Below are positions 1-64,000 of a stretch of 64,000 bases of DNA, in pieces. A program made the position numbers and the translations under genes. The notes under the pieces are model-generated. The model was not told the origin of the DNA and searched no databases. It saw nothing but the letters and a program-made list of their open reading frames with translations. The DNA comes from Treponema sp. (lineage in GTDB: Bacteria > Spirochaetota > Spirochaetia > Treponematales > Treponemataceae): NCBI GenBank assembly GCA_017484285.1, contig JAFUTH010000017.1, forward strand, positions 62,001 to 126,000, written 5' to 3'. The first letter of the stretch is position 1. Each line of letters begins with the position of its first letter.

Positions 1-2422
1 GGGCATTGTCAACGAACCATGCGATGACCGCGCCGCTTGCAGTGACAGGTGTTCCGCTTACGGTAAAGACAAAACCGTCTGCCTTTGCAAGCGAAATGTC
101 GCTTGTCGGTACGGTTGCTGTTGCCGTCACAGAGACTGGTGTGCCCGCGCTGCCAAAGGTGACGTTGCAGTTTTCAAACACGAGGTTTGCATACAGGTTG
201 TCAGTAAGCACAGGAATATCTGTGTAATACTGGTAGTGTGTCACGGTCGTGCCGTCTGTCGTTTTGACGAAATTGTATGTGACATCAGCACTGCCATCGC
301 CGTAGTTTAACACGCTGATTGTAAGCGTTGCGCCTCGTACATAGTCCAAGAAGGTATCCCAGTCCCAGTCATTTTCAAGATTTGTGGAAGAATAGCTGTT
401 TCCCCAACCGAAATTGTCCGCGCGAAGAACGACGTATTCTGAATAGGCATCGGCTGCGTACAAAACCACATCCGGAGCCACCTCCCAGTTCGAAGCGCCA
501 ACACTCGTAATCGTCATCGTTGTCGTAAGTTTCTGACCACCCTCGACTTTTACGCCGTCACTATTTGATGCGCCCGCAAACACTGTCCACCAAGCTCCGC
601 CTGTCACACTACCCGTCCAGCCAGCCTCGACTTCCTCAAGGTATGAGACGGTCACATCGTATGAGTTTGATTCGCTTCCGTAAGTGATGGTGACGGATTG
701 CGTTCCGGTTGCCGCGGTGAGCTTTGAAATCTCGACATCTGACAGAGCGACATCTTCAACGGTGCCGTCCGAGTAGTTCGCCGTGATGCCCAATCCGTTG
801 GTATTCAAAACAGGAACGTGCGTGCCGTTGGTATAGTACGTCGTCTGCACATTTTCTTTTGTGAGCGTAATGCTTGTGAGCGAAACATCGGTTACGGTGA
901 CAGTATACGGCGTGCTTTCTGTGCCACATGTTACCGTAACGCTGTATTCGCCCGGTGTTGTCATGTCAACAGCTGAGCTGTCAACCGTCGCATAGTCCGT
1001 GAGATCGAATTCGTTGCCTTGTGAGTCAGTACCTGTAACAACGAGTCCTTTTGAAGAGAAGGCAGCATTTTGTTTGAATGAGCTTGTCGCTGATTCGGTA
1101 TTGATTGTGATTGATGAGAATGATGCGAGGAATTGCGCCTGTGCCTCTGCGGCGGTCAGTGCCTTGTTGATTACCACGTCATACATGGTATATTCCTTGC
1201 CTTCATGATTTGTTGCATGGAGTGTACAGCCACGGGAAGCAAGCAGTTCGATTGCCTTTGCGCAACCATCCGCTACGGTAAGACCGTTTTCCACTGAAAC
1301 CGCAGCCGCATACGTGAGCGCTTTCTTTCCGTTCTTGTAATAGGTAATGTTTCCGTCTGTGTCAAAATTCGCGGTCATATACTGAGGTTCGCCGTCCTGA
1401 CAGAAGATAGTCCAGTTTTCGGCGGTGAAATCGCTACCACGTTCCGCAGCGCCCTCAAAAATGTTTGCCCCGCCGTCATAGAGCCATACCCCCAGCGGAC
1501 CGACATCAATGTAGACGGTGTTGTAGCTATCAGAAAGAATAACAGGGCTTTCCCACTCGTAAGTATCGTCAGTCACTGTCCGTGCAAGATCAAGCCAGAA
1601 GCTGATAGACGCACCTGTTGAGCTTGTGACATCGACGAGATTTGTCTGCGTGACCTCGTTAATAACGCCGTTTTCGCCGTTACTTACGTTGTATGGTAAC
1701 TGCTCGGCTGAAAGCGCATCGAAATTGATGAAGCCGATTTCTTTTTCGATTCCATCGATTGTGATGAACACACGGACGGCGTAATATCCGGCTTCAAGCG
1801 TATCGCCCGTGTAATCGAGCCAGTTCCATGTGGTCGTATCGAGTTTTACGAATGCCTTTGAAGCAACAGCAACCTCGGCTCCTGTTCCGTCCGTTACCGT
1901 TACGGCAACATCGGTGATTGATGTACCCGGTTCGTAAAGCGTCTTGTCAATGGAAATTGTGTAGTCAAGGACTTGAATCTCATAGACTGCGGTTGCTGTA
2001 ATCTTTTTGGTTTCATCTTCTTCGTCAGGATTTTGCGTGAAAGAAACCGTAACAACTATTGTGCATGCTTCGTTGGGAAGAATTCCTCCCTGCCCCAACG
2101 AAACTTGAGAACCATCGTTTTTATAAGTGAATTCGTATGTCACATCTTGCGTGACATCAAGCGTGCCGCCGTCATCGTAGGTAGCTTTTACGACAAGCCC
2201 TACCTCGCTCCATACGCCGCCTTTTGTATAGGTGGTGATAGCATTCGCCGTGTCCACAGCGATACTGACGAGCGTTGCGTCCTCGCCCGGTTCCTTTTCT
2301 TCTTTCTGCGAGTTTTCTCCACCGCCTCCGTCACTAGAGCACGAGGTTAGATACCCCCCCCCGTACATACCGAGCAGAGCAAGAGATGCCAGCAGTGCCA
2401 GTCTCTTTGTCACTTTTTTCAT
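1..2422 (-). CDS. Ig-like/LamG-type surface lipoprotein, 3' end outside the window
   Basis: The minus-strand frame stays open from an ATG at 2422 to the window edge, so about 807 residues are visible and the C-terminus is missing. A strong ribosome site (AAAGGAGG) lies 7 bases before the ATG. The N-terminus is a lipoprotein signal with lipobox LTSC (Cys at about residue 28), followed by a Gly/Glu/Lys-rich linker. The mature part has Ig-like beta repeats (for example SITLTKENVQTTYYTNGTH) and a concanavalin/LamG-like region at about residues 230-430 with motifs YYKNGKK and INKALTAAEA. Close variants of both motifs occur in the lipoprotein at 9532. It is probably a surface-anchored adhesin or glycan-binding protein; the ligand is unknown. 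Oddly, three glycines in the signal region come from a run of nine G. The lipoprotein and Ig-like nature is well supported. Confidence 0.85.
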   Translation of the reverse strand, partial: MKKVTKRLALLASLALLGMYGGGYLTSCSSDGGGGENSQKEEKEPGEDATLVSIAVDTANAITTYTKGGVWSEVGLVVKATYDDGGTLDVTQDVTYEFTYKNDGSQVSLGQGGILPNEACTIVVTVSFTQNPDEEDETKKITATAVYEIQVLDYTISIDKTLYEPGTSITDVAVTVTDGTGAEVAVASKAFVKLDTTTWNWLDYTGDTLEAGYYAVRVFITIDGIEKEIGFINFDALSAEQLPYNVSNGENGVINEVTQTNLVDVTSSTGASISFWLDLARTVTDDTYEWESPVILSDSYNTVYIDVGPLGVWLYDGGANIFEGAAERGSDFTAENWTIFCQDGEPQYMTANFDTDGNITYYKNGKKALTYAAAVSVENGLTVADGCAKAIELLASRGCTLHATNHEGKEYTMYDVVINKALTAAEAQAQFLASFSSITINTESATSSFKQNAAFSSKGLVVTGTDSQGNEFDLTDYATVDSSAVDMTTPGEYSVTVTCGTESTPYTVTVTDVSLTSITLTKENVQTTYYTNGTHVPVLNTNGLGITANYSDGTVEDVALSDVEISKLTAATGTQSVTITYGSESNSYDVTVSYLEEVEAGWTGSVTGGAWWTVFAGASNSDGVKVEGGQKLTTTMTITSVGASNWEVAPDVVLYAADAYSEYVVLRADNFGWGNSYSSTNLENDWDWDTFLDYVRGATLTISVLNYGDGSADVTYNFVKTTDGTTVTHYQYYTDIPVLTDNLYANLVFENCNVTFGSAGTPVSVTATATVPTSDISLAKADGFVFTVSGTPVTASGAVIAWFVDNA
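2354..2362 (-). repeat. G9 homopolymer in a lipoprotein signal peptide
   Basis: Nine consecutive C on the plus strand read as GGG GGG GGG in the minus-strand gene, codons 21-23, between the hydrophobic core and the lipobox. At nine bases the frame is open. A change of one base would shift the frame before the lipobox and abolish the protein. Long G tracts are known phase-variation sites in treponemes; switching here is inferred. Confidence 0.75.
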
Positions 2423-2509
2423 AAACAAGCCTCCTTTTGCTTTATAACGACTTTTTGAGTACAAAGAAATAGTAGGCGCAGTTTTTCTATCTGTCAATTA
2501 AAATCGTGA

Positions 2510-2576
2510 TTTTTTTTGATATATATCAGTTTTTTTTGATATTTTCCTTGACATCTCGAATTTTATGCCCCATCAT
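2510..2576 (+). promoter_or_regulatory. Promoter region of the GH51 gene with two direct repeats
   Basis: A 13-base repeat (eight T followed by GATAT) occurs at 2510-2522 and again at 2530-2542, exactly 20 bases apart, which is about two helical turns. Immediately downstream is TTGACA (2548-2553) and, 17 bases on, CATCAT (2571-2576), a 4/6 match to the -10 consensus. The repeats could be an operator, possibly for the ArsR-type regulator downstream, or an A/T-rich UP-type element. The promoter is plausible; the operator role is inferred. Confidence 0.5.
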
Positions 2577-2596
2577 AGAATTAAAAGGAGACGCAC

Positions 2597-5134
2597 ATGA
2601 AAAAAAATAAACGCGTGGTCGCTTCGTTATTGGCGGCGGCGGGGCTTTCTCTCCCTGCAATCGGTCAGAGCGGGGCTTCAATAACAGCTGACTTCGGTGC
2701 TCCGCAGACGCCGGTAAGCAAGAATCTATTCGGTATTTTCTACGAAGACATCAACTATGCGGCTGATGGCGGTTTGTACGGCGAAATGGTACAGAACCGC
2801 TCTTTTGAATTCGGCGCAAGCAACAACAGTTCAACCGAGGGCTGGAAGGATCACTTGAACATCTCAGGCGAGCGCTCTTCAAGCCGTCTCAAGGCAAACA
2901 AAAAAGGCGGTCTCAACGCCAACAACCCAACCTATGCTGTCTTTACCGCAAAAGCGGCGGGCGACGGCTTCTCAAACAAAGGCTATCGCGGCATGTATTT
3001 TGAGGCGGGCAAAACATACCCCGGCTCAGTCTATCTCCGCTGTACAGACGGCAGTATTTCAAGTCTCACGGTCACCATCGGTGCTGACGACACCGACGCA
3101 AAAGTCGCCACAACAAAAATCACGGGAATCACGAGCGAGTGGAAGAAATACGAATTCAGCCTCACGGCGGTCGCAAACACCTACAACGGTCGCATCTCGT
3201 TCTATGCTGACCAAGCGGGTAAGGTCGACGTTGATTTCGTCTCGCTCTTTATGGCTGACATCTACAAAAACGAGCCGAACGGTCTCCGAAAGGATTTGGC
3301 TGAGATGCTCGAGGCAATGCATCCGGCGTTCATCCGCTTCCCGGGCGGTTGTATTGTTCATGGTCACTGGCTTGCAGACCGCTATCAGTGGAAGAACACG
3401 GTCGGTCCCGTTGAGCAACGCAAAGAGACGCCGAACTTCTGGGGCGGCGGCGTTCCCTACCAGCAGTCATATGGCATTGGTTTCTATGAATATTTCCGCC
3501 TTTGCGAAGACTTGGGCGCAGAGCCGATTCCAGTCTTGAGCGTCGGCATGAGCCATGATGGCGAAAAGTCTCCGGTGAGCGAGTATAAATGGTATGCGCA
3601 GGACGCGCTCGACTTGATTGAATGGGCAACAGGTCCTGCCACAAGCAAATGGGGCAAAATCCGAGCCGAGGCTGGGCATCCGGAGCCATTCAAGCTTACC
3701 TACATCGGCATCGGCAACGAGGATTGCGGTGGCGATTATTTCGAGCGATATAAGTACATCGCGTCGGCAATCAAAAAGCAGTATCCGAACATCAAACCGA
3801 TTATCTCATCTGGCTTCACCTACAACGACGTAAACTTCAACAACACGTGGAATCAGGTAAAAGCATGGGAAAAAGGCAAAAAGACGAAAGACTTGGTCGC
3901 ACTGGTTGACGAGCACTACTACAATCCCTACACATGGTTCCTGACAAACGGAGCCCGCTATGATGACCAAAAATTCTATCCGCGCGGCGACGAGCAACCA
4001 AAAGTTTTCATCGGTGAATATGCGTCATGGGTCGACGGACGACGCAACAGCCTCTACGCGGCAATCACCGAGGCTGCGTACATGACGAGCATTGAGCGCA
4101 ACGGCGACATTGTTGAAATCGCAAGCTACGCGCCGCTCTTTGCACGAGACGGCTTCGTTCAGTGGCAGCCAGACGCAATCTGGTTCGACAACAGCCAGGT
4201 CTACGGCACGCCGAACTACTACGTTCAGGGCATGTTCATGCAGCACAAGAGCGACTACACGGTCAAAACCACCATCACACAGCCGTCACAGGAAAACGTA
4301 AAGAAGGTCGGCATCGAGGGAACAATCGGTATCGGCTCATGGGCAACCACGGCGAACTTTAAAGACATCAAAGTCACGAACAAGGACACGGGCAAGGTCG
4401 TCTACTCTTCTGCGGGAGAGAACGACACCAACTCATTCAGCGTTGCGACTCAGCGCGGTGAATGGGAAGCGGCTAAGGGCGTCTTCACGCAGAAATCAAT
4501 GGCAACGCCTGCATTCATGGCGCTCGACAATGAGACCGACATCGAAGGCATGCAGAACTATACGCTTGAACTTCAGGCGCAGAAAACTGCTGGCGCAGAA
4601 GGCTTCCTCATCAGTTTCGGTGTCAAAGGCGAAAACCTCTACTGGTGGAACATGGGCGGTTGGGGCAATACCCAGAGTTGTATCGAAAAAGGTACGCTCG
4701 GTGGACGAAGCATCATCGGCGACTCAAAACCGATGACGCTCGCAACCGGCAAATGGTATAAAATCAAAATCGAAGTCACCGGCGAGACGTACAAATGCTA
4801 CCTCGACGGCCAGCTTATGCACACGTTCACCGATGTCAAGAATTTTGACCCGCTGTACGCACATGTTGGTCGCACCGAGAACGGCACGGTCATCGTCAAA
4901 ATCGTCAACGTAACGAACGACACTCAGAACGTTCAGATTAACCTCAACGGTGCGCCGTCGCTCGCTTCAAGCGCGAAGGTCACGGTTATTTCTGGCGGCG
5001 CGGACGACGAAAACAGTTTCCGCACGCCAAAACAGGTTGTTCCGGTCGAGGAAACATTTGATGGCGTTTCTTCAAACTTCACCTACCCGGCAAAACCGTG
5101 TTCTCTGACGATTCTTGAAATTGACGCAAAATAG
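2597..5134 (+). CDS. Secreted GH51 alpha-L-arabinofuranosidase with CBM- and LamG-like domains
   Basis: 845 residues that release terminal arabinofuranose from arabinoxylan or arabinan side chains. The first 25 or so residues form a Sec signal peptide without a lipobox, so the enzyme is exported. Residues about 75-215 look like a carbohydrate-binding module, followed by the (beta/alpha)8 domain. The GH51 acid/base Glu is E375 (GIGNED) and the nucleophile E474 (FIGEYA). Between the catalytic domain and the C-terminal beta domain there is an extra LamG-like segment at about residues 575-745 (contains FLISFGVKGENLYWW). AAAAGGAG precedes the ATG. The ArsR-type regulator gene starts 10 bases after the stop, so the two are probably co-transcribed. 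The family is secure; the exact substrate is not. Confidence 0.92.
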   Translation: MKKNKRVVASLLAAAGLSLPAIGQSGASITADFGAPQTPVSKNLFGIFYEDINYAADGGLYGEMVQNRSFEFGASNNSSTEGWKDHLNISGERSSSRLKANKKGGLNANNPTYAVFTAKAAGDGFSNKGYRGMYFEAGKTYPGSVYLRCTDGSISSLTVTIGADDTDAKVATTKITGITSEWKKYEFSLTAVANTYNGRISFYADQAGKVDVDFVSLFMADIYKNEPNGLRKDLAEMLEAMHPAFIRFPGGCIVHGHWLADRYQWKNTVGPVEQRKETPNFWGGGVPYQQSYGIGFYEYFRLCEDLGAEPIPVLSVGMSHDGEKSPVSEYKWYAQDALDLIEWATGPATSKWGKIRAEAGHPEPFKLTYIGIGNEDCGGDYFERYKYIASAIKKQYPNIKPIISSGFTYNDVNFNNTWNQVKAWEKGKKTKDLVALVDEHYYNPYTWFLTNGARYDDQKFYPRGDEQPKVFIGEYASWVDGRRNSLYAAITEAAYMTSIERNGDIVEIASYAPLFARDGFVQWQPDAIWFDNSQVYGTPNYYVQGMFMQHKSDYTVKTTITQPSQENVKKVGIEGTIGIGSWATTANFKDIKVTNKDTGKVVYSSAGENDTNSFSVATQRGEWEAAKGVFTQKSMATPAFMALDNETDIEGMQNYTLELQAQKTAGAEGFLISFGVKGENLYWWNMGGWGNTQSCIEKGTLGGRSIIGDSKPMTLATGKWYKIKIEVTGETYKCYLDGQLMHTFTDVKNFDPLYAHVGRTENGTVIVKIVNVTNDTQNVQINLNGAPSLASSAKVTVISGGADDENSFRTPKQVVPVEETFDGVSSNFTYPAKPCSLTILEIDAK

Positions 5135-5144
5135 CGAGATACCC

Positions 5145-6071
5145 ATGGAAAATGTAGATTCAATCGTTGTTATCAACCCGTTGGAAGATATTGAAAAACT
5201 AAAAGCTCTTGCCTCGAAGCCGCGACTTGAAATTCTCGCGCTTCTTAAGAACCATTCTCTGAATATCAACGAGATTGCGGATAAACTTGATTTTCCCCAA
5301 TCAACGGTTGCAACGCATATTTCCATTCTTGAGGAGGCCGGTCTTATCGAGACAAAAAGCATCAAGGCGCGTAAAGGTACACAGAAAGTCTGCTTCCCGG
5401 CATTTCAGGAAGGCTTGCTTATCAAATTCCCCGACGAACAAAAGACCGAGGAGAATTTTGTCGAAATCGAAATGCCGCTTGGAATCTTTACTGATTGTCA
5501 CGTTACCGCGCCGTGCGGATTGTGCACGAGCGAAAAAATCATCGGTCAGCTCGATGTCCCGAACTCATTCTTGAGCCCGGACAGAATGAAGGCAGGCTTG
5601 CTCTGGTGCAATAACGGTTTGGTTGAATACAAATTCCCAAACAACACTATGTACGATGAGCGAGAGCTCACAAAACTTGAGGTGAGCGCAGAGCTTTCTT
5701 CTGAAACGCCCGGCACAAATCCAGACTGGCCGAGCGACATCACCATTTGGATTAACCGCACAGAAATCGGCACCTGGACCTGCCCCGGCGATTTTGGCGA
5801 CAAGCGCGGCAAATTTACGCCGGAATGGTGGAAGCTCGAAGGCAGCCAGTACGGTCTTTTAAAGCATTTTTCCGTCACCAACGAGGGCTCGTTTGTTGAC
5901 GACGAAAAAATCTCTGATGTGACGCTCGCCGACTTGAATCTTGGGGAGCATCACTCAATCCGCGTGGGCTTGGGCGTAAAAGAAAACGCTGAGCACATGG
6001 GCGGCATGAACATTTTTGGGCGTGGCTTCGGAAACTACGATCAAGGAATCGTGCTCCGAGCCTATTATTGA
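5145..6071 (+). CDS. ArsR-type winged-helix regulator with a large C-terminal sensor domain
   Basis: 308 residues if translation begins at 5145. An ATG at 5115 is also in frame but lies inside the GH51 gene. The N-terminus (about residues 10-85) is an ArsR-like winged helix: KPRLEILALLKN, then recognition-helix text PQSTVATHISILEEAGLI. The remaining 220 residues form a beta-rich domain with no metal-binding Cys pattern of classical ArsR proteins. Similar HTH-plus-sensor proteins sit next to glycosidase genes, so sensing an arabino-oligosaccharide and controlling the preceding GH51 gene is the likely role (inference). The gene ends 2 bases before the end of the convergent GH27 gene. Confidence 0.75.
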   Translation: MENVDSIVVINPLEDIEKLKALASKPRLEILALLKNHSLNINEIADKLDFPQSTVATHISILEEAGLIETKSIKARKGTQKVCFPAFQEGLLIKFPDEQKTEENFVEIEMPLGIFTDCHVTAPCGLCTSEKIIGQLDVPNSFLSPDRMKAGLLWCNNGLVEYKFPNNTMYDERELTKLEVSAELSSETPGTNPDWPSDITIWINRTEIGTWTCPGDFGDKRGKFTPEWWKLEGSQYGLLKHFSVTNEGSFVDDEKISDVTLADLNLGEHHSIRVGLGVKENAEHMGGMNIFGRGFGNYDQGIVLRAYY

Positions 6072-6073
6072 TT

Positions 6074-7405
6074 TTATTCGCAGTCCAAACGATAAAGCGC
6101 AGAACCGTGCGCGAAAAGCTCTGCCGAAAGTCTGGCTTTTTCGCCCTGTTTTGCGCTTATTTTTTTGCAGTCGGCGTGTTCCCACAAGTCACGCACTGAA
6201 TACACCGCGCCGTCCACAAGCTGCAATTCTTCGGCACTTACGCTCACCGTGCGTTTTTCATCGCCAAGATTAAACAAAGCGACATACACGCTGTGCCCTT
6301 CTTTAGCATTGCTTTTCCACACGCACACATCTTCGGTTCGTTTTACTTGCTCTGCGCCCGTGCTTTTTGTGAGCAACGCGAGCACTTCGCTGTTTGTGAG
6401 CAAATCTTTTGTCGCTTCGTCGAGCTGGGGCAAATCCGCGCCAATCATGAGCGGGCTGCGGAATATGCACCACAATGTCATCATTGTGCGCTGCTCTTCG
6501 GGTGTAAAGCGCGTTTCGCGTTCTGCGGCAAAGCCCTTCCCGAGCTTTCCCAGTGGAAGCATGTCGCAGTCAGGCCAGCACCCTTCGCTCACCTGCCGTT
6601 GCCACACTTCGCAACGCTCAAACATCGCTTTTAAAAGCCGCCATTCGTCCCAAAAATCATCAGTGATGCGCCACATGTTCGCATACGCGCGTAAATGCGC
6701 CGCTTTTTCGATAAGAGCCGGTCCCGGGCTCAGACTCAATACCATGCTTCGCCCGCATTTTTCGATGGCAGCAGCAATCGCTTCGATTTCTTTTTCGGCA
6801 GAATACGGATTGTGCGGGTACATGTTCGTGTTGCAAATGTCGTCAACTTTGACAAAATCAACGCCCCATTCCGCATAGAGCGCGAAAATGCTGTCGTAGT
6901 AGGCTTGTGCGCCTTCTTTTGTGCAATCAACGCCGTACATGTCGCCGTTCCATTTGCTCACGCTGAACGGATTTGCTATTTTGTCTGCGGTAATGCCGTT
7001 TGTGCCAAGAATTGGCGTGTGGTTGTGCGCGCAGAAACGGGGAATTCCGCGCATAATGTGAATACCGAATTTAAGCCCGAGCGAATGAACATAGTCGGCA
7101 AGCGGTTTGAAGCCCGCTCCGTTTGCGCTTGACGGAAATCGGTTCGGCGCGGGGACTTGGCGCGACCATTCATCCAAGCAAAAGTGCGTAAAGGGAACAT
7201 ATTGTACTTCGGGAACGAGTGCGAGCGCGTTCGGGTCTGACCATTGAATGTCAACAACGATGTATTCCCAGCCGAATTGTTTTAAATGGTCTGCCATGTA
7301 GCGGGCATTTTCGCGGATTTGCGCTTCGGTTACGCCCGTGTTGTAATAATCGTAGCTATTCCAGCCCATGGGCGGCGTGAGTGCCGCAAAATCTTTTTTC
7401 TTCAT
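6074..7405 (-). CDS. GH27 family glycosidase (alpha-galactosidase or beta-L-arabinopyranosidase)
   Basis: 443 residues without a signal peptide, so cytoplasmic. The GH27 clan D barrel is clear: PPMGWNSYDYY near the N-terminus, the nucleophile in the KxD motif (VKVDD, D188) and the acid/base region WRITDDFWDEW (about D250). It would remove terminal galactose, or arabinopyranose in some GH27 members, from imported oligosaccharides. The ATG overlaps the cbiD stop codon (ATGA), so it appears translationally coupled to a cobalamin gene, an odd pairing. No good ribosome site precedes the ATG, which supports coupling. Confidence 0.88.
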   Translation of the reverse strand: MKKKDFAALTPPMGWNSYDYYNTGVTEAQIRENARYMADHLKQFGWEYIVVDIQWSDPNALALVPEVQYVPFTHFCLDEWSRQVPAPNRFPSSANGAGFKPLADYVHSLGLKFGIHIMRGIPRFCAHNHTPILGTNGITADKIANPFSVSKWNGDMYGVDCTKEGAQAYYDSIFALYAEWGVDFVKVDDICNTNMYPHNPYSAEKEIEAIAAAIEKCGRSMVLSLSPGPALIEKAAHLRAYANMWRITDDFWDEWRLLKAMFERCEVWQRQVSEGCWPDCDMLPLGKLGKGFAAERETRFTPEEQRTMMTLWCIFRSPLMIGADLPQLDEATKDLLTNSEVLALLTKSTGAEQVKRTEDVCVWKSNAKEGHSVYVALFNLGDEKRTVSVSAEELQLVDGAVYSVRDLWEHADCKKISAKQGEKARLSAELFAHGSALYRLDCE

Positions 7406-8679
7406 GATTCTATAGTATCACAGGTTTTGATTTTTTCCACATATTTTCGCGCGCCGCTCGTTTCGGCTAAAAGACCGTGCTCGTTCGTAAAAATCACAAC
7501 TTCCGTTTGAATCTCACCGCTCCCCCATTCGTTCATCTGAGCTTGGATTCTCTGTGCGATTTCTTGCATAATACGGTCACGAGTTTTGTGAGAAGAGCTT
7601 GAATCAGAAGAATTGTTTGCGTCAATCGAATCCAAAACATGAATCGCTTGCTCGGTCGAAATGCACGCAGAAAGTTCGCTCCCAATAGAAGAAAATGCGC
7701 TTTCTGAGACAAAATTCCGCGTGATTTCGGCGAGAATTTCCATGCGGTGGTCGCCGTATTTTGAGTGCGTGTTTGGGATTCCGCCCGCCACTTTTACGAG
7801 CTTTCCGATGTGACCGCAGAAGAGCATTTTTTTAAAGCCCATTTTTTTCGCCATAAGAACGGTGTCGTAGACGAAGTTTGAGCAATGCACCGCCGTTTCG
7901 GGGGAAAATCCGAATTCTTTTTGAAGGAAATCCGCGCCGTAATTTCCAGGAACGACGGGCAAGACCGAAAATCCTTGCGCCTTCCGCACATTCATTTCAA
8001 CTTGAATCGTGTCCAAAATCGCCTGTTCGCTCATCGGCTCAACGATTCCGCTTGTACCGAGAATCGAAATTCCGCCTACGATTCCAAGTTTGGGATTAAA
8101 AGTCTGCTTCGCGATTTCCTCGCCATTCGGCACGCTGATTTCAACTTCAAGGGATTCCGAGTCAAGCTCGGAATGACAAGCCGTGCGCATTTTTTCAAGC
8201 TCCGCCTGCACGCCGTCACAAATCATTATTCGTGGAACGCGGTTGATTGCCGCCTCGCCCGTTTTTTGGTCAAGACCAGGAAGCGTCACCCGCCCCACTC
8301 CCTCGCCACCGATGATTTTAATTCCGCCCGCGTCACTTGCCTCATTCCGTTGAGAATTTGTGACTATCTTTTTCGATACTTTCCGCACAGTCGAAAAAAT
8401 TTTGATTCCGTTCGTTACATCACTGTCGCTGCCGCTGAATTTCTGCACGGAACACGAGGCTTCATCTTCTGAAATCCGCTGATTCTCAATTTCAATGCAG
8501 ACTTTGATTCCCTTCGGCGTGGTCAAAATTACATAGGGAACGATTTCGCCTGTCAAAAGCATCCGCGCAGAAGCAACGCTCGCCGCCTGAGCACAAGTTC
8601 CCGTCGTAAAGCCGAAATCGGGTTCGCCCGCTTCTTTGAGGAGAAAAAATGACTTTGTAGGGTTTTCGCGTTTTTCCAT
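7402..8679 (-). CDS. cbiD: Cobalt-precorrin-5B (C1)-methyltransferase CbiD
   Basis: 425 residues; acts in the anaerobic cobalamin pathway, methylating C1 of cobalt-precorrin-5B. The N-terminal family motif GFTTGTCAQAA and the block LGIVGGISILGTSGIVEPMSE are intact. The protein is longer than a usual CbiD (about 360-380 residues). Part of the excess is an insertion reading CHSELDSESLE just before a conserved strand; its DNA is a palindrome (8154-8174). A second extra stretch is Ser/Asp-rich near the C-terminus. It lies 9 bases after cbiC and overlaps the GH27 start, forming a cbiC-cbiD-GH27 unit. Confidence 0.93.
   Translation of the reverse strand: MEKRENPTKSFFLLKEAGEPDFGFTTGTCAQAASVASARMLLTGEIVPYVILTTPKGIKVCIEIENQRISEDEASCSVQKFSGSDSDVTNGIKIFSTVRKVSKKIVTNSQRNEASDAGGIKIIGGEGVGRVTLPGLDQKTGEAAINRVPRIMICDGVQAELEKMRTACHSELDSESLEVEISVPNGEEIAKQTFNPKLGIVGGISILGTSGIVEPMSEQAILDTIQVEMNVRKAQGFSVLPVVPGNYGADFLQKEFGFSPETAVHCSNFVYDTVLMAKKMGFKKMLFCGHIGKLVKVAGGIPNTHSKYGDHRMEILAEITRNFVSESAFSSIGSELSACISTEQAIHVLDSIDANNSSDSSSSHKTRDRIMQEIAQRIQAQMNEWGSGEIQTEVVIFTNEHGLLAETSGARKYVEKIKTCDTIES
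8154..8174. repeat. Palindromic element inside cbiD
   Basis: ATTCCGAG (8154-8161), a 5-base loop, then CTCGGAAT (8167-8174): a perfect 8-bp inverted repeat within coding sequence. It encodes part of CHSELDSESLE, a segment that looks foreign to CbiD. The sequence type (attccgag...ctcggaat) is familiar as a dispersed palindromic repeat in many bacterial genomes. Here it is kept in frame. Confidence 0.65.
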
Positions 8680-8688
8680 TTTGACAGT

Positions 8689-9330
8689 TTATCTCTCACG
8701 AGAAAGCTCGTATAAAATCGCGTTGCAGATTGCCGCCGCCACCGTGCTTCCGCCTTTTCTGCCCTCGTTCACGATGTACGGCACGCCACTTTCCATAATC
8801 ATTTCTTTTGCGGCGACCACATTCACAAATCCCACGGGAACGCCGATTACCGCCACGGGTTTGAAGCCCTTTTCCATGAGCGAGCAAAGCTCAACGAGTG
8901 CCGTGGGGGCATTTCCGATTGCGAAAATGAGCGGTTTTTGAATTTCGCTCGCCTTTTCCATGCTCACCGCCGCCCTCGTTACATTCCGAGATTTTGCTTC
9001 CTGCGCGACTGTTTCATCCGCCATAAAACAGTGTGCTTCTCCACCAAAGCGAGCGAGCGTTTTTTTGTTGATTCCCGAAAGTGCCATGTTTGTGTCGGTG
9101 ATAATGTCTGCCCCGCTCTGAATCGCTTTTTTTATAATTTCAAGCACATGCGGAGAAAAGCGCATGGTTTCGGCAAAATCAAAATCCGCCGTTGTGTGAA
9201 TCACGCGCATGATAACGGACGCAAGTTCTTCGGGAAGCGAGATGTGTTTTTCGCGCAATTCCTGAGCGATAATTGAGAAACTTGTTTTTTCGATGTCGGC
9301 AGGCGCAACATGCACCACACGCTCGTTCAT
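8689..9330 (-). CDS. cbiC: Cobalt-precorrin-8 methylmutase CbiC
   Basis: 213 residues from the ATG at 9330, the usual CbiC length. The frame extends to a TTG at 9375, but that start has no properly spaced ribosome site and precedes the conserved N-terminus. The protein moves the C11 methyl group to C12 to make cobyrinate. The conserved segments ADIITDTNMALSGI, FAIGNAPTAL and GVPVGFVNVVAAKE match the family. It is the first gene of the cbiC-cbiD-GH27 unit. No cobalamin riboswitch was found between it and the divergent gene at 9532. Confidence 0.92.
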   Translation of the reverse strand: MNERVVHVAPADIEKTSFSIIAQELREKHISLPEELASVIMRVIHTTADFDFAETMRFSPHVLEIIKKAIQSGADIITDTNMALSGINKKTLARFGGEAHCFMADETVAQEAKSRNVTRAAVSMEKASEIQKPLIFAIGNAPTALVELCSLMEKGFKPVAVIGVPVGFVNVVAAKEMIMESGVPYIVNEGRKGGSTVAAAICNAILYELSRER

Positions 9331-9531
9331 GCGAGTATCGTACCATATCGGCGGAGTGCTGAAAAGCACGCGCAATCCCCCTCAATCACCGCGCACGAAT
9401 AAAAACTCGGATTTTCTCTCAGGTGAAAGACGACGAAAAGGTCTGAATCGAGCAAAAGAAAATAAGAAAAATCCAAGTTTTATCGTATTTACTCTTTAAA
9501 ATTAATTTAAACATCTTTTTAGGGGGATTTT

Positions 9532-11727
9532 ATGACAAAAACCGTAAAGAAGTTCTTATTTTTGATGAGTACGCTTGCTCTTGTCGGCTCGTTCATGGCT
9601 TGTAGCGATGACAGCACCCAGAGCAGCACAGATACATCAGTCACAACGCAAATCAACAGTGCGAGCGGCGATGTTGACCTCAAGAATGCAACCATAAGCG
9701 AAAACGTAATAATCAACCGCGCATGCACGGTCAGCAACGCAAAATTCAGCGGAAAAACAATCACCGTAAACGTAACAGGCGTTACGCTGAACAATATCTC
9801 AGATGCCGTCGTCGTGGCAGCGGCAGGCATTGAAAGCGGCTCGCTGATTATCAAAGACAGCGACATTACGACATTGACAGTCCTCGGCGGTGGTTCAAAC
9901 AGTATCCACCTTTCTGGAAGAACAAAAGTCGCAAAAGTCGCCGTCCAGAAAAAAGCCGTCCGAATCGCACTGGAGGACACGGCAAATGTTACGGCATTGA
10001 CTGTCTCTGCGGATAGGGTGCGCATTCAAGGAAATAAAACCTCTACCATCACCAATTTAACCGTTGAAAATTCCGTAACAGAAGTGATGATTGGCGGTGG
10101 AACAGTGAAATCACTCACCGTTGTTGAAGATACAGGAAAAACAACAGCGACAGTCACGATAACAGAATCTGTTGCCGTTGAAGCCGTTACAGTTACGACA
10201 AGCACTGGCGAAACAGACACTGAAACGTCAGTAACAGTACAGGTAGCAGAATCTGCTACTGAGGAAGTTTCTCTCCCTACAACAGTCGAAACCGAAACGG
10301 TCTCGGACACCGCGGTTGAAGAACGTATAAACGAGGCAGCAGATACAACTAATACAGAAACAACAGTCGCGAATCTTGCAACATATCTTGCAACAGCGAA
10401 AAGCGCAGGCAAAACAAGCGTAATAGCAACCGTCACCGATGCAACCGAAGAGAATTTTGCCACGATGACAGCCGCGCTTGCCGAATATGGTCAAGTCGCA
10501 AATGATGACGCGACCCCCTCTCTCTACATTAAGTTGGATTTGTCAGAAAGCACCGAATTAAAAGCCATTCCGTCCAGAGCTTTCTCAACCAATAAAGACG
10601 AAGCTGATGGTGATGCATGGAAAAGCGGTACACTTGCTTTAAAAAGCATTGTACTTCCGAAGAGTGTTGAGCACATTGAAGCATTGGCATTCTGGTGTCT
10701 TTATAATCTTGAATCAGTTACGTTAAACGAAGGCTTAGAAGAAATTTGGTATTATGCGTTCTGCGGAAATACCCGGCTTGCATCAATCAATATTCCTTCA
10801 ACGGTCACGTATATCAGCAACGCCGCATTCACGTTTGGAGCCACACAACCAGAAGTAAAATTCAAAACGGAAAGCTATTCATTGAAAGACAATCTCATCT
10901 TAAACAAGGCGGAGACAGAATTAATCGCTTCCCTTGCTGTTGGAGACATTGAGATTCCAAGCACCGTTACAAGAATTTATCCGAATGTATTTACTGGCTG
11001 GGGAAATATTACTTCAATCAAACTGCCGACCCCTGCAATTGGAAACTGGGTAATCATTGACAAAGATGATGAAGACACATCAACCCTCAGCATCAAAACC
11101 GTAACGAAATATCTTACCTCAGATTCAGAGTATGCGGAATATTCAGCTTCTGAGTGGTTGGTCATGACAACTGCCTCAGAATTCCCATACACTCTCGCCG
11201 GAACTATCAAGAAAGACACCCATATCGTACTTCCTGACGCACAGGCAAACGGCGTAAGTTTGAGTTTCTTCGTCAATGACGTGAAAAGCATTTGGACGAT
11301 GTTGTTCCAATGTGCGGGCGGAAATATCGGTCTTACAAGCGTACATTCCTGTGAAGATTGGGAATGGAAGGCGAATATCTTTAATGGTTCAGAAACATTC
11401 TTGAATACATCATGCTATGTCACAATCACCATTGCCCAAACTGGAATTACGTTCTACAAAAACGGAATAAAGGTTGCGACGTACGATGACACGGGCAAAG
11501 AATTCTCGACGTGGCCAGACAACGTATCTGTTTCGTCAATTGCACAAATATGCAGTGGAATTCTATTCGATCTCAGTCACACTGGTGTTTTTATTCATCC
11601 GAGTGGCTCATGGATTTCTGATAATGCACCCGACTACGCAATGAGCGAACTCTCCATTACGGAGGCACTGACCGCAGACGAGGCAAAAGAACAGTGCATT
11701 GCGGCTGGCGGTACTGTTGCTTTTTGA
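9532..11727 (+). CDS. BspA-type leucine-rich-repeat and LamG-like lipoprotein, C-terminus frameshifted
   Basis: 731 residues with a lipoprotein signal (lipobox FMAC, Cys23). Residues about 40-250 are Thr/Val-rich beta repeats. Residues about 360-440 are BspA-like LRR_5 units (LKSIVLPKSVEHIEALAF, LASINIPSTVTYISNAAF). Residues about 550-725 form a LamG/concanavalin-like domain with FYKNGIK and ITEALTADEA, echoing the lipoprotein at 1-2422. A ribosome site AGGGGGA precedes the ATG. The frame closes right after GGTVAF at a run of five T; with four T the frame would continue DGSDVTITETVNG... to a TAG at 11801-11803, adding about 24 residues. It is probably a surface adhesin or glycan-binding protein. 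Confidence 0.85.
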   Translation: MTKTVKKFLFLMSTLALVGSFMACSDDSTQSSTDTSVTTQINSASGDVDLKNATISENVIINRACTVSNAKFSGKTITVNVTGVTLNNISDAVVVAAAGIESGSLIIKDSDITTLTVLGGGSNSIHLSGRTKVAKVAVQKKAVRIALEDTANVTALTVSADRVRIQGNKTSTITNLTVENSVTEVMIGGGTVKSLTVVEDTGKTTATVTITESVAVEAVTVTTSTGETDTETSVTVQVAESATEEVSLPTTVETETVSDTAVEERINEAADTTNTETTVANLATYLATAKSAGKTSVIATVTDATEENFATMTAALAEYGQVANDDATPSLYIKLDLSESTELKAIPSRAFSTNKDEADGDAWKSGTLALKSIVLPKSVEHIEALAFWCLYNLESVTLNEGLEEIWYYAFCGNTRLASINIPSTVTYISNAAFTFGATQPEVKFKTESYSLKDNLILNKAETELIASLAVGDIEIPSTVTRIYPNVFTGWGNITSIKLPTPAIGNWVIIDKDDEDTSTLSIKTVTKYLTSDSEYAEYSASEWLVMTTASEFPYTLAGTIKKDTHIVLPDAQANGVSLSFFVNDVKSIWTMLFQCAGGNIGLTSVHSCEDWEWKANIFNGSETFLNTSCYVTITIAQTGITFYKNGIKVATYDDTGKEFSTWPDNVSVSSIAQICSGILFDLSHTGVFIHPSGSWISDNAPDYAMSELSITEALTADEAKEQCIAAGGTVAF

Positions 11728-11825
11728 TGGAAGTGATGTAACAATTACAGAAACAGTCAACGGAACGCTTGCATACACAACAAGCTCCACGAACTGGAAA
11801 TAGTCATTTATCCCCTCCCATCCCG

Positions 11826-11860
11826 GGCGCATGCACTTGTATTCTGCGTGCGCCTTTTTT
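11826..11860 (+). terminator. Intrinsic terminator of the LRR lipoprotein gene
   Basis: GGCGCATGCA (11826-11835), a 9-base loop, then TGCGTGCGCC (11845-11854), with one G-T pair, followed by six T. It overlaps the stop codon of the convergent cobQ fusion gene. Confidence 0.8.
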
Positions 11861-14357
11861 ATGAGCGCTTTGATACACCCATAATTTTATAGATTTTTTC
11901 CATGTCGAGGTGCATGCGGAGCGTGTCGGCGAGCAGATTGTACTGGCTCTCTTTGAATTCGCGCAGATTCTTTTCTGGTTCTGCGGAAACACGGCGAGCG
12001 TTGAGAATTTGTGACTTTCCTGTGCGCATGGCAAGAAGCGCAATGAACTTCTCGCAGAATTCCGTCTCGTCAAACAGCCCGTGAATGTAAGTGCCGAACA
12101 CATTCCCCTTCACCGCGCCGTCATTTTTCTCTTCGCCCGAAACAGTGTCCGTAATCCGCGCAAAGAATGACGCTTCCGCCCCCTCAACGAATCGCGTATG
12201 CCCCATGTGGATTTCATAGCCCGAAACAGGAAAGGAATCAAGAGAAGAGAAAAATGACGCGTCATCAGAAAAATCGCAATTTTCCGTTTTCCCTTCGCAG
12301 CACAGCTGCTCGGAGACTCGCTCAAAACCTGTCTCACAGGTTTTGCCGGCAAGCCGTCGCTCCCTATTTCCGTTCCCTGTTCTCACTTTCCCCGAAACAC
12401 GAGTGCGCGTCTTTTGTTCAGAAAATTCGGTTTCAATTGGAAGCAGCCCCAGCGCAGAAACGCACGGTACATTCGCAAACTGCTCCTCAGTTTCCGTTTT
12501 TAAATTTCCGTTTTCTGTTCCATAGATTTTCTCCCCCAACATCTGAAATCCTCCGCAGATGCCGACAACCGGTGTGCCTTTTTTTGCTTCGTCTTGAATG
12601 AGCGCGACAATTCCTGTCTTTTTGAGCCAGTCCAAATCAGCGAGCGTGTTCTTCGTTCCGGGAAGGATAATCGCGTCAGGAGCGCCCAACTCCTCAGCCG
12701 ATGAAGCATAATAAAGGTTTACGCAGTCATATCGGGCGAGCGGATTGAAATCGGTGAAGTTAGAAACGTGCGGCAAACGGACAACCGCCAGCTGAATCTC
12801 GTCGTTTTTCTCGCGAAAACGTGTGAGGGTGTGCAGATTTTCAGACAGAGAATCTTCGTCATCGAGCGAAATATGCATGTACGGTACTGTGCCCACAACG
12901 GGAATGCCGGTTCTTTTCTCAAGCATCTTGATTCCGCTCTCCAAAATCGACGCATCGCCACGAAATTTGTTGATGATAAAGCCTTTTACGCGCGACCGTT
13001 CAGCGGGCGTAAGCAATTCGACTGTTCCGACAAGTTGCGCGAACACGCCGCCTCGGTCTATATCAGCGACAAGCAACACGGGAGCGTCCGCAATTTGTGC
13101 CATCCCCATATTCACGATGTCGTTTTCTTTGAGGTTGATTTCCGCCGGACTTCCCGCCCCTTCAAGCACGATGATGTCGTGTTTTGCAGCAAGCGTCTCA
13201 TACGCACGCGCAATCTGCGGTACGAGCGACTTTTTATACGCAAAATAATCGCGCGCGCTCATGTTCCCTACGACTTCGCCGTTCACAATGACCTGGCTTC
13301 CTGTGTCGCTCGTCGGTTTGAGCAAAATCGGATTCATCAAAACGCTTGGCTCAATGCCCGCCGCTTCTGCCTGCATGACTTGCGCCCGTCCCATCTCCAA
13401 GCCTTCGCTCGTTACAAACGAATTGAGTGCCATGTTCTGTGATTTGAACGGCGCAACCGAAAATCCGTCCTGCCTAAAGATGCGGCATAAGCCCGCCACG
13501 AGAAAGCTCTTTCCCGCGTTTGACATCGTTCCCTGAATCATAAGCGAGGGGTGCGACGGAGCGGGCTCCTCTGGAGCGTTTTTGCAAAATGCGCGTACGA
13601 GTTCCGCATATCCGCTTTCTTCTGCAAAAAAATCGTCGTTCAGTTCGTACAATGCACAAATCTGCTGTTTGCATTTACTCTCATCTTGCGAGAGCTGTGT
13701 AACTTCGTCCGTACCCACGCAGAGAATCCGGTCTGACACTTTGAGCGCGGTATCGACTTCATGAAGCGAGGCAATCACCGTTACGCCCGTTTTGCACAAA
13801 TCGCGGAGAACAGAGAGCATTTCTCGCCGCCAGCGAATGTCGAGGTATGAAGTCGGTTCGTCCAAAACCAAAATCTTTGGGTTTTGGCAAAGCGCACGCG
13901 CAAACAAAATACGCTGGCGCTGCCCATCGCTGACCTTCATAAAATCGTTTTGGGCAAAGTCCTCGGCTTTTACGAGCGCGATTGACTTGTCTATCTCTCG
14001 TTCATCTGCTTGTGAAAGCAATCCGAAATGCCCCGTGTACGGATAGCGAGCTGCCGCAACGACATCTCGGCAGGTTAACAGCTCGGTTTTGACGCTCACG
14101 GTGAGCAACGCCGACATCGCCCGGGAAACTTCTTTGTGTGACAACGAACGCATATCGGTCTTTTCGAGGCATACGACACCGCCGAGTGGTTCAAGTTCCT
14201 TTATCAGTGTTTTGAGTATTGTTGATTTTCCCGAGCCGTTTGCGCCAATGAGCGAGAGGAATTCTCCTTTTTTGACTGAGAACGAAAATGGCGCGTGCAG
14301 GGGATGCCCATAGCCAACGGAAATCTGCTGCGCGACGAGTACGGTATTTTGACTCAT
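11859..14357 (-). CDS. cobQ: ABC transporter ATPase fused to cobyric acid synthase CobQ
   Basis: 832 residues with two full enzymes in one chain. Residues 1-265 are a BtuD/FecE-type ATPase: Walker A GANGSGKST, signature VSDGQRQR, Walker B ILVLDEP, H-loop SLHEVD. Residues about 270-832 are adenosylcobyric acid synthase, which amidates four side chains of adenosylcobyrinic acid diamide: P-loop QGTMSNAGKS, amidotransferase Cys in GICGGFQML, His in YIHGLFD. Between the Cys and His parts the glutaminase domain carries an inserted 28-residue segment (RERRLAGKTCETGF...) encoded by the repeat at 12291-12374. The gene is last in the riboswitch operon and its ATG overlaps the permease stop (ATGA). The fusion couples corrinoid uptake to the amidation step. 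There is no sign of a frameshift joining two genes. Confidence 0.93.
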   Translation of the reverse strand: MSQNTVLVAQQISVGYGHPLHAPFSFSVKKGEFLSLIGANGSGKSTILKTLIKELEPLGGVVCLEKTDMRSLSHKEVSRAMSALLTVSVKTELLTCRDVVAAARYPYTGHFGLLSQADEREIDKSIALVKAEDFAQNDFMKVSDGQRQRILFARALCQNPKILVLDEPTSYLDIRWRREMLSVLRDLCKTGVTVIASLHEVDTALKVSDRILCVGTDEVTQLSQDESKCKQQICALYELNDDFFAEESGYAELVRAFCKNAPEEPAPSHPSLMIQGTMSNAGKSFLVAGLCRIFRQDGFSVAPFKSQNMALNSFVTSEGLEMGRAQVMQAEAAGIEPSVLMNPILLKPTSDTGSQVIVNGEVVGNMSARDYFAYKKSLVPQIARAYETLAAKHDIIVLEGAGSPAEINLKENDIVNMGMAQIADAPVLLVADIDRGGVFAQLVGTVELLTPAERSRVKGFIINKFRGDASILESGIKMLEKRTGIPVVGTVPYMHISLDDEDSLSENLHTLTRFREKNDEIQLAVVRLPHVSNFTDFNPLARYDCVNLYYASSAEELGAPDAIILPGTKNTLADLDWLKKTGIVALIQDEAKKGTPVVGICGGFQMLGEKIYGTENGNLKTETEEQFANVPCVSALGLLPIETEFSEQKTRTRVSGKVRTGNGNRERRLAGKTCETGFERVSEQLCCEGKTENCDFSDDASFFSSLDSFPVSGYEIHMGHTRFVEGAEASFFARITDTVSGEEKNDGAVKGNVFGTYIHGLFDETEFCEKFIALLAMRTGKSQILNARRVSAEPEKNLREFKESQYNLLADTLRMHLDMEKIYKIMGVSKRS
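12291..12374 (-). repeat. 84-bp protein-embedded palindromic repeat, copy 1 (in cobQ)
   Basis: 84 bases, exactly 28 codons, 82 of them identical to the copy at 61694-61777. The centre is a perfect hairpin: AAAACCTGT (12324-12332), CTC, ACAGGTTTT (12336-12344). It sits in the glutaminase domain of CobQ in a loop before the conserved GYEIHMGHT strand. Both copies are read in the same frame and orientation relative to their host genes. Confidence 0.9.
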
Positions 14358-15364
14358 TGTTTTTCCCTCCGTCTGCTCACAAGCATGAAAATCACGACGG
14401 GCGCACCGAAAAGCGATGTCACCGTGCTGATACTCAGCTCCATCGGAGCAAACACGCTTCGCGCAATTAAATCAGAGATGAGGCAGAACACCGCACCGCC
14501 CAAAAAACTCGCTGGAATAACGACGAGCGGCTTTGCAGTCTGCACGAGCTGTTTTATTAAAAAAGGTACGGCAATCCCCACAAATGAGACAGGGCCGGCA
14601 AACGCGGTCACACAGGCAGAAAGTACGCTCGACAGCAGGATGAGAATCGGTCGGAAGAGCCGCGTGTTCACGCCCATCGTGCGGGCATACGTCTCGCCGA
14701 GTTGGTACGCGCCGATTGGTTTTGCAAGCAAAAACACACACAGCACCGTGAGAAAGATAATCGCGCCGCTCACCGCGCAGTCACCGAGCGAAAAGCCCGC
14801 GAAACTCCCCTTAGACCAGTTGTGCAGATTCACGATGTCGGCATCGTCCGCAAAGGTGACGAAAAAATCCGTAATCGCCGACGTGATGTAGCCAATCATA
14901 ATTCCTGCGACCAGGAGCGAGCCGATGTGTCGGATTTTTTGCGCGACCATGAGAATAAAGAGCGTGGAGAGAATCGCACCCACAAAACTCGCTCCAACCA
15001 ACGCGAGGGAAGTGAGTGAAATCCCCCGCTGCAAGAAAAAAATCATCGTCATGGCGACAGTCATTTTTGCGCCGGAAGAAATACCAAGCACGAACGGACC
15101 TGCAATCGGATTCTGAAAGTAAGTCTGGAGCAGAAAACCTGAGAGTGAGAGCGAACCGCCCAAAATAGCAGCCATAATCACACGCGGAAGCCTGATATGA
15201 AAGATGATGGTGCGCTCCTGCATTGAAGAAGCGCCAAATCTGAACAGAATCTCCAAAATCCGAGAAAACGAGATAGAAACACTGCCAATGCAAAGGGAAA
15301 TCACTGCCAAAAATGCAAGCGCGAGAATCAAACTGATAAAAATAGCTGCCGTGCGATGTTTCAC
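14354..15364 (-). CDS. FecCD/BtuC-family ABC transporter permease
   Basis: 336 residues, almost all hydrophobic with about nine to ten membrane helices, the size of BtuC/FhuB-half permeases. Family blocks include RLPRVIMAAILGGSLSLSG, NPIAGPFVLGISSGAKM and GPVSFVGIAVPFLIK. It forms the channel for a metal chelate or corrinoid in the inner membrane. The start overlaps the stop of the binding-protein gene by 4 bases and its stop overlaps the start of the ATPase-CobQ gene, so all are coupled. The riboswitch and CobQ context favour a corrinoid or cobalt-tetrapyrrole substrate over iron-siderophore. Confidence 0.88.
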   Translation of the reverse strand: MKHRTAAIFISLILALAFLAVISLCIGSVSISFSRILEILFRFGASSMQERTIIFHIRLPRVIMAAILGGSLSLSGFLLQTYFQNPIAGPFVLGISSGAKMTVAMTMIFFLQRGISLTSLALVGASFVGAILSTLFILMVAQKIRHIGSLLVAGIMIGYITSAITDFFVTFADDADIVNLHNWSKGSFAGFSLGDCAVSGAIIFLTVLCVFLLAKPIGAYQLGETYARTMGVNTRLFRPILILLSSVLSACVTAFAGPVSFVGIAVPFLIKQLVQTAKPLVVIPASFLGGAVFCLISDLIARSVFAPMELSISTVTSLFGAPVVIFMLVSRRREKQ

Positions 15365-16554
15365 TCTACCCGTTCCAAAAATCTCGTTTCGTCTGATTTT
15401 CCGTCCAGAATAGCATGGATGTCAAGAATCATGTCACCGATTTTGTCCGTCGCCTGATACAGGTATTTTCCCGTTGCCCACACGTTTTCCGATTTGACTG
15501 CTTTGAATTCGGCAAAGAGCGGGTTTTTATCGAGCAAATCCTGTTTCGAGCGAATTGAATTGTCGATTGATGCATTGTAAATCAAAATGTCGGCATCACC
15601 AGCCTGCGCATAAAACTGCTCCATTGAAATCTGAACCGAAGGACTCGTGCTTTTTTTGGTGGCGGGGAACGCATACGTGCCGCCCGCGAGTTCTATCATC
15701 TTTACAATGTAATCATCACTTCCCCGAATAACGACCATGCCAAGCGGACTCACAAAGAAGAACGCGACCTTCTTTTTTGCAGATGAAGCGTTTGCGCCAA
15801 GCTGATTGAGCACAGCGAGTTTTTGTGTCTGCTCATCGAAAAAACGTTCAGCCTCACGCTCCTTTCCAAACAGAAGACCATAGACTTTTATCCATTCCAA
15901 GCGCCCGAGCGGATGAGCTTCATAGCTCGCTGTATCGATGAATACGGTTATACCGAGCGATTCGAGCTTTTCGCGAATCTGTGGCGAGTGATATATCATC
16001 ATGGATTCGATGGCAATCGGACATTTTCCGTCAAGCAAGCGTTCAAAGTCGGGCGCGCTGTATTTGCCCGCATAGAGGAGCGAACCGGCGTCCATTGCTC
16101 GAACCGCCTCGTCGATGTACCAGTCCTTTTTTTGAATCGCGGAAAAACGAAGTGCATCAAGTGCGCCCAACGAGGCAACGAGCGACATACTCGACGACGC
16201 GCACAGGTAGGCATTTTTAATCGGAAGCTGAATCGGTTTTATATCAGGGGGAAGTGTCTGCGGCGCGGAGTGCTGTTCTGGAATGAGCAAATACGCGTCC
16301 GTATCCCGAACGGTAAGCAGGGTAAACGCTTCACGTGTGTCAGATGCGTCATCTTGCGCGGTGTAGACATCAGCACGGAATGCCGTCGCATACGAGAGCG
16401 GCATGGTATGGTCAAACGAAAGCCCGTCAATCTCGCGAATAACGCCGCCCCGCTCGTCCTCACGCTGCTTTGTGCATGAAACAAGCGCGAGAGCCACAAG
16501 GAGCAAAAGCAGCCGGTGAATCAGCGTATGCACGCTTACTTTTTCTTTTTGCAT
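15361..16554 (-). CDS. BtuF/FecB-type substrate-binding lipoprotein
   Basis: 397 residues with a lipoprotein signal and lipobox ALVSC (Cys at about residue 27). The body fits the class III binding-protein layout of two lobes joined by a helix: MDAGSLLYAGKYSAPDFERLL in the first lobe, HPLGRLEWIKVYGLLFGKE at the hinge, then a second lobe ending with the conserved LYQATDKIGDMI. It would deliver substrate to the permease encoded directly downstream. The start lies 19 bases inside the preceding gene, so translation is coupled. Substrate specificity cannot be read from the sequence. Confidence 0.82.
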   Translation of the reverse strand: MQKEKVSVHTLIHRLLLLLVALALVSCTKQREDERGGVIREIDGLSFDHTMPLSYATAFRADVYTAQDDASDTREAFTLLTVRDTDAYLLIPEQHSAPQTLPPDIKPIQLPIKNAYLCASSSMSLVASLGALDALRFSAIQKKDWYIDEAVRAMDAGSLLYAGKYSAPDFERLLDGKCPIAIESMMIYHSPQIREKLESLGITVFIDTASYEAHPLGRLEWIKVYGLLFGKEREAERFFDEQTQKLAVLNQLGANASSAKKKVAFFFVSPLGMVVIRGSDDYIVKMIELAGGTYAFPATKKSTSPSVQISMEQFYAQAGDADILIYNASIDNSIRSKQDLLDKNPLFAEFKAVKSENVWATGKYLYQATDKIGDMILDIHAILDGKSDETRFLERVE

Positions 16555-17420
16555 TTTTTCGCTGCGTTCAGGTCAAACTCAAGCCAGTAATGGATTTCGT
16601 GGCTTTTGCTCATGGCGAGCGTGTCCGCCGTCACGGGCATTTTTTTGTTGAATGCATAGACAGGAATCATGAACGTCGAAGTGCCGCCTTTTTCGAGGAT
16701 TTTCATGTCGACGGGGTATTTTTTGTGATTCACGGTCATGTAATCGTAGTTTGCACTTCCCCACTCGATTTCGGCGGTCGCATATCCATCTTTTACGACG
16801 ACATAGGCAGGATTTGTGAGCCGTGCCTTTCCGCTCCCCCCTGAGAGCAAAAGCGGTATACGGTACGTGCCGTTTTTGAGCGAGATTTTTTGTGGAGCAC
16901 GCGGAGAGACGAACAATGACTCAAGCGGAATGGTCGAGGCGTCAAAAAGAATGAGACGGTCATACCATTTGCCCTTTTTCGCGCTAAATGCGGCGCATGA
17001 AATCGCTTCATTGAGGGCTGGAATGGGGAATGAGAAAACGAACGCGCCGTTTTCATCGAGGGTATACGCAATATCCCCCGTTCCCTGCGCTTCTGCGGCC
17101 GCCCGTGCCGTACCCAAAAATAATTTTGAATACGACTTTCCGCTCAAAGTGATGCTCACGGACAATGCACCGTCATGCGCAGTAACAACGGACTTCGTGA
17201 TTCTGAACATCGACGAGCTTGACTCAGAATCAACGACATATGAGCCGTCAGCGATGTCAGTCGCATACACGGCGCACATATCGTCCGTCCCGACTGCGCG
17301 CGGTTTGAGCATTTCGCTCTCAGAGGCGACGAGCGAATCTACCGACTGCGCAAACAGTGAGGGCTGCAACGCAAAAAGCGTGACATTAAAACAGATTGCA
17401 AAGAGGGAACTGGCTCGCAT
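16536..17420 (-). CDS. Secreted protein with two NEAT-like (iron-transport-associated) domains
   Basis: 294 residues: a Sec signal peptide cut after LFAQS (about residue 26), then two beta domains and a Lys-rich tail (AAKKCKKKK). Domain 1 (about 55-165) begins with DGSYVVDSESSSSMFRI and contains CAAFSAKKGKWYDR. Domain 2 (about 180-285) begins LKNGTYRIPLLLSGGSGKA and contains the NEAT-like YDYMTVNHKKYPV and MPVTADTLAMSKSHEI. Proteins of this pattern accompany FecCD-type transporters in anaerobic Firmicutes and are thought to bind haem or related tetrapyrroles. The gene starts inside the cbiK stop (TAATG) and overlaps the binding-protein start. Binding of a cobalt tetrapyrrole is an inference from the operon. 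Confidence 0.65.
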   Translation of the reverse strand: MRASSLFAICFNVTLFALQPSLFAQSVDSLVASESEMLKPRAVGTDDMCAVYATDIADGSYVVDSESSSSMFRITKSVVTAHDGALSVSITLSGKSYSKLFLGTARAAAEAQGTGDIAYTLDENGAFVFSFPIPALNEAISCAAFSAKKGKWYDRLILFDASTIPLESLFVSPRAPQKISLKNGTYRIPLLLSGGSGKARLTNPAYVVVKDGYATAEIEWGSANYDYMTVNHKKYPVDMKILEKGGTSTFMIPVYAFNKKMPVTADTLAMSKSHEIHYWLEFDLNAAKKCKKKK

Positions 17421-18298
17421 TACTTATCAATCGCGGCTTTTGTGTGAGCGACGTACAATTGCTGAATCGTTGCGTCCTGTCCCAATCCCTCAAGAATGCA
17501 GTTTACAGAATATCCTGCTTTCTCAAAGATTGACTTCCATGAGTCGTCCTCATCGCCTGCCATGTCGTTGTTTGCGTGGTCGCCGGCGACAACCATGAGC
17601 GGGTGGAGCACGACGTTTTTGTACGAGCCGTTTGCCTGAATCGCGGCGAGCACATCTTCGACACTCGGCGTTGCCTCGACTGTGCCGACATAGTAGTTCG
17701 CGAATCCTTTTGAAGTGAGCACGTCCTGCATTTTTGCATACACGCCGTTAGACTCGGCTTCTGTTCCGTGCCCCATAAAGCAGATTGCCGTGTTTCCGTC
17801 ATCGAATGCCTTTGTTTTTGCGGTGATTGCGTCGGCAACGGCAGAGAAATCATCATCGCTCATAAGAAGCGGCTGAGCGAGCGCGACTTTTGAGAACTTG
17901 CTTTCGTATTTTGCGAGCGTTTTTTGCAAGTCGGTGTATTCAAATCCGTTCATCAAGTGAGTCGGCTGAACGACGAGTGTCTTGATACCGTTGTTTGCGG
18001 CACGGGTAAGCGCTTCGTCAACGTTGTCGATTGCGAGGTTGTCTCGTTCTTTCAGAATGTTGATGATGGTGTCTGCGGTGAATGCGCGCGCGACAGTGTA
18101 GTCGGGGAACGCGGCAGCGATTGCGTTTTCGATTCCGCCAATCGTGAGGTCGCGGGAATTGTTGTAGCTCGTTCCGAAACTGACGACTAAGATTTCTTTG
18201 TCATTTTTTGGTGCTTTGTGGCATGACGTGAAAACCGAAGCGAAAAGTGCGCTTGCGCCAAGAAGCGCGAGTGCGACCAATTTTGAACGTTTGTTCAT
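17420..18298 (-). CDS. cbiK: Exported CbiK-type sirohydrochlorin cobaltochelatase lipoprotein
   Basis: 292 residues from the ATG at 18298, which has AAGGAG at the right distance. An in-frame start at 18343 has none. CbiK normally inserts Co2+ into sirohydrochlorin in the cytoplasm. Here the chain starts with a lipoprotein signal (lipobox FTSC, Cys26), placing it outside the inner membrane. The metal/catalytic triad of CbiK is present: H177 (FMGHG), E208 (GTVEATPS) and H241 (VAGDHANND), plus the N-terminal VVSFGTSYNNSR block. It is the first gene of the riboswitch-controlled operon. An extracytoplasmic chelatase could capture cobalt, load or unload tetrapyrroles, or bind haem, as reported for periplasmic CbiK of Desulfovibrio. 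Which of these applies is not known. Confidence 0.88.
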   Translation of the reverse strand: MNKRSKLVALALLGASALFASVFTSCHKAPKNDKEILVVSFGTSYNNSRDLTIGGIENAIAAAFPDYTVARAFTADTIINILKERDNLAIDNVDEALTRAANNGIKTLVVQPTHLMNGFEYTDLQKTLAKYESKFSKVALAQPLLMSDDDFSAVADAITAKTKAFDDGNTAICFMGHGTEAESNGVYAKMQDVLTSKGFANYYVGTVEATPSVEDVLAAIQANGSYKNVVLHPLMVVAGDHANNDMAGDEDDSWKSIFEKAGYSVNCILEGLGQDATIQQLYVAHTKAAIDK

Positions 18299-18364
18299 TG
18301 AAAAACTCCTTGCACAGGTCATTCTGAGTGATTTTTGACGCAAAAAAAGTGCTCGGAGCGTAAG

Positions 18365-18384
18365 AAAAAAGCTATGCTCTAGCT
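18365..18384 (-). terminator. Short hairpin with T tract after the riboswitch
   Basis: Read on the minus strand: AGCTA, a 5-base loop, TAGCT, then five to six T. The stem can be lengthened by the flanking AAGAA / TTCTT. It lies between the B12 box and the cbiK start, where an attenuator would be expected. The stem is short, so the control could instead act on translation. Confidence 0.4.
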
Positions 18385-18410
18385 GCCGGCGCTTCTTTGG
18401 TCACGAAGAA

Positions 18411-18563
18411 GATGTGTGCCTGACTCCAGGCTGGTGTCTGACTCGAAGACGCTCGAAAGAATCCGAATTGCCTTCATACAGTAGCGGCACTGCTGGGGAT
18501 TCCCACCCCATTCCCAGTTGGGCGCGCATTCCTCAAACGAGACTCTACGCGCACCTGAAATCG
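18411..18563 (-). ncRNA. Cobalamin riboswitch
   Basis: Read on the minus strand, the leader of cbiK carries the conserved parts of the adenosylcobalamin aptamer in order: CAGGTGC, GGGAATGGGGTGGGAATCC, the core CCCCAGCAGTGCCGCTACTG, and the B12 box AGTCAGACACCAGCC (18429-18443). The leader runs about 110 more bases to cbiK. It should reduce expression of the whole five-gene operon when cobalamin is plentiful. The ends are approximate. Confidence 0.9.
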
Positions 18564-18569
18564 TTCCCT

Positions 18570-18598
18570 ACTTTATCACAAGGGAAATCGGCTGTCAA
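18570..18598 (-). promoter_or_regulatory. Promoter of the cobalamin operon
   Basis: On the minus strand, TTGACA (18598-18593), 17 bases, then TAAAGT (18575-18570). This places the transcript start near 18563, just ahead of the riboswitch aptamer. Confidence 0.7.
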
Positions 18599-18610
18599 TT
18601 TGCGCATATG

Positions 18611-18660
18611 TGTCACCCTAGACATGAGTGACAAAAATCTCTATTATGTCAACATGACAT
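18611..18660 (+). promoter_or_regulatory. Promoter and palindromic operators of the porin-lipase unit
   Basis: TAGACA (18619-18624), 17 bases, TATTAT (18642-18647). Two inverted repeats with the same half-site overlap it: TGTCAC (18611-18616) with GTGACA (18628-18633) around the -35, and ATGTCA (18646-18651) with TGACAT (18655-18660) over the -10 and start site. Placement over both promoter elements suggests repression by a dimeric regulator that is not encoded nearby. Confidence 0.6.
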
Positions 18661-18702
18661 TTTTTGAAAAAGTGTCAGTTCAAAACGAGGAGAAATACAA
18701 GA

Positions 18703-20082
18703 ATGAAAAAGATTGTCGCATCGTCTGCAATCGCACTGATGTCAGTCGCCGCTCTTTTTGCAAGTGGCGTCGAGAATAAGACAAACATGAATACGGGCTA
18801 TTTACGAAACCCGAGCCGAAACACTGAGGCAAAACGCCCGGAAGCGTCATATTACAATGTCGCGGGAACGGCGTACATGGAAAACGGCTTGTATGTCGAG
18901 GCAGGAAACCAGTTTGTCTTTAAAGAGTACGGAAACGAACTGAACACGGGCGACAAATTTGCGGCGAACGGACTTTCTGACTATTATTCAAACGACGAGA
19001 CGACGGTCTGGCTCTATCCCGATGCGGATTTTGTGTACAAGCACAACAGTTTTGCCGTCTTCGGCAATTTCGGCGTGTATGCGGGCGGCGGCTCATTGAC
19101 CTTCTCTGAGGGAACGAGCGCAACGTCGCTGCTCTTCGCAAACGCGGCGTCAGGCTACATGACGAAATCTGCGGCTGCCTATGAAGCCTCACAGAGCGCA
19201 ACGACAGAGACGGCAAAAATCCAGTATCAGGCTGCCGCTGAGACTGCGAGCACGGCGGCGAGCTACCTTATGAAAACCGCGCAGCAAGGCGGGCACACGC
19301 TCAGCGTCACTTCGATTACCTACGGCGGTCAGCTCGGCGTGGCGTATCTCTTTTTGGACAACCTTTCGTTCGCCGCGGGCTTGCGCTACGTGCACGGCAC
19401 GCAGGACATGAAAATCAAATCCGGCTATTTCACTTTGCTCGGGAACGGAAGCGACACGATTTCGTATAAGGCAAACGGCTACACGGTGAGCGGTGTGTTC
19501 GGTATCCACTACCGCCCGATTGAAGTCGTCGACCTTGCGGTGCAGTACCAGTCAAAATCTTCCGTAAAGTACAAGGTAAAGGACGTGCACGGCGAGCTTG
19601 CCGGTGACTTCGACATCTACTCTGGGAAGACCTTCCACACTGACCTTCCTGCCGCGCTGAACTTGGGCGCCGGCTGGCAGGTGTTTGAGCCGTTGTACAT
19701 AAGCGCGAGCTTCAACTACTACTTCAATACCTTCGCCGACCAGAACTCCATCCTCGGCGAGACGGACTATGACAACTCATGGGAAGTCGCACTCGGCGCT
19801 GACTGGAAAATCTGCAAATGGCTCTCATACAGCCTCGGCTTCCAGTACGGAAAGCAGGGCACGACGGACGATTCAAACAGCTCCTTCAACCCGGTTCTCG
19901 ACAGTTTCTGCGTGGGCACGGGCGTTGAGTTCTATCCGGTGGAGCAGCTGACGGTTACGCTCTCAGGTCTTTTCGCCCGTTACTTCGACACGGACTACTA
20001 CTTGAGCGGAAACAAGACGACCTTGAGCAAGAAAGTGACGAACTTGAGCATCGGCCTCACCTACCACTTCCCCAACCTCTAA
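18703..20082 (+). CDS. FadL/OmpP1-type outer membrane porin
   Basis: 459 residues from the ATG at 18703, which follows GAGGAG. The in-frame ATG at 18664 would put a charged tail before the signal peptide. The signal peptide ends at about LFASG. The mature chain alternates polar and aromatic residues as a beta-barrel and ends in a typical outer membrane signature (SIGLTYHFPNL). FadL-family traits include the loop with HTLSVTSITYGGQLGVAY and the strand GIHYRPIEVVDLAVQYQSKS. An Ala-rich stretch at about 145-195 probably forms an extracellular loop or helix. FadL proteins move hydrophobic compounds, usually long-chain fatty acids. The lipase gene follows 23 bases later. Confidence 0.8.
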   Translation: MKKIVASSAIALMSVAALFASGVENKTNMNTGYLRNPSRNTEAKRPEASYYNVAGTAYMENGLYVEAGNQFVFKEYGNELNTGDKFAANGLSDYYSNDETTVWLYPDADFVYKHNSFAVFGNFGVYAGGGSLTFSEGTSATSLLFANAASGYMTKSAAAYEASQSATTETAKIQYQAAAETASTAASYLMKTAQQGGHTLSVTSITYGGQLGVAYLFLDNLSFAAGLRYVHGTQDMKIKSGYFTLLGNGSDTISYKANGYTVSGVFGIHYRPIEVVDLAVQYQSKSSVKYKVKDVHGELAGDFDIYSGKTFHTDLPAALNLGAGWQVFEPLYISASFNYYFNTFADQNSILGETDYDNSWEVALGADWKICKWLSYSLGFQYGKQGTTDDSNSSFNPVLDSFCVGTGVEFYPVEQLTVTLSGLFARYFDTDYYLSGNKTTLSKKVTNLSIGLTYHFPNL

Positions 20083-20105
20083 TTTTTACCGAAGGAGAAC
20101 ATACT

Positions 20106-21632
20106 ATGAAACTTTCACGATTATTATGTGCATCTGTCGCGCTTGCGTCTGCTGCTTTCTTTATCTCGTGCGCAACTGATGACACCGATGATTACAACTA
20201 TGACGCACAGAATGCGGTCATTAACTTTACGCTCGGCTCAAATGTCCTGAGCTACGACACCTCGTTTGCCTACAGCGACGCGCTGCTTATCGGCGCAGAC
20301 AACAAGCAGTATTCCCCTGCCCTCGCCCGCTTTGCCTCAGCGCTTGCCTTTGATGTCTACGACACGGTAAAAGTCACGCTCAAGACGGGCGCGGCAAAAC
20401 CGACGAGCTCATATGACAACGTGACGCTCTACACAAACTTCGGCTTTGAGGACGCGACATACGTGCAGCTTTCAGCAGACGATTATCTCGCCGACACGCA
20501 GGATTTGACGAACGCCGTTTTTGCGCATAAAGAAGTAACATCGGGCGACACGACCTATCAGATTTTCACGGTTGCCGTGCAAGGCTCGTCTGGCAAAGAC
20601 CAGTGGTTCAGCAATTTCGACGTGGGCGACTATTCTGACGCAGCGACGACGCACACCTACGCAACGCTTTCAGCGACTCACTCGGTTGCAGCAGCTTACG
20701 CAGCGGACAGCAGTGTAAACACCGCCGCCGTTCAGGCAGAATCGCTTACAAACTACGGAATCCTGGCAGCTGGCTTTAGCACCGAGCACAAAGGCTTTGC
20801 GCTTGCCGCATACCGCCTCAATACAAAATTCGCGGCGTATGTCGCAGAACACGCAGCGTCCGGCGCGAAAAAAATCATTTTGCTCACCGGGCACTCACGC
20901 GGTGCTGCCATCGCGAATATTCTCGGAAAAGTCTACGAAGACAACTCGGACTGGACATCATTCTCATACGGATTTGCCACTCCGCGCACGACCACGGCGT
21001 CAAATGCGGCAGCCTACAAGACAATCTTCAACATCATCAACACGGACGACCTCGTGACGGAACTTCCGTTGGCTGACTGGCTCTTCGTGCGCTACGGCAC
21101 GGATAAAAGCGCAAGCATCTATGATACCTACACCTCGCAGTGGAAGAACAAGCTCCCGCTCGTCTCAACCTATGTCTCCGCGGGTGCGCAGAACACAAGC
21201 TACCTGAGCGGCGTTGCCACTGACCGCGCGGAATTGTACGCTTCGGAAAGCGGCACGTTCAGCCAGACTTTCGCCACGGAAGCCGAGGCAAATGCAGCGC
21301 TCGCCTACTTGCAGAAATATGGATTCGGAATTACGGCATACGATCCCTACAGTACCTTTAGTGTAGCTGCGGCGACCGATTCTGACGGAAATGCAACCTA
21401 CACGTTAACTGGCACATTCCGCCCGCAGTTCTTCTTGAACTCAATGGTCATGGGAATCGTCCTTGCCTCGGTCAGCACGGAAACCGCCGCGACATTTGTC
21501 ACGACGATGGTGACAGGCTATACTTCTCCGGTGCATAAAATCGCACTTGGCACGATGGCAGGCAAAATCACCGGTTTCGCCTACTCACATGCCGTGCCGT
21601 GCTATACGATTCTCGTCGAGAACCTTGAGTAG
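20106..21632 (+). CDS. Lipase-family (class 3-like) lipoprotein
   Basis: 508 residues with a lipoprotein signal (lipobox FISC, Cys22). The alpha/beta-hydrolase nucleophile elbow is GHSRG with S264, preceded by a hydrophobic strand (KKIILLT). A candidate acid lies in NIINTDDLVTELP, and a C-terminal His (SHAVPC or HKIALG) could complete the triad. The long N-terminal part is Asp/Thr-rich. A clear ribosome site (GAAGGAG) precedes the ATG. The gene follows the FadL-like porin and ends at a strong terminator, so the pair is one unit: the enzyme would release fatty acids at the cell surface and the porin would admit them (inference). Confidence 0.82.
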   Translation: MKLSRLLCASVALASAAFFISCATDDTDDYNYDAQNAVINFTLGSNVLSYDTSFAYSDALLIGADNKQYSPALARFASALAFDVYDTVKVTLKTGAAKPTSSYDNVTLYTNFGFEDATYVQLSADDYLADTQDLTNAVFAHKEVTSGDTTYQIFTVAVQGSSGKDQWFSNFDVGDYSDAATTHTYATLSATHSVAAAYAADSSVNTAAVQAESLTNYGILAAGFSTEHKGFALAAYRLNTKFAAYVAEHAASGAKKIILLTGHSRGAAIANILGKVYEDNSDWTSFSYGFATPRTTTASNAAAYKTIFNIINTDDLVTELPLADWLFVRYGTDKSASIYDTYTSQWKNKLPLVSTYVSAGAQNTSYLSGVATDRAELYASESGTFSQTFATEAEANAALAYLQKYGFGITAYDPYSTFSVAAATDSDGNATYTLTGTFRPQFFLNSMVMGIVLASVSTETAATFVTTMVTGYTSPVHKIALGTMAGKITGFAYSHAVPCYTILVENLE

Positions 21633-21653
21633 ATTTTTATCTCGGCAGCAGAA

Positions 21654-21691
21654 AAAAACGGGAACGAGCCAAAACGCTCGTTCCCGTTTTT
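21654..21691. terminator. Strong bidirectional intrinsic terminator
   Basis: A 16-bp perfect stem (21654-21669 with 21676-21691) around a 6-base loop, with A tract before and T tract after. It ends the porin-lipase unit. Confidence 0.92.
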
Positions 21692-21698
21692 ATGTAAG

Positions 21699-21758
21699 CA
21701 CAGATGTTACAGATTACACGGATTTAGAAAGAATAATCTGTGCAATCTGTGTTTTTTT
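21699..21758. repeat. Bipartite palindrome with T tract
   Basis: CACAGAT, 3 bases, ACAGATT (to 21715), then AATCTGT, 3 bases, ATCTGTG (21735-21751), followed by seven T. The four blocks pair perfectly in two steps. The sequence resembles a dispersed palindromic repeat (acagattacacggatt type) seen in many genomes. It may also act as a second terminator. Confidence 0.6.
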
Positions 21759-23478
21759 ACGCTTTTTTTGCCTGTCGAGAGAATGTTTTGACTCCCTCAA
21801 CAACCAAAATCACAGCGAGAATTGCCATTGCCGCCGCAAAGAAGAGCTGGAACCAGTTGCCCCAGTGGAATGCGTTCTCTGCTCCTGCCGCCATTGCACT
21901 GCATTTTGCGATAACAGTGCGGACGAGCTGAGTGAGCGTTGCCGCGAGCATGAACACGGTCGGAATGCAGAACATTTTGTTGTTCTTTCCGACTTCGCCG
22001 AGCCACGCCGCAACTGCCATGAGCGCGATACCTGCCAAAAGCTGGTTTGCTGAGCCGAACAAAGCCCAAATCTGAGAGAGCGAGAGACCGCCGAGCGTAC
22101 AACCGATTACGACCATCAAGAGCGTACCGAAGAGCGGATGAGCCAAGCACTTTCGCGCGCCAGAGGCGTCTTTGTATGACTCTTCGCCGTCTTTCAAGAA
22201 CAATTCGCTGAACATAAAGCGGCTCAATCGGGTCGCTGAGTCCAAAGAAGTGAGCGCGAAGACAGAAACTGCCAAAGTCAAGAGCGCGTAGATTGCGTTG
22301 TTGTTGTCGATATAGCCGAACATTTTTGCGATACCAGAAGCGAATGCAACCGGAGGCGCACCTTTAAACGCACCGTCAACGATGAAGTTCTTTGAGACCA
22401 TACCGACCGCAATCAAAGAGATGACAGCCAATGCAGATTCAATGAGCATTGAGCCGTAGCCGATAGCCTTTGCGTTCTTTTCGTTGTCGAGCTGTTTTGA
22501 AGTCGTTCCCGTTGCGATGAGCGAGTGGAATCCAGAAACCGCACCACAGGCAACCGTGATGAACAAAGCCGGGAACATCGGACCGATTTTTGTTGACCAG
22601 CCCGTGAACGCCGGAAGGTCGAATTCAGCGTTTCCCGTGATTGCAGAAACCACGATACCAACGAGGGCGAGTGCCATCATGCCGTAGAGCAAGAATGATG
22701 AGAGATAATCGCGCGGCTGGAGCAAGCACCAGACCGGAATCAAAGAAGCGACCGCGATATATGCGCCGATAAAGACAATCCAAGCGTTTCGGCTCATTGC
22801 GAAACCGAAGTTCAAGCCGATGACGATTGAAAGCACGATTCCCACGAGGCCGATAATCGTTGCAGGAAGCGTTTTCATGCCACAGCGGTTTGTAAGGATT
22901 CCGTAGATGACCGCAAGCACGATGAAGAGGAGAGAAATCATTGCCGTTGTCTGCGGGCCAGTCGGATTTGAGACGATGCCGAACGCGACTTTTCCCGCTT
23001 CGTTTGCCGCCGTTGCAAAAGTTCCCGCGACGACATTGACAAATGACGCGATAACCAAAATCAAAACGAGCAATGCGAAAATGATGAACAATTTCTTTGA
23101 CGCTTTTCCCATTGAGTCTTTGATGATTTCGCCGACTGATTTTCCGTCATGGCGAGCAGAAGCAAACAAAGAACCGAAGTCCTGCAAGCCGCCGAAGAAA
23201 ATACCGCCGATAACACACCACAAGAAGACCGGAACCCAACCGAACACAGCCGCCTGAATCGGGCCGTTAATCGGACCAGCACCCGCGATTGATGAGAAGT
23301 GATGTCCCATCAAGACTGCCGGTTTTGCGGCAACATAGTCCACGCCGTCTGCCTTTTCCTGTGCAGGCGTCTTTTTTGCGGGGTCGATTCCCCACTGCTT
23401 TGCAAGCCATGAGCCATAGAAAACATAGCCGATGAAAAGCAGAGCGATTGCAGCAAGAATGATAAGTAATGCTGTCAT
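21757..23478 (-). CDS. cstA: Carbon starvation protein A family transporter
   Basis: 573 residues with about 15 to 16 membrane helices. The CstA N-terminal signature is complete: GVDYVAAKPAVLMGHHFSSIAG broken at family-typical positions, with GPINGPIQAAVFGWVP after it, and the central block ACGAVSGFHSLIATGTTSKQ. The family imports peptides or pyruvate. The length fits the shorter anaerobe CstA type rather than the roughly 700-residue enterobacterial one. AAGGAGGAG precedes the ATG. The upstream gene on the same strand ends 33 bases away, so the two may be co-transcribed. Confidence 0.93.
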   Translation of the reverse strand: MTALLIILAAIALLFIGYVFYGSWLAKQWGIDPAKKTPAQEKADGVDYVAAKPAVLMGHHFSSIAGAGPINGPIQAAVFGWVPVFLWCVIGGIFFGGLQDFGSLFASARHDGKSVGEIIKDSMGKASKKLFIIFALLVLILVIASFVNVVAGTFATAANEAGKVAFGIVSNPTGPQTTAMISLLFIVLAVIYGILTNRCGMKTLPATIIGLVGIVLSIVIGLNFGFAMSRNAWIVFIGAYIAVASLIPVWCLLQPRDYLSSFLLYGMMALALVGIVVSAITGNAEFDLPAFTGWSTKIGPMFPALFITVACGAVSGFHSLIATGTTSKQLDNEKNAKAIGYGSMLIESALAVISLIAVGMVSKNFIVDGAFKGAPPVAFASGIAKMFGYIDNNNAIYALLTLAVSVFALTSLDSATRLSRFMFSELFLKDGEESYKDASGARKCLAHPLFGTLLMVVIGCTLGGLSLSQIWALFGSANQLLAGIALMAVAAWLGEVGKNNKMFCIPTVFMLAATLTQLVRTVIAKCSAMAAGAENAFHWGNWFQLFFAAAMAILAVILVVEGVKTFSRQAKKA

Positions 23479-23511
23479 TTTGCTTTCTCCTCCTTAAGAG
23501 AAATAACTTTT

Positions 23512-24012
23512 TTATAGCGAGCCGACGAGTTTCTTCAAGTCTGAGCCGCGGCGATTTGTGACCGCCCGCCCCGTTGAAGTCTCGTAAGCCAATGCCCGAA
23601 ACGCACTCCAGCCAAAAAGACCGAATTTATATGATTTGTAGAATTTGAGTTTTTTGACGAGCTTGAAGGATTCTTCGGAAAATCGCTCGGAAAGGAGAAT
23701 GAGCGTGACATCAGAATTGCGATGCCCGTAGTACGGCGTGATTCGCTCCAATCCCCGCCCCCAGGCGATTTTCGCAAGCTCGGTGATTTTTTGCGGAGCG
23801 AGAGCGTCGCCGTCCGCAGAATCAGAATAGAAGAAGACGAACTCGTTGGAATCAATGTCCGCGATTTTTGCGGCTTTGACGAGCATGTACTGCTCGCTGT
23901 GGGATTTAAAAACGGCTTCGGCAACAAAGGGAACTGCACTCGTCTCGGTGAAAACAGTGTAGTAATCCTCAAAAGAATGTAACAATTTCTCCAAAGCGCC
24001 GTTGCTATCCAT
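23512..24012 (-). CDS. Unrecognised protein of 166 residues
   Basis: I do not recognise a family. The ATG at 24012 is chosen because the frame upstream of it (to 24141) reads as unlikely hydrophobic sequence, although no strong ribosome site is seen. The protein is soluble and mixed alpha/beta. It contains FVFFYSDSADGD, a Trp-Gly-Arg segment (AWGRGLERITPYYGHR) and a basic C-terminus (TNRRGSDLKKLVGSL). It precedes cstA by 33 bases on the same strand. Confidence 0.6.
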   Translation of the reverse strand: MDSNGALEKLLHSFEDYYTVFTETSAVPFVAEAVFKSHSEQYMLVKAAKIADIDSNEFVFFYSDSADGDALAPQKITELAKIAWGRGLERITPYYGHRNSDVTLILLSERFSEESFKLVKKLKFYKSYKFGLFGWSAFRALAYETSTGRAVTNRRGSDLKKLVGSL

Positions 24013-24235
24013 AGTAACTAGGATTGTAAGACGATTTAAAGTTTCGGTCAATAGAAACAGCGTTGTCGCGAATGTACATATAGCGGCCGGGCTGGTCAAA
24101 ATTGTTGAACACATAGCGCAAAAGAGGTGGCTAACTAACAATTTTTTGTCAAAAATAGCAAGTTTCGTGTTTTTTGTTTTTCAAAATAGATGGACTTTTT
24201 GACTTTTCAGACTTACAATGAGTTTGGAGGTGCTT

Positions 24236-24622
24236 ATGAAAAAAAATGTAGTATTCTTCGCTTCCATTGTCATCTTTTTTACACTGTCGTCAGTGTTCAT
24301 TTCCGCCGAATCGGTTAAAAGATTCGCATTTACCGCCGTTACCAAAACCGAAAAGGTCGTCATCACTATAGACACTGAGAAAGATTCTAAAACCATGAAC
24401 TATTTTACGCCAAGTAAGGATTACAATTATAGGTTTCTTGACTATGACTACAGCTTTGACCCAAACGAAAACACGTATATCCTCAAAGGAACGGTTTTAG
24501 ACACACTGCTCAGCACGGCAAGTGATGTTGTCATCTACTCAAACGGTACATTTACCGACATGAGAATCGGCAAGAGGCGAGTTACGTTCTCGTATGTCGA
24601 AGAATGTACCGTTGAAAAATAG
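24236..24622 (+). CDS. Small secreted protein, unrecognised
   Basis: 128 residues from the ATG at 24236, preceded by GGAGGT at ideal distance. An ATG at 24218 is also in frame but lies before the ribosome site. The first 26 or so residues are a signal peptide (FFASIVIFFTLSSVFISA). The mature part is a short beta-rich domain with several Tyr/Phe (YNYRFLDYDYSFD). It has no cysteine lipobox. No family is recognised. Confidence 0.6.
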   Translation: MKKNVVFFASIVIFFTLSSVFISAESVKRFAFTAVTKTEKVVITIDTEKDSKTMNYFTPSKDYNYRFLDYDYSFDPNENTYILKGTVLDTLLSTASDVVIYSNGTFTDMRIGKRRVTFSYVEECTVEK

Positions 24623-24667
24623 CACCGATTCACGCGAATTACGCGTACTTTCCCGAAAGAATCGGTG
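24623..24667. repeat. Nested inverted repeat
   Basis: CACCGATTC (24623-24631) pairs with GAATCGGTG (24659-24667). Inside it ACGCG and CGCGT form a second small hairpin around AATTA. It starts one base after the stop of the small secreted protein gene. No T tract follows on the plus strand, so it is either a weak terminator or a dispersed palindrome. Confidence 0.5.
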
Positions 24668-24827
24668 ACACTTCTTCTCGTCGAATCAAAAGGCTCTTCA
24701 CCACAATGCCGGGCTTTGTGTGCTCGAGGTTCACTTTGTACACGCCTTTTTTGAGGTAAAGCTGCACGACAAATCCTGCTTGCGCGACAGATTGCTTTTC
24801 AGGTCGCAAGCAGGTAGAATATCGCTC

Positions 24828-25553
24828 ATGGTGAACCAATTTTCACGCACAGAACTGCTGCTCGGCAAAACCGCGATGAAGACGTTGCAGCACGCACATA
24901 TTGCAGTCTTCGGCGTCGGTGGAGTCGGCGGATATGCAATTGAAGCCCTTGTCAGAAGCGGCATCCAGCACATCGACATCATTGACAACGACACCGTGAG
25001 CCTCACCAATCTGAACCGCCAGATTATCGCCACGCACAAAACGATTGGAAAATACAAGGTCGATGTAATGAAGGAGCGGATTTTGGACATCAACCCCGCC
25101 GCAACCGTCAACACATTCACGTGCTTTTACCTTCCCGAAACGCGAGACCAATTTGATTTTAGCCAATACGACTACGTCGTCGATGCGATTGACACCGTAA
25201 CCGCGAAAATCCAGCTCATCTCTCAGGCAAAAGAAGCCGGCACTCCGATTATCTCAAGCATGGGCGCAGGGAACAAACTCAATCCCACGATGTTTGAAGT
25301 CGCCGACATCTCAGAAACAAGCGTGTGTCCCCTCGCCCGCGTCATGCGCCAAGAGTGCAAAAAACGCGGCATCAAAAACGTAAAAGTCGTCTACTCAAAA
25401 GAAAAAACAATCACGCCCGTCTTAAGCGATGAAGAAAAAGCCGCCGCCGAGCACAAAGGCAACGGAATAGCACCGGGAAGCAGCGCGTTCGTGCCCTCAG
25501 TCGCCGGACTCATTATCGCAAGCGAAGTGATTAAGGATTTGGCAAGTATTTGA
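24828..25553 (+). CDS. tcdA: tRNA threonylcarbamoyladenosine dehydratase TcdA
   Basis: 241 residues from the ATG at 24828; the frame is open further upstream, but the family begins here (NQFSRTELLLGKTAM). TcdA is an E1-like enzyme that uses ATP to cyclise the t6A base at position 37 of ANN-decoding tRNAs. The nucleotide-binding GVGGVGGYAIEALVRSG, the acidic DNDTVSLTNLNRQ and the C-terminal SAFVPSVAGLIIASEVI are all present. Only a weak ribosome site is seen. A TAGAAT hexamer 8 bases before the ATG raises the possibility of a very short or absent leader. Confidence 0.9.
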   Translation: MVNQFSRTELLLGKTAMKTLQHAHIAVFGVGGVGGYAIEALVRSGIQHIDIIDNDTVSLTNLNRQIIATHKTIGKYKVDVMKERILDINPAATVNTFTCFYLPETRDQFDFSQYDYVVDAIDTVTAKIQLISQAKEAGTPIISSMGAGNKLNPTMFEVADISETSVCPLARVMRQECKKRGIKNVKVVYSKEKTITPVLSDEEKAAAEHKGNGIAPGSSAFVPSVAGLIIASEVIKDLASI

Positions 25554-25597
25554 AGAATAGTGCAAATTTGGATGGGGCGCAGGGAAAAGCCCAATTA

Positions 25598-25716
25598 GGA
25601 ATGTATGTGTTCCCAGTAAGGAATGTGTCTATTTCCGGCAGGGAATGCATTCATTTCTAGCAGGGAATGCACTCATTTCTAACAGGAAACGTACTCGTTT
25701 CCAGTAAGGAACGCAC
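25598..25716. repeat. Tandem array of short palindromic units, period about 22
   Basis: Five to six degenerate copies of a 22-23-base unit that starts GGAA(T/C)G and ends with TTTC(C), followed by a linker CAGTA or CAGCA. Each unit can fold on itself; the best is GGAAACG-TACT-CGTTTCC near 25685-25702. It lies in the 336-base gap between tcdA and the AAA-ATPase gene. The rest of that gap shows no gene; a TAAAAT hexamer lies about 10 bases before the next ATG. Confidence 0.75.
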
Positions 25717-25889
25717 GGACGACTGACCTGAAATTGCTTATTAGATGGAGCGCAATTCTGTAGGCGTGTGTCATGCTGCGGTATGCAAGCATGTTTTGGT
25801 GCCGAAGCAAGATGTTTGTAAGGCTGAAAGACTGTTTTTAGATTTTTTAACTCTTTTAGAAAATCAAATTCCGTGATAAAATACGCCTT

Positions 25890-27479
25890 ATGGGAATAAG
25901 AAAACTTCCAATCGGAATCCAGGATTTTGAAGATTTAAGACAGAATGGCTATCTCTATGTAGACAAAACTGCTTTCGTGTACAAACTCGTCACTGAAGGA
26001 AAGCCTTATTTTCTCTCTCGCCCGCGCCGTTTTGGGAAGAGCCTCCTTCTTTCCACGCTAGAAGCGTATTTTCTAGGCAAAAAAGAGCTTTTTAAAGGCT
26101 TAAAGATTTATGAAGAGGAAGAAAAGTCCGAAAACCCGTGGCAGGTGTACCCTGTGCTTACATTTTCGCTTGCGGCGGGGGAATTTACGACACCAGACGG
26201 ATTAAGAAAGGCTCTTTCTTATTGTCTGAAGAAATTTGAAGAAAAATATGAGTTGAAACAAAAAGATGATTGGGATTTGCCAGTGCGTTTTAAAGAAAAC
26301 CTGATGGAAGCCACAAACAAGACAGGCAAAAAGGTCGTCGTCCTCGTCGATGAGTACGACAATCCGCTTTTAAAGAACCTCGGCGTAAACGAAGAGCAGG
26401 CAGAAGCAAACCGCACGCTCTACAAGGCGTTTTTCGCAGTTCTCAAAGACCAGGACGCTTATCTCCGCTTCGTTTTTTTTACTGGAGTCACCAAATTCAG
26501 CAAGGTTTCGATTTTCTCTGATTTGAACCAGCTAAAAGATGTTACCCTCAACAAAAGTTTTGACGCAATCTGCGGGATAACGCAGGAAGAACTGGAGTCA
26601 AATTTCAAGCCGGAAATCGAAAAAATGGCTGAAGAAAACGGAATGACTGGCGAGGAATGTCTTTCCGAGCTCAAAAAAATGTACGACGGCTACCATTTCT
26701 GTATGAATTCGCCCGACATTTACAATCCGTTCAGCCTGCTCAGGGCATTTGACGAAAATAAATTCGGCTCCTACTGGTTTTCAACGGGGACTCCTACATT
26801 CTTAATCAACAGACTCAATGAAATCAATTTTTCCCCGCGTAATTTCATTGAGACCGTTAAAATATCAGAATCCCAAATAAACGATTACCGACCAGAAAAT
26901 CCTGACCCAATTCCGCTTTTGTATCAGAGCGGCTATCTCACCATAAAAGATTGGAATTTAAGGCAGCTTTCCTACAAATTGGGGTTCCCGAACAACGAAG
27001 TGAAATACGGCTTTTTGGACGCATTAGCCCCAGGTTACCTGCATATCGAAGACAAGCCCGCACCGTTCAACATCGACCTTCTTGACGATGCCGTGGAGGA
27101 AGGCGACTGTGAGGGAATCAGAAAATGGTTCACCGCGCTTTTTGCGATTTTACCGTACACTGCGGGAAAAGAAACTGAAACCGTCATCGAGCAGAATTTC
27201 CAGAATGTGATTTACATCTCGCTCCTCGTTTTAGGGAAATATGTCCGCACGGAAGTTCACCAGTCGCTTGGCAGGACGGATTGCATTATCGAAACGCCTG
27301 AATATGTGTATATTTTTGAGTTCAAGCGCGACGGCTCAGCAAAAGAGACTTTGGAGCAAATTGAAGCACAAGTTTATGCAAAACCTTACGAGGCAGACAG
27401 CCGCAAAATCTTTAAAATTGGCGTGAATTTTTCAAGCGAGACGAAAAATATTGCCGAGTGGGAAGTTGCGGAGCATTAA
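25890..27479 (+). CDS. AAA-ATPase-like protein with C-terminal PD-(D/E)XK nuclease domain
   Basis: 529 residues. Residues about 1-290 form the AAA-ATPase-like domain: the opening LPIGIQDFEDLRQNGYLYVD, Walker A RPRRFGKSLLLST, Walker B VVVLVDEYDNP. The last 150 residues are the PD-(D/E)XK-like domain with the motif EYVYIFEFKRDGSAKETLEQI (E and FEFK). The family is widespread and multi-copy in Treponema, Bacteroidetes and Firmicutes. Its function is unproven; a role in DNA metabolism or defence has been proposed. It is a single gene with its own promoter region downstream of the palindromic array. Confidence 0.88.
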   Translation: MGIRKLPIGIQDFEDLRQNGYLYVDKTAFVYKLVTEGKPYFLSRPRRFGKSLLLSTLEAYFLGKKELFKGLKIYEEEEKSENPWQVYPVLTFSLAAGEFTTPDGLRKALSYCLKKFEEKYELKQKDDWDLPVRFKENLMEATNKTGKKVVVLVDEYDNPLLKNLGVNEEQAEANRTLYKAFFAVLKDQDAYLRFVFFTGVTKFSKVSIFSDLNQLKDVTLNKSFDAICGITQEELESNFKPEIEKMAEENGMTGEECLSELKKMYDGYHFCMNSPDIYNPFSLLRAFDENKFGSYWFSTGTPTFLINRLNEINFSPRNFIETVKISESQINDYRPENPDPIPLLYQSGYLTIKDWNLRQLSYKLGFPNNEVKYGFLDALAPGYLHIEDKPAPFNIDLLDDAVEEGDCEGIRKWFTALFAILPYTAGKETETVIEQNFQNVIYISLLVLGKYVRTEVHQSLGRTDCIIETPEYVYIFEFKRDGSAKETLEQIEAQVYAKPYEADSRKIFKIGVNFSSETKNIAEWEVAEH

Positions 27480-27549
27480 AAACGAGTCTTTTTTTATTTA
27501 CCAGACTTAAAGTCAAGAAAAATCCCGCCGAAAAGATTCTTGTTTAAAC

Positions 27550-27583
27550 AAAAAAAGCACCTGATTGCAAAAATCAAGTGCTT
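27550..27583 (-). terminator. Intrinsic terminator of the giant Ig-repeat gene
   Basis: On the minus strand: AAGCACTTGATT, a 5-base loop, AATCAGGTGCTT (one mismatch), then a T run. It lies 38 bases past the stop of the frameshifted C-terminal fragment, supporting the view that the fragment belongs to the same transcript as the large gene. Confidence 0.75.
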
Positions 27584-27620
27584 TGGGTTTGCTTATTGTA
27601 GTGCAGCAGTAGATACTATT

Positions 27621-28898
27621 TTACTCTGGAAGCAATACGCTTTGTTCCAAATGAGTGGAATTGTATCCAACTGTTAAATTGCCAGTATACCCTGTGCCCG
27701 CAGTTTCGATGAAAGTATTATCTTGACTCGGCGGATTTGCCGCGCAAACTACAACCGTCTCCCATTTTCCTGTGTATTCCGAATCGGTATTTGCACCGGC
27801 TTCAATGTTTTCCACAATTGTAAGCGGCCAAGACGTTCGCAGTGAATACTTTGTTCCACCGTAAGAAATCGAATAGCTACAGATTACAGGGCGCACATCA
27901 TTTGTTCCAAACTGCTTGAGCGTTATGCTGTTGTACATACCGTTTGTAAAGAGAGTATCTACAAGGATTTTCTTTGTAACTGTAAGTCCTGATACAGCAC
28001 CGCTTGTTCTAGTTGGGGTAAGAAGCGCATACTTTAAGTAAGAACCCGTTGAGTCGTAGTACGCAAGATGAATACGACCGCTTGCGTCTGTAATCATCGT
28101 AACATACTGCCCCGCAGCATCCGGGTCTACTTCTACTGCGTCTTGCCAAGAATTTGTCCAATTGCCATAGTAACCACTTGCAGGAGAGTTAAGATAGGTA
28201 ATTTTGAGACCGCCAGCAGCTTCATCATAGTAGGCGATGTATACAACATCCAAAACTGAATCGTAAGCCATGTCGAAGTAAGAAGAATCTGCTTTGCTAG
28301 AAGTAATTTCTTCGCGTCCAGCTGGGGTGTCAAGACCAACATCGGTTTCTTGAGTTACTGAATTATATTGATATGTATTAGCGACTATTCGACTCAGATC
28401 TGAATAAGCGGTTTGACCAGTTTGCTCTTTTTTCTGCGAAATACTCGTTCCTTCATGGAATCGCCAAAACACAATAGAACGAGATTCATCCGCTTTGTCA
28501 AAATATGCCACCATATTCAATGTGTCTCTTGCGTTGCCAGAGACTTGCATTTTAATATTCTCATAGCGTTTCATTGTTGTACCAGAATAAGAATAGCCCG
28601 TTGTATTGCCATTGAAAGATAAATTACCGAGTCCTAATCTTCCAGATTTTTGATCGTTATATGGTCTATTCCAATAATATGCAGCAGGTAATGTTGAGAA
28701 TGTCTTACCCCATTGCACAGAACCAAAATCAGTATAAGCGGCTCCTCCCCAGTTCATATTATGAAGGAAAACCCATGTTGGAGTACCTGCCGCATTATAG
28801 GCAAAGTCTCCGCCATAGATTGCACCAGCCCAAGAATATGTTAACTGTGTTCCATTAGCTCGTAAATACTGATTATTATCCGCATACATCCACATCAT
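27621..28898 (-). pseudogene. C-terminal fragment of the giant Ig-repeat lipoprotein, separated by a frameshift
   Basis: 425 codons from the first ATG, but the frame is open further upstream and joins the large gene if one base is removed near 28923-28932: MKPVL would continue as YGSGNKTGAMMWMYAD. No ribosome site precedes the first ATG and there is no signal peptide, so it is unlikely to be an independent gene. The sequence is beta-rich with repeated blocks reminiscent of a beta-propeller (VVYIAYYDEAAGGLKITYL, RIHLAYYDSTGSYLKYALL). It probably forms the outermost domain of the surface protein. It could be a true mutation, a switchable site, or a sequencing error. Confidence 0.75.
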
Positions 28899-28911
28899 AG
28901 CACCAGTCTTA

Positions 28912-31900
28912 TTACCGCTTCCATATAAGAACAGGTTTCATAACGGCTTCGCTTCCACTGTAATTCGTAGTAGTTGTATCCCACATGTAAATGTAACGTT
29001 TATCAACATGGTTCGGAGCGAAAGTAGAAGATTCCTTATTGTAATCGGCTTCATCACTATTTGAGTTATTTAAAGATTCAATGGTGTTGTTAACGACCTT
29101 GATGCTTCCCGATTTTGTAAGGAGACTCTTAAGAACTGTCAGATTGCTTCCATCGGCAACAGTTGTTTTAGAAGTTGTTCCTAAGTACACAGTACCGCCT
29201 GTAAGGTTAAAGCCTTTTACCGTAATCTTTTCATTTGTCGTATCATCAATACTTGCGACAAAGGCACCACTTGCAGAACGTCTCAGATATTTCTTTGTGC
29301 CCGAGTCAAGGTCACCACTAGAGATGTCGGTGATATACGGCACGACGTCCATCTGATAGCTCGGGCTGTGCGTAGTCCCGTCGGTTACTGTATATGCGCC
29401 GCCTGTTGTGTCAGGTGCGCTTACCGTAGAGGCAGTTGAATATTTGTTTCCGTCATATGCAGTTACGACGAGACTTATATCCGTCTCAGCGACATTCGGA
29501 ATCTGAGCAGTATCGATGCTGACTGTCCAATACACTTTGTGTCCTTTTTGGGCAAAATAATACGTATCGTCGTAATGACCAATTGTTTTTTCTGAGCCAG
29601 AGGCATCTTCGCTGATTGTCCATTCATAAGAACCCGTTGAGCTGCTTCCGCTTGTCGCGTTCCAACCTGATGCTGGACTATAGGTTGCCATTGTTATATT
29701 GGCAAAGCCTGTTAATGCAGCTCCATCTTTAGCATTAAGAGTAAACGCAAGGCTCTCTAACGCATGATCATCATACGCCGTACCAGTGAACGTAATCTTT
29801 CCTGAGACTTTCGGGTCACCGTCATATTCGCCGCTTGTTGCACTAGAGTTATAACCTGTCGCATTCTGCCAATCTTTTTCCAACTCAATATGACCGTTTG
29901 CGCTCTTGTTGTCATAGAGTGAGTTTTCGTCTGCGCTTGCCCAGTAGAACGGATTCACGACGACTTTTGGCGGAACTGAGTCCACAAGGTCAATCGTAAA
30001 GTCGTTTACATAAAGAACACACTTCTGGCTTGTTGAGCCTTGTGTTGTTTCTTCGGTGCTATCCCAGAATGTGAATGAACCGCCTTTGCCTGCTCCGTCA
30101 TTTGTTTCTGCAACGCTTGCAACGAGTGCTGTATTAGCGAGCGTGTAACCGTAAAGGTCGGTCGCTGTGTTATCTATCTTGTTGTAGGTAACTTTGCCAA
30201 GTTTGCCATCTTCCACAAGACTTGTAATGCTAGAGTTTTCCGTTCCCGCAGTTCCGCTTGAAGAAGTGATAGGTGTTGTTCCCGAAGCATCTTTTCCGTA
30301 GACCATCATAATATCGCCGTTTCCGCCGACAAGTTCTGCCACGACAGCGAGTTTATTCTTTATGATGAATGAAGAGCCGTAGTTTGCGGTTGCGATTTCT
30401 TGCGCAGCCTTGACCTCTGTCGTTTTGATGTCTTTATCATTAGCATCGTAAAGGTTATAGCCCACGAATTCGTTTTCCGTCCATGTGTCGCTTGAGTTCA
30501 AGTCTGTTCCGAGCCAAACTTTTGCAAGACGAGGAGCATTATTCTCAATTTTTACCGAATATTCCGTGCCCGAAACATTGCCCGCTTTGTCGAACACAAG
30601 CACGACGAGTTTTGCAGGTCCGTCAGGCATATTCGTTGAGTGAATTGACGCATCCCATGTAAAGCCCGTTGATTTTGAGCCGCTCACGCTTTCAGGCATT
30701 AAGTCGCCATCATCGCCGCTTGTGAAAGTGAACGGATTTGCCGAGTCACTTGAAGAATTCTCAGAACCTGTGTTGTCAACGACCTGTGCGTACGGGAAGT
30801 AAGCGGTTGTCTCTGTTTGCTCGGTTACGCCCGTGCTCGTGTCGAATGTGATTGTCGTACCATCGATAGAATCAATCTTTCGCAACACGCCACCGATTTC
30901 AATCAAGCCGCCTTTGCGAATATGTTTGTTATCAGAAAGTGAAGAATCAGCCGTAAAGGTGTAGCCGTCCGTCTCCATTTTTCCTGTGACAGCCAAAGCC
31001 CACAATGTGTAAGTGTTTGTACCTTGCGTGAATGGGCGTTTTGTGAGAATTGCACGTGAAGTATCATCGACTTTAACTTCATTCTCCGTTTTTGAACCAT
31101 ACAGATACGCCTTAGAGTCCTCAGTTCCACTCGTGATGAGCGGGTCAAGAACAGCCTGCCGCTTGTAAGAATTGCCTTCCCGAACATAGTAGAACACGGC
31201 TCGCTCAAATCCAGAGCCAGGTTCGCTCACTTTTCCGCCAAGAATGAATTTGTAGTTTGAATCCACAACGCTGAAATCGTTAGAAAGTGACTCGCTTGTT
31301 TCTGAATCAGAGCCGTTGTAGATTTTGTTGATTGTCGGAGCATCGTTATCAATGTTGAGATTATACGTTGTCGTTACGGTATGTCCGCCACTATCTGTCG
31401 TGTCGGTTACTGTGACAGTGTAAGAAACAGAGTCGCTAGATTTATCAACAGGAATAAAGAGATACTGAGTTTTTGAATTACCGTCATCGCCTGTTGTTAT
31501 AGTTGAAGCAAAATAATCTGTTCCTGCTGTCAGCTGAGTAGAGCCTTTTTTAACCGTGTAGCTTTCAAGTTTAGATTCATCGTACAATTGAACCGTCAAA
31601 TACCAGTCGCCTTTGAGATACATGCCGTCTTCATACACTCGGAGAGCAGAAGCGGTAGAACTTGCCGTGCTGCTGTCTGCATCATTTGAAGGAGAAATTT
31701 CTGTGCTGTACTGTCGGAGCGTTGCTTTCTGCGTCGGAGCAGTTGCATCGACATTGATGTAGTAAATCTGACTCCATGCGCCCACTTTTCCGTTTGAGTT
31801 GATTGCGCACGCACGGATTGCGATTTTGTTTACGCTACCAGATGCAGGATCCATTTCGCCACTAGTGTTGATTGAAAGATTCCAAGACGTCGTTTTGTTC

Positions 31901-34900
31901 GCCTTTACGCCCCACCATTCATTTGCCGCAGAGTCAGAAGTGAATGTAAGCGCAGAATCAAATCCCAAATCAGTCTGTGCGGAATCTTTGTCGTAAACGG
32001 CGTAGCCGTAACCGCCTTCGTTCACACCGCTTGTATTTTTGCTTACCGCAGAAGAAACTTTGCTTGAATTCCATGCAACCGTTCCGTCATCTGCGACAGA
32101 GCCAATCTGCAAGTAAACGGCAGAAACGCTTGCTTCGCCTATAGGAATTTCAGAACTTCCCGTTACGCGGATAGTGCCGCCCAAAATCACGCCGCCTGTC
32201 GCCGTTCCTGTTGAATCGGGATAAGAGATTGTCGTTCGCGGTCGGTCGCCCTCTGGGTTATGCAGGATTGAATGTTTTCCGATTGCAGCATTTCCAAGTT
32301 CGTCAACAGAAAGAATATACACGGGCAATGTGTAAATTCCATCATCAGAAATAGCAGTTGCATATGTGTTGTTGTCGTAATCTTTAATTACATCATCAGC
32401 AATCAAGAACTTGTACTGAGAGGCACTTGCATCATCGGCAAAGCCCTTATCAAGCCATGTTGCACTTTCTATCAAAGTTATGTCGTCTGAAGTTCGCTGA
32501 GTTTCGTTTGGAATGAGCCATTTCGTGCTTGCTGTCGAAGAGCCACCATTGTCAATTGCGCTTCCGTTGAGTGTAATCGTTCCCGTGACTTCTTCCGTTG
32601 ACTTCGGATTTGAGATTGTGATTGTCGGTCCAGTCTGGTCAACAGAGAATGAAGGTGTCGTGTTACCCATCAAGTCCGAGGTATCGTATGCATAGGCAGT
32701 ACAAGAAATAGAACCTGTCGCGAATTGGGAGACATCAACAACATTTGTTGTCCATGGTGCGGGCGAAGCCTCAGTTGTGCCGAGGATACCGTATTTTGAA
32801 GACCAACTCTCTTCATCTGTTGTTTCATCTGTGGAAAGCGTAACTTTTTTCTCGAGTGTGTTGTCGGTACTGTCAATGCCAGTCAAAACAAATTGCATTC
32901 TGTCAATGCCGTTTGCATCGTATGCCTTGAGAATAAATCGCACATACCGTCTAGTTGTGCCACCGAAAACAATTGATGAAAGATTCACACCATCAGAGAT
33001 TTCTTCGCCTGCCGCATCATGGAGCGTATCTTCCTCTGTTCCCTTCGCGTCTTTGTACACTTTCGCTTTGACAGAGACGATTGTCGGTGAGTCGGAATCT
33101 GAGCGGTATACAACACAGACATCGTTGTCGGTTTTGGTGTCGGTCTTAAACTGGAAGTACGGACGCGCAAGAGCAGTCGATGTGCTGCTTTCGGTTATGT
33201 ATGTTGCATTTCCTGTGTAGAAGACTTTGCCAGTGTTGTCTTTGACATAGAAGTAGATTTTATGTGAGCCATCAGTTGTAGTCTCTGGCTCGAAAGTCCA
33301 CTCACCGCTCGTTGGCTTATACTCTGTGAAGTCTCCCGTTTTACCCGAAACCGTTCCATCGTCAGCGACAGTAAACGGGCTATCTGAGACTATGAATGTA
33401 TCGACGACCGCCGTTGCTGTTGCGTCATCGTCTTTAATCGTACCGCTGATTTGCGCATTCGTACCGAATTTGAGAATGTAAGAAGGAGATTCGTTATCTT
33501 TCGCTACATTTGCGAGATTCGTAATCTGTACGACAGGGCGGTCTGAATCTTGTGCGACAATCACTAAAACCGGCTCAGAGTAGCCTTTGTTGCCCGCGAT
33601 GTCTTTTGCAACGGCGCGAAGATAGTACGAGCCATCTGGGAGCGCGGTCGTGTCGAATCCTTTGACCGTAAAACTGTAATTTCCTGTAATCTCATAAGTA
33701 GTGGAGTCAGTTGGAATCGATGTCCACGTGTCATTGTCTACCGTATTGTTTTCCGTTGGCGTTGCGTACTCAATTCCAATGACAGAATCATTTGGCAACA
33801 CGTTTGAGTCGCTTACCGTACCGCTCAGTGAGATTACACCGTTTACCTGTGTGCCCGCCGCCTTCTCCGACGAATCGGCATCGGTGGGGGCAGTGAGTGT
33901 GACTGTCGGCAAAATTTTGTCGAGGGCGAGTGTTCCGATGCTGACAATTTGGCTGTTTCCCGAGCCTGCGTTGTCGGTGACTTCTGCATAGACAGTAAAG
34001 TTGCCCGTTGTATCACTTGCATCAAATACGGCTGCGCTATTGATGGTCAGTTCCCAGTTCTTTTTATTTTTGTCAGAACTATCGTTCGCCGATGTAATCG
34101 TGATTTTCCCGTAGGCACTTTCGGTCGTCGTAATTTTTTTGTCATTTATTGTAACGACAATCGTTCGCACACCCGCGTCAGCATCGGTCGCCGTACCGCT
34201 GAATGAACGATTGCTTTCTGCGTTCGTGTATTGAATTGCGGTTGCATTTGAGATAATAGTTGGAACTTGCGTGTCGACATTAATAGACGCCGAGCGATAA
34301 AGCACCTCTGTCTCAGAACCATTCTCATCAGTCTCCGCAACAGTGACGGAATCGAGAGCGGTATTTCCCACATTATCTTCTGCGACGAGCACAAGATAAT
34401 TACTACCTTCGGTAAAGCCTGAAAGCACGGTGTCAAAGGTTGATTCAACGGTCACGTAATATTTGCCGTTAATCACATCTTGAGAATCTGGCGCAATAAA
34501 ACCGCCCAATGTGCCGTTTGTATTTGTGGTATCGGTATAGAAGACACGCTTTTTCTCAACCGTTGCCAATGGAGCAAAGTAGCCGGTCGGGCTCGACATG
34601 ACTTCGGTAATAATATCATCGCTCGTTTTGTCAGTGGCAAGTTCTTCTGTATAGACCTTGTAGTAAATCATCTTTACGCCACTGCCACTGTCATCAGCAA
34701 AGTTTCCGCGAATAGTAATGGTGCTCGCGTTTCCGTAAGTGCCTGCTGAGTATTTTCCACCGACGTTTTTGTCGAGGTCATTGTCCCATTTAGGATTTGT
34801 AGAATTAGAGTCAATATCATCGTTGTCGTTTGTGCCGACTCGAAAGTAGATGTCCTTGTTCTTTGAGTCAGACAGATGTATGCCTCTCGGAGCTTGCGTA

Positions 34901-37900
34901 TCAAACACAAGTGAAATATTTGCCGCTGCTGTATTGCCTGCCTTATCGGTAACGGTGAGGACTGCCGTTGCCCCGCTCGACCACTCCTTCATGTCGAGTG
35001 ATGCAAAAGCCCATTCAGAGACTTTTTCGGTTTCGGTTCGAGAGATGACATGTGAGCCACTCGTTTCAGTCACACTGAGCGTCACGCTTGCAATGCCGAG
35101 GTTGTCGGTTGCAATGCCGGAGAGCGTAAATACTTGCTTTTTGTTGTTGACGTAATAGACCGTCGTGTTGTCGGTCGTTTTTTTGTATGAATCGCTGAGC
35201 ACATAGCTCTGGATAACTGGATTGGTTGGGTCATAGGTGATAGAAACAAGCGATACGTCAGTGATATTGCCCGCCTTGTCAACAAAGCGCGCATAGATGT
35301 TGCCTGTCTTTGTAACCAAGTCAACCGGAATTGAGACAGCGAATGAGAATATGCCTGTTTCATTGCCCTCACTATCTGTGAGCGCACTAGGCGTGATGGT
35401 CTGAATGTGTGCGTCAGCAATGGTCTCAGCCGTGGCGAGCGCATCTGAGCTGACTTTTTCATAGGGGCGCACGTAGACTGAGTTGATACCACTGCCCTTT
35501 TCTTCGATATGTGCCGTAATATAAATCGCAGCTTTTCCGTTTGTGTAGTAAGTTGAGTCGATTGCCTGTGCATTTGCCGCAGCCGTGCCGACTTTGACGC
35601 TTGTTTCGTCGAGCGTCGGGGCCGCGGTATCAACGACGATGCGCATCGTGCCCAAAGAAGAAGGCGCGTTTTTATCGTTGCCTGTATAAGAAGCCGTTTC
35701 TGGAACAGCGGTGCTGTTCGTTGAGTATGCGATTCCGTTTCCAAAGGTGTCTTTTGCAATAATGACAATATTGTATTTGTCTTCTTCGAGACCCGTAAAA
35801 CTTGCATCCCACGTGTACAAACCGTCACTCTCAGCAGTGCTCCCCGCGGTGATGATAACCGCACCCGTTTTGACTGTAGTGCCAGTCTCAGGAATAAGGA
35901 ACACCTTGAGATATTCATTTGTGGTCGCGAAGTTTGCGTCGGTGACAGTACCCGAGAGCACGAATGCGCTTGAAACATAACCGCTTACGTCAGAGCTGAT
36001 AGCAACACGGGGCGTGATTGTATCGCATGAAATAGTGGCAGTTGACTCTGCGCTGCGGTTATTTTTGTCAGTGGCGGTGAATATAACAGTCTGCTCTTCT
36101 TCAAGCCCTGCCTCCGTCTCTTGCTGCCAGTTGACAGTGACAGCATACTTTTTGCCCGTTTCGGCACCGCTTTCATCAGTGACTGTCTCGCCCTCACCCA
36201 CAACGACATACTGATTGTTTGAAACAAGCGTGTCGATGTTCGTATCGACAACTTCGACGTACACGGTGGTTGCCGTATCGGTTGTGGTGAGCGTTGCCTT
36301 GTCCGCAACCACGCTGTCATCTTTTGCTGCTTTTATCGTGACAACCGGCTTTGTTGCATCGAGCGTGAGCGTTGTTTTTTCGGAATAGATAGCAGTGTTT
36401 CCCGCGTTGTCTTTTGCACCGTAGTAGATGTGAACCGTACCGTCCGCACAATTATTCGTCTCGGCAAATTCTTTGATGGAGACGGTCGCGTTCCAGTTCT
36501 TCTCTCCCTGATTCATCTGAGTCCAGGTAACTGCGTCATAGTCAGTCGGAACAGTGCCGCTCGTTGAGACAACGTAGCCGAATGTGGCGACACCACTATA
36601 GTCATCGGTGACTTCTGCATTAATCGTGAAGTATGTTGACTCATCAAGGAATACAGAAGCGTCTGCCGTCGCATTGCTGATAACCGGTGCATTGCCGTCC
36701 ATCATGAAAGCAAACTTTGTTGCGTTCTGCTGCTCGTATTTGTCAGTAAGCGTAAACAAGATGGTGTAGCTTTCGCTCACTGGAGAATCGAATGTGATGG
36801 TCGCGTTGAACGCCGTGCCACTGTTTGCATAGGTAACGGTTGCAGGCTGCGTTTCAAGCACTTTGCCGTCTGCGTCGATGAACACGGCAGAGACCGTTGT
36901 GCCGTTGTCAAAGCCTTTGCTCGACGGTGAAACGATGCCTTCGATAGCAAATCCGTTCTTTTTGTATCCCGTTGCCGTCGTGATGTTCAATGAAGGCGCG
37001 CCTGAATCCACCGCGATTGCAAAATTGCCAACCACACAGTTTCCGTAAGGATTTGTGCTGTCATCACTCAATTCAGTCACGGCATAGTCCCGTGCTAGAA
37101 CTTTTACGAAATAGACGCCCTCGGTCTCAGGGAGAAGGTAATTGATTGAAGCAGAAGTTTTTCCTGACAAAACCTTGTAAGGATTCGCTCCATACGCCTC
37201 GTTTACATCGCTGTCAGCAAGCAACGCAAAGCCGCTTTCTTGAGTTGAGTCTTCTTTATATAAGCAGATTTCGTATTCTACGATTGAGTCATCATCAGTG
37301 AATGAGAGAGAAAGTTTGTTGTTCGTCGTCGTGCCGAAGAGGTTCGTTTCGATGTTTATGCCGCTCGCGCTCGTGACGCTTTCGTCTGCGTTTCCGAGCG
37401 TGATTTTCGGGCGGTCAGTCTCCTGATAGATGATGAAATTCTTGCCATCATTGCTGTCTTTTGACGAGTACGTGCCCTTGTTGCCCACCGTGTCGACTGC
37501 CGTAACGATGACTTCCGCCTGAATTCGCGCGTCATCGCCCGCCTCTTTGACGTCACGGAAGAACGCGGTGACAAGGCTGCTCGGGAATTCTTTATTGATT
37601 GAGTAAATCTTGCCCAATGAGCCGTCGAGGTCAATCGTCGTCTCGTTTTCTTTTAGGTATTCCTGCAATTCAGCGAGAATTGAATCGTCACTCGTAAGCT
37701 CTTTTTCGAGGTCGGTGCTCGCCCACACATCATAGGTGACTTCCTCAAGGTTCTGCTCGTTGATGCTTCCCTTGATGCTCACGCTGCCGTTGATATAGGT
37801 GTGCGTGTCTTCATTTCCAAAGTAGTCCGAGCCGGAGACTGTCGGTGTAATTGAAGAAATCGTAACTTCTGGTGCCGTCGTGTCGATGTGGACGCTTCGG

Positions 37901-39909
37901 GTCTCAGTGGTTGCCAATCCCGCGCTGCCCTTTGCTTCGACAGCGACCGTGTACATGTACGCAAGAGCCGCCTCTTCCGCCGCGACAGACGCATAGCCCG
38001 CGCATGAAGCCGGCGTGAATGTCCATTTGTTCGTTTTGGTGTCGGCGTCATACGTGCATGAAAGCCCGTCGACCGATGTCCAGCTGTGATTTGAGCTTCC
38101 CGTAATGGTGATCGTAATCGGGCTGCCCACCGTGTCGCCCGTATTTTCGTTGGTGACGGTGAGCGTTGCCGAGAGTGCTTTGAGTGTCATGCCGGAATTG
38201 TTTTCGACAGCAGTACCCTCAAAGACGAGCGTTTCTGCCTTTGAATTTGCGAAGTATGCGAGGCTCGCCGGAGAAGTGAATGTGACTGACGGCGGAACTG
38301 CCGAGATTGAGCCGATAAAGCCGTAGAGCGTACTCTGAGAGAACACGACGTCATCCTTGTCTTTACCCGTGACGATGACTGAATAGTAGGCATCCGCTTC
38401 GATGAAATTCTCGCCCGGAATCTGTGTGCTCACGGTGACCGTAGTGGCGCTCGGGTCGGTGTTGTCGGCATTGTTGCAGATGAGCGTCCAGCCATGCACT
38501 TCGTCAAATGCGCTCGTATCGAACGAGTCGTTTTCTTCCTGTTCTGCTTCAAGCGCCTTGACCGCCGAAACGAGCGCATCGATGTCAGTTGCAAGGCCCG
38601 CTTTTGTGAGAAGTTCGGTATCAGAACCGCCGATTTTTTTAATCCATACTTTGATAGAAGACGGAATGATGTTTACCTGGTCGAGACCCGCGCTCGCAAC
38701 GACGGTAAGCGGCTGCTCGCCCATCGCCTTGTTTGCCGAGGCGAGAATTTCAGTGCCATCGTCGTTGTATGCAATCTGGAAGCTTGAGATGCTGTATGTG
38801 GGATCTGCGTTCGGGTTGAGGGAGAATGAAAGCGAATTATTTGACGCGCTGCTCGTGTCGCGTGCAAGTTCTTTGAGCGCGACGCGGACTTCTTCAACCG
38901 TGGGAGACGTGACGCCCTTGCCCGAGATGTCAGAATCAGCGGCGCTTCCGTTGAGAATAGCGCGGAAATCATTTGCCGTAAGCCCCGCGCCCTTTTTGGT
39001 GCTCATGTAGTCATCGTAAATATCATCATAGAGATAGACCACCGATGTTTCGTTTCCGCCGGCAACACCGCCATCTCCCGGAACAAGGTAGGTCTTCGCT
39101 GAGTCGGCAATCGTAATCGTACATGAATAGACTTTGTTGCCCGTTGCGTCGGCGGTGCCGTAATTGTAAATCTCGTTGTAGCGCGTGTTTGCCGTTGACT
39201 CATCATCCTCGCTGATATAGCGCGCAATGGTGACGCTCGTGCCGCCCGTAGTTGAAATTTCTTCTTCGGTGTATGGCTCGTTGTTCAAGAGCTCGCCGTT
39301 TTCGTCGTACACCAAGATGTCCATTTTTTCGATTGAGTGGTCATCGGCAATCGTACCCTCGACGGTGAACAGCGAGCCGTATTTTGAGAGCGAGCCCGTT
39401 GAGCCGTATGATGAGCGGATTACGCCCGGCTTTGTGATAACAAAAACCGGAGCAGTATTGTCGATGTCAAACTGGCGAGAGTTTTCGCCCGAAGAATGCC
39501 CCGCGTTGTCATACGCGATAACAGAAAGCTGGTATTTACCGTCGGGTAACTGCCAGCCGTTCGTGTATGCGGCGTTTGTGCTATCGTATGCGTTCAACTT
39601 GACCTGCCAAGTGAGCGAGTCTTTGATGTCGGCATAGAACGGCCCGTATTTCATTTTTGTGTCGAGATTTTCGACCGTTACTTGGACTTTGGTGACTGCC
39701 TTGTCGTCAGAGCATGTCCCGTAAAAAATGAATTCGCCCTTGATGGTCGCCGCGGCAGACGGATACTCAATAGAAAGTTTTGGAGCTTCTGTATCAACTG
39801 ATGAGCCTAAGCCTGCGTTATCGCCACACGATGCGAACACAGCAAGCGCACAAAGAGAGAGAAACGTTTTAGAAACACAAAAGAGTTGACTGAAGATACG
39901 GTTTTTCAT
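28912..39909 (-). CDS. Giant multi-domain Ig-like repeat lipoprotein
   Basis: 3665 residues from the ATG at 39909, which follows AAAGGTG and begins a lipoprotein signal (lipobox FASC, Cys about 29). The frame extends to 39969 but that would precede the signal. The body is a long chain of about 25-30 Ig-like beta modules, roughly 95-110 residues each, whose boundaries carry a recurring D(T/N)xAP signature (HIDTTAPEVTI, NIDNDAPTINKI, VDTAAPTLDE). It is Thr/Ser/Asp-rich and nearly Cys-free after the lipobox. It would reach far from the cell as an adhesin or fibre. The reading frame ends at VLIWKR, where a one-base shift would continue into the fragment at 27621-28898, giving about 4,100 residues. 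Confidence 0.9.
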   Translation of the reverse strand: MKNRIFSQLFCVSKTFLSLCALAVFASCGDNAGLGSSVDTEAPKLSIEYPSAAATIKGEFIFYGTCSDDKAVTKVQVTVENLDTKMKYGPFYADIKDSLTWQVKLNAYDSTNAAYTNGWQLPDGKYQLSVIAYDNAGHSSGENSRQFDIDNTAPVFVITKPGVIRSSYGSTGSLSKYGSLFTVEGTIADDHSIEKMDILVYDENGELLNNEPYTEEEISTTGGTSVTIARYISEDDESTANTRYNEIYNYGTADATGNKVYSCTITIADSAKTYLVPGDGGVAGGNETSVVYLYDDIYDDYMSTKKGAGLTANDFRAILNGSAADSDISGKGVTSPTVEEVRVALKELARDTSSASNNSLSFSLNPNADPTYSISSFQIAYNDDGTEILASANKAMGEQPLTVVASAGLDQVNIIPSSIKVWIKKIGGSDTELLTKAGLATDIDALVSAVKALEAEQEENDSFDTSAFDEVHGWTLICNNADNTDPSATTVTVSTQIPGENFIEADAYYSVIVTGKDKDDVVFSQSTLYGFIGSISAVPPSVTFTSPASLAYFANSKAETLVFEGTAVENNSGMTLKALSATLTVTNENTGDTVGSPITITITGSSNHSWTSVDGLSCTYDADTKTNKWTFTPASCAGYASVAAEEAALAYMYTVAVEAKGSAGLATTETRSVHIDTTAPEVTISSITPTVSGSDYFGNEDTHTYINGSVSIKGSINEQNLEEVTYDVWASTDLEKELTSDDSILAELQEYLKENETTIDLDGSLGKIYSINKEFPSSLVTAFFRDVKEAGDDARIQAEVIVTAVDTVGNKGTYSSKDSNDGKNFIIYQETDRPKITLGNADESVTSASGINIETNLFGTTTNNKLSLSFTDDDSIVEYEICLYKEDSTQESGFALLADSDVNEAYGANPYKVLSGKTSASINYLLPETEGVYFVKVLARDYAVTELSDDSTNPYGNCVVGNFAIAVDSGAPSLNITTATGYKKNGFAIEGIVSPSSKGFDNGTTVSAVFIDADGKVLETQPATVTYANSGTAFNATITFDSPVSESYTILFTLTDKYEQQNATKFAFMMDGNAPVISNATADASVFLDESTYFTINAEVTDDYSGVATFGYVVSTSGTVPTDYDAVTWTQMNQGEKNWNATVSIKEFAETNNCADGTVHIYYGAKDNAGNTAIYSEKTTLTLDATKPVVTIKAAKDDSVVADKATLTTTDTATTVYVEVVDTNIDTLVSNNQYVVVGEGETVTDESGAETGKKYAVTVNWQQETEAGLEEEQTVIFTATDKNNRSAESTATISCDTITPRVAISSDVSGYVSSAFVLSGTVTDANFATTNEYLKVFLIPETGTTVKTGAVIITAGSTAESDGLYTWDASFTGLEEDKYNIVIIAKDTFGNGIAYSTNSTAVPETASYTGNDKNAPSSLGTMRIVVDTAAPTLDETSVKVGTAAANAQAIDSTYYTNGKAAIYITAHIEEKGSGINSVYVRPYEKVSSDALATAETIADAHIQTITPSALTDSEGNETGIFSFAVSIPVDLVTKTGNIYARFVDKAGNITDVSLVSITYDPTNPVIQSYVLSDSYKKTTDNTTVYYVNNKKQVFTLSGIATDNLGIASVTLSVTETSGSHVISRTETEKVSEWAFASLDMKEWSSGATAVLTVTDKAGNTAAANISLVFDTQAPRGIHLSDSKNKDIYFRVGTNDNDDIDSNSTNPKWDNDLDKNVGGKYSAGTYGNASTITIRGNFADDSGSGVKMIYYKVYTEELATDKTSDDIITEVMSSPTGYFAPLATVEKKRVFYTDTTNTNGTLGGFIAPDSQDVINGKYYVTVESTFDTVLSGFTEGSNYLVLVAEDNVGNTALDSVTVAETDENGSETEVLYRSASINVDTQVPTIISNATAIQYTNAESNRSFSGTATDADAGVRTIVVTINDKKITTTESAYGKITITSANDSSDKNKKNWELTINSAAVFDASDTTGNFTVYAEVTDNAGSGNSQIVSIGTLALDKILPTVTLTAPTDADSSEKAAGTQVNGVISLSGTVSDSNVLPNDSVIGIEYATPTENNTVDNDTWTSIPTDSTTYEITGNYSFTVKGFDTTALPDGSYYLRAVAKDIAGNKGYSEPVLVIVAQDSDRPVVQITNLANVAKDNESPSYILKFGTNAQISGTIKDDDATATAVVDTFIVSDSPFTVADDGTVSGKTGDFTEYKPTSGEWTFEPETTTDGSHKIYFYVKDNTGKVFYTGNATYITESSTSTALARPYFQFKTDTKTDNDVCVVYRSDSDSPTIVSVKAKVYKDAKGTEEDTLHDAAGEEISDGVNLSSIVFGGTTRRYVRFILKAYDANGIDRMQFVLTGIDSTDNTLEKKVTLSTDETTDEESWSSKYGILGTTEASPAPWTTNVVDVSQFATGSISCTAYAYDTSDLMGNTTPSFSVDQTGPTITISNPKSTEEVTGTITLNGSAIDNGGSSTASTKWLIPNETQRTSDDITLIESATWLDKGFADDASASQYKFLIADDVIKDYDNNTYATAISDDGIYTLPVYILSVDELGNAAIGKHSILHNPEGDRPRTTISYPDSTGTATGGVILGGTIRVTGSSEIPIGEASVSAVYLQIGSVADDGTVAWNSSKVSSAVSKNTSGVNEGGYGYAVYDKDSAQTDLGFDSALTFTSDSAANEWWGVKANKTTSWNLSINTSGEMDPASGSVNKIAIRACAINSNGKVGAWSQIYYINVDATAPTQKATLRQYSTEISPSNDADSSTASSTASALRVYEDGMYLKGDWYLTVQLYDESKLESYTVKKGSTQLTAGTDYFASTITTGDDGNSKTQYLFIPVDKSSDSVSYTVTVTDTTDSGGHTVTTTYNLNIDNDAPTINKIYNGSDSETSESLSNDFSVVDSNYKFILGGKVSEPGSGFERAVFYYVREGNSYKRQAVLDPLITSGTEDSKAYLYGSKTENEVKVDDTSRAILTKRPFTQGTNTYTLWALAVTGKMETDGYTFTADSSLSDNKHIRKGGLIEIGGVLRKIDSIDGTTITFDTSTGVTEQTETTAYFPYAQVVDNTGSENSSSDSANPFTFTSGDDGDLMPESVSGSKSTGFTWDASIHSTNMPDGPAKLVVLVFDKAGNVSGTEYSVKIENNAPRLAKVWLGTDLNSSDTWTENEFVGYNLYDANDKDIKTTEVKAAQEIATANYGSSFIIKNKLAVVAELVGGNGDIMMVYGKDASGTTPITSSSGTAGTENSSITSLVEDGKLGKVTYNKIDNTATDLYGYTLANTALVASVAETNDGAGKGGSFTFWDSTEETTQGSTSQKCVLYVNDFTIDLVDSVPPKVVVNPFYWASADENSLYDNKSANGHIELEKDWQNATGYNSSATSGEYDGDPKVSGKITFTGTAYDDHALESLAFTLNAKDGAALTGFANITMATYSPASGWNATSGSSSTGSYEWTISEDASGSEKTIGHYDDTYYFAQKGHKVYWTVSIDTAQIPNVAETDISLVVTAYDGNKYSTASTVSAPDTTGGAYTVTDGTTHSPSYQMDVVPYITDISSGDLDSGTKKYLRRSASGAFVASIDDTTNEKITVKGFNLTGGTVYLGTTSKTTVADGSNLTVLKSLLTKSGSIKVVNNTIESLNNSNSDEADYNKESSTFAPNHVDKRYIYMWDTTTTNYSGSEAVMKPVLIWKR

Positions 39910-39951
39910 AAAGCACACCTTTTCCATTGTGATGATAGAAACTCTAGGGTA

Positions 39952-39957
39952 ATTATA
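39952..39957 (-). promoter_or_regulatory. -10 element of the giant lipoprotein gene
   Basis: On the minus strand a perfect TATAAT lies 42 bases before the ATG. The corresponding -35 position (TAGCTT at 17-base spacing) is weak. The region upstream is A/T-rich. Confidence 0.5.
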
Positions 39958-40025
39958 CATGAAGGTCATAAAAAAGCTATAATTCTCTTATTTTTTTTCT
40001 TAAAAAAACGCAACAAGCGAAAATC

Positions 40026-40099
40026 GTGCTAAATATCACAAAAAAAATCCATGCGAAGCACACAATCCCGCCCTACACTTACACTGTAAGCAGTTGCAG
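40026..40099 (+). promoter_or_regulatory. Glucuronate-type promoter 1: GTGCTAAA site and LacI-like operator
   Basis: GTGCTAAA (40026-40033) lies 58 bases upstream of a 16-base imperfect palindrome CTGTAAGCAGTTGCAG (40084-40099). A TACACT -10 (40080-40085) overlaps the palindrome; no good -35 is seen. The same elements at the same spacing precede uxuA (44829-44902). A weak -35 with an upstream site suggests an activator such as the nearby AraC-type regulator, and the palindrome suggests a LacI-type repressor. Confidence 0.65.
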
Positions 40100-40130
40100 A
40101 AAATGCAACGAGCGATAAAGGGGGCTTTTT

Positions 40131-41519
40131 ATGGCAAACGAAACGACGACGGCTGAGGTAAAACCCTTCGGCTTAAAAGACAAAATCGGCTACATGTTCG
40201 GTGACTGTGGCAATGACTTCACGTTCATCTTGTGCGCGATGTTCCTGATGAAATTCTACACGGACGTCATGGGCGTGTCCGCCGCAATCGTCGGTCTTAT
40301 GATGATGGCTGCGAAATTCGTGGACGCGGTGACCGACGTGCTCATGGGGCAAATCTGCGACCGCAGCCCGGTCACAAAGAAAGGCAAGTTCCTTCCGTGG
40401 ATTCGCCGCGTGATGGGGCCTGTCGTGCTCGCAAGCGTGCTCATGTACGCGGTGTGGTTCAAGAACATGCCGATGGGCTTCAAGGTCTTCTGGATGTTCC
40501 TCACCTACCTGCTCTACGGCTCAATCTGCTACACGGGCATCAATATTCCGTACGGCTCAATGGCGTCAGCAATCTCCCCGAACCCGAAAGACCGCACTTC
40601 TCTCTCGACCTTCCGCTCAATCGGCGCGACTTGTGCCGCGATGAGTTTGGGCGTCGGCGTACCGATGGTCGTCTTCTATAAGAATGAGGCGGGACAGATG
40701 GCATTCTCGGGCGAGCGCATGTTCCTCGTCGCAATCGTCTGCTCGATTCTCGCGCTCATTGCCTACAGCCTCTGCTATGCGCTCACGACCGAGCGCGTGA
40801 AGATGCAGCAGGTCACCACGAAATTCTCGTTCGCGGGCTTCGCAAAGACAATTCTTTCAAGCCGCTCGCTTCTCGGCATCATCGTCTCGGCGCTCGTGCT
40901 CATTCTGGTGCAGATGACCTTGCAGGGAATGAACAACTACATCTTCCCGAACTACTTCGGAAGCCGCTCCGCGCTCTCGCTCGCGTCGTTCCTTTCAAGC
41001 GGCGTGCTCTTGCTGCTCTCTACGTTCATCGGAAAAATCGCCGCCGCTATCGGTAAAAAGGAAGTGTCTATTGTCGGCGCTATTATCGGTGCACTCGCCA
41101 TGTTCGCGGCATATATTGTCCACACGCACAGCATCGTTGTCTGGCTCGTCTTCTACTGCATCGGCTATGTCGGTCTTGCCTGCTTCAACCTGCTCTGCTG
41201 GGCGATGATTACCGACGTGATTGACGACACGGAAATCAAAAACGGCGTGCGCAACGACGGCTCGATTTACGCGGTCTATTCGTTCGCCCGAAAGCTCGGT
41301 CAGGCGGTCTCTTCCGGTCTCACGGGCTTCCTCTTGAGCCTTGTCGGCTACACAAAAGAAACGGCGTTTGACCCAGCTGTCACCGACGGCATCTACAATG
41401 TCGCAAGCCTGTCGCCCGCAATCACGTTCGCCGTGCTTGCCGTGGTGCTCGCACTCTGCTACCCGCTCGGAAAGAAGCGCGTGCTTGAGAATACCGCAAA
41501 ACTGCATGGCGCAGAGTAA
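40131..41519 (+). CDS. GPH-family (glycoside-cation) symporter, probable glucuronide permease
   Basis: 462 residues with about 12 membrane helices and the MelB/UidB-type layout. The N-terminal block is GYMFGDCGNDFTFIL, and the loop after helix 2 has VLMGQICDRSPVTKKGKFLPW with the charged pattern of this family. It would bring a glucuronide or oligouronide into the cell with H+ or Na+. A strong ribosome site (AAAGGGGG) precedes the ATG. uidA follows 18 bases downstream, making glucuronides the likely substrate, as for UidB of E. coli. Confidence 0.88.
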   Translation: MANETTTAEVKPFGLKDKIGYMFGDCGNDFTFILCAMFLMKFYTDVMGVSAAIVGLMMMAAKFVDAVTDVLMGQICDRSPVTKKGKFLPWIRRVMGPVVLASVLMYAVWFKNMPMGFKVFWMFLTYLLYGSICYTGINIPYGSMASAISPNPKDRTSLSTFRSIGATCAAMSLGVGVPMVVFYKNEAGQMAFSGERMFLVAIVCSILALIAYSLCYALTTERVKMQQVTTKFSFAGFAKTILSSRSLLGIIVSALVLILVQMTLQGMNNYIFPNYFGSRSALSLASFLSSGVLLLLSTFIGKIAAAIGKKEVSIVGAIIGALAMFAAYIVHTHSIVVWLVFYCIGYVGLACFNLLCWAMITDVIDDTEIKNGVRNDGSIYAVYSFARKLGQAVSSGLTGFLLSLVGYTKETAFDPAVTDGIYNVASLSPAITFAVLAVVLALCYPLGKKRVLENTAKLHGAE

Positions 41520-41537
41520 CAAAACGAGAGGTGAATT

Positions 41538-43361
41538 ATGTTGTATCCGATTCTGACATCTTCGCGCCTGCTCTCTGATTTGAGCGGCGTCTGGAACTTT
41601 AAGCTTGATAAAAACGGCATGGGCTTTACCGAGGACTGGGCGCGCCGCCCGCTCGAAGGAAGCCGCACGATGGCAGTGCCCGCTTCTTTCAACGATTTGA
41701 TTGACGAGGCGGACGTGCGCGACCACTGGGGCTGGGTTTTCTATCAGCGCACCTTTGCCGTGCCCGCGTTCGTGCGGAAGACACAGCGCGTGGTGCTGCG
41801 GTGCGACGCGGTGACGCACTATGCGAAAGTCTTCGTGAACGGCGCGCTCGTCACCGAGCACAAGGGCGGCTTTCTGCCGTTCGAGGTCGAGCTGAACGAC
41901 GCGCTCACCGACGGCGAGAACCTGCTTACGATTGCCGTGAACAACGAGATTGACTACACGACGCTCCCGGTCGGGCGCGAGGGCGGCATGTTCAGCGGGC
42001 GGGGAGAACCGAGCACACACAACGAGCCGAACTTCGACTTTTTCAACTATGCGGGCATCAACCGCCCCGTGCGCATCTACACCACGCCGCGCGCCTACAT
42101 CAAGGACATCGTGCTTTCAAACGAGGTCGCCTGGAATGCCGACGGAAGCGCGAAGGGCGCGACCGTGCGCTACCGCGTGGAGACGGCAGGCGAAGCAAGC
42201 GACGCAAAATGCAGCGTCTGCTTAAAAGACGCAACCGGCGCGGTCGTGGCGGAAAGCCGGGGAGACGAGGGCGAGCTTTCGGTCTCCAGCGTGCACCTCT
42301 GGCAGCCGCTTGCCGCCTACCTTTATGAGGTGTGCGTCACCTACGGCGAGGACGTCTACACGCTCCCCTACGGCATCCGCACGGTGGAAGTGTGCGGAAC
42401 TCAGTTCCTCATCAACAACCGCCCCTTCTACTTCAAGGGCTACGGAAAGCACGAGGACACCTTCCCGACGGGGCGCGGCATCAACATTCCGATGAACACG
42501 AAGGACATCTCGCTCATGAAGTGGCAGGGCGCGAACAGCTTCCGCACGAGCCACTACCCGTACAGCGAGGAGATGATGCGCCAGTGCGACGCCGAGGGCA
42601 TCGTCGTGATTGACGAGACGCCCGCCGTCGGTCTGAACTTCGCGTTCGGCGGAGGCGCGGCATTCGGCGTAAAGGCGGCTGACACCTACGACAAAGAGAA
42701 AGGCTTGCAGACGCAGGAGCACCACGCCGACGTCATCCGCGACTGGATAGCCCGCGACAAAAACTACGCATGCGTGGTCATGTGGAGCATCGCGAACGAG
42801 CCTGACAGCTACGCGCCCGGCGCCTATGAATACTTTGCGCCGCTCTACGCGCTTGCCCGCAGCCTCGACGTGCAGAAACGCCCGTGCACGCTTGCGAGTG
42901 TCGCCGTCGGCGGAAAGCCCGAGGACGACGTTTCCTTGAAACTCAGCGACGTCATCTGCCTGAACCGCTACTACGGCTGGTATTTCGGCGGCCCGGACTT
43001 GCAGATTGCCGAAGAAATGCTCAGAAAAGAGCTTGATTTCTGGAAGACGACCGGAAAGCCGGTCATGTTCACCGAGTACGGCGCGGACACCGTGGCGGGC
43101 TTCCACGACACCGTACCCCAGCTCTACACCGAGGAATATCAGGTGGAATTCTACAAGGTGAACAACAAGGTCTTCGATGAGTGCAGTTTCGTCGTGGGCG
43201 AGCAAGTCTGGAACTTCGCTGACTTCGCGACGAGCCAGAGCATGATGCGCGTGAACGGCAACAAAAAGGGCATCTTCACCCGCGACCGAAAGCCGAAGAT
43301 GGTGGCGCACTACTTCAAAGAGCGCTGGCACGCAATCCCGGACTTTGAGTACAAGAAATAA
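41538..43361 (+). CDS. uidA: Beta-glucuronidase (GH2)
   Basis: 607 residues, matching E. coli UidA in length and layout: sugar-binding jelly roll, Ig-like domain, then TIM barrel. The acid/base is E421 (WSIANEP) and the nucleophile E513 (FTEYGADT), 92 residues apart as expected. The N-K motif region that selects glucuronic acid is consistent (NKKGIFTRDRKPK near the C-terminus). There is no signal peptide, so it acts on imported glucuronides and yields glucuronate for conversion through fructuronate by UxuB and UxuA. It is in one unit with the permease gene. Confidence 0.94.
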   Translation: MLYPILTSSRLLSDLSGVWNFKLDKNGMGFTEDWARRPLEGSRTMAVPASFNDLIDEADVRDHWGWVFYQRTFAVPAFVRKTQRVVLRCDAVTHYAKVFVNGALVTEHKGGFLPFEVELNDALTDGENLLTIAVNNEIDYTTLPVGREGGMFSGRGEPSTHNEPNFDFFNYAGINRPVRIYTTPRAYIKDIVLSNEVAWNADGSAKGATVRYRVETAGEASDAKCSVCLKDATGAVVAESRGDEGELSVSSVHLWQPLAAYLYEVCVTYGEDVYTLPYGIRTVEVCGTQFLINNRPFYFKGYGKHEDTFPTGRGINIPMNTKDISLMKWQGANSFRTSHYPYSEEMMRQCDAEGIVVIDETPAVGLNFAFGGGAAFGVKAADTYDKEKGLQTQEHHADVIRDWIARDKNYACVVMWSIANEPDSYAPGAYEYFAPLYALARSLDVQKRPCTLASVAVGGKPEDDVSLKLSDVICLNRYYGWYFGGPDLQIAEEMLRKELDFWKTTGKPVMFTEYGADTVAGFHDTVPQLYTEEYQVEFYKVNNKVFDECSFVVGEQVWNFADFATSQSMMRVNGNKKGIFTRDRKPKMVAHYFKERWHAIPDFEYKK

Positions 43362-43373
43362 AAGGAGACTATC

Positions 43374-43559
43374 ATGAAAAAAATCGCACGATACGTACTG
43401 ACTGCTTCTGCGCTTATTGCAGGGGGAACAGCGTTCGCGCTCGACGTTGACGCGCACTTAAATCTTGAGGGCAACCTTGCCAACGGCGGCAAAGGCACGA
43501 GCACGGGCGTAAGCGACATTGGCTGGCGCATTCCGTTCGGAATCGACATCAAGCTCTAG
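43374..43559 (+). CDS. Very short secreted protein, possibly a truncated outer membrane protein
   Basis: 61 residues with a strong ribosome site (AAAGGAG) 7 bases before the ATG and 12 bases after uidA. A signal peptide (YVLTASALIAGGTAFA) is followed by only 39 residues: LDVDAHLNLEGNLANGG..., then SDIGWRIPFGIDIKL. The start resembles the first strands of a Treponema outer membrane beta-barrel, and the end looks like an abrupt stop. The next gene on the opposite strand begins 14 bases on, so there is no room for a remnant. It is either a genuine small periplasmic peptide or a remnant left by a deletion. Confidence 0.55.
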   Translation: MKKIARYVLTASALIAGGTAFALDVDAHLNLEGNLANGGKGTSTGVSDIGWRIPFGIDIKL

Positions 43560-43573
43560 CAACTTCGAGAAAC

Positions 43574-44806
43574 TTATTTCCGGTGCTCATTCCGATATTC
43601 CGTCGGACTGACACCGGTTATTTTTTTAAAGACACGCGCAAAGTAGTTCATGTCGTCAAACCCGCACGAATTGGCGATTTCCCGGATTGTGCGCGTACTC
43701 TCGCCGAGCATCGGAAGCGCGTGATTCACCCGCGTTCTGTTGATATACGCGGTAATCGTCTGCCCCGTCTCTTTCGCAAACTGCGCGGAAAGATACGACG
43801 CGTTCAAAAAGACTTCATCGGCAAGCTCTTGCAGCGAAAAATGCTCCATGCAATGAAAATCGATATAGGTGATGCACCGCTGAATCGGCTCTGAGTAACC
43901 GCCAATGTGATGCTCTCGCACTTGCGCGCAATAGGATTTTATCATCTGAATCGACAAATCAAAGAGCTGCACCTGACTCGTGCACTGCTCAATGCTGATG
44001 GCAAACCCGCGCGACACTTCGTCGATGTAAAATGAATGCACGCCACACTGCTCCACGGTCTTTCGGAGCAAGGTGTTCAGTATTATCGTAAAATTCTGGA
44101 TATTTCGGACAGCATTCGACGTACGCGCCGTAAGCCCGAGCTGCCCCATTTTTTTGTGAAGCGCGATGGCTTTTTGCTCATCTCCGATACGAACGCACTC
44201 GAGCAAGGCGTTTTCTGTCTCATAGCGTTTTTGGGTAAGGGCGAGGCTTGCCTTGTCAATCTCCTCGGCTTCTTCGTTTGCAAAGAGATAGTTCGCTTTT
44301 TTCGCAAAATAGTGATAGATGAACTGCGAACGAGATGCCATATCATCATCGAACAGGGCGGGAAAGAACGCACTGACGAACGACTGGAATTTATCGCGCG
44401 AAGAAACGACAGGCAGCCCCTCATAAAACGAAAGCACCTGCTTGTCATCGCACGCCTCCCCTGCCCCGATTTCCTGCATGATGGCGGCAACATCGTCTTG
44501 GCTCACGCGCTCAAACGTAAACGGCGCGGCGATAAAATAGTGCGAGCCACCCGTTTTTGTCCAGGCGTGGGGAATCGGCACGACAACGGCAGAGAGACGA
44601 AAAAAATCTTCCATGAGGTAGATGTTCCCGACAGTGCAATGCGTCGCAATCCAGGCGATGATACGGTCATAGCCCTCGCTCGGGAAGAACTGCTTGCGCA
44701 ATCCGCCGTCAAAGAGAGAAATATCGCCCTCGGCTAAGTCGAAGATAAACGAGTGAATATTCTGGCTCTCAAAAAGCCTGCGTGCGAGTTCTTTTTCACA
44801 AACCAT
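43574..44806 (-). CDS. AraC-family transcriptional regulator
   Basis: 410 residues. The C-terminal 100 residues carry both AraC helix-turn-helix units: SLQELADEVFLNASYLSAQF, then the second helix pair ending CGFDDMNYFARVFKKITGVSP. The N-terminal 290 residues are an unrecognised sensor region with no response-regulator or cupin motif. The gene lies between the permease-uidA unit and uxuA-uxuB, convergent to the former and divergent from the latter, and is the obvious candidate to act on the two promoters that share GTGCTAAA. The ligand, perhaps glucuronate or fructuronate, is inferred. Confidence 0.88.
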   Translation of the reverse strand: MVCEKELARRLFESQNIHSFIFDLAEGDISLFDGGLRKQFFPSEGYDRIIAWIATHCTVGNIYLMEDFFRLSAVVVPIPHAWTKTGGSHYFIAAPFTFERVSQDDVAAIMQEIGAGEACDDKQVLSFYEGLPVVSSRDKFQSFVSAFFPALFDDDMASRSQFIYHYFAKKANYLFANEEAEEIDKASLALTQKRYETENALLECVRIGDEQKAIALHKKMGQLGLTARTSNAVRNIQNFTIILNTLLRKTVEQCGVHSFYIDEVSRGFAISIEQCTSQVQLFDLSIQMIKSYCAQVREHHIGGYSEPIQRCITYIDFHCMEHFSLQELADEVFLNASYLSAQFAKETGQTITAYINRTRVNHALPMLGESTRTIREIANSCGFDDMNYFARVFKKITGVSPTEYRNEHRK

Positions 44807-44828
44807 GCGTCCATTATATACAAAAAAA

Positions 44829-44902
44829 GTGCTAAAAAAAACTGTTTTTGTGCTTTCCCGTCTGCGATATGTGACATAGAATTACACTGTAACCGGTTCC
44901 AG
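44829..44902 (+). promoter_or_regulatory. Glucuronate-type promoter 2: GTGCTAAA site and LacI-like operator
   Basis: GTGCTAAA (44829-44836) lies exactly 58 bases upstream of CTGTAACCGGTTCCAG (44887-44902), a 14/16 palindrome. TACACT (44883-44888) is the likely -10. The palindrome matches 13 of 16 positions of the one at 40084, and the match continues on both sides (TTACA before, A(A/G)AA after). Confidence 0.68.
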
Positions 44903-44942
44903 AGAAATCAAATCTATGCTGCGCCGGTCGGAGGAAACACTT

Positions 44943-46076
44943 ATGGAAATGACATTGCGTTGGTACGGCTCCAAATTCGACACCGTCACCCTTGAACAGA
45001 TCCGCCAGATTCCCGGCGTAAAAGGCGTCATCACCACGCTCTACGACACAAAGCCCGGCGAAGTCTGGAGCCGCGAGAGAATCCGCGCGCTCAAAGACGA
45101 AGTAGCCGCCGCTGGCCTTACAATCGCGGGCATCGAGAGCGTGAACGTCAGCGACGCAATCAAGACCGGAAGCGCCGACCGCGACAAGGACATCGACGCA
45201 TATATCGAGACGCTCAAAAACCTCGGCGAGGAGGACATTCACCTCGTCTGCTACAACTTCATGCCCGTGTTCGACTGGACGAGAACCGAGCTTGCCCGCG
45301 TGCGCGAGGACGGCTCAACGGTGCTCGCCTACACGCAGGACGCCGTGGACGCAATTAGACCTGAGGAGATGTTCTCTTCAATCTCTGGCGACATGAACGG
45401 CTCGGTCATGCCGGGCTGGGAGCCTGAGCGCATGGCAAAAGTCAAAGAGCTCTTCGCGCTCTACAAGGACATCGATGAGGAAAAGCTTTTTGAGAACCTC
45501 AAATACTTCCTCGAGCGCATCATGCCCGTCTGCGACCAGTACGACATCAACATGGCAATCCACCCCGACGACCCGGCGTGGAGCGTCTTCGGTCTTCCGC
45601 GCATCATCACGAACCAGAAGAACATCACCCGCATGATGCAGATGGTCGATAACCCGCACAACGGCGTCACCTTCTGCTCGGGAAGCTACGGCACCAACCC
45701 CGAGAACAATCTGCCCGAGATGATTCGCTCGCTCAAAGGTCGCATCCACTTCGCCCATGTGCGGAACCTGCGCTTCAACGCGTTCGAGCGACCCGACGGA
45801 AGTGCCGTCACCTCATGGACGGGCGAGAAAATCAAGCAGGGAAAGCCCGACTTCGAGGAAGCCTGCCACCTTTCGAGCGACGGCAGCTTCGACATGTACG
45901 AGATTGTAAAGGCGCTCTACGACATCGGCTTCACCGGCCCTATCCGCCCCGACCACGGACGCATGATTTGGGGAGAAAAAGCCATGCCCGGCTACGGCCT
46001 CTACGACCGCGCGCTCGGCGCCTGCTACATTCAGGGCTTGTGGGAAGCGGTTGAGAAAAGCAGCAAGCGGAAATAA
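44943..46076 (+). CDS. uxuA: Mannonate dehydratase
   Basis: 377 residues from the ATG at 44943, which follows GGAGG; an in-frame ATG at 44916 precedes that ribosome site. UxuA dehydrates D-mannonate to 2-keto-3-deoxygluconate with a divalent metal. The N-terminal EMTLRWYGSKFDTVTLEQI, the central NMAIHPDDPAWSVFGLPRI, the metal-site segment TFCSGSYGTNPENNL with HFAHVRN after it, and the late PIRPDHGRMIWGE all match the family. It is followed after 12 bases by uxuB. Confidence 0.95.
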   Translation: MEMTLRWYGSKFDTVTLEQIRQIPGVKGVITTLYDTKPGEVWSRERIRALKDEVAAAGLTIAGIESVNVSDAIKTGSADRDKDIDAYIETLKNLGEEDIHLVCYNFMPVFDWTRTELARVREDGSTVLAYTQDAVDAIRPEEMFSSISGDMNGSVMPGWEPERMAKVKELFALYKDIDEEKLFENLKYFLERIMPVCDQYDINMAIHPDDPAWSVFGLPRIITNQKNITRMMQMVDNPHNGVTFCSGSYGTNPENNLPEMIRSLKGRIHFAHVRNLRFNAFERPDGSAVTSWTGEKIKQGKPDFEEACHLSSDGSFDMYEIVKALYDIGFTGPIRPDHGRMIWGEKAMPGYGLYDRALGACYIQGLWEAVEKSSKRK

Positions 46077-46088
46077 GGAGATTTTGCT

Positions 46089-47699
46089 ATGAAACTGACG
46101 ATTGAAGGACTTAAAGACAAAGACGCATGGAAAAAGGTGGGCGTTTCAATTCCGACCTATGACGTTGCCGCCGTGCAGAGCGCGACGCGCAGTGCGCCCG
46201 TGTGGATTCATTTCGGCGCGGGAAACATCTTCCGCATGTTCATCGGCGGCTTGCAGGACACGCTCCTGAACAAGGGGCTAGCCGACAAGGGCATCATCGC
46301 CGTGGAGACCTTCGGCTACGACATCATCGACGAAATCTACGCGCCGCATGACAACCTCGTGCTCGGCGTCACCTTGAAGCCGGACGGCAACGTGGACAAG
46401 CGCGTCATCGGCTCGCTCGCCGAGGGCATCAAGTCGATTCCGGGCGACACGGCTGAATGGGCGCGCATGAAGCAGATTTTCGCGTCCCCGAGCTTGCAGA
46501 TGGTGAGCTTCACGATTACCGAAAAAGGCTACGCGCTCTACGGAAGCGACGGCTCGCTCCTCGCGCCCGCTGCCGCCGACATCGAGGCAGGACCTGCCGC
46601 CCCCAAGACCGCGATGGGACAGGTCGCCGCCCTGCTTGCGCACCGCTTTGCAAACGGCGCGACACCGGTTGCCGTCGTGAGCATGGATAACTGCTCGCAC
46701 AACGGCGAGAAGCTCCGCGCGTCCGTCGTCACGATGGCACAGGAATGGCAGAAAAAAGGCTTTGTGAGCGCAGAATTTGTCGCGTGGCTCTCAGACGAAA
46801 GCAAAGTCTCCTTCCCGTGGTCGATGATTGACAAAATCACCCCGCGCCCGAGCGAGGAAATCGGAAAGAAGCTCGAGAACGCAGGCATCGAACAAATGAA
46901 GCCCTTCATCTCAAAGCACAAGACCTACATCGCGCCTTTCGTGAACGCCGAGGGGCCGCAATACCTCGTGATTGAAGACCGCTTCCCGAACGGTCGCCCG
47001 CCGCTTGAGAAAGCAGGCGTATACCTGACCGACCGCGACACCGTGAACAACGTCGAGCGCATGAAAGTCACCACCTGCCTGAACCCGCTCCACACCTCGC
47101 TTGCCGTCTACGGCTGCCTCTTAGGCTACAATCTGATTGCCGACGAGATGAAAGATAAAGACCTTGCCGCATTGGTGCACAAAGTGGGTCCGGTGGAGGG
47201 AATGCCAGTCGTCACCGACCCGAAAATCCTCTCGCCAAAAGCATTCGTTGACGAAGTGATTAACGTGCGCCTCCCCAACCCCTTCATGCCCGACACGCCG
47301 CAGCGCATCGCCTGCGACACCTCACAGAAAGTGGGCATCCGATTCGGCGAGACGATAAAGAGCTACGTGGAGAAGGACGGCGACGCAAAGAAGCTCACAG
47401 CGATTCCGCTTGCAATCGCAGGCTGGCTCCGCTACCTGCTCGGCATCGACGACGAGGGAAAGGCATTCGAGCTTTCGCCCGACCCGATGCTCGACGAGCT
47501 TACGGCAAAGCTTTCCGGCATTACGCTCGGTAAGCCTGAGAGCGCAGACGGAAAGCTCACGCCGATTCTCTCGAACGCTAACATCTTCGGAAGCGACCTC
47601 TACAAAGCCGGCATCGGCGAGAAGATTGAGGTGATGTTCAAGGAAGAGCTGGCAGGAGTCGGAGCTGTCAGAGCAACATTGCACAAGTATATGAGCTAA
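46089..47699 (+). CDS. uxuB: Fructuronate reductase (mannitol dehydrogenase family)
   Basis: 536 residues; reduces D-fructuronate to D-mannonate with NADH, the step before UxuA. The N-terminal nucleotide-binding part has VWIHFGAGNIFRMFIGGLQD, and the C-terminal domain has the family Lys/Asn/His region (VTTCLNPLHTSLAVYGCLLGY). Mannitol, altronate and fructuronate dehydrogenases share this fold; adjacency to uxuA and the shared promoter decide in favour of UxuB. A weak AAGGAG precedes the ATG. A strong terminator follows. Confidence 0.9.
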   Translation: MKLTIEGLKDKDAWKKVGVSIPTYDVAAVQSATRSAPVWIHFGAGNIFRMFIGGLQDTLLNKGLADKGIIAVETFGYDIIDEIYAPHDNLVLGVTLKPDGNVDKRVIGSLAEGIKSIPGDTAEWARMKQIFASPSLQMVSFTITEKGYALYGSDGSLLAPAAADIEAGPAAPKTAMGQVAALLAHRFANGATPVAVVSMDNCSHNGEKLRASVVTMAQEWQKKGFVSAEFVAWLSDESKVSFPWSMIDKITPRPSEEIGKKLENAGIEQMKPFISKHKTYIAPFVNAEGPQYLVIEDRFPNGRPPLEKAGVYLTDRDTVNNVERMKVTTCLNPLHTSLAVYGCLLGYNLIADEMKDKDLAALVHKVGPVEGMPVVTDPKILSPKAFVDEVINVRLPNPFMPDTPQRIACDTSQKVGIRFGETIKSYVEKDGDAKKLTAIPLAIAGWLRYLLGIDDEGKAFELSPDPMLDELTAKLSGITLGKPESADGKLTPILSNANIFGSDLYKAGIGEKIEVMFKEELAGVGAVRATLHKYMS

Positions 47700-47712
47700 T
47701 TTTTCATAACAG

Positions 47713-47770
47713 AAAAAGGGCTGCCTCAAACAAGCGCGTTTACACACGTGTTTGCAGGCAGCCCTTTTTT
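47713..47770. terminator. Intrinsic terminator after uxuB
   Basis: AAAAAGGGCTGCCT pairs with AGGCAGCCCTTTTT, with an inner CAAACA / TGTTTG stem, flanked by A and T runs. It serves uxuB and can also terminate the convergent binding-protein gene. Confidence 0.9.
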
Positions 47771-47783
47771 GTGCCCATCAGTT

Positions 47784-49043
47784 TTATTTTTCTTTTTGCC
47801 GCATTTCCTGTAATTTGACCTGCGCGGACGACAATCCCGTAAGCAATGACTTTTCTCCAGAGATGATACGCTTCATCTCGCCGCCAAGAATCGTGTAAAA
47901 TTCGCTCCAGTCTTCCATAACTGGACGGTACACGCCATTTTCGAGCGCCTTGCAAACGACCTCGTACTGCGGGAATTTTTCAAGCACGTGCGTATCTTTG
48001 AGACTCGAATAGCGGCACGGAACACCGCCATAGGCAACCGTCTCTTTTTGCACGTCGGCATCCATGAGGTAGCGGAGCAGCATTGCCGCCTGTTCTTTGT
48101 GCCTGCTGTTCTCCGGAATTCCGACCGTCCAAATGCCATAGATGTTCGCATTGTATGCACGAGATGTGCCGTTCACTCTTCCCGTGAGCGCGAGATAATC
48201 CATCGATGAATTGCGCGTCGGCGTATACCAGCCCGGCCACCCGATTCCGACCGCCGCAGAGCAATTCGCAACCGCCGCAATCAAATCATCTTTTTGCGCA
48301 GCGCGCCCCGTTTTTATCAGTTTAAGATAGAATGAAAGCGCTTCACGGAATTCCGTCGTGTTCACGGTCGGATTGAAATCGGCGTCAACAACCCATCCCC
48401 CGAATGAAAGCAAAATCGGCAGAAAATCAACGACGATATTGTTTGGCGTGTCGCCGCGATACATGAATCCGAGGTTATGACGCTTATTCGTAACACGGCA
48501 AATCCGAAGAATATCATCGAGCGATTCCATTGACTCCGGCGCATAGCCCGCTTCTTTGATGAGCTGTTTGTTATAGAGAAGAACCGTCACATTTCCGTAA
48601 TACGGCGCAAGATAGAGCGCACCGTTCTGATAGCAAATGCTTTTTGTCGCGGGAATAATGTCATCATCGAGCTCATAGTCCAACTCACTCAGATTCGCAA
48701 GCACGTTCTCTGCGGTGTACTCCGCCATCCATGAGCCATCGACCATACAAAAATCATACACGCCCACATCACGCTTTGCATCAGCAAGCACCGCCTCACG
48801 CAAACCAGACTCAGAAAACTCCTCAACGACACAGGTGATGCCGAAGTCCGTCTGAAAACGCGGGATTGAATGCTTTATGACATCGGCATACGTACCCTGA
48901 CGAAGCGCGAGCGTCAGATAGTGCCCCTCAACGGGCATATCAGTGACAACGTGCACGGAATAAAAGACGATAAATCCAATCAGCGTTGCGAGCACGAGAA
49001 AACTCAGCGCAATCAGTTTGAGCGTTGTTTTTTTCATAGACAC
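47784..49043 (-). CDS. Family 1 extracellular solute-binding protein without its own permease
   Basis: 419 residues with an N-terminal hydrophobic helix (about 8-30) that may be a membrane anchor or uncleaved signal; no lipobox Cys is seen. The fold is that of sugar-binding proteins: YDFCMVDGSWMAEYTAENVL, LAPYYGNVTVLLYNKQL, and an aromatic-rich second lobe (IGWPGWYTPTRNSS). No ABC permease or ATPase genes lie nearby. Instead it follows an HD-GYP-like gene by 18 bases and a GGDEF gene, all on one strand. This suggests it presents a sugar signal to the c-di-GMP proteins or shares a remote transporter. Confidence 0.83.
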   Translation of the reverse strand: MSMKKTTLKLIALSFLVLATLIGFIVFYSVHVVTDMPVEGHYLTLALRQGTYADVIKHSIPRFQTDFGITCVVEEFSESGLREAVLADAKRDVGVYDFCMVDGSWMAEYTAENVLANLSELDYELDDDIIPATKSICYQNGALYLAPYYGNVTVLLYNKQLIKEAGYAPESMESLDDILRICRVTNKRHNLGFMYRGDTPNNIVVDFLPILLSFGGWVVDADFNPTVNTTEFREALSFYLKLIKTGRAAQKDDLIAAVANCSAAVGIGWPGWYTPTRNSSMDYLALTGRVNGTSRAYNANIYGIWTVGIPENSRHKEQAAMLLRYLMDADVQKETVAYGGVPCRYSSLKDTHVLEKFPQYEVVCKALENGVYRPVMEDWSEFYTILGGEMKRIISGEKSLLTGLSSAQVKLQEMRQKEK

Positions 49044-49061
49044 CTCTCGTTTAGCCGCTGA

Positions 49062-49985
49062 TTAGCGAAAATTCTCTTCATCGTATCGCTGCATTTGTTT
49101 GTGCACGTCGGCCATGCAGGCTTCGATTTTTCGGAGCGGAATCGAGCAAAAGATGTCGACAAGAGCCGGGTCAAGCTGCGTGCCCGCTGCAAGCTTAAGC
49201 TCAGAAATCGCCTCTTCATACGTGAGCGATGCCTTATAAGAACGCTCCATCGTGACCGCCGAATACGTGTCGGCGACCGCGATAATCCGAGAAGCAAGCG
49301 GGATTTCGTCTTTCTCAAGATGATAGTAGCCACTTCCGTCAACGCGCTCGTGATGGTATTTTATCCAGCGGAGAATCGGCGAAGACATGGCAACCGGATG
49401 CAGAATCTTAACGCCGATGCCCGGATGACGGCGCATGAATTCCCACTCGTCTTTTTCGAGTTTTCCTGCTTTTTGGATAATGCTTCGCGGCACACCGAGC
49501 TTTCCGACATCAAGCAGCAGCGACGCATATTCAAGATTGTACGGATTGATAGCAATCCGCTGATGCAGGGGAAGGTGCGCGTACATGAGCATCGTGAGCT
49601 TTTGCACATGGAGCGAGTGCCCGTCAAGATTAGGGTCGCCCGCCTCAAGCACGCCGACAATCGCTTTGAGCAATTCAATGGATGTTCGCTCAATGCCATG
49701 AAGGTACGCAAAAAACCACAGGAAACCGATGATGATGAAGGCCTCGATTACAAGCAGCGGAATGCCGTATATCGCACACAGGTCTTCGTTCTGATACAAA
49801 AGAATAAAGAGCGCGCCCACAACGACAAGAAAGAGAAGCACAAGCACCACTGAAAAAACGCGCGGGACGGTAGGCTGCATGAGCACGTTCTGCCGAATGA
49901 ACACCTTAAAGACAAACGCGCCGATAACCGCGAGATGCAGCAAAAAACCAATGACAAGCAAGTTCTCCATGATGATGATATACAT
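49062..49985 (-). CDS. Membrane HD-GYP-like protein with a degenerate HD motif
   Basis: 307 residues. Three membrane helices (about 8-30, 44-63, 76-94) are followed by an HD-GYP-like domain (about 105-290), the class that hydrolyses c-di-GMP. Several motifs are kept (LDGHSLHV, HHERVDGSGY, VADTYSAVT), but the metal-binding HD pair reads L158-D159 in SLLLDVGKLG and GYP reads GYY (219-221). Loss of the histidine suggests weak or no phosphodiesterase activity, perhaps leaving a sensor. The start overlaps the stop of the GGDEF gene (TAATG), and a G-rich ribosome site lies inside that gene. Confidence 0.85.
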   Translation of the reverse strand: MYIIIMENLLVIGFLLHLAVIGAFVFKVFIRQNVLMQPTVPRVFSVVLVLLFLVVVGALFILLYQNEDLCAIYGIPLLVIEAFIIIGFLWFFAYLHGIERTSIELLKAIVGVLEAGDPNLDGHSLHVQKLTMLMYAHLPLHQRIAINPYNLEYASLLLDVGKLGVPRSIIQKAGKLEKDEWEFMRRHPGIGVKILHPVAMSSPILRWIKYHHERVDGSGYYHLEKDEIPLASRIIAVADTYSAVTMERSYKASLTYEEAISELKLAAGTQLDPALVDIFCSIPLRKIEACMADVHKQMQRYDEENFR

Positions 49986-51187
49986 TACGCGCCCCCCTGC
50001 GATTCCTCTGTTTCGTCACTAAAAAAGATCCGATTCTTTCCCGCACGCTTTGAGCGATACAAGGCTTCGTCAGCACGTCGGTACGCGCCATCAAAATCGG
50101 TATCGCTGGGAATAATCTCAGTCGCGCCGAATGATGCCTGAATTCCGTTGAGACCAGTAATCTCCGCCTCGTTGAGCGACGCGAGCATTGCCGCCAATGC
50201 CGTCCGAACCTCTGCCCTTCCCGACGCGCCCTGAATAAAGACAATGAATTCGTCGCCACCGAGCCGCCCTGCAAAACTCAGTTTTTCTTTGAGGACTTTT
50301 TCGGAAAGCGCCCAAATGTCACAATTTGCAATGCCGATTGACTCAAGGAGCGTGCGACCAGCAATTTGAATAACCTTGTCGCCCATCTGATGACCGTACG
50401 TGTCGTTTACCTGTTTGAAACCGTCCAAATCAAGCAGGCAGACCGCAAGATAGTCTTCTTTTGACTGACGAATGATTTCTTCGGCGAGCGCAAAGAATTT
50501 TCCGCGATTAAACAACGACGTGAGCGCGTCAAAACTCGATTTTATCTCAAGCTCCCGCTGGATATGCAAATCCCGCTGATAGAGAACGAACTGCTGCACG
50601 CGGGTGCGCTGGTACATATAGTGCAAGCCGAGCGCGAGCGTAAGGACAATCAGGCCATTGTACATGTCATGATACGCAATCGAGAATGTCTTGTAGATGA
50701 ACGATGATGCAAGAAACGTCGCGAAGAACAGCAGAAACGTCACCACGATGCGGTACATCATGTCGATAAACGAAAGCGCGCTCAGAATCAACAGGACGAG
50801 GTACATCGTCGCGGGCATGTACGGCTGCAACACCGATGCAATGATTCCATATGAGAGAAGAATGATAATCGTCAGATAAACGAACGCAGTGCTGTTTCGA
50901 TTCGCGAACTGAGGAAACAGAAAGAGCAACATGTCGAGCAAAAATGCAATCGCGACATACGAAACATAAAACGGGATTCGCATCTGCGAGAGACCAAACA
51001 AATTGAGCGTCGAGAAAATCAAGTAAAGCACATTGACGAACAAAAACCATGAAATCATGATGAAGATGTGCTTGCGATTCGTCATGGTAATCAGCTCAGA
51101 ACACTCGAGGTATGTTTCTTTGTCATATCCATAGTAATTGAAGCTATTTTCCGGCAAAGCATCCTCCATAGTAAATGATGGCTGCAC
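49985..51187 (-). CDS. Membrane diguanylate cyclase (GGDEF domain)
   Basis: 400 residues from a GTG at 51187; an ATG at 51169 is equally possible and neither has a clear ribosome site. About five to six membrane helices span residues 38-190. A GGDEF domain follows with an intact signature (RLGGDEF, 308-314) and the substrate block LLDLDGFKQVNDTYGH. No RxxD inhibitory site is seen, and about 20 extra residues (CDIWALSEKVLKEKL) lie just before the signature. It should make c-di-GMP in response to a membrane or periplasmic cue. It is the first gene of a three-gene unit with the HD-GYP-like and solute-binding proteins. Confidence 0.88.
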   Translation of the reverse strand: MQPSFTMEDALPENSFNYYGYDKETYLECSELITMTNRKHIFIMISWFLFVNVLYLIFSTLNLFGLSQMRIPFYVSYVAIAFLLDMLLFLFPQFANRNSTAFVYLTIIILLSYGIIASVLQPYMPATMYLVLLILSALSFIDMMYRIVVTFLLFFATFLASSFIYKTFSIAYHDMYNGLIVLTLALGLHYMYQRTRVQQFVLYQRDLHIQRELEIKSSFDALTSLFNRGKFFALAEEIIRQSKEDYLAVCLLDLDGFKQVNDTYGHQMGDKVIQIAGRTLLESIGIANCDIWALSEKVLKEKLSFAGRLGGDEFIVFIQGASGRAEVRTALAAMLASLNEAEITGLNGIQASFGATEIIPSDTDFDGAYRRADEALYRSKRAGKNRIFFSDETEESQGGA

Positions 51188-51202
51188 ACACTCAGCACTT
51201 TC

Positions 51203-51231
51203 ATTTTAAACATACACTGTGAAAAAAGCAA
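51203..51231 (-). promoter_or_regulatory. Promoter of the GGDEF/HD-GYP/binding-protein unit
   Basis: On the minus strand TTGCTT (51231-51226), 17 bases, TAAAAT (51208-51203). Transcription would start near 51196, leaving only about 9 or 27 bases before the two candidate start codons. Confidence 0.55.
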
Positions 51232-51327
51232 AACAATTCTGAAAATATTTCAATATTTCTCAGCGATTTCGGCAGTAGCGTGATATACTAAAAAAAACTT
51301 TTTATCAAACCAGCACGAGGACGAACC

Positions 51328-52125
51328 ATGAGCAATAGACCACAGACACAGGCAGACCGAAGACGATTTTTGATTGCATACTTGCTTGCAGAACGCCCCG
51401 AATGGAAAGACACGCCCATTCCCGAGCGCGAAGATGAACAACGAACGCTCCTTCGCTCGCTCATGAACGTACGGAATCCGCTTCCTGCAAGCGAAGAATT
51501 CCTGCGCATTCAAGACGAGTATTTGCGCGAAGTGAACAAAAGCCACGGCATCACCGACATTGCTGACTTGCCTCGCATAGGCGACGGCCTGTACCTGTGG
51601 CGCGGAGACATCACGACGCTCCGCGTAGGGGCAATCGTCAACGCGGCGAACAGCGGCATGACGGGCTGCTGGCAACCATGCCATGCCTGCATCGACAACT
51701 GCATCCACACATTCGCCGGAATCCAGCTTCGCAGCGTCTGCGCACAGATTATGCAAAAACAGGGGCATGAAGAGCCAACCGGAGACGCAAAAATCACGCC
51801 CGCGTTCAATCTCCCCTGCGACTATGTTCTGCATACAGTCGGCCCGATTATCAGCGGCCCGCTCACGCAATCTGACTGCGATCTGCTCAGCTCCTGCTAC
51901 AAGAGCTGCCTCGACCGTGCAGCGGAAAACGGTGTTGAGAGCGTTGCATTCTGCTGTATCTCAACGGGCGTGTTCCGATTCCCCGCGGACAGAGCGGCAG
52001 AAATCGCCGTCGCCACCGTCAAGGAATGGAGACGCGCGCACAAGAGCACCATCAAAGTGGTGTTCAATGTGTTCAGCGAAAAAGATGAGTCGATTTACAA
52101 GCGCGTTTTGGGAATCGTGGACTAG
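51328..52125 (+). CDS. Zinc-containing macrodomain protein (ADP-ribosyl hydrolase type)
   Basis: 265 residues. An N-terminal helical region (about 1-80) precedes a macrodomain with GDITTLRVGAIVNAANSG (93-110). Right after it comes the zinc motif GCWQPCHACIDNCIH, in which C114, H119 and C121 fit the Cys-His-Cys site of zinc-dependent macrodomains. These enzymes remove ADP-ribose from proteins and in other bacteria often sit with a SirTM sirtuin and lipoylation genes; none is present here. GAGGA precedes the ATG. It stands alone between two minus-strand signalling units, and its stop codon overlaps that of the convergent gene (CTAG). Confidence 0.9.
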   Translation: MSNRPQTQADRRRFLIAYLLAERPEWKDTPIPEREDEQRTLLRSLMNVRNPLPASEEFLRIQDEYLREVNKSHGITDIADLPRIGDGLYLWRGDITTLRVGAIVNAANSGMTGCWQPCHACIDNCIHTFAGIQLRSVCAQIMQKQGHEEPTGDAKITPAFNLPCDYVLHTVGPIISGPLTQSDCDLLSSCYKSCLDRAAENGVESVAFCCISTGVFRFPADRAAEIAVATVKEWRRAHKSTIKVVFNVFSEKDESIYKRVLGIVD

Positions 52126-53150
52126 TTACCAGACCACGCACGCAATTTTTGCAGCAATTCCTCTCCGTACACATTCGTGAATACGTCCATGACACCGCTC
52201 GTTGCCGCCTGAAACGCCTTTAGGTCAGGCGTGGTGATTGTCATGCCCGCTTCTTTGAGTTTTGTGACGTATGAGTCTGTCTGCTCCTTGACGAGCTGAC
52301 GGTCAAGATTCTGAGCCTGTAGCGCAGCATCGAGAATGATTTTTTGGTCGCTCGCAGAAAGCACATCCCACAAATCCTTGCGGATAACGAGCGGCATCGC
52401 GTCGTAGCTGTGGTTTGTAATCGCGAGGAATTTTTGCTCTTCATACAGCTTGTTGTTGTAAATAATCGGAATCGGGTTTTCCTGAGAATCAAACAAGCCG
52501 TCGCGCAGTGCCTGTTTGAGCTCCGTGAACGAGTACGGCTTTGGAATCGCGCCCAAAGCGGACATCGTTTCCATGACAATCTGATTCGGTGGCGTGCGAA
52601 TATTGAGCCCTTTCATGTCCTCAACTGATTTTACGCTTTTGTTCGTGGTGGTCACACAGCGGAACCCGTTGTCATAGTGCGAGAGAACAACAATACCGAA
52701 TTCCTCAAGCGTTTTGTTCACTTCCGCAACAATATCGCTTTCCATAAAACGCCATGCTTCATCGAAATTTGAGAACAGGAACGGCATCGCAGAGATTCCG
52801 AGCTTTGTCGCATAGATTGCGAAATTGCCCGCACTTGAAACGGTCATATCAACCTTCCCGTTGATGACACCCTCAATCAATGCGCCGTCGCCACCAAGCT
52901 CACCGTTCGGATAGATGACGATTTTGATTCGTCCGTTAGAATTCTTTTCGACCTCTTCTTTGAAAAGAGCAGACGCCACACCACGCGGATCTTCCATGTT
53001 TGTCGAAAATCCCAAAGAAATCGTCACATTTGAGGTGACTTCCTCATCGACCTTTTTTGCCGAGTCTTGCATCACATTCTTTTTATTGCACGACGCAAAA
53101 AGAAGAGCGAACAATGAGAACGCACACAGCGCTGCTTTTGTCTTATTCAT
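52122..53150 (-). CDS. TRAP-type (DctP) solute-binding lipoprotein
   Basis: 342 residues from the ATG at 53150, which follows GGGAG; the frame is open to 53168. The lipobox is LFASC (Cys20). DctP features include the early SLGFSTNMEDPRGVASALFKE, the Arg-containing strand KGLNIRTPPNQIVMETMSALG, and the late ALRDGLFDSQENPIPI. TRAP binding proteins deliver carboxylates or sugar acids to DctQM permeases, but no permease gene is present here. The start overlaps the end of a Cache-GGDEF gene by 8 bases, so the two are translationally coupled. It may act as the ligand-binding partner of that sensor. Confidence 0.87.
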   Translation of the reverse strand: MNKTKAALCAFSLFALLFASCNKKNVMQDSAKKVDEEVTSNVTISLGFSTNMEDPRGVASALFKEEVEKNSNGRIKIVIYPNGELGGDGALIEGVINGKVDMTVSSAGNFAIYATKLGISAMPFLFSNFDEAWRFMESDIVAEVNKTLEEFGIVVLSHYDNGFRCVTTTNKSVKSVEDMKGLNIRTPPNQIVMETMSALGAIPKPYSFTELKQALRDGLFDSQENPIPIIYNNKLYEEQKFLAITNHSYDAMPLVIRKDLWDVLSASDQKIILDAALQAQNLDRQLVKEQTDSYVTKLKEAGMTITTPDLKAFQAATSGVMDVFTNVYGEELLQKLRAWSGN

Positions 53151-55029
53151 AGACTGATTCTCCCGCATTTTTCATGCTTGTATTGTAGATTGCAAAATTA
53201 TTTTTTCCATTGTTTTTCACATGATAGAGCGCAATGTCGGCGCGCTTGAACAAATCCCTGTATGAGCCCGCCTGCTCCGGGAAGAGCGAAATGCCAATAC
53301 TCGGCGTGACTTGGACAGTCTCTTCGCCGTTTGAGTAGTATTCAGCGAGGATGTCTTTGAGCGTGTTCGCTTTTTCTTCAACGATTGATAGCGCATGGGG
53401 AACGCTGTTTTTGAGGCAGAGGAACACACAGAACTCGTCGCCACCAATACGACCGATGAAATCTTTTTCTGAGAAAACGAGCGAGAGTTTTGTCGCCGTG
53501 TCGCAGATTGCCTGATCGCCGAACGAATGACCCAGCTTGTCGTTAACGTGTTTGAAATTATCCAAGTCGATGATGTAGAACGCACCGAACGTTGTATCGG
53601 CATTGCCCGTGATGAATTTAGTAACGTTCTTTTCCATAGAGATTTTGTTGAGCAAGCCGGAAAGCAAATCGGTCTCCGCCATCGTCTTTAACTCTTGCTC
53701 GTGCACGACCTGCGCGTTCACGTTGACCACATTACCGATGAATTTAATCGGCTTGTTCTCTTTGTCGAGAATAATCGTGCCCGAAAGCCGGTACCATACA
53801 TATTCGCCGTTTCGAGAAAGCAGTCGAAGCTCCGAAGAATAGCTCGTCTCACCAGTGTTGATGAAGTCACGCAACTTTTTAAGCAGCCCTTTTTCGTCCG
53901 CGTGGATTCGCTCGTCGATTTTTTTGAAGTCGGAAAGCGGCACCTGTTTGATGTTCTCGCCGAACACAAAATCAGAATTGCCCGTGAACTCAATGACGCC
54001 TTTCTCAAAATCGTACTCAAAGATGAGCGTCTGACTATTCTCGCTGTTAATTGCGTAACGGGAATTGTCTTTTTCGACCCGTGCGCTGTGAAGAATCAGA
54101 CTCGTAATAAAAACGGTGATGACAGCAAACACGAGCATCATCACGATGATGAGGATGATGGTAATCCGCGTGATTTTGTGCTGCTGAGAGAGAATGTAAT
54201 CCGACGTGACGACAGAAAACACGTACCAGTCATTGAGACCGACCGGCGTATATACGACGATTCGGTTCTCGCCGTTGATTGAATAGTCAGCGATTCCCGT
54301 GCGGTTCGACTGCAAATCAGAATAGATGGCACTCAACTGCGAAACCGACAGAGCCTTGTTCGTCTCAAAGAACGTGAACCAGTTTTCTGCAAAGCAGAGT
54401 CTGTTCGGGCTTTTACTCCCGATGAGGATAGTTCCCTCTTTGTCGATGATGAACGAGTAGCCCTTGCCGCCGAACGTATCAACAGAAAAGATGTTGTCGA
54501 GGATTGAGTACGCGAACGTGCCCGTAATGACTCCGACAACCTTTTCGTTTTGAAAGATAGGCACGGCAAGCGTGAGCACTTTTTCGCCATCCTCATCAGT
54601 GGAAATCGTCGATGAGATTTGCGCCTGCCCTTTTATTGCCTTTTTAAAATAGTCCTTCATGAGGATATTACCGGAGGATTGCCCGTCGTAGTTGACCGTC
54701 ATGCCGCTCGCATTGGCAACGGCAATCCGTTTGAATTCACCCACGCCCTTTGTTTCCATAATAGTGCGCTTGACGGCATTGTAGTCGTCCATATCGACAT
54801 TCTCAAAATAACGTGCCTGCGACTCAAGCATGAACAGCTGGTCATTCAATTTGACCTGAAACGTTCCTGCATACAAAAAAGCTGTTTCTTTCAAGAAATT
54901 CGTTGAACTCTCGGAAACCGTTCCGTTGACTGCCCGCCCGAACGTAAAAAACGAGACGATGACAACAAGAATGAGAAACGCTACAAATGAGATACGAAAC
55001 GTAAGCCGTCGTGATTCGGAAAAAGTCAT
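53143..55029 (-). CDS. Cache-PAS-GGDEF diguanylate cyclase
   Basis: 628 residues. A first membrane helix (about 10-33), a periplasmic double-Cache-like sensor (about 40-290, with FKRIAVANASGMTVNYDG and YSFIIDKEGTILIG), a second helix (about 295-320), a PAS domain (about 340-455, ending WYRLSGTIILDKENKPIKFIG), then a GGDEF domain with an intact signature (RIGGDEF) and YIIDLDNFKHVNDKLGHSFG. No RxxD inhibitory site is seen. It should make c-di-GMP in response to a periplasmic ligand or to the DctP-type protein encoded immediately after it. Cache domains often bind small carboxylates or amino acids. Confidence 0.92.
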   Translation of the reverse strand: MTFSESRRLTFRISFVAFLILVVIVSFFTFGRAVNGTVSESSTNFLKETAFLYAGTFQVKLNDQLFMLESQARYFENVDMDDYNAVKRTIMETKGVGEFKRIAVANASGMTVNYDGQSSGNILMKDYFKKAIKGQAQISSTISTDEDGEKVLTLAVPIFQNEKVVGVITGTFAYSILDNIFSVDTFGGKGYSFIIDKEGTILIGSKSPNRLCFAENWFTFFETNKALSVSQLSAIYSDLQSNRTGIADYSINGENRIVVYTPVGLNDWYVFSVVTSDYILSQQHKITRITIILIIVMMLVFAVITVFITSLILHSARVEKDNSRYAINSENSQTLIFEYDFEKGVIEFTGNSDFVFGENIKQVPLSDFKKIDERIHADEKGLLKKLRDFINTGETSYSSELRLLSRNGEYVWYRLSGTIILDKENKPIKFIGNVVNVNAQVVHEQELKTMAETDLLSGLLNKISMEKNVTKFITGNADTTFGAFYIIDLDNFKHVNDKLGHSFGDQAICDTATKLSLVFSEKDFIGRIGGDEFCVFLCLKNSVPHALSIVEEKANTLKDILAEYYSNGEETVQVTPSIGISLFPEQAGSYRDLFKRADIALYHVKNNGKNNFAIYNTSMKNAGESVYE

Positions 55030-55121
55030 ATAATCTGCCCGGTGAATCCCTTACTGTATACACATTCTACCACAGGTTCTCAAAATAAGAAATGAAATAA
55101 GAAATGAAATTCAAAAAAAGT

Positions 55122-55149
55122 TTGACTTCTCGCAATAATGGCGTACACT
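55122..55149 (+). promoter_or_regulatory. Promoter of mglB
   Basis: TTGACT (55122-55127), 16 bases, TACACT (55144-55149). The leader of about 50 bases ends in a strong ribosome site (AAGGAGG) before the ATG at 55210. Confidence 0.65.
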
Positions 55150-55167
55150 AAAAAGAAAATGATTTAG

Positions 55168-56412
<1,245 letters not shown>

Positions 56413-56427
56413 TCTAAAATAACCAGT

Positions 56428-56454
56428 GCCCCACAAATCTTGTGGGGCTTTTTT
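56428..56454 (+). terminator. Intercistronic terminator between mglB and mglA
   Basis: GCCCCACAA (56428-56436), loop ATC, TTGTGGGGC (56440-56448), then six T. Read-through would set the lower level of mglA and mglC. Confidence 0.88.
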
Positions 56455-56468
56455 CTATAAGGAAGTTT

Positions 56469-57962
56469 ATGAGCGAACTTGTTCTACAAATTAAAAACCT
56501 GTCAAAATCGTTCGGCAAAAATAAGGTTCTTGACGGAATCAATCTGACGGTCGGCGAAGGCTCGGTTTTGGGGCTGATGGGTGAAAATGGTGCGGGAAAG
56601 TCCACCATGATGAAATGTCTGTTCGGCATTTATGCCAAAGACGAAGGGCAGTTCCTTTTATGCGGAAAGCCCATTGATTTTAAGAATCCGAAAGAAGCGC
56701 TTGAAAGCGGCGTTGCGATGGTTCATCAAGAATTGAATCAGTGTCTTGACCGTTCCGTTTGCGACAATCTCTTTCTCGGTCGCTACCCGAAGAAATTCGG
56801 CGTGATTGACGAAGCAAAAATGCTCAAAGACAGCATCAATTTGTTTGCTTCCCTCAATATGAATGTAAATCCGCGCACAATCATGCGCACCATGTCGGTT
56901 TCTCAACGGCAGATGGTTGAAATCGCGAAGGCTGTCTCGTACGACGCGAAAATCATCGTTCTTGACGAACCGACCTCTTCTCTCACCGAAAATGAAGTTC
57001 AGAAACTCTTCTCTATCGTCAATGATTTAAAGAAAAAGGGAGTTTCATTTGTCTATATCTCGCACAAAATGGACGAAATCTTCCAAGTGTGCGACGAAGT
57101 TGCCGTTCTCCGCGACGGTAAAATGATTATGCAAAAGCCGTCAAAGGAAACGGAGATGGGCGAGCTTATCACGGCTATGGTCGGTCGCTCGCTCGACAAA
57201 CGCTTCCCCGATGTTGACAATACGCCGGGCGATTTCTGCCTTGAAGTCAACAATCTTTCCACAAAATACGAGCCGCATCTTGAAAACATTTCGTTCAAGG
57301 TCAAAAAAGGCGAGATTTTTGGTCTCTACGGGCTTGTCGGCGCGGGTCGCTCGGAATTGCTTGAGTCTCTCTTCGGCGTGCGTACCATCTCAACGGGAAC
57401 GATTTCCTACGCGGGCAAAAAACTGCACTTTGCGAACAGCAAGGACGCAATGGAGCACGGTTTCGCACTCGTCACTGAGGAACGAAAACTCAACGGTATG
57501 TTCGGCAAGGACACGATTAAATTCAACACGGTCATCACGAACCTCGAAAGCTACAAAACGGGCGGAATTCTTTCCGAGCGAAAAATGGCGGAGGCAGCAG
57601 ACCGCGAAATCAAGCAGATGCACACAAAATGCGTTTCTTCCGAAGAGCTTATCACTTCCCTTTCGGGCGGAAACCAGCAGAAAGTCATCATCGGAAAATG
57701 GATGGAGCGAAGTCCCGAAGTTTTCTTGCTTGACGAGCCAACGCGCGGTATCGATGTCGGCGCAAAATACGAAATCTACCAGCTGATTATCCGCATGGCA
57801 AAAGAAGGAAAGACAATCATCGTCGTTTCGAGCGAAATGCCTGAAATTCTGGGCATCACGAATCGAATCGCCGTCATGTCGAACCACCGCCTTGCCGGAA
57901 TCGTAGACACCAAAACAACCGACCAAGAAGCATTGCTGAAACTCTCGGCTATGTATCTGTAA
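56469..57962 (+). CDS. mglA: Galactose/methyl galactoside ABC transporter ATPase MglA
   Basis: 497 residues from the ATG at 56469, which follows AAGGAAG; an in-frame ATG at 56442 lies inside the terminator hairpin. Two ABC domains are fused as in all MglA/RbsA proteins. The first has Walker A GENGAGKST and Walker B IIVLDEPTSS. The second has the usual degenerate P-loop GLVGAGRSE, signature LSGGNQQKV and FLLDEPTRGIDVG. It powers sugar uptake through MglC. mglC follows 12 bases downstream. Confidence 0.94.
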   Translation: MSELVLQIKNLSKSFGKNKVLDGINLTVGEGSVLGLMGENGAGKSTMMKCLFGIYAKDEGQFLLCGKPIDFKNPKEALESGVAMVHQELNQCLDRSVCDNLFLGRYPKKFGVIDEAKMLKDSINLFASLNMNVNPRTIMRTMSVSQRQMVEIAKAVSYDAKIIVLDEPTSSLTENEVQKLFSIVNDLKKKGVSFVYISHKMDEIFQVCDEVAVLRDGKMIMQKPSKETEMGELITAMVGRSLDKRFPDVDNTPGDFCLEVNNLSTKYEPHLENISFKVKKGEIFGLYGLVGAGRSELLESLFGVRTISTGTISYAGKKLHFANSKDAMEHGFALVTEERKLNGMFGKDTIKFNTVITNLESYKTGGILSERKMAEAADREIKQMHTKCVSSEELITSLSGGNQQKVIIGKWMERSPEVFLLDEPTRGIDVGAKYEIYQLIIRMAKEGKTIIVVSSEMPEILGITNRIAVMSNHRLAGIVDTKTTDQEALLKLSAMYL

Positions 57963-57974
57963 AAAGGAGAACCT

Positions 57975-59636
57975 ATGGAAGACAAAGAACTCAATGAATA
58001 TTCTGAGCGACTGAATGAACTCCGCAAAGACGGCGTGAATCTGATTTCTGCGCTCAAACAGGAAAATGCCGCCACCAAGCGAAACCGCCTTCTTTCCGTT
58101 GAAGAGCGCGAAAAGCTCATTTCGGCGAACAACGCCAAAATCGAGACGGCAAAAGGCGTCGCCGCACAGAACAAGGCCGAAATCGCCGAACTCGTCAAAA
58201 AAGCGGTGAGCCGCAACAACGAGCTTTCAAAGCCCGAAATTGAGCGCGTGAACACCGAGCAAAACGAAGTCATCGCGCGCCTCAAAACCGAATATGCGGC
58301 AAATATCGCAAAAATCGAAGAAAACACGCTCGCGCGCAAAAAGGAAATCGTCGCTTCGTATGCGGGCAAAACGAGCCAAAAAGACAACGAAGACTGCAAA
58401 GAAGACTTGCGCGTTGCCGAATACGAGCACAAATCTGCCCTCTTCGACGCAAAAAACAAATTCACTTCTGCGGTGGATGCGGCAAAAGCCGTCAAAAACC
58501 AAGCCTATGTCGATTTCGTTCAGAAAAACCGTGCGCTCCGCAATGGTCAGACGAACTTCAAAGAAGACTGCACGCTTGCCGTTCAGAACTACATCAACAA
58601 GTTCAAGATGTCGAAATTCTTGCTCGACAACGGCTTGTATCTTGCGATTATCGTCTTCTTCATCGTGTGTATCATTCTCGCGCCGATTTCTGGCAACGGC
58701 AATTTGCTCACGCTCCCGAACATTTTCACGATTTTGGAGCAATCATCAGTGCGTATGTTCTACGCGCTCGGCGTTGCAGGCTTAATCTTGCTCGCGGGCA
58801 CGGATTTGAGCGTCGGTCGAATGGTCGCGCTCGGTGCTGTCATCACGGGTCTTATTTTGCACCCGGGTCAGAACATCGTCACATTCTTCGGCATGGGACC
58901 GTGGGATTTCACCGCGCTTCCGACATTCGTTCGCCTTATCATGGCATTGGGGCTTTCAATTATTCTTTGTGTGGTCTTCTCTGCATTCGCGGGCGTGTTC
59001 AGCGCAAAGCTTAAAATCCACCCGTTCATCTCAACGCTTGCAACCCAGTTGATTATCTACGGCTTGCTCTTCTTCGGAACGAGCGGCACACCAGTCGGCT
59101 CAATCGACGGCGGAATCAAAGACATGCTCGGCGGTCGCTGGATTTTGGGCACATTGGGCGGTGAACTCATTACCTTCCCAAAACTGATTATTCCTGCGGT
59201 CATCGCAATCGTGGCGGCATGGTTCATCTGGAACAAAACCACCTTCGGAAAGAACATGTACGCGGTCGGTGGCAATGCCGAGGCTGCGAGCGTTTCGGGA
59301 ATCAGCGTGTTCTGGGTAACAATGGGCGTGTTCATCATGGCGGGCGTGTTCTACGGCTGTGGCGCATTCTTGGAAGCATTCAAGGCAAACGCAAGCGCGG
59401 GAACAGGTCAGGGCTACGAGCTTGACGCAATCGCGGCCTGTGTCGTCGGTGGCATCTCATTCAACGGCGGTATCGGCAAAATCGGCGGTGCGGTCATCGG
59501 TGTCATCATCTTCACGAGTCTTACCTACTGTCTCACCTTCTTAGGAATCGACACCAACTTGCAGTTCGTCTTCAAAGGTTTGATTATCATCGCGGCGGTC
59601 GCACTCGACAGCGTGAAGTATCTCAAACGAAAGTAA
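57975..59636 (+). CDS. mglC: Galactose ABC transporter permease MglC with a long coiled-coil N-terminus
   Basis: 553 residues, about 215 more than E. coli MglC. The C-terminal part (about 217-553) is a normal MglC with eight to ten helices and the family segments LAGTDLSVGRMVALGAVITG, FGKNMYAVGGNAEAASVSGI and CVVGGISFNGGIGKIGG. The first 215 residues are highly charged, Lys/Glu/Ala-rich heptads with no hydrophobic segment, predicted to be a cytoplasmic coiled coil. The reading frame is continuous and AAAGGAG precedes the ATG, so the extension is translated. It might dimerise the permease or bind a regulator. Confidence 0.9.
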   Translation: MEDKELNEYSERLNELRKDGVNLISALKQENAATKRNRLLSVEEREKLISANNAKIETAKGVAAQNKAEIAELVKKAVSRNNELSKPEIERVNTEQNEVIARLKTEYAANIAKIEENTLARKKEIVASYAGKTSQKDNEDCKEDLRVAEYEHKSALFDAKNKFTSAVDAAKAVKNQAYVDFVQKNRALRNGQTNFKEDCTLAVQNYINKFKMSKFLLDNGLYLAIIVFFIVCIILAPISGNGNLLTLPNIFTILEQSSVRMFYALGVAGLILLAGTDLSVGRMVALGAVITGLILHPGQNIVTFFGMGPWDFTALPTFVRLIMALGLSIILCVVFSAFAGVFSAKLKIHPFISTLATQLIIYGLLFFGTSGTPVGSIDGGIKDMLGGRWILGTLGGELITFPKLIIPAVIAIVAAWFIWNKTTFGKNMYAVGGNAEAASVSGISVFWVTMGVFIMAGVFYGCGAFLEAFKANASAGTGQGYELDAIAACVVGGISFNGGIGKIGGAVIGVIIFTSLTYCLTFLGIDTNLQFVFKGLIIIAAVALDSVKYLKRK

Positions 59637-59656
59637 TGCATTCAGATTGCATTTTT

Positions 59657-59681
59657 CCCCGCTTCGGCGGGGATTTTTTTT
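59657..59681 (+). terminator. Intrinsic terminator after mglC
   Basis: CCCCGC, tetraloop TTCG, GCGGGG, then A and eight T. Confidence 0.92.
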
Positions 59682-59739
59682 CAAATTCTTTCATTTCAGT
59701 CTAGACACAAATCTCAAACTCTGATATAGTCTTATTCAA

Positions 59740-59849
59740 CATCAGCACTGTCTGCGGGGTTAGCTCAGTTGGTTAGAGCATCACGTTGACATCGTGGGGG
59801 TCAGTAGTTCGAGTCTACTATTCCGCATAGAGTGCTGATGTTTTTTTAT
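59740..59849 (+). promoter_or_regulatory. Perfect inverted repeat clamping the tRNA, with terminator T tract
   Basis: CATCAGCACT (59740-59749) lies 4 bases before the tRNA and its exact complement AGTGCTGATG (59831-59840) 3 bases after it, followed by a T-rich run. Leader and trailer of the precursor would pair into a 10-bp stem enclosing the tRNA. The same stem followed by T can stop transcription. Confidence 0.7.
59754..59827 (+). tRNA. tRNA-Val (anticodon GAC)
   Basis: A full cloverleaf: acceptor GCGGGGT with ATTCCGC, D stem GCTC/GAGC, anticodon stem TCACG/CGTGG around loop TTGACAT (anticodon GAC), T stem AGTAG/CTACT around TTCGAGT, discriminator A. The CCA end is not encoded. It reads GUC and, through G34, GUU codons. 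Confidence 0.93.
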
Positions 59850-59871
59850 TTTTGGGGCGAATTGCACTGTC

Positions 59872-59944
59872 TACGGGTGTTCCGCAACTCGCTCACGCTC
59901 GGTCGATTCTCGACCGCCTTCGGCGTTGCTCCATACCCGTGCCG
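59872..59944. repeat. Palindromic repeat downstream of tRNA-Val
   Basis: A roughly 73-base imperfect palindrome: outer arms ACGGGT...GCAAC against GTTGC...ACCCGT, inner perfect arms CGGTCGA and TCGACCG around TTC. It is G/C-rich in an A/T-rich spacer and has the look of a dispersed intergenic repeat. No second copy was found in the window. Confidence 0.6.
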
Positions 59945-59954
59945 CATTTTTTGT

Positions 59955-60440
59955 TCAAAACAATTTTTTCTCTTCATTCCATTTTTCTAATTTTTCTTCT
60001 ATTTCGGAACGCTCTTTTTCATATTCAGCGATTTCACGGTTCAATTTTTCTTCTTTTTCAAAATCAGTCGTTGTGATTTTCTCGCGCCGGGCTTCTTCAA
60101 GCAAAGATTCTAGCTCCGTGCGCCGCTTTTTCATATCGGTGATTTCTTTTGGCGGGCGACCGCCCTTCTTGCCGTTCTCCTTGCTTGCCCGGGCTTTCGC
60201 ATTGCTCGTGGACTTTCCGTTATAAGAATAAAGAGAGCCAATCCAAAAACGAAGGCTTTTCAGATTCTGCGCCATTTCAAATTCGATGGTCTCCAAGTGA
60301 CGGCTTTCTTCCGCCCACTCGGATTCTGAAATTTCGGAGCTGTTTTTTGTTTTCGCAAGCTGATTGATGATTGAAATCTGACTCTGCAAGTCTTCAAGCG
60401 CGGAAAGTGCTTTGTAAATTTGCTCGGTTTTCTTCGACAT
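59955..60440 (-). CDS. Unrecognised coiled-coil protein of 161 residues
   Basis: No family is recognised. The ATG at 60440 is preferred over one at 60476 because the upstream residues look non-coding. The chain is strongly charged (Lys, Glu, Arg), with two long helical stretches (about 1-70 and 105-161) joined by a linker containing KKGGRPPKE, which resembles an AT-hook-like DNA-contacting motif. It has no signal peptide or membrane segment. It could be a small DNA-associated structural protein; that is a guess. Confidence 0.55.
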   Translation of the reverse strand: MSKKTEQIYKALSALEDLQSQISIINQLAKTKNSSEISESEWAEESRHLETIEFEMAQNLKSLRFWIGSLYSYNGKSTSNAKARASKENGKKGGRPPKEITDMKKRRTELESLLEEARREKITTTDFEKEEKLNREIAEYEKERSEIEEKLEKWNEEKKLF

Positions 60441-60486
60441 GCTTTTATTGTAACCCAAGACTTTCGGTTTTTGCAAGAAAATCTTT

Positions 60487-60515
60487 TTGCGTTCTTAAGG
60501 ATTGTCGTTTATAAT
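60487..60515 (+). promoter_or_regulatory. Promoter of the desulfoferrodoxin gene
   Basis: TTGCGT (60487-60492), exactly 17 bases, then a perfect TATAAT (60510-60515). The ATG follows 30 bases later with AGAGG as ribosome site. Confidence 0.8.
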
Positions 60516-60544
60516 TAAGGCAAGAATTTTTTAAGAGGTACACT

Positions 60545-60919
60545 ATGGCACAATTCTTCAAATGCAAAAAATGCGGAAAAATCATCGAAATCGTCAACAA
60601 AGGCTGCCCTGTGGTGGTCTGCTGCGGCGATGAAATGACCGAACTCAAAGCAAACACCACCGACGGCGCGAGTGAAAAACATGTTCCCGTCATCGAAGCA
60701 AGCGGAAACACCGTTACCGTCAAAGTAGGCTCTGCCGTTCACCCGATGGAAGCCGATCACTACATTCAGTGGATTGAAATCGAAACCGACAAAGGCATCC
60801 AGCGAAAATACTTAAACCCGGGCGAAGAGCCAAAAGCCGTTTTCGCACTCGCAGACGAAAAACTCCTCGCCGCGTACGAGTATTGCAACAAGCACGGGCT
60901 GTGGAAGGCTGACGCGTAA
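60545..60919 (+). CDS. dfx: Desulfoferrodoxin (2Fe superoxide reductase)
   Basis: 124 residues. The N-terminal desulforedoxin part has all four Cys of centre I (CKKC near residue 8 and the adjacent pair in VVCCGDE). The C-terminal part has the centre II ligands: EKHVPVIE, AVHPMEADHYIQW and the late CNKHGLW, where Cys and His bind iron. It reduces superoxide to peroxide without releasing oxygen, which suits an anaerobe. It is a single gene with a consensus-like promoter and a 12-bp hairpin downstream. Confidence 0.96.
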   Translation: MAQFFKCKKCGKIIEIVNKGCPVVVCCGDEMTELKANTTDGASEKHVPVIEASGNTVTVKVGSAVHPMEADHYIQWIEIETDKGIQRKYLNPGEEPKAVFALADEKLLAAYEYCNKHGLWKADA

Positions 60920-60935
60920 TCGTTTAAAGCCAGTA

Positions 60936-60968
60936 CGACATCAGGGCAAAACGCAAGCCCTGATGTCG
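60936..60968. terminator. 12-bp hairpin between dfx and the helicase gene
   Basis: CGACATCAGGGC (60936-60947) and GCCCTGATGTCG (60957-60968) form a perfect stem around a 9-base loop between two convergent genes. There is no T tract on either strand, so termination efficiency is uncertain. Confidence 0.55.
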
Positions 60969-60976
60969 CGCGGAGT

Positions 60977-63900
60977 TTATAACTCTTCCGTAATGTCCAC
61001 TTCCTCAGCAAAGCGCAGATAATACAGCACACAGCGGATTTCGCTTTCGGCGCAGGCGAGCATTTGGCTCACGGCTTTGCGGTAACAGGCGAGTTGAGCA
61101 TAATAAATTTCTGGCTCAATTTTTTGGTTCGTTTTGTAATCGACTATGGTGAATTTGTATTTTGAATCGTCCGCATTCTGATACACCAAGTCAATCTGAC
61201 CGTTTACAATCAGCTCGTCGGCGTAAGTCTCGCTCATCTCTTCACTTTCTGCCGCAACGAAAGATTTTTCTACCACGCTTCGGAACGAGTATTCGCTCTT
61301 TTTCCACGGAGAAGCGAAGGCTTCTTTGTAAAGCGCAGAATCGTCAAATCGGCGTGCCATGTCAGCACACAATTCGCGGATTTTGGCGATTTTCTTTTCG
61401 CGGTTTGTCTCGCCCGCCCATTTTTCCATTCCCACGCCCGAAATGAATTTTTCGTTCATGCCAATCCACTCGCGCCCGCTGATTTTCGGCTCTGCGCCCA
61501 GCACCTTCCCTTCCATGTACGCGTGGGCAATCGTTCCAAAATTCGTGAAATTGAACAGAGGAGCAATTTCATTATCACTTTCCCCGCCCTCATCTTCCAA
61601 ATCAAGCACTTCCCCACTCGGCACAGTGCTCGCGACAATCTTGTTAATCAGCTCATACTCGAAATTAGCAGGCGACTTCCCCTCTTCATTTTCCCCTTCG
61701 CAGCATAGCTGCTCGGAGACTCGCTCAAAACCTGTCTCACAGGTTTTGCCGGCAAGCCGTCGCTCCCTATTTCCATTTTCCACTTTCAATTTACTCGGTG
61801 AAACATACACCTTCGGCGAAAGCGTTTCGCGCTCGACTTCGACCGTCTCCGAATCGGAAAGCTGCGCGATGAAGCTGGATTTCTCGAGCGTTTTTTCGTC
61901 CTCTTTCGCGACGGGCTTGAAGGAATCCTTGTCGTTCACGAAATTGAAGGCGGGATTTTTTACCGTCGTTCCGCCGTTTTCATCTGCTGCGACTCCTTCA
62001 AACAGAATCGGGAGCAAAAGTTGGTAGATGTTCTTGGGGGCGGCAGTTTCAGCAAGCTCGTCTTTTTTGAACTCGCCGTTTTCGCTTCCAATAATATAGA
62101 GTTTTTCTTCGGCGCGCGTAAAGGCAACATACGCAAGGCGGCGCAATTCCGCGCTTTCCTGCCGCTCGTTTTGCTCCTGTGTTAGCGCAAAAAAATAATT
62201 TTTATCGTATTTTTCTGATTCCGCTTTTGAAATCTTTAAAGCGGCTTTCTGATAATCTTGCCAAGCAGGAGTTTTTAGTAAAAATCCAAATTCAGTTGCA
62301 TATCCGATTTTTGCAGGCGGCGGATTACTTTTTCCCGAAACCGCGCACACGAACACGACTTTGAATTCCAAGCCCTTGCTTTTGTGCACCGTGAGAATCT
62401 GCACCGCGTCCTCGGCATCCATAATCACATCGAGACCGTCGAGTTTTTGGTCAGCGTCCTCATAGCTTTTCACCATGTCGATGAAACTCGCAAGACTCTG
62501 CGTTTTGTCCTCGGCAAGCCGCGCCATCTCAAACAAAATGTCGTAGAACGAAGCGTAGAGCGAGACCGTCTTGTTCCACAGTGTCTCGTAGCGGTAGCCA
62601 AGCTCATACCAAATGTAAGAAATCGTTTTTGTGAGTTTTTCGGTTTTGAGCCGCACATTGATGTCGTCGTAGATTGCTTTGAGATTCATGATTTTCGCCG
62701 TCAGGTCGGAATCGTCTGAAATCGCGGCGAGCATTTTTTCGTCAAAAGGGGATTTGTACGGGCTTTCCGTATTCACGAGAATTTTTTCAAGCTCGGCAAA
62801 GGTGAGCGAGCAGAACGGAGAGCGGAGCACTTTCGCGTAGGCATTTTTGTCCTCGGGGTACACGCAGAGTTTCAAGAGAGAGATGATGTCGTTAATCGGT
62901 CCGTCGGAGAAAAATCCCTTGTAGACTTCGGTTGAATAGGGAATTCCCGCGCCAAGAAGCACATTTTCGTAGGCGGCGGTGGGCGTTGCCGTGCGGAAGA
63001 GGAGCGCAATGTCGCGGTAGTGGTATTTTTGATTTCCGCCTTTGTCCGTTTCTTCGAGCAGTTTTTTGATTTCACTGGCGACAAAACTTGCCTCGCACTC
63101 GTAGACTTTTCGGTCAGCTTCAGGATTTTCGCTTTCGGCGCGGGCATTTTCTTCGCGTGGAAGCGGAATCTGATTTTCAGCCTCTTCGTCTTTTTTGGGA
63201 TAGAGGGCGAGCGTGATTTTCTTTTCGGAGAAGTCGCAGTCTTTTAATTTGAACTCAGGCACTTCGACCCGCTTGTAATCCGCTTCAAAATCGGGGATTC
63301 CCTCGGCTTCTGTTAGACCGCTTTCGTCCGTGTGCGATGAGAATTTTTCTTTGGTCATGAAAAGTGCCGGGAGCGCGTCGTTCACTTTTTCGCCGTTCGG
63401 GTAATCGTAGCCGCCAAAAATCGTATTGAAACCGCGAATCAGCTCTGGCTCGGAGCGGTAATTCGTTTTGAGCTGAATTTCATTCTGAATCGAAGAAGAA
63501 AGATTTCGGAACACGGAGACATCAGCCCCACGGAATCGGTAAATGCTCTGCTTGTCATCACCGACGAAGAACAACTTATGCGTGTCGAGCCGTTCCAAAA
63601 GGTCAGAATCCGAAAGCTTTGGGATACTGTAGTTTCCATTTTCGTCATATTTTTCGTGCGCGTCAGAAAGAATCAAAAGCACATCGCACTGAAGCTGATT
63701 GTCGTCCTGAAATTCGTCAATCATAATCGCGTCGAATTTCTGCTGCTCAATGTGGCGGATTTCCTCATGCTCGCGGAGCGAAGCAAAGGCAAGTTCGCTC
63801 ACATCGCCGAACGAAAGCAAGCCCGAACTGCGCTTGGTGCGAATCACTTCGTTCTGAAAAAGCGCGAGATGAGCGAAAATCTTTTTGATGAGCGCAAAGC

Positions 63901-64000
63901 CCGCGATTGAATTGGCGAGCAAATAGAGCCGTTCGAGGAGCGGAAGCAGATTTTTTTTCGTCTGCTTGTAATTCGCATCCCCCACCCGTGAAAAATTCGT
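60977..64000 (-). CDS. UvrD-type helicase-nuclease, AddA/RecB-like, N-terminus outside the window
   Basis: The frame is open through the right edge, so about 1,007 C-terminal residues are seen and the Walker A motif is missing. Helicase motifs present: II IMIDEFQDD, III VGDDKQSIYRFRGAD, IV-like KTNYRSEPELI, V LTVHKSKGLEFKVVFV, VI AYVAFTRAEEKLYI. The end carries a RecB/AddA-type nuclease motif (FTIVDYKTNQ). It would process double-strand breaks for recombination, probably with an AddB-like partner outside the window. A 28-residue insertion (RERRLAGKTCETGF...) encoded by the repeat at 61694-61777 sits between the helicase and nuclease parts. The partial view prevents deciding between AddA and RecB. 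Confidence 0.88.
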   Translation of the reverse strand, partial: TNFSRVGDANYKQTKKNLLPLLERLYLLANSIAGFALIKKIFAHLALFQNEVIRTKRSSGLLSFGDVSELAFASLREHEEIRHIEQQKFDAIMIDEFQDDNQLQCDVLLILSDAHEKYDENGNYSIPKLSDSDLLERLDTHKLFFVGDDKQSIYRFRGADVSVFRNLSSSIQNEIQLKTNYRSEPELIRGFNTIFGGYDYPNGEKVNDALPALFMTKEKFSSHTDESGLTEAEGIPDFEADYKRVEVPEFKLKDCDFSEKKITLALYPKKDEEAENQIPLPREENARAESENPEADRKVYECEASFVASEIKKLLEETDKGGNQKYHYRDIALLFRTATPTAAYENVLLGAGIPYSTEVYKGFFSDGPINDIISLLKLCVYPEDKNAYAKVLRSPFCSLTFAELEKILVNTESPYKSPFDEKMLAAISDDSDLTAKIMNLKAIYDDINVRLKTEKLTKTISYIWYELGYRYETLWNKTVSLYASFYDILFEMARLAEDKTQSLASFIDMVKSYEDADQKLDGLDVIMDAEDAVQILTVHKSKGLEFKVVFVCAVSGKSNPPPAKIGYATEFGFLLKTPAWQDYQKAALKISKAESEKYDKNYFFALTQEQNERQESAELRRLAYVAFTRAEEKLYIIGSENGEFKKDELAETAAPKNIYQLLLPILFEGVAADENGGTTVKNPAFNFVNDKDSFKPVAKEDEKTLEKSSFIAQLSDSETVEVERETLSPKVYVSPSKLKVENGNRERRLAGKTCETGFERVSEQLCCEGENEEGKSPANFEYELINKIVASTVPSGEVLDLEDEGGESDNEIAPLFNFTNFGTIAHAYMEGKVLGAEPKISGREWIGMNEKFISGVGMEKWAGETNREKKIAKIRELCADMARRFDDSALYKEAFASPWKKSEYSFRSVVEKSFVAAESEEMSETYADELIVNGQIDLVYQNADDSKYKFTIVDYKTNQKIEPEIYYAQLACYRKAVSQMLACAESEIRCVLYYLRFAEEVDITEEL
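61694..61777 (-). repeat. 84-bp protein-embedded palindromic repeat, copy 2 (in the helicase gene)
   Basis: Identical to the cobQ copy at 82 of 84 positions, same orientation and frame relative to its host gene. The central hairpin is AAAACCTGT (61727-61735), CTC, ACAGGTTTT (61739-61747). It adds 28 residues in the linker ahead of the nuclease domain. Confidence 0.9.

Follow-up and report, generated by a model that had tools for sequence, protein, structure and literature searches.

A Genus-Wide Family of Palindromic DNA Elements With Three Predicted Hairpins in Gut Treponema, Including In-Frame Copies in cobQ and a Helicase Gene

Introduction

The genomes of gut Treponema hold up to dozens of copies of a DNA element of roughly 75-80 bp that is predicted to form three hairpins and has inserted near-cleanly across the genus. 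On balance we favor the view that it moves as single-stranded DNA, through a transposase supplied elsewhere in the genome or the population. The element was recognized in a 64-kb window (positions 62,001 to 126,000 of contig JAFUTH010000017.1, assembly GCA_017484285.1), where two copies lie in frame in unrelated genes, one for a protein that joins an ABC-type ATPase to cobyric acid synthase (CobQ) and one for a helicase of the UvrD/RecB type. Palindromic insertions that keep the reading frame are best known from Rickettsia.

Two Copies of the Element in the Window

The initial annotation described the pair as an 84-bp element at 12291-12374 and 61694-61777. A recount agrees that the two segments differ at only 2 of 84 positions, and both lie on the minus strand, with the same frame and the same encoded residues; the length, by contrast, had to be revised. 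Comparison with other copies sets the boundary of the element at 75 bp (Table 1), and these cores are identical at 74 of 75 positions, with a single mismatch. The shared stretch is longer than the core because the remainder is a GGAAA-rich mini-repeat, with the peptide ENG[KN], that flanks the cobQ and helicase copies alike. Chance is excluded for the pair, as a 30-base piece of the core with up to three mismatches matches twice in the window and not once in 100 dinucleotide shuffles. The perfect 9-bp hairpin reported at the center of the element is confirmed and gains a tenth pair, C-G; within the family it is the middle of three hairpins. Both copies were also said to lie in loops or linkers, and this is borne out: the helicase copy sits in the linker between UvrD_C (ending at residue 634) and PDDEXK_1 (from residue 815), and the CobQ copy in a loop that varies in length and falls within the GATase_3 match. 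The helicase open reading frame comprises 1002 aa as read in the window and 1314 aa in its database version (P0123).

Table 1. Positions of the element, its parts and its host genes (window coordinates unless residues are given; for host ORFs L003 to L025 the third column gives the orientation of the element).
Feature	Position	Strand or orientation	Description
Host gene 1 (P0001)	11859..14357	-	832-aa fusion of an ABC-ATPase with CobQ (cobyric acid synthase); insert at residues 665-689
Host gene 2 (P0002)	60977..63985	-	UvrD/RecB-type helicase with PDDEXK nuclease domain; insert at residues 740-764
Element core, copy 1	12292..12366	-	75 bp, TAGGGAGC ... GCGAAGG, in frame within cobQ
Element core, copy 2	61695..61769	-	75 bp, in frame within the UvrD/RecB-type helicase-nuclease gene
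Covariance model R1 match, cobQ copy	12288-12366		C4:74288-74366
Covariance model R1 match, helicase copy	61691-61769		C4:123691-123769
Middle hairpin H2	12323..12345	-	C-AAAACCTGT-GAG-ACAGGTTTT-G; stem covaries across the family
5'-side flank of element	12367..12380	-	GGGAACGGAAA; part of the GGAAA-rich coding mini-repeat, peptide ENG[KN]
L003	residues 500-526	antisense	S-methyl_trans, Pterin_bind and B12-binding
L054	residues 229-253	antisense	UPF0004, Radical_SAM and TRAM; element inside Radical_SAM match
L075	residues 396-421	sense	CPSase and MGS domains
L209	residues 253-280	antisense	Glutamate synthase domains; element inside Glu_syn_central
L141	residues 478-503	sense	Exporter
L005	residues 497-523	antisense	ABC ATPase
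L008		sense	Resembles a fused permease and ATPase
L006		antisense	Element at domain edge
L020		sense	No Pfam family at 1e-5
L025		antisense	No Pfam family at 1e-5

Distribution in Treponema

That the two copies are a pair is correct, but they are not the only ones. The source assembly, a draft of 26 contigs that is 95.4% complete, contains 26 BLAST matches and 41 matches to a covariance model built from 23 copies (E <= 1e-4), with one more at 0.03. In a set of 59 genomes the model found matches in 20 of 36 from the same genus (this one included) and in none of the 23 from other genera of the order. A search of this genome and its relatives, as the initial annotation had proposed, thus reveals a genus-wide family. 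In a wider draw of the genus, at least 108 of 196 genomes carry matches at E <= 1e-4 under stricter filters and with an upper limit on the candidates scored. A strict pattern search of public genomes returned at least 106 loci, and all 80 of those listed by name belong to Treponema or Spirochaetaceae, the complete genome of T. ruminis among them; the sources named among the matches listed are rumen, other fore-stomach, or faeces. An origin in viruses was considered and rejected, the family pattern giving no match in viral contigs, although the pattern is strict and variants would escape it. Rfam 15 gave no match on the element, either in the window at gathering scores or at three loci at E <= 5.

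Predicted Structure of the Element

Read on the sense strand, the element consists of TAGGGAGC, a variable hairpin 1 (H1), hairpin 2 (H2), GCGAGTCTC and hairpin 3 (H3), with an additional outer stem. Distinct copies are mostly 75-81 bp long, a few being shorter or longer. H2 follows the pattern AAAAnnnnn-GAG-nnnnnTTTT and the apex of H3 is mostly CTRTG; the GAG loop and this apex are conserved in most copies, and TAGGGAGC and GAGTCTC form conserved unpaired blocks.

The three-hairpin structure is predicted from the alignment of copies. In the alignment of 58 distinct copies 97.2% of cells are paired, and two-sided changes occur at 18 of 23 pairs, covering the three hairpins and the outer stem. 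Covariation in this alignment, which was fitted to the structure, is 0.490 against 0.155 +/- 0.009 in shuffled controls (reached in 0 of 500 shuffles; slid controls <=0.086). A MAFFT alignment of 23 copies, scored with a structure partly hand-drawn from those same sequences, gives 0.395 against 0.145 (0 of 500 shuffles; slid controls <=0.121). The outer stem is backed by copies in which TAGGGAAC is accompanied by GTGAG, and its pair 7-73 is GC in 44 copies, AU in 6, GU in 6 and unpaired in 1. As an RNA folded by itself, the window copy is no more than modestly stabler than shuffles (z -2.26, with 2 of 200 shuffles as stable), and so is its opposite strand (z -2.27, 6 of 200); in the best lone fold of the window copy hairpin 1 is not formed and its bases pair with a downstream segment.

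Is it the RNA or the DNA that folds? G-T accounts for 22 of 2604 standard pairs (0.8%) in the outer stem, H1 and H2, and for 37 of 473 (7.8%) in 22 tRNAs of the same loci, so that such pairs are about ninefold rarer in the element. The same three stems also hold 11 A-C and 48 other non-pairs; H3 was left out of this count, the all-stem figures of 26 G-T and 62 A-C being dominated by its register errors. The scarcity of G-T points to a DNA hairpin, or to hairpins remade by a DNA process, over RNA, and we infer that it is the DNA form that has been conserved, more than the RNA; recency of the copies could contribute.

Apparent Exchange of Hairpin Stems

H2 could be parsed in 147 of 171 distinct copies (24 were left out), and in 136 it has a perfect 6-bp stem. 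There are 31 different H2 stems in all. Most of the eight commonest combine with more than one H1 family and more than one H3 type; the stem ATGCTC has hardly any variety of H1 and H3 partners. At one orthologous-looking site (L123 vs L169) the H2 stem has been wholly replaced as a block with the rest almost unchanged, and L165 and L199 differ by H1 and H2. These observations rest on a handful of site pairs: 12 pairs with similar flanks were found, some within tandem arrays, and pairs other than these two are identical or nearly so. Such whole-stem swaps suggest a DNA process that preserves hairpins without RNA selection. Tentatively, and short of an even chance, the element may be a mosaic whose hairpins act as interchangeable cassettes, passed between copies as entire stems by a process at the DNA level, within living protein genes.

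The same exchanges could be read another way. The conserved folding may be a by-product: gene conversion or template switching between copies would make and swap perfect stems, no enzyme would read the hairpins, and copies would travel mostly through homologous recombination and transfer of genes from strain to strain. Besides the block replacement at L123/L169, the difference between L165 and L199 and the free combination of most common H2 stems, the CobQ homolog P0004 fits this reading, as the insert that it shares with P0001 is surrounded by sequence more similar than average, which a recombination tract might also show. However, the near-clean insertions and the empty alleles in DNA described below need an insertion step, which recombination between copies does not supply, and the conserved unpaired blocks TAGGGAGC and GAGTCTC are left unexplained. 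We regard this account as rather unlikely, though it is the strongest of the alternatives.

Genomic Placement and Reading Frames

Crude ORF calls place 85 of 176 copies between genes, 53 within ORFs (22 in sense orientation and 31 in antisense) and 38 across an ORF end. The overlaps with 3' ends number 26 (23 sense, 3 antisense) and those with 5' ends 12 (9 sense, 3 antisense). ORFs of 90 codons or more end at the element's own TAG in 12 of the 176 copies. Of 166 copies, 104 have GTAG as their 5' foot and 108 have G at -1 (background 0.32); both window copies are preceded by A and read ATAG, not GTAG. Some copies are placed inside other palindromes (GGGGCGTTGCGGGG^CCCCGCAG), others within partial copies of tRNA-Met and tRNA-Val, and some are in tandem. 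Contigs C10 and C15 start within tandem arrays of the element, and the spacing of tandem copies at the ends of contigs is about 80 bp.

The excess of sense copies at ORF 3' ends and the use of the element's own TAG as a stop are what would be expected of an RNA element, a terminator or mRNA stabilizer, kept for its function at 3' ends, the genic copies being by-products; the conserved GAG loop and CTRTG apex would suit it too. We nevertheless consider it improbable. Nearly a third of the copies (53 of 176) are inside ORFs and 31 of these are antisense, G-T pairs are far rarer than in the neighboring tRNAs, unlike in a structure kept as RNA, and Rfam has no match. Moreover, a 5'-terminal TAG alone would give a mobile element the same orientation bias.

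Other in-frame hosts include genes with domains of the methionine-synthase, RimO, CarB and GltB types. Ten host ORFs were compared with Pfam (Table 1), and 8 have families; in these eight one frame stays open throughout, with the element inside a domain, between two domains or, in L006, at the edge of one. The common orientation and frame noted for the window pair do not extend to the family, in which other frames and the other strand occur. The encoded readings differ accordingly: RERRLAGKTCETGFERVSEQLCCEG in the window, DRERHCVAVQKQSGGLFLASLRAAMLRR in L020 and, in antisense, PSQHSCSETRSKPVSQVL in L003 and L006. Stops are few in most frames of the element, and five of the six are open in the cobQ core. 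Since several frames and both strands are translated, it is the DNA that spreads and not the peptide.

Empty Sites and the Mode of Insertion

The joined flanks of 18 copies from this genome were searched in 200 genomes, and empty sites could be aligned as DNA at five (L003, L007, L020, L052 and L053). Matches also span the site at L008 and L051, which are outside the five aligned. L007 shows a net gain of 75 bp at TACT^GGAAC relative to one empty allele; by our reading its host gene is a remnant with a stop upstream. At L020 the net gain is 81 bp with 1 bp lost, the frame is kept and ten empty alleles are shown, so that the protein reads WYQ-(28 residues)-WGK against WYQEWGK in the empty state. 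Again by our reading, the insertion at L053 splits a gene and that at L052 alters a C-terminus. L003 lies at the edge of another repeat. Examination of these five sites for target duplication, which the initial annotation had suggested, found none that is clear, with boundaries uncertain by 1-3 bases. Insertion at the five loci is near-clean and without clear target duplication. GGTAG/GGAAG-like flanks are found at some copies.

A short, multi-copy, non-coding and palindromic sequence might equally be a MITE of a cut-and-paste (DDE) transposon. The ends of the element, judged by eye in the alignment, do not resemble inverted repeats of each other, and this together with the lack of clear target duplication at the five aligned sites makes such an origin very improbable.

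The Inserts in CobQ and the Helicase Compared With Homologs

A comparison of CobQ proteins with and without the insert had been proposed, and the outcome favors insertion. P0003 is 94% identical to the window CobQ and is without the insert, reading KVRT-ENGKL-RTENCDF where the window protein reads KVRTGNGN-RERRLAGKTCETGFERVSEQLCCEG-KTENCDF; P0004, just 71% identical, matches all 25 residues of the insert at this position. Presence and absence among close relatives support the reading of a mobile palindrome. At this site the empty state is seen as protein and not as DNA. The peptide is present in only one (P0004) of the 120 CobQ homologs listed of 7994 found, and in none of 10 readable genes of the same genus (15 loci besides its own). 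The helicase peptide is present in two of 120 homologs listed: P0123, which is the window protein itself, and P0124, which is 97% identical to it. An ancestral or functional peptide motif common to CobQ and the helicase, for which the same residues in the same frame speak, is refuted by the homologs without the insert and by the copies in other frames and on the other strand, and is practically untenable.

How Might the Element Move?

We return to mobility as single-stranded DNA. A folded strand, the GTAG foot, the lack of clear duplication and insertion in palindromes fit transposition of a single strand by a Y1 enzyme, and we favor this process with moderate confidence. One strand would fold into hairpins, and the folded strand would be what the enzyme, probably of the Y1/IS200-RAYT kind, recognizes. 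The transposase would act from elsewhere in the genome or the population. Copies in frame would persist where they fall in loops or linkers, bring no in-frame stop and lengthen the gene by a net multiple of three, other genic insertions being mostly lost. Tandem copies and module swaps may arise by recombination or copying between elements.

No Y1_Tnp gene (PF01797) was found in this assembly, the draft described above. Y1 genes occur in 4 of 22 genomes of the same genus and, as IS200-type genes of which several are mere fragments, in 12 of 23 high-copy genomes (G000 included). They are present in 12 of 27 genomes with seven or more copies and in 4 of 17 with three or fewer, a difference that is not significant (p = 0.21). 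Five of 13 Y1 loci (L218, L260, L261, L264 and L265) contain a full-length weak match to the model (10.6-14.7 bits, E 0.05-0.48) that lies downstream of Y1, at the right end or close to it, though these are related insertion-sequence copies and not independent. Such matches are a weak lead for an IS200-type enzyme. None of the Y1 loci examined was seen to be flanked by the element; the one clear copy among them, in L261, is about 740 bp from the left end of the IS200 and does not flank it. By eye, the IS200 ends of L218, L261 and L263 are unlike the element.

Nor was a recurrent linked transposase seen among 725 ORFs from 106 loci compared all against all: for the 16 clusters of neighboring ORFs listed, the beginning of a single member was inspected by eye, and the largest cluster resembles ABC ATPases. 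Two other candidate drivers, IS110 (PF02371; 10 of 25 genomes) and reverse transcriptase (PF00078; 12 of 25), were set aside, as both are scattered over high-copy and zero-copy genomes and both are absent here. A trans-acting enzyme that was lost, or missed in the draft assembly, or else another recombinase may be responsible.

Relation to Known Repeats

REPINs pair two REPs in a larger fold, and integron attC sites have R'/R'' boxes (GTTRRRY / RYYYAAC) in a cassette array with an integrase. REPINs (PMC3116915) are likewise miniature mobile palindromic DNA that evolves within genomes, whereas the Treponema element has three non-identical hairpins and an outer stem, with modules apparently recombining.

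GTAG-tagged REPs (repetitive extragenic palindromes) are, in the passages considered, single palindromes of 20-40 bp with a GTAG foot that supply TAG stops to flanking ORFs; they depend on a RAYT (Y1_Tnp) gene that they flank, they occur inside ORFs, including repair genes of the UvrD/RecBCD type, and in tandem groups, and grouped repeats encode 20-30 residues (Di Nocera et al. 2013, PMC3733652). The Treponema element resembles them in its TAG stops, its copies in ORFs including repair genes, its tandem groups and the number of residues encoded; the GTAG foot is present in 104 of 166 copies and in neither window copy. Unlike them, it measures 75-80 bp and has three hairpins and an outer stem, outside their size and single-stem form; no Y1 gene was found in this assembly, nor was the element seen on both sides of any Y1 gene examined. 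The phyla named for GTAG repeats in those passages do not include Spirochaetes. CGTC-tagged REPs, with a single stem of 8-9 bp and no dedicated transposase, are reported in Spirochaetes (PMC3733652), so that the earlier statement that no such family is known in spirochaetes was not quite right, although theirs is a different repeat. The Treponema element shares this host phylum and the lack of a dedicated transposase, but CGTC REPs have a single stem and a CGTC tag and the element begins with TAGGGAGC.

Rickettsia palindromic elements (RPEs) are described as sequences of about 150 bp inserted in frame in many unrelated genes, each with a conserved peptide (PMC10969869). Insertion in frame in unrelated genes (CobQ, the helicase and further ORFs) is common to both; the Treponema peptide varies with frame and strand, the phylum is another, and the two were compared by description only. 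The initial likening to RPEs is supported for mobility within coding sequence, given the presence and absence in CobQ and the five empty sites in DNA, and fails for the conserved peptide. Overall, the element behaves in the manner of RPEs and has most in common with GTAG-tagged REPs, yet it is larger and multi-stem. Among the top-ranked papers listed from open-access journals, none was recognized as dealing with this element or with palindromes inserted in frame in Treponema.

Implications

If the cassette mosaic is true, a mobile sequence would keep its fold while its letters keep changing, a mode of evolution without description for REPs or RPEs in the passages considered. A genus-wide and still polymorphic family in gut spirochaetes, with many copies and with empty sites in DNA, makes two questions directly testable: which enzyme moves REP- and RPE-like elements that have no linked transposase, and how conserved enzymes tolerate palindromic insertions in frame.

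Genomic Contexts of the Element

A larger palindrome, GGGGCGTTGCGGGG ... CCCCGCAGAGGGGGTAGCGG, is frequently broken at its tip by the element (L113, L077, L152, L018 and others). It also lies in partial, at times tandem, copies of tRNA ends, those of tRNA-Met at L015, L058, L136 and L153 and those of tRNA-Val, as judged by eye, at L207; at L207 an intact tRNA adjoins two insertions, allowing comparison. Tandem arrays of the element with a spacing of about 80 bp make up the first 240 bases of two contigs, C10 (L014) and C15 (L004), of the genome containing the window (G000), and because both contigs start within arrays, it is probably these arrays that broke the assembly. A direct tandem of another kind, a pair of near-identical IS200-type elements, was seen in a different genome (G093, L263).

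Repeats in the Host Genes

The CobQ host is a fusion in which an N-terminal ABC ATPase domain is joined to CobQ in one protein, and the identical Pfam domain set is listed for many close homologues of comparable length. A cobalamin riboswitch (Rfam RF00174) occurs in the same window as this gene. The window also holds an ORF of 3685 aa, for which a Pfam search at 1e-5 gave zero matches.

Coordinates of features (domains in residues of the CobQ fusion)
Feature	Location	Strand
CobQ fusion	window 11859-14357	-
ABC_tran	24-170	
CbiA	272-494	
GATase_3	523-766	
Cobalamin riboswitch	window 18412-18573	-
3685-aa ORF	window 28912-39969	-
IS200-type pair (L263)	G093:C1:2820317-2821453	

Other repeats are found in homologues of both host proteins. 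Helicase homologues P0126 and P0128 contain another repeat peptide in frame, SLPLAPAN[KE]LSSATPSA, of which P0125 has a related form, and this peptide is likely a translated second palindromic DNA repeat. In CobQ homologues P0034, P0043, P0046, P0048 and P0054, the loop that carries the element is expanded at length, in frame, by a different, KLKVESGKWKDENGK-like mini-repeat. Since the same loop also bears these expansions, it is a hot spot where several repeats occur.
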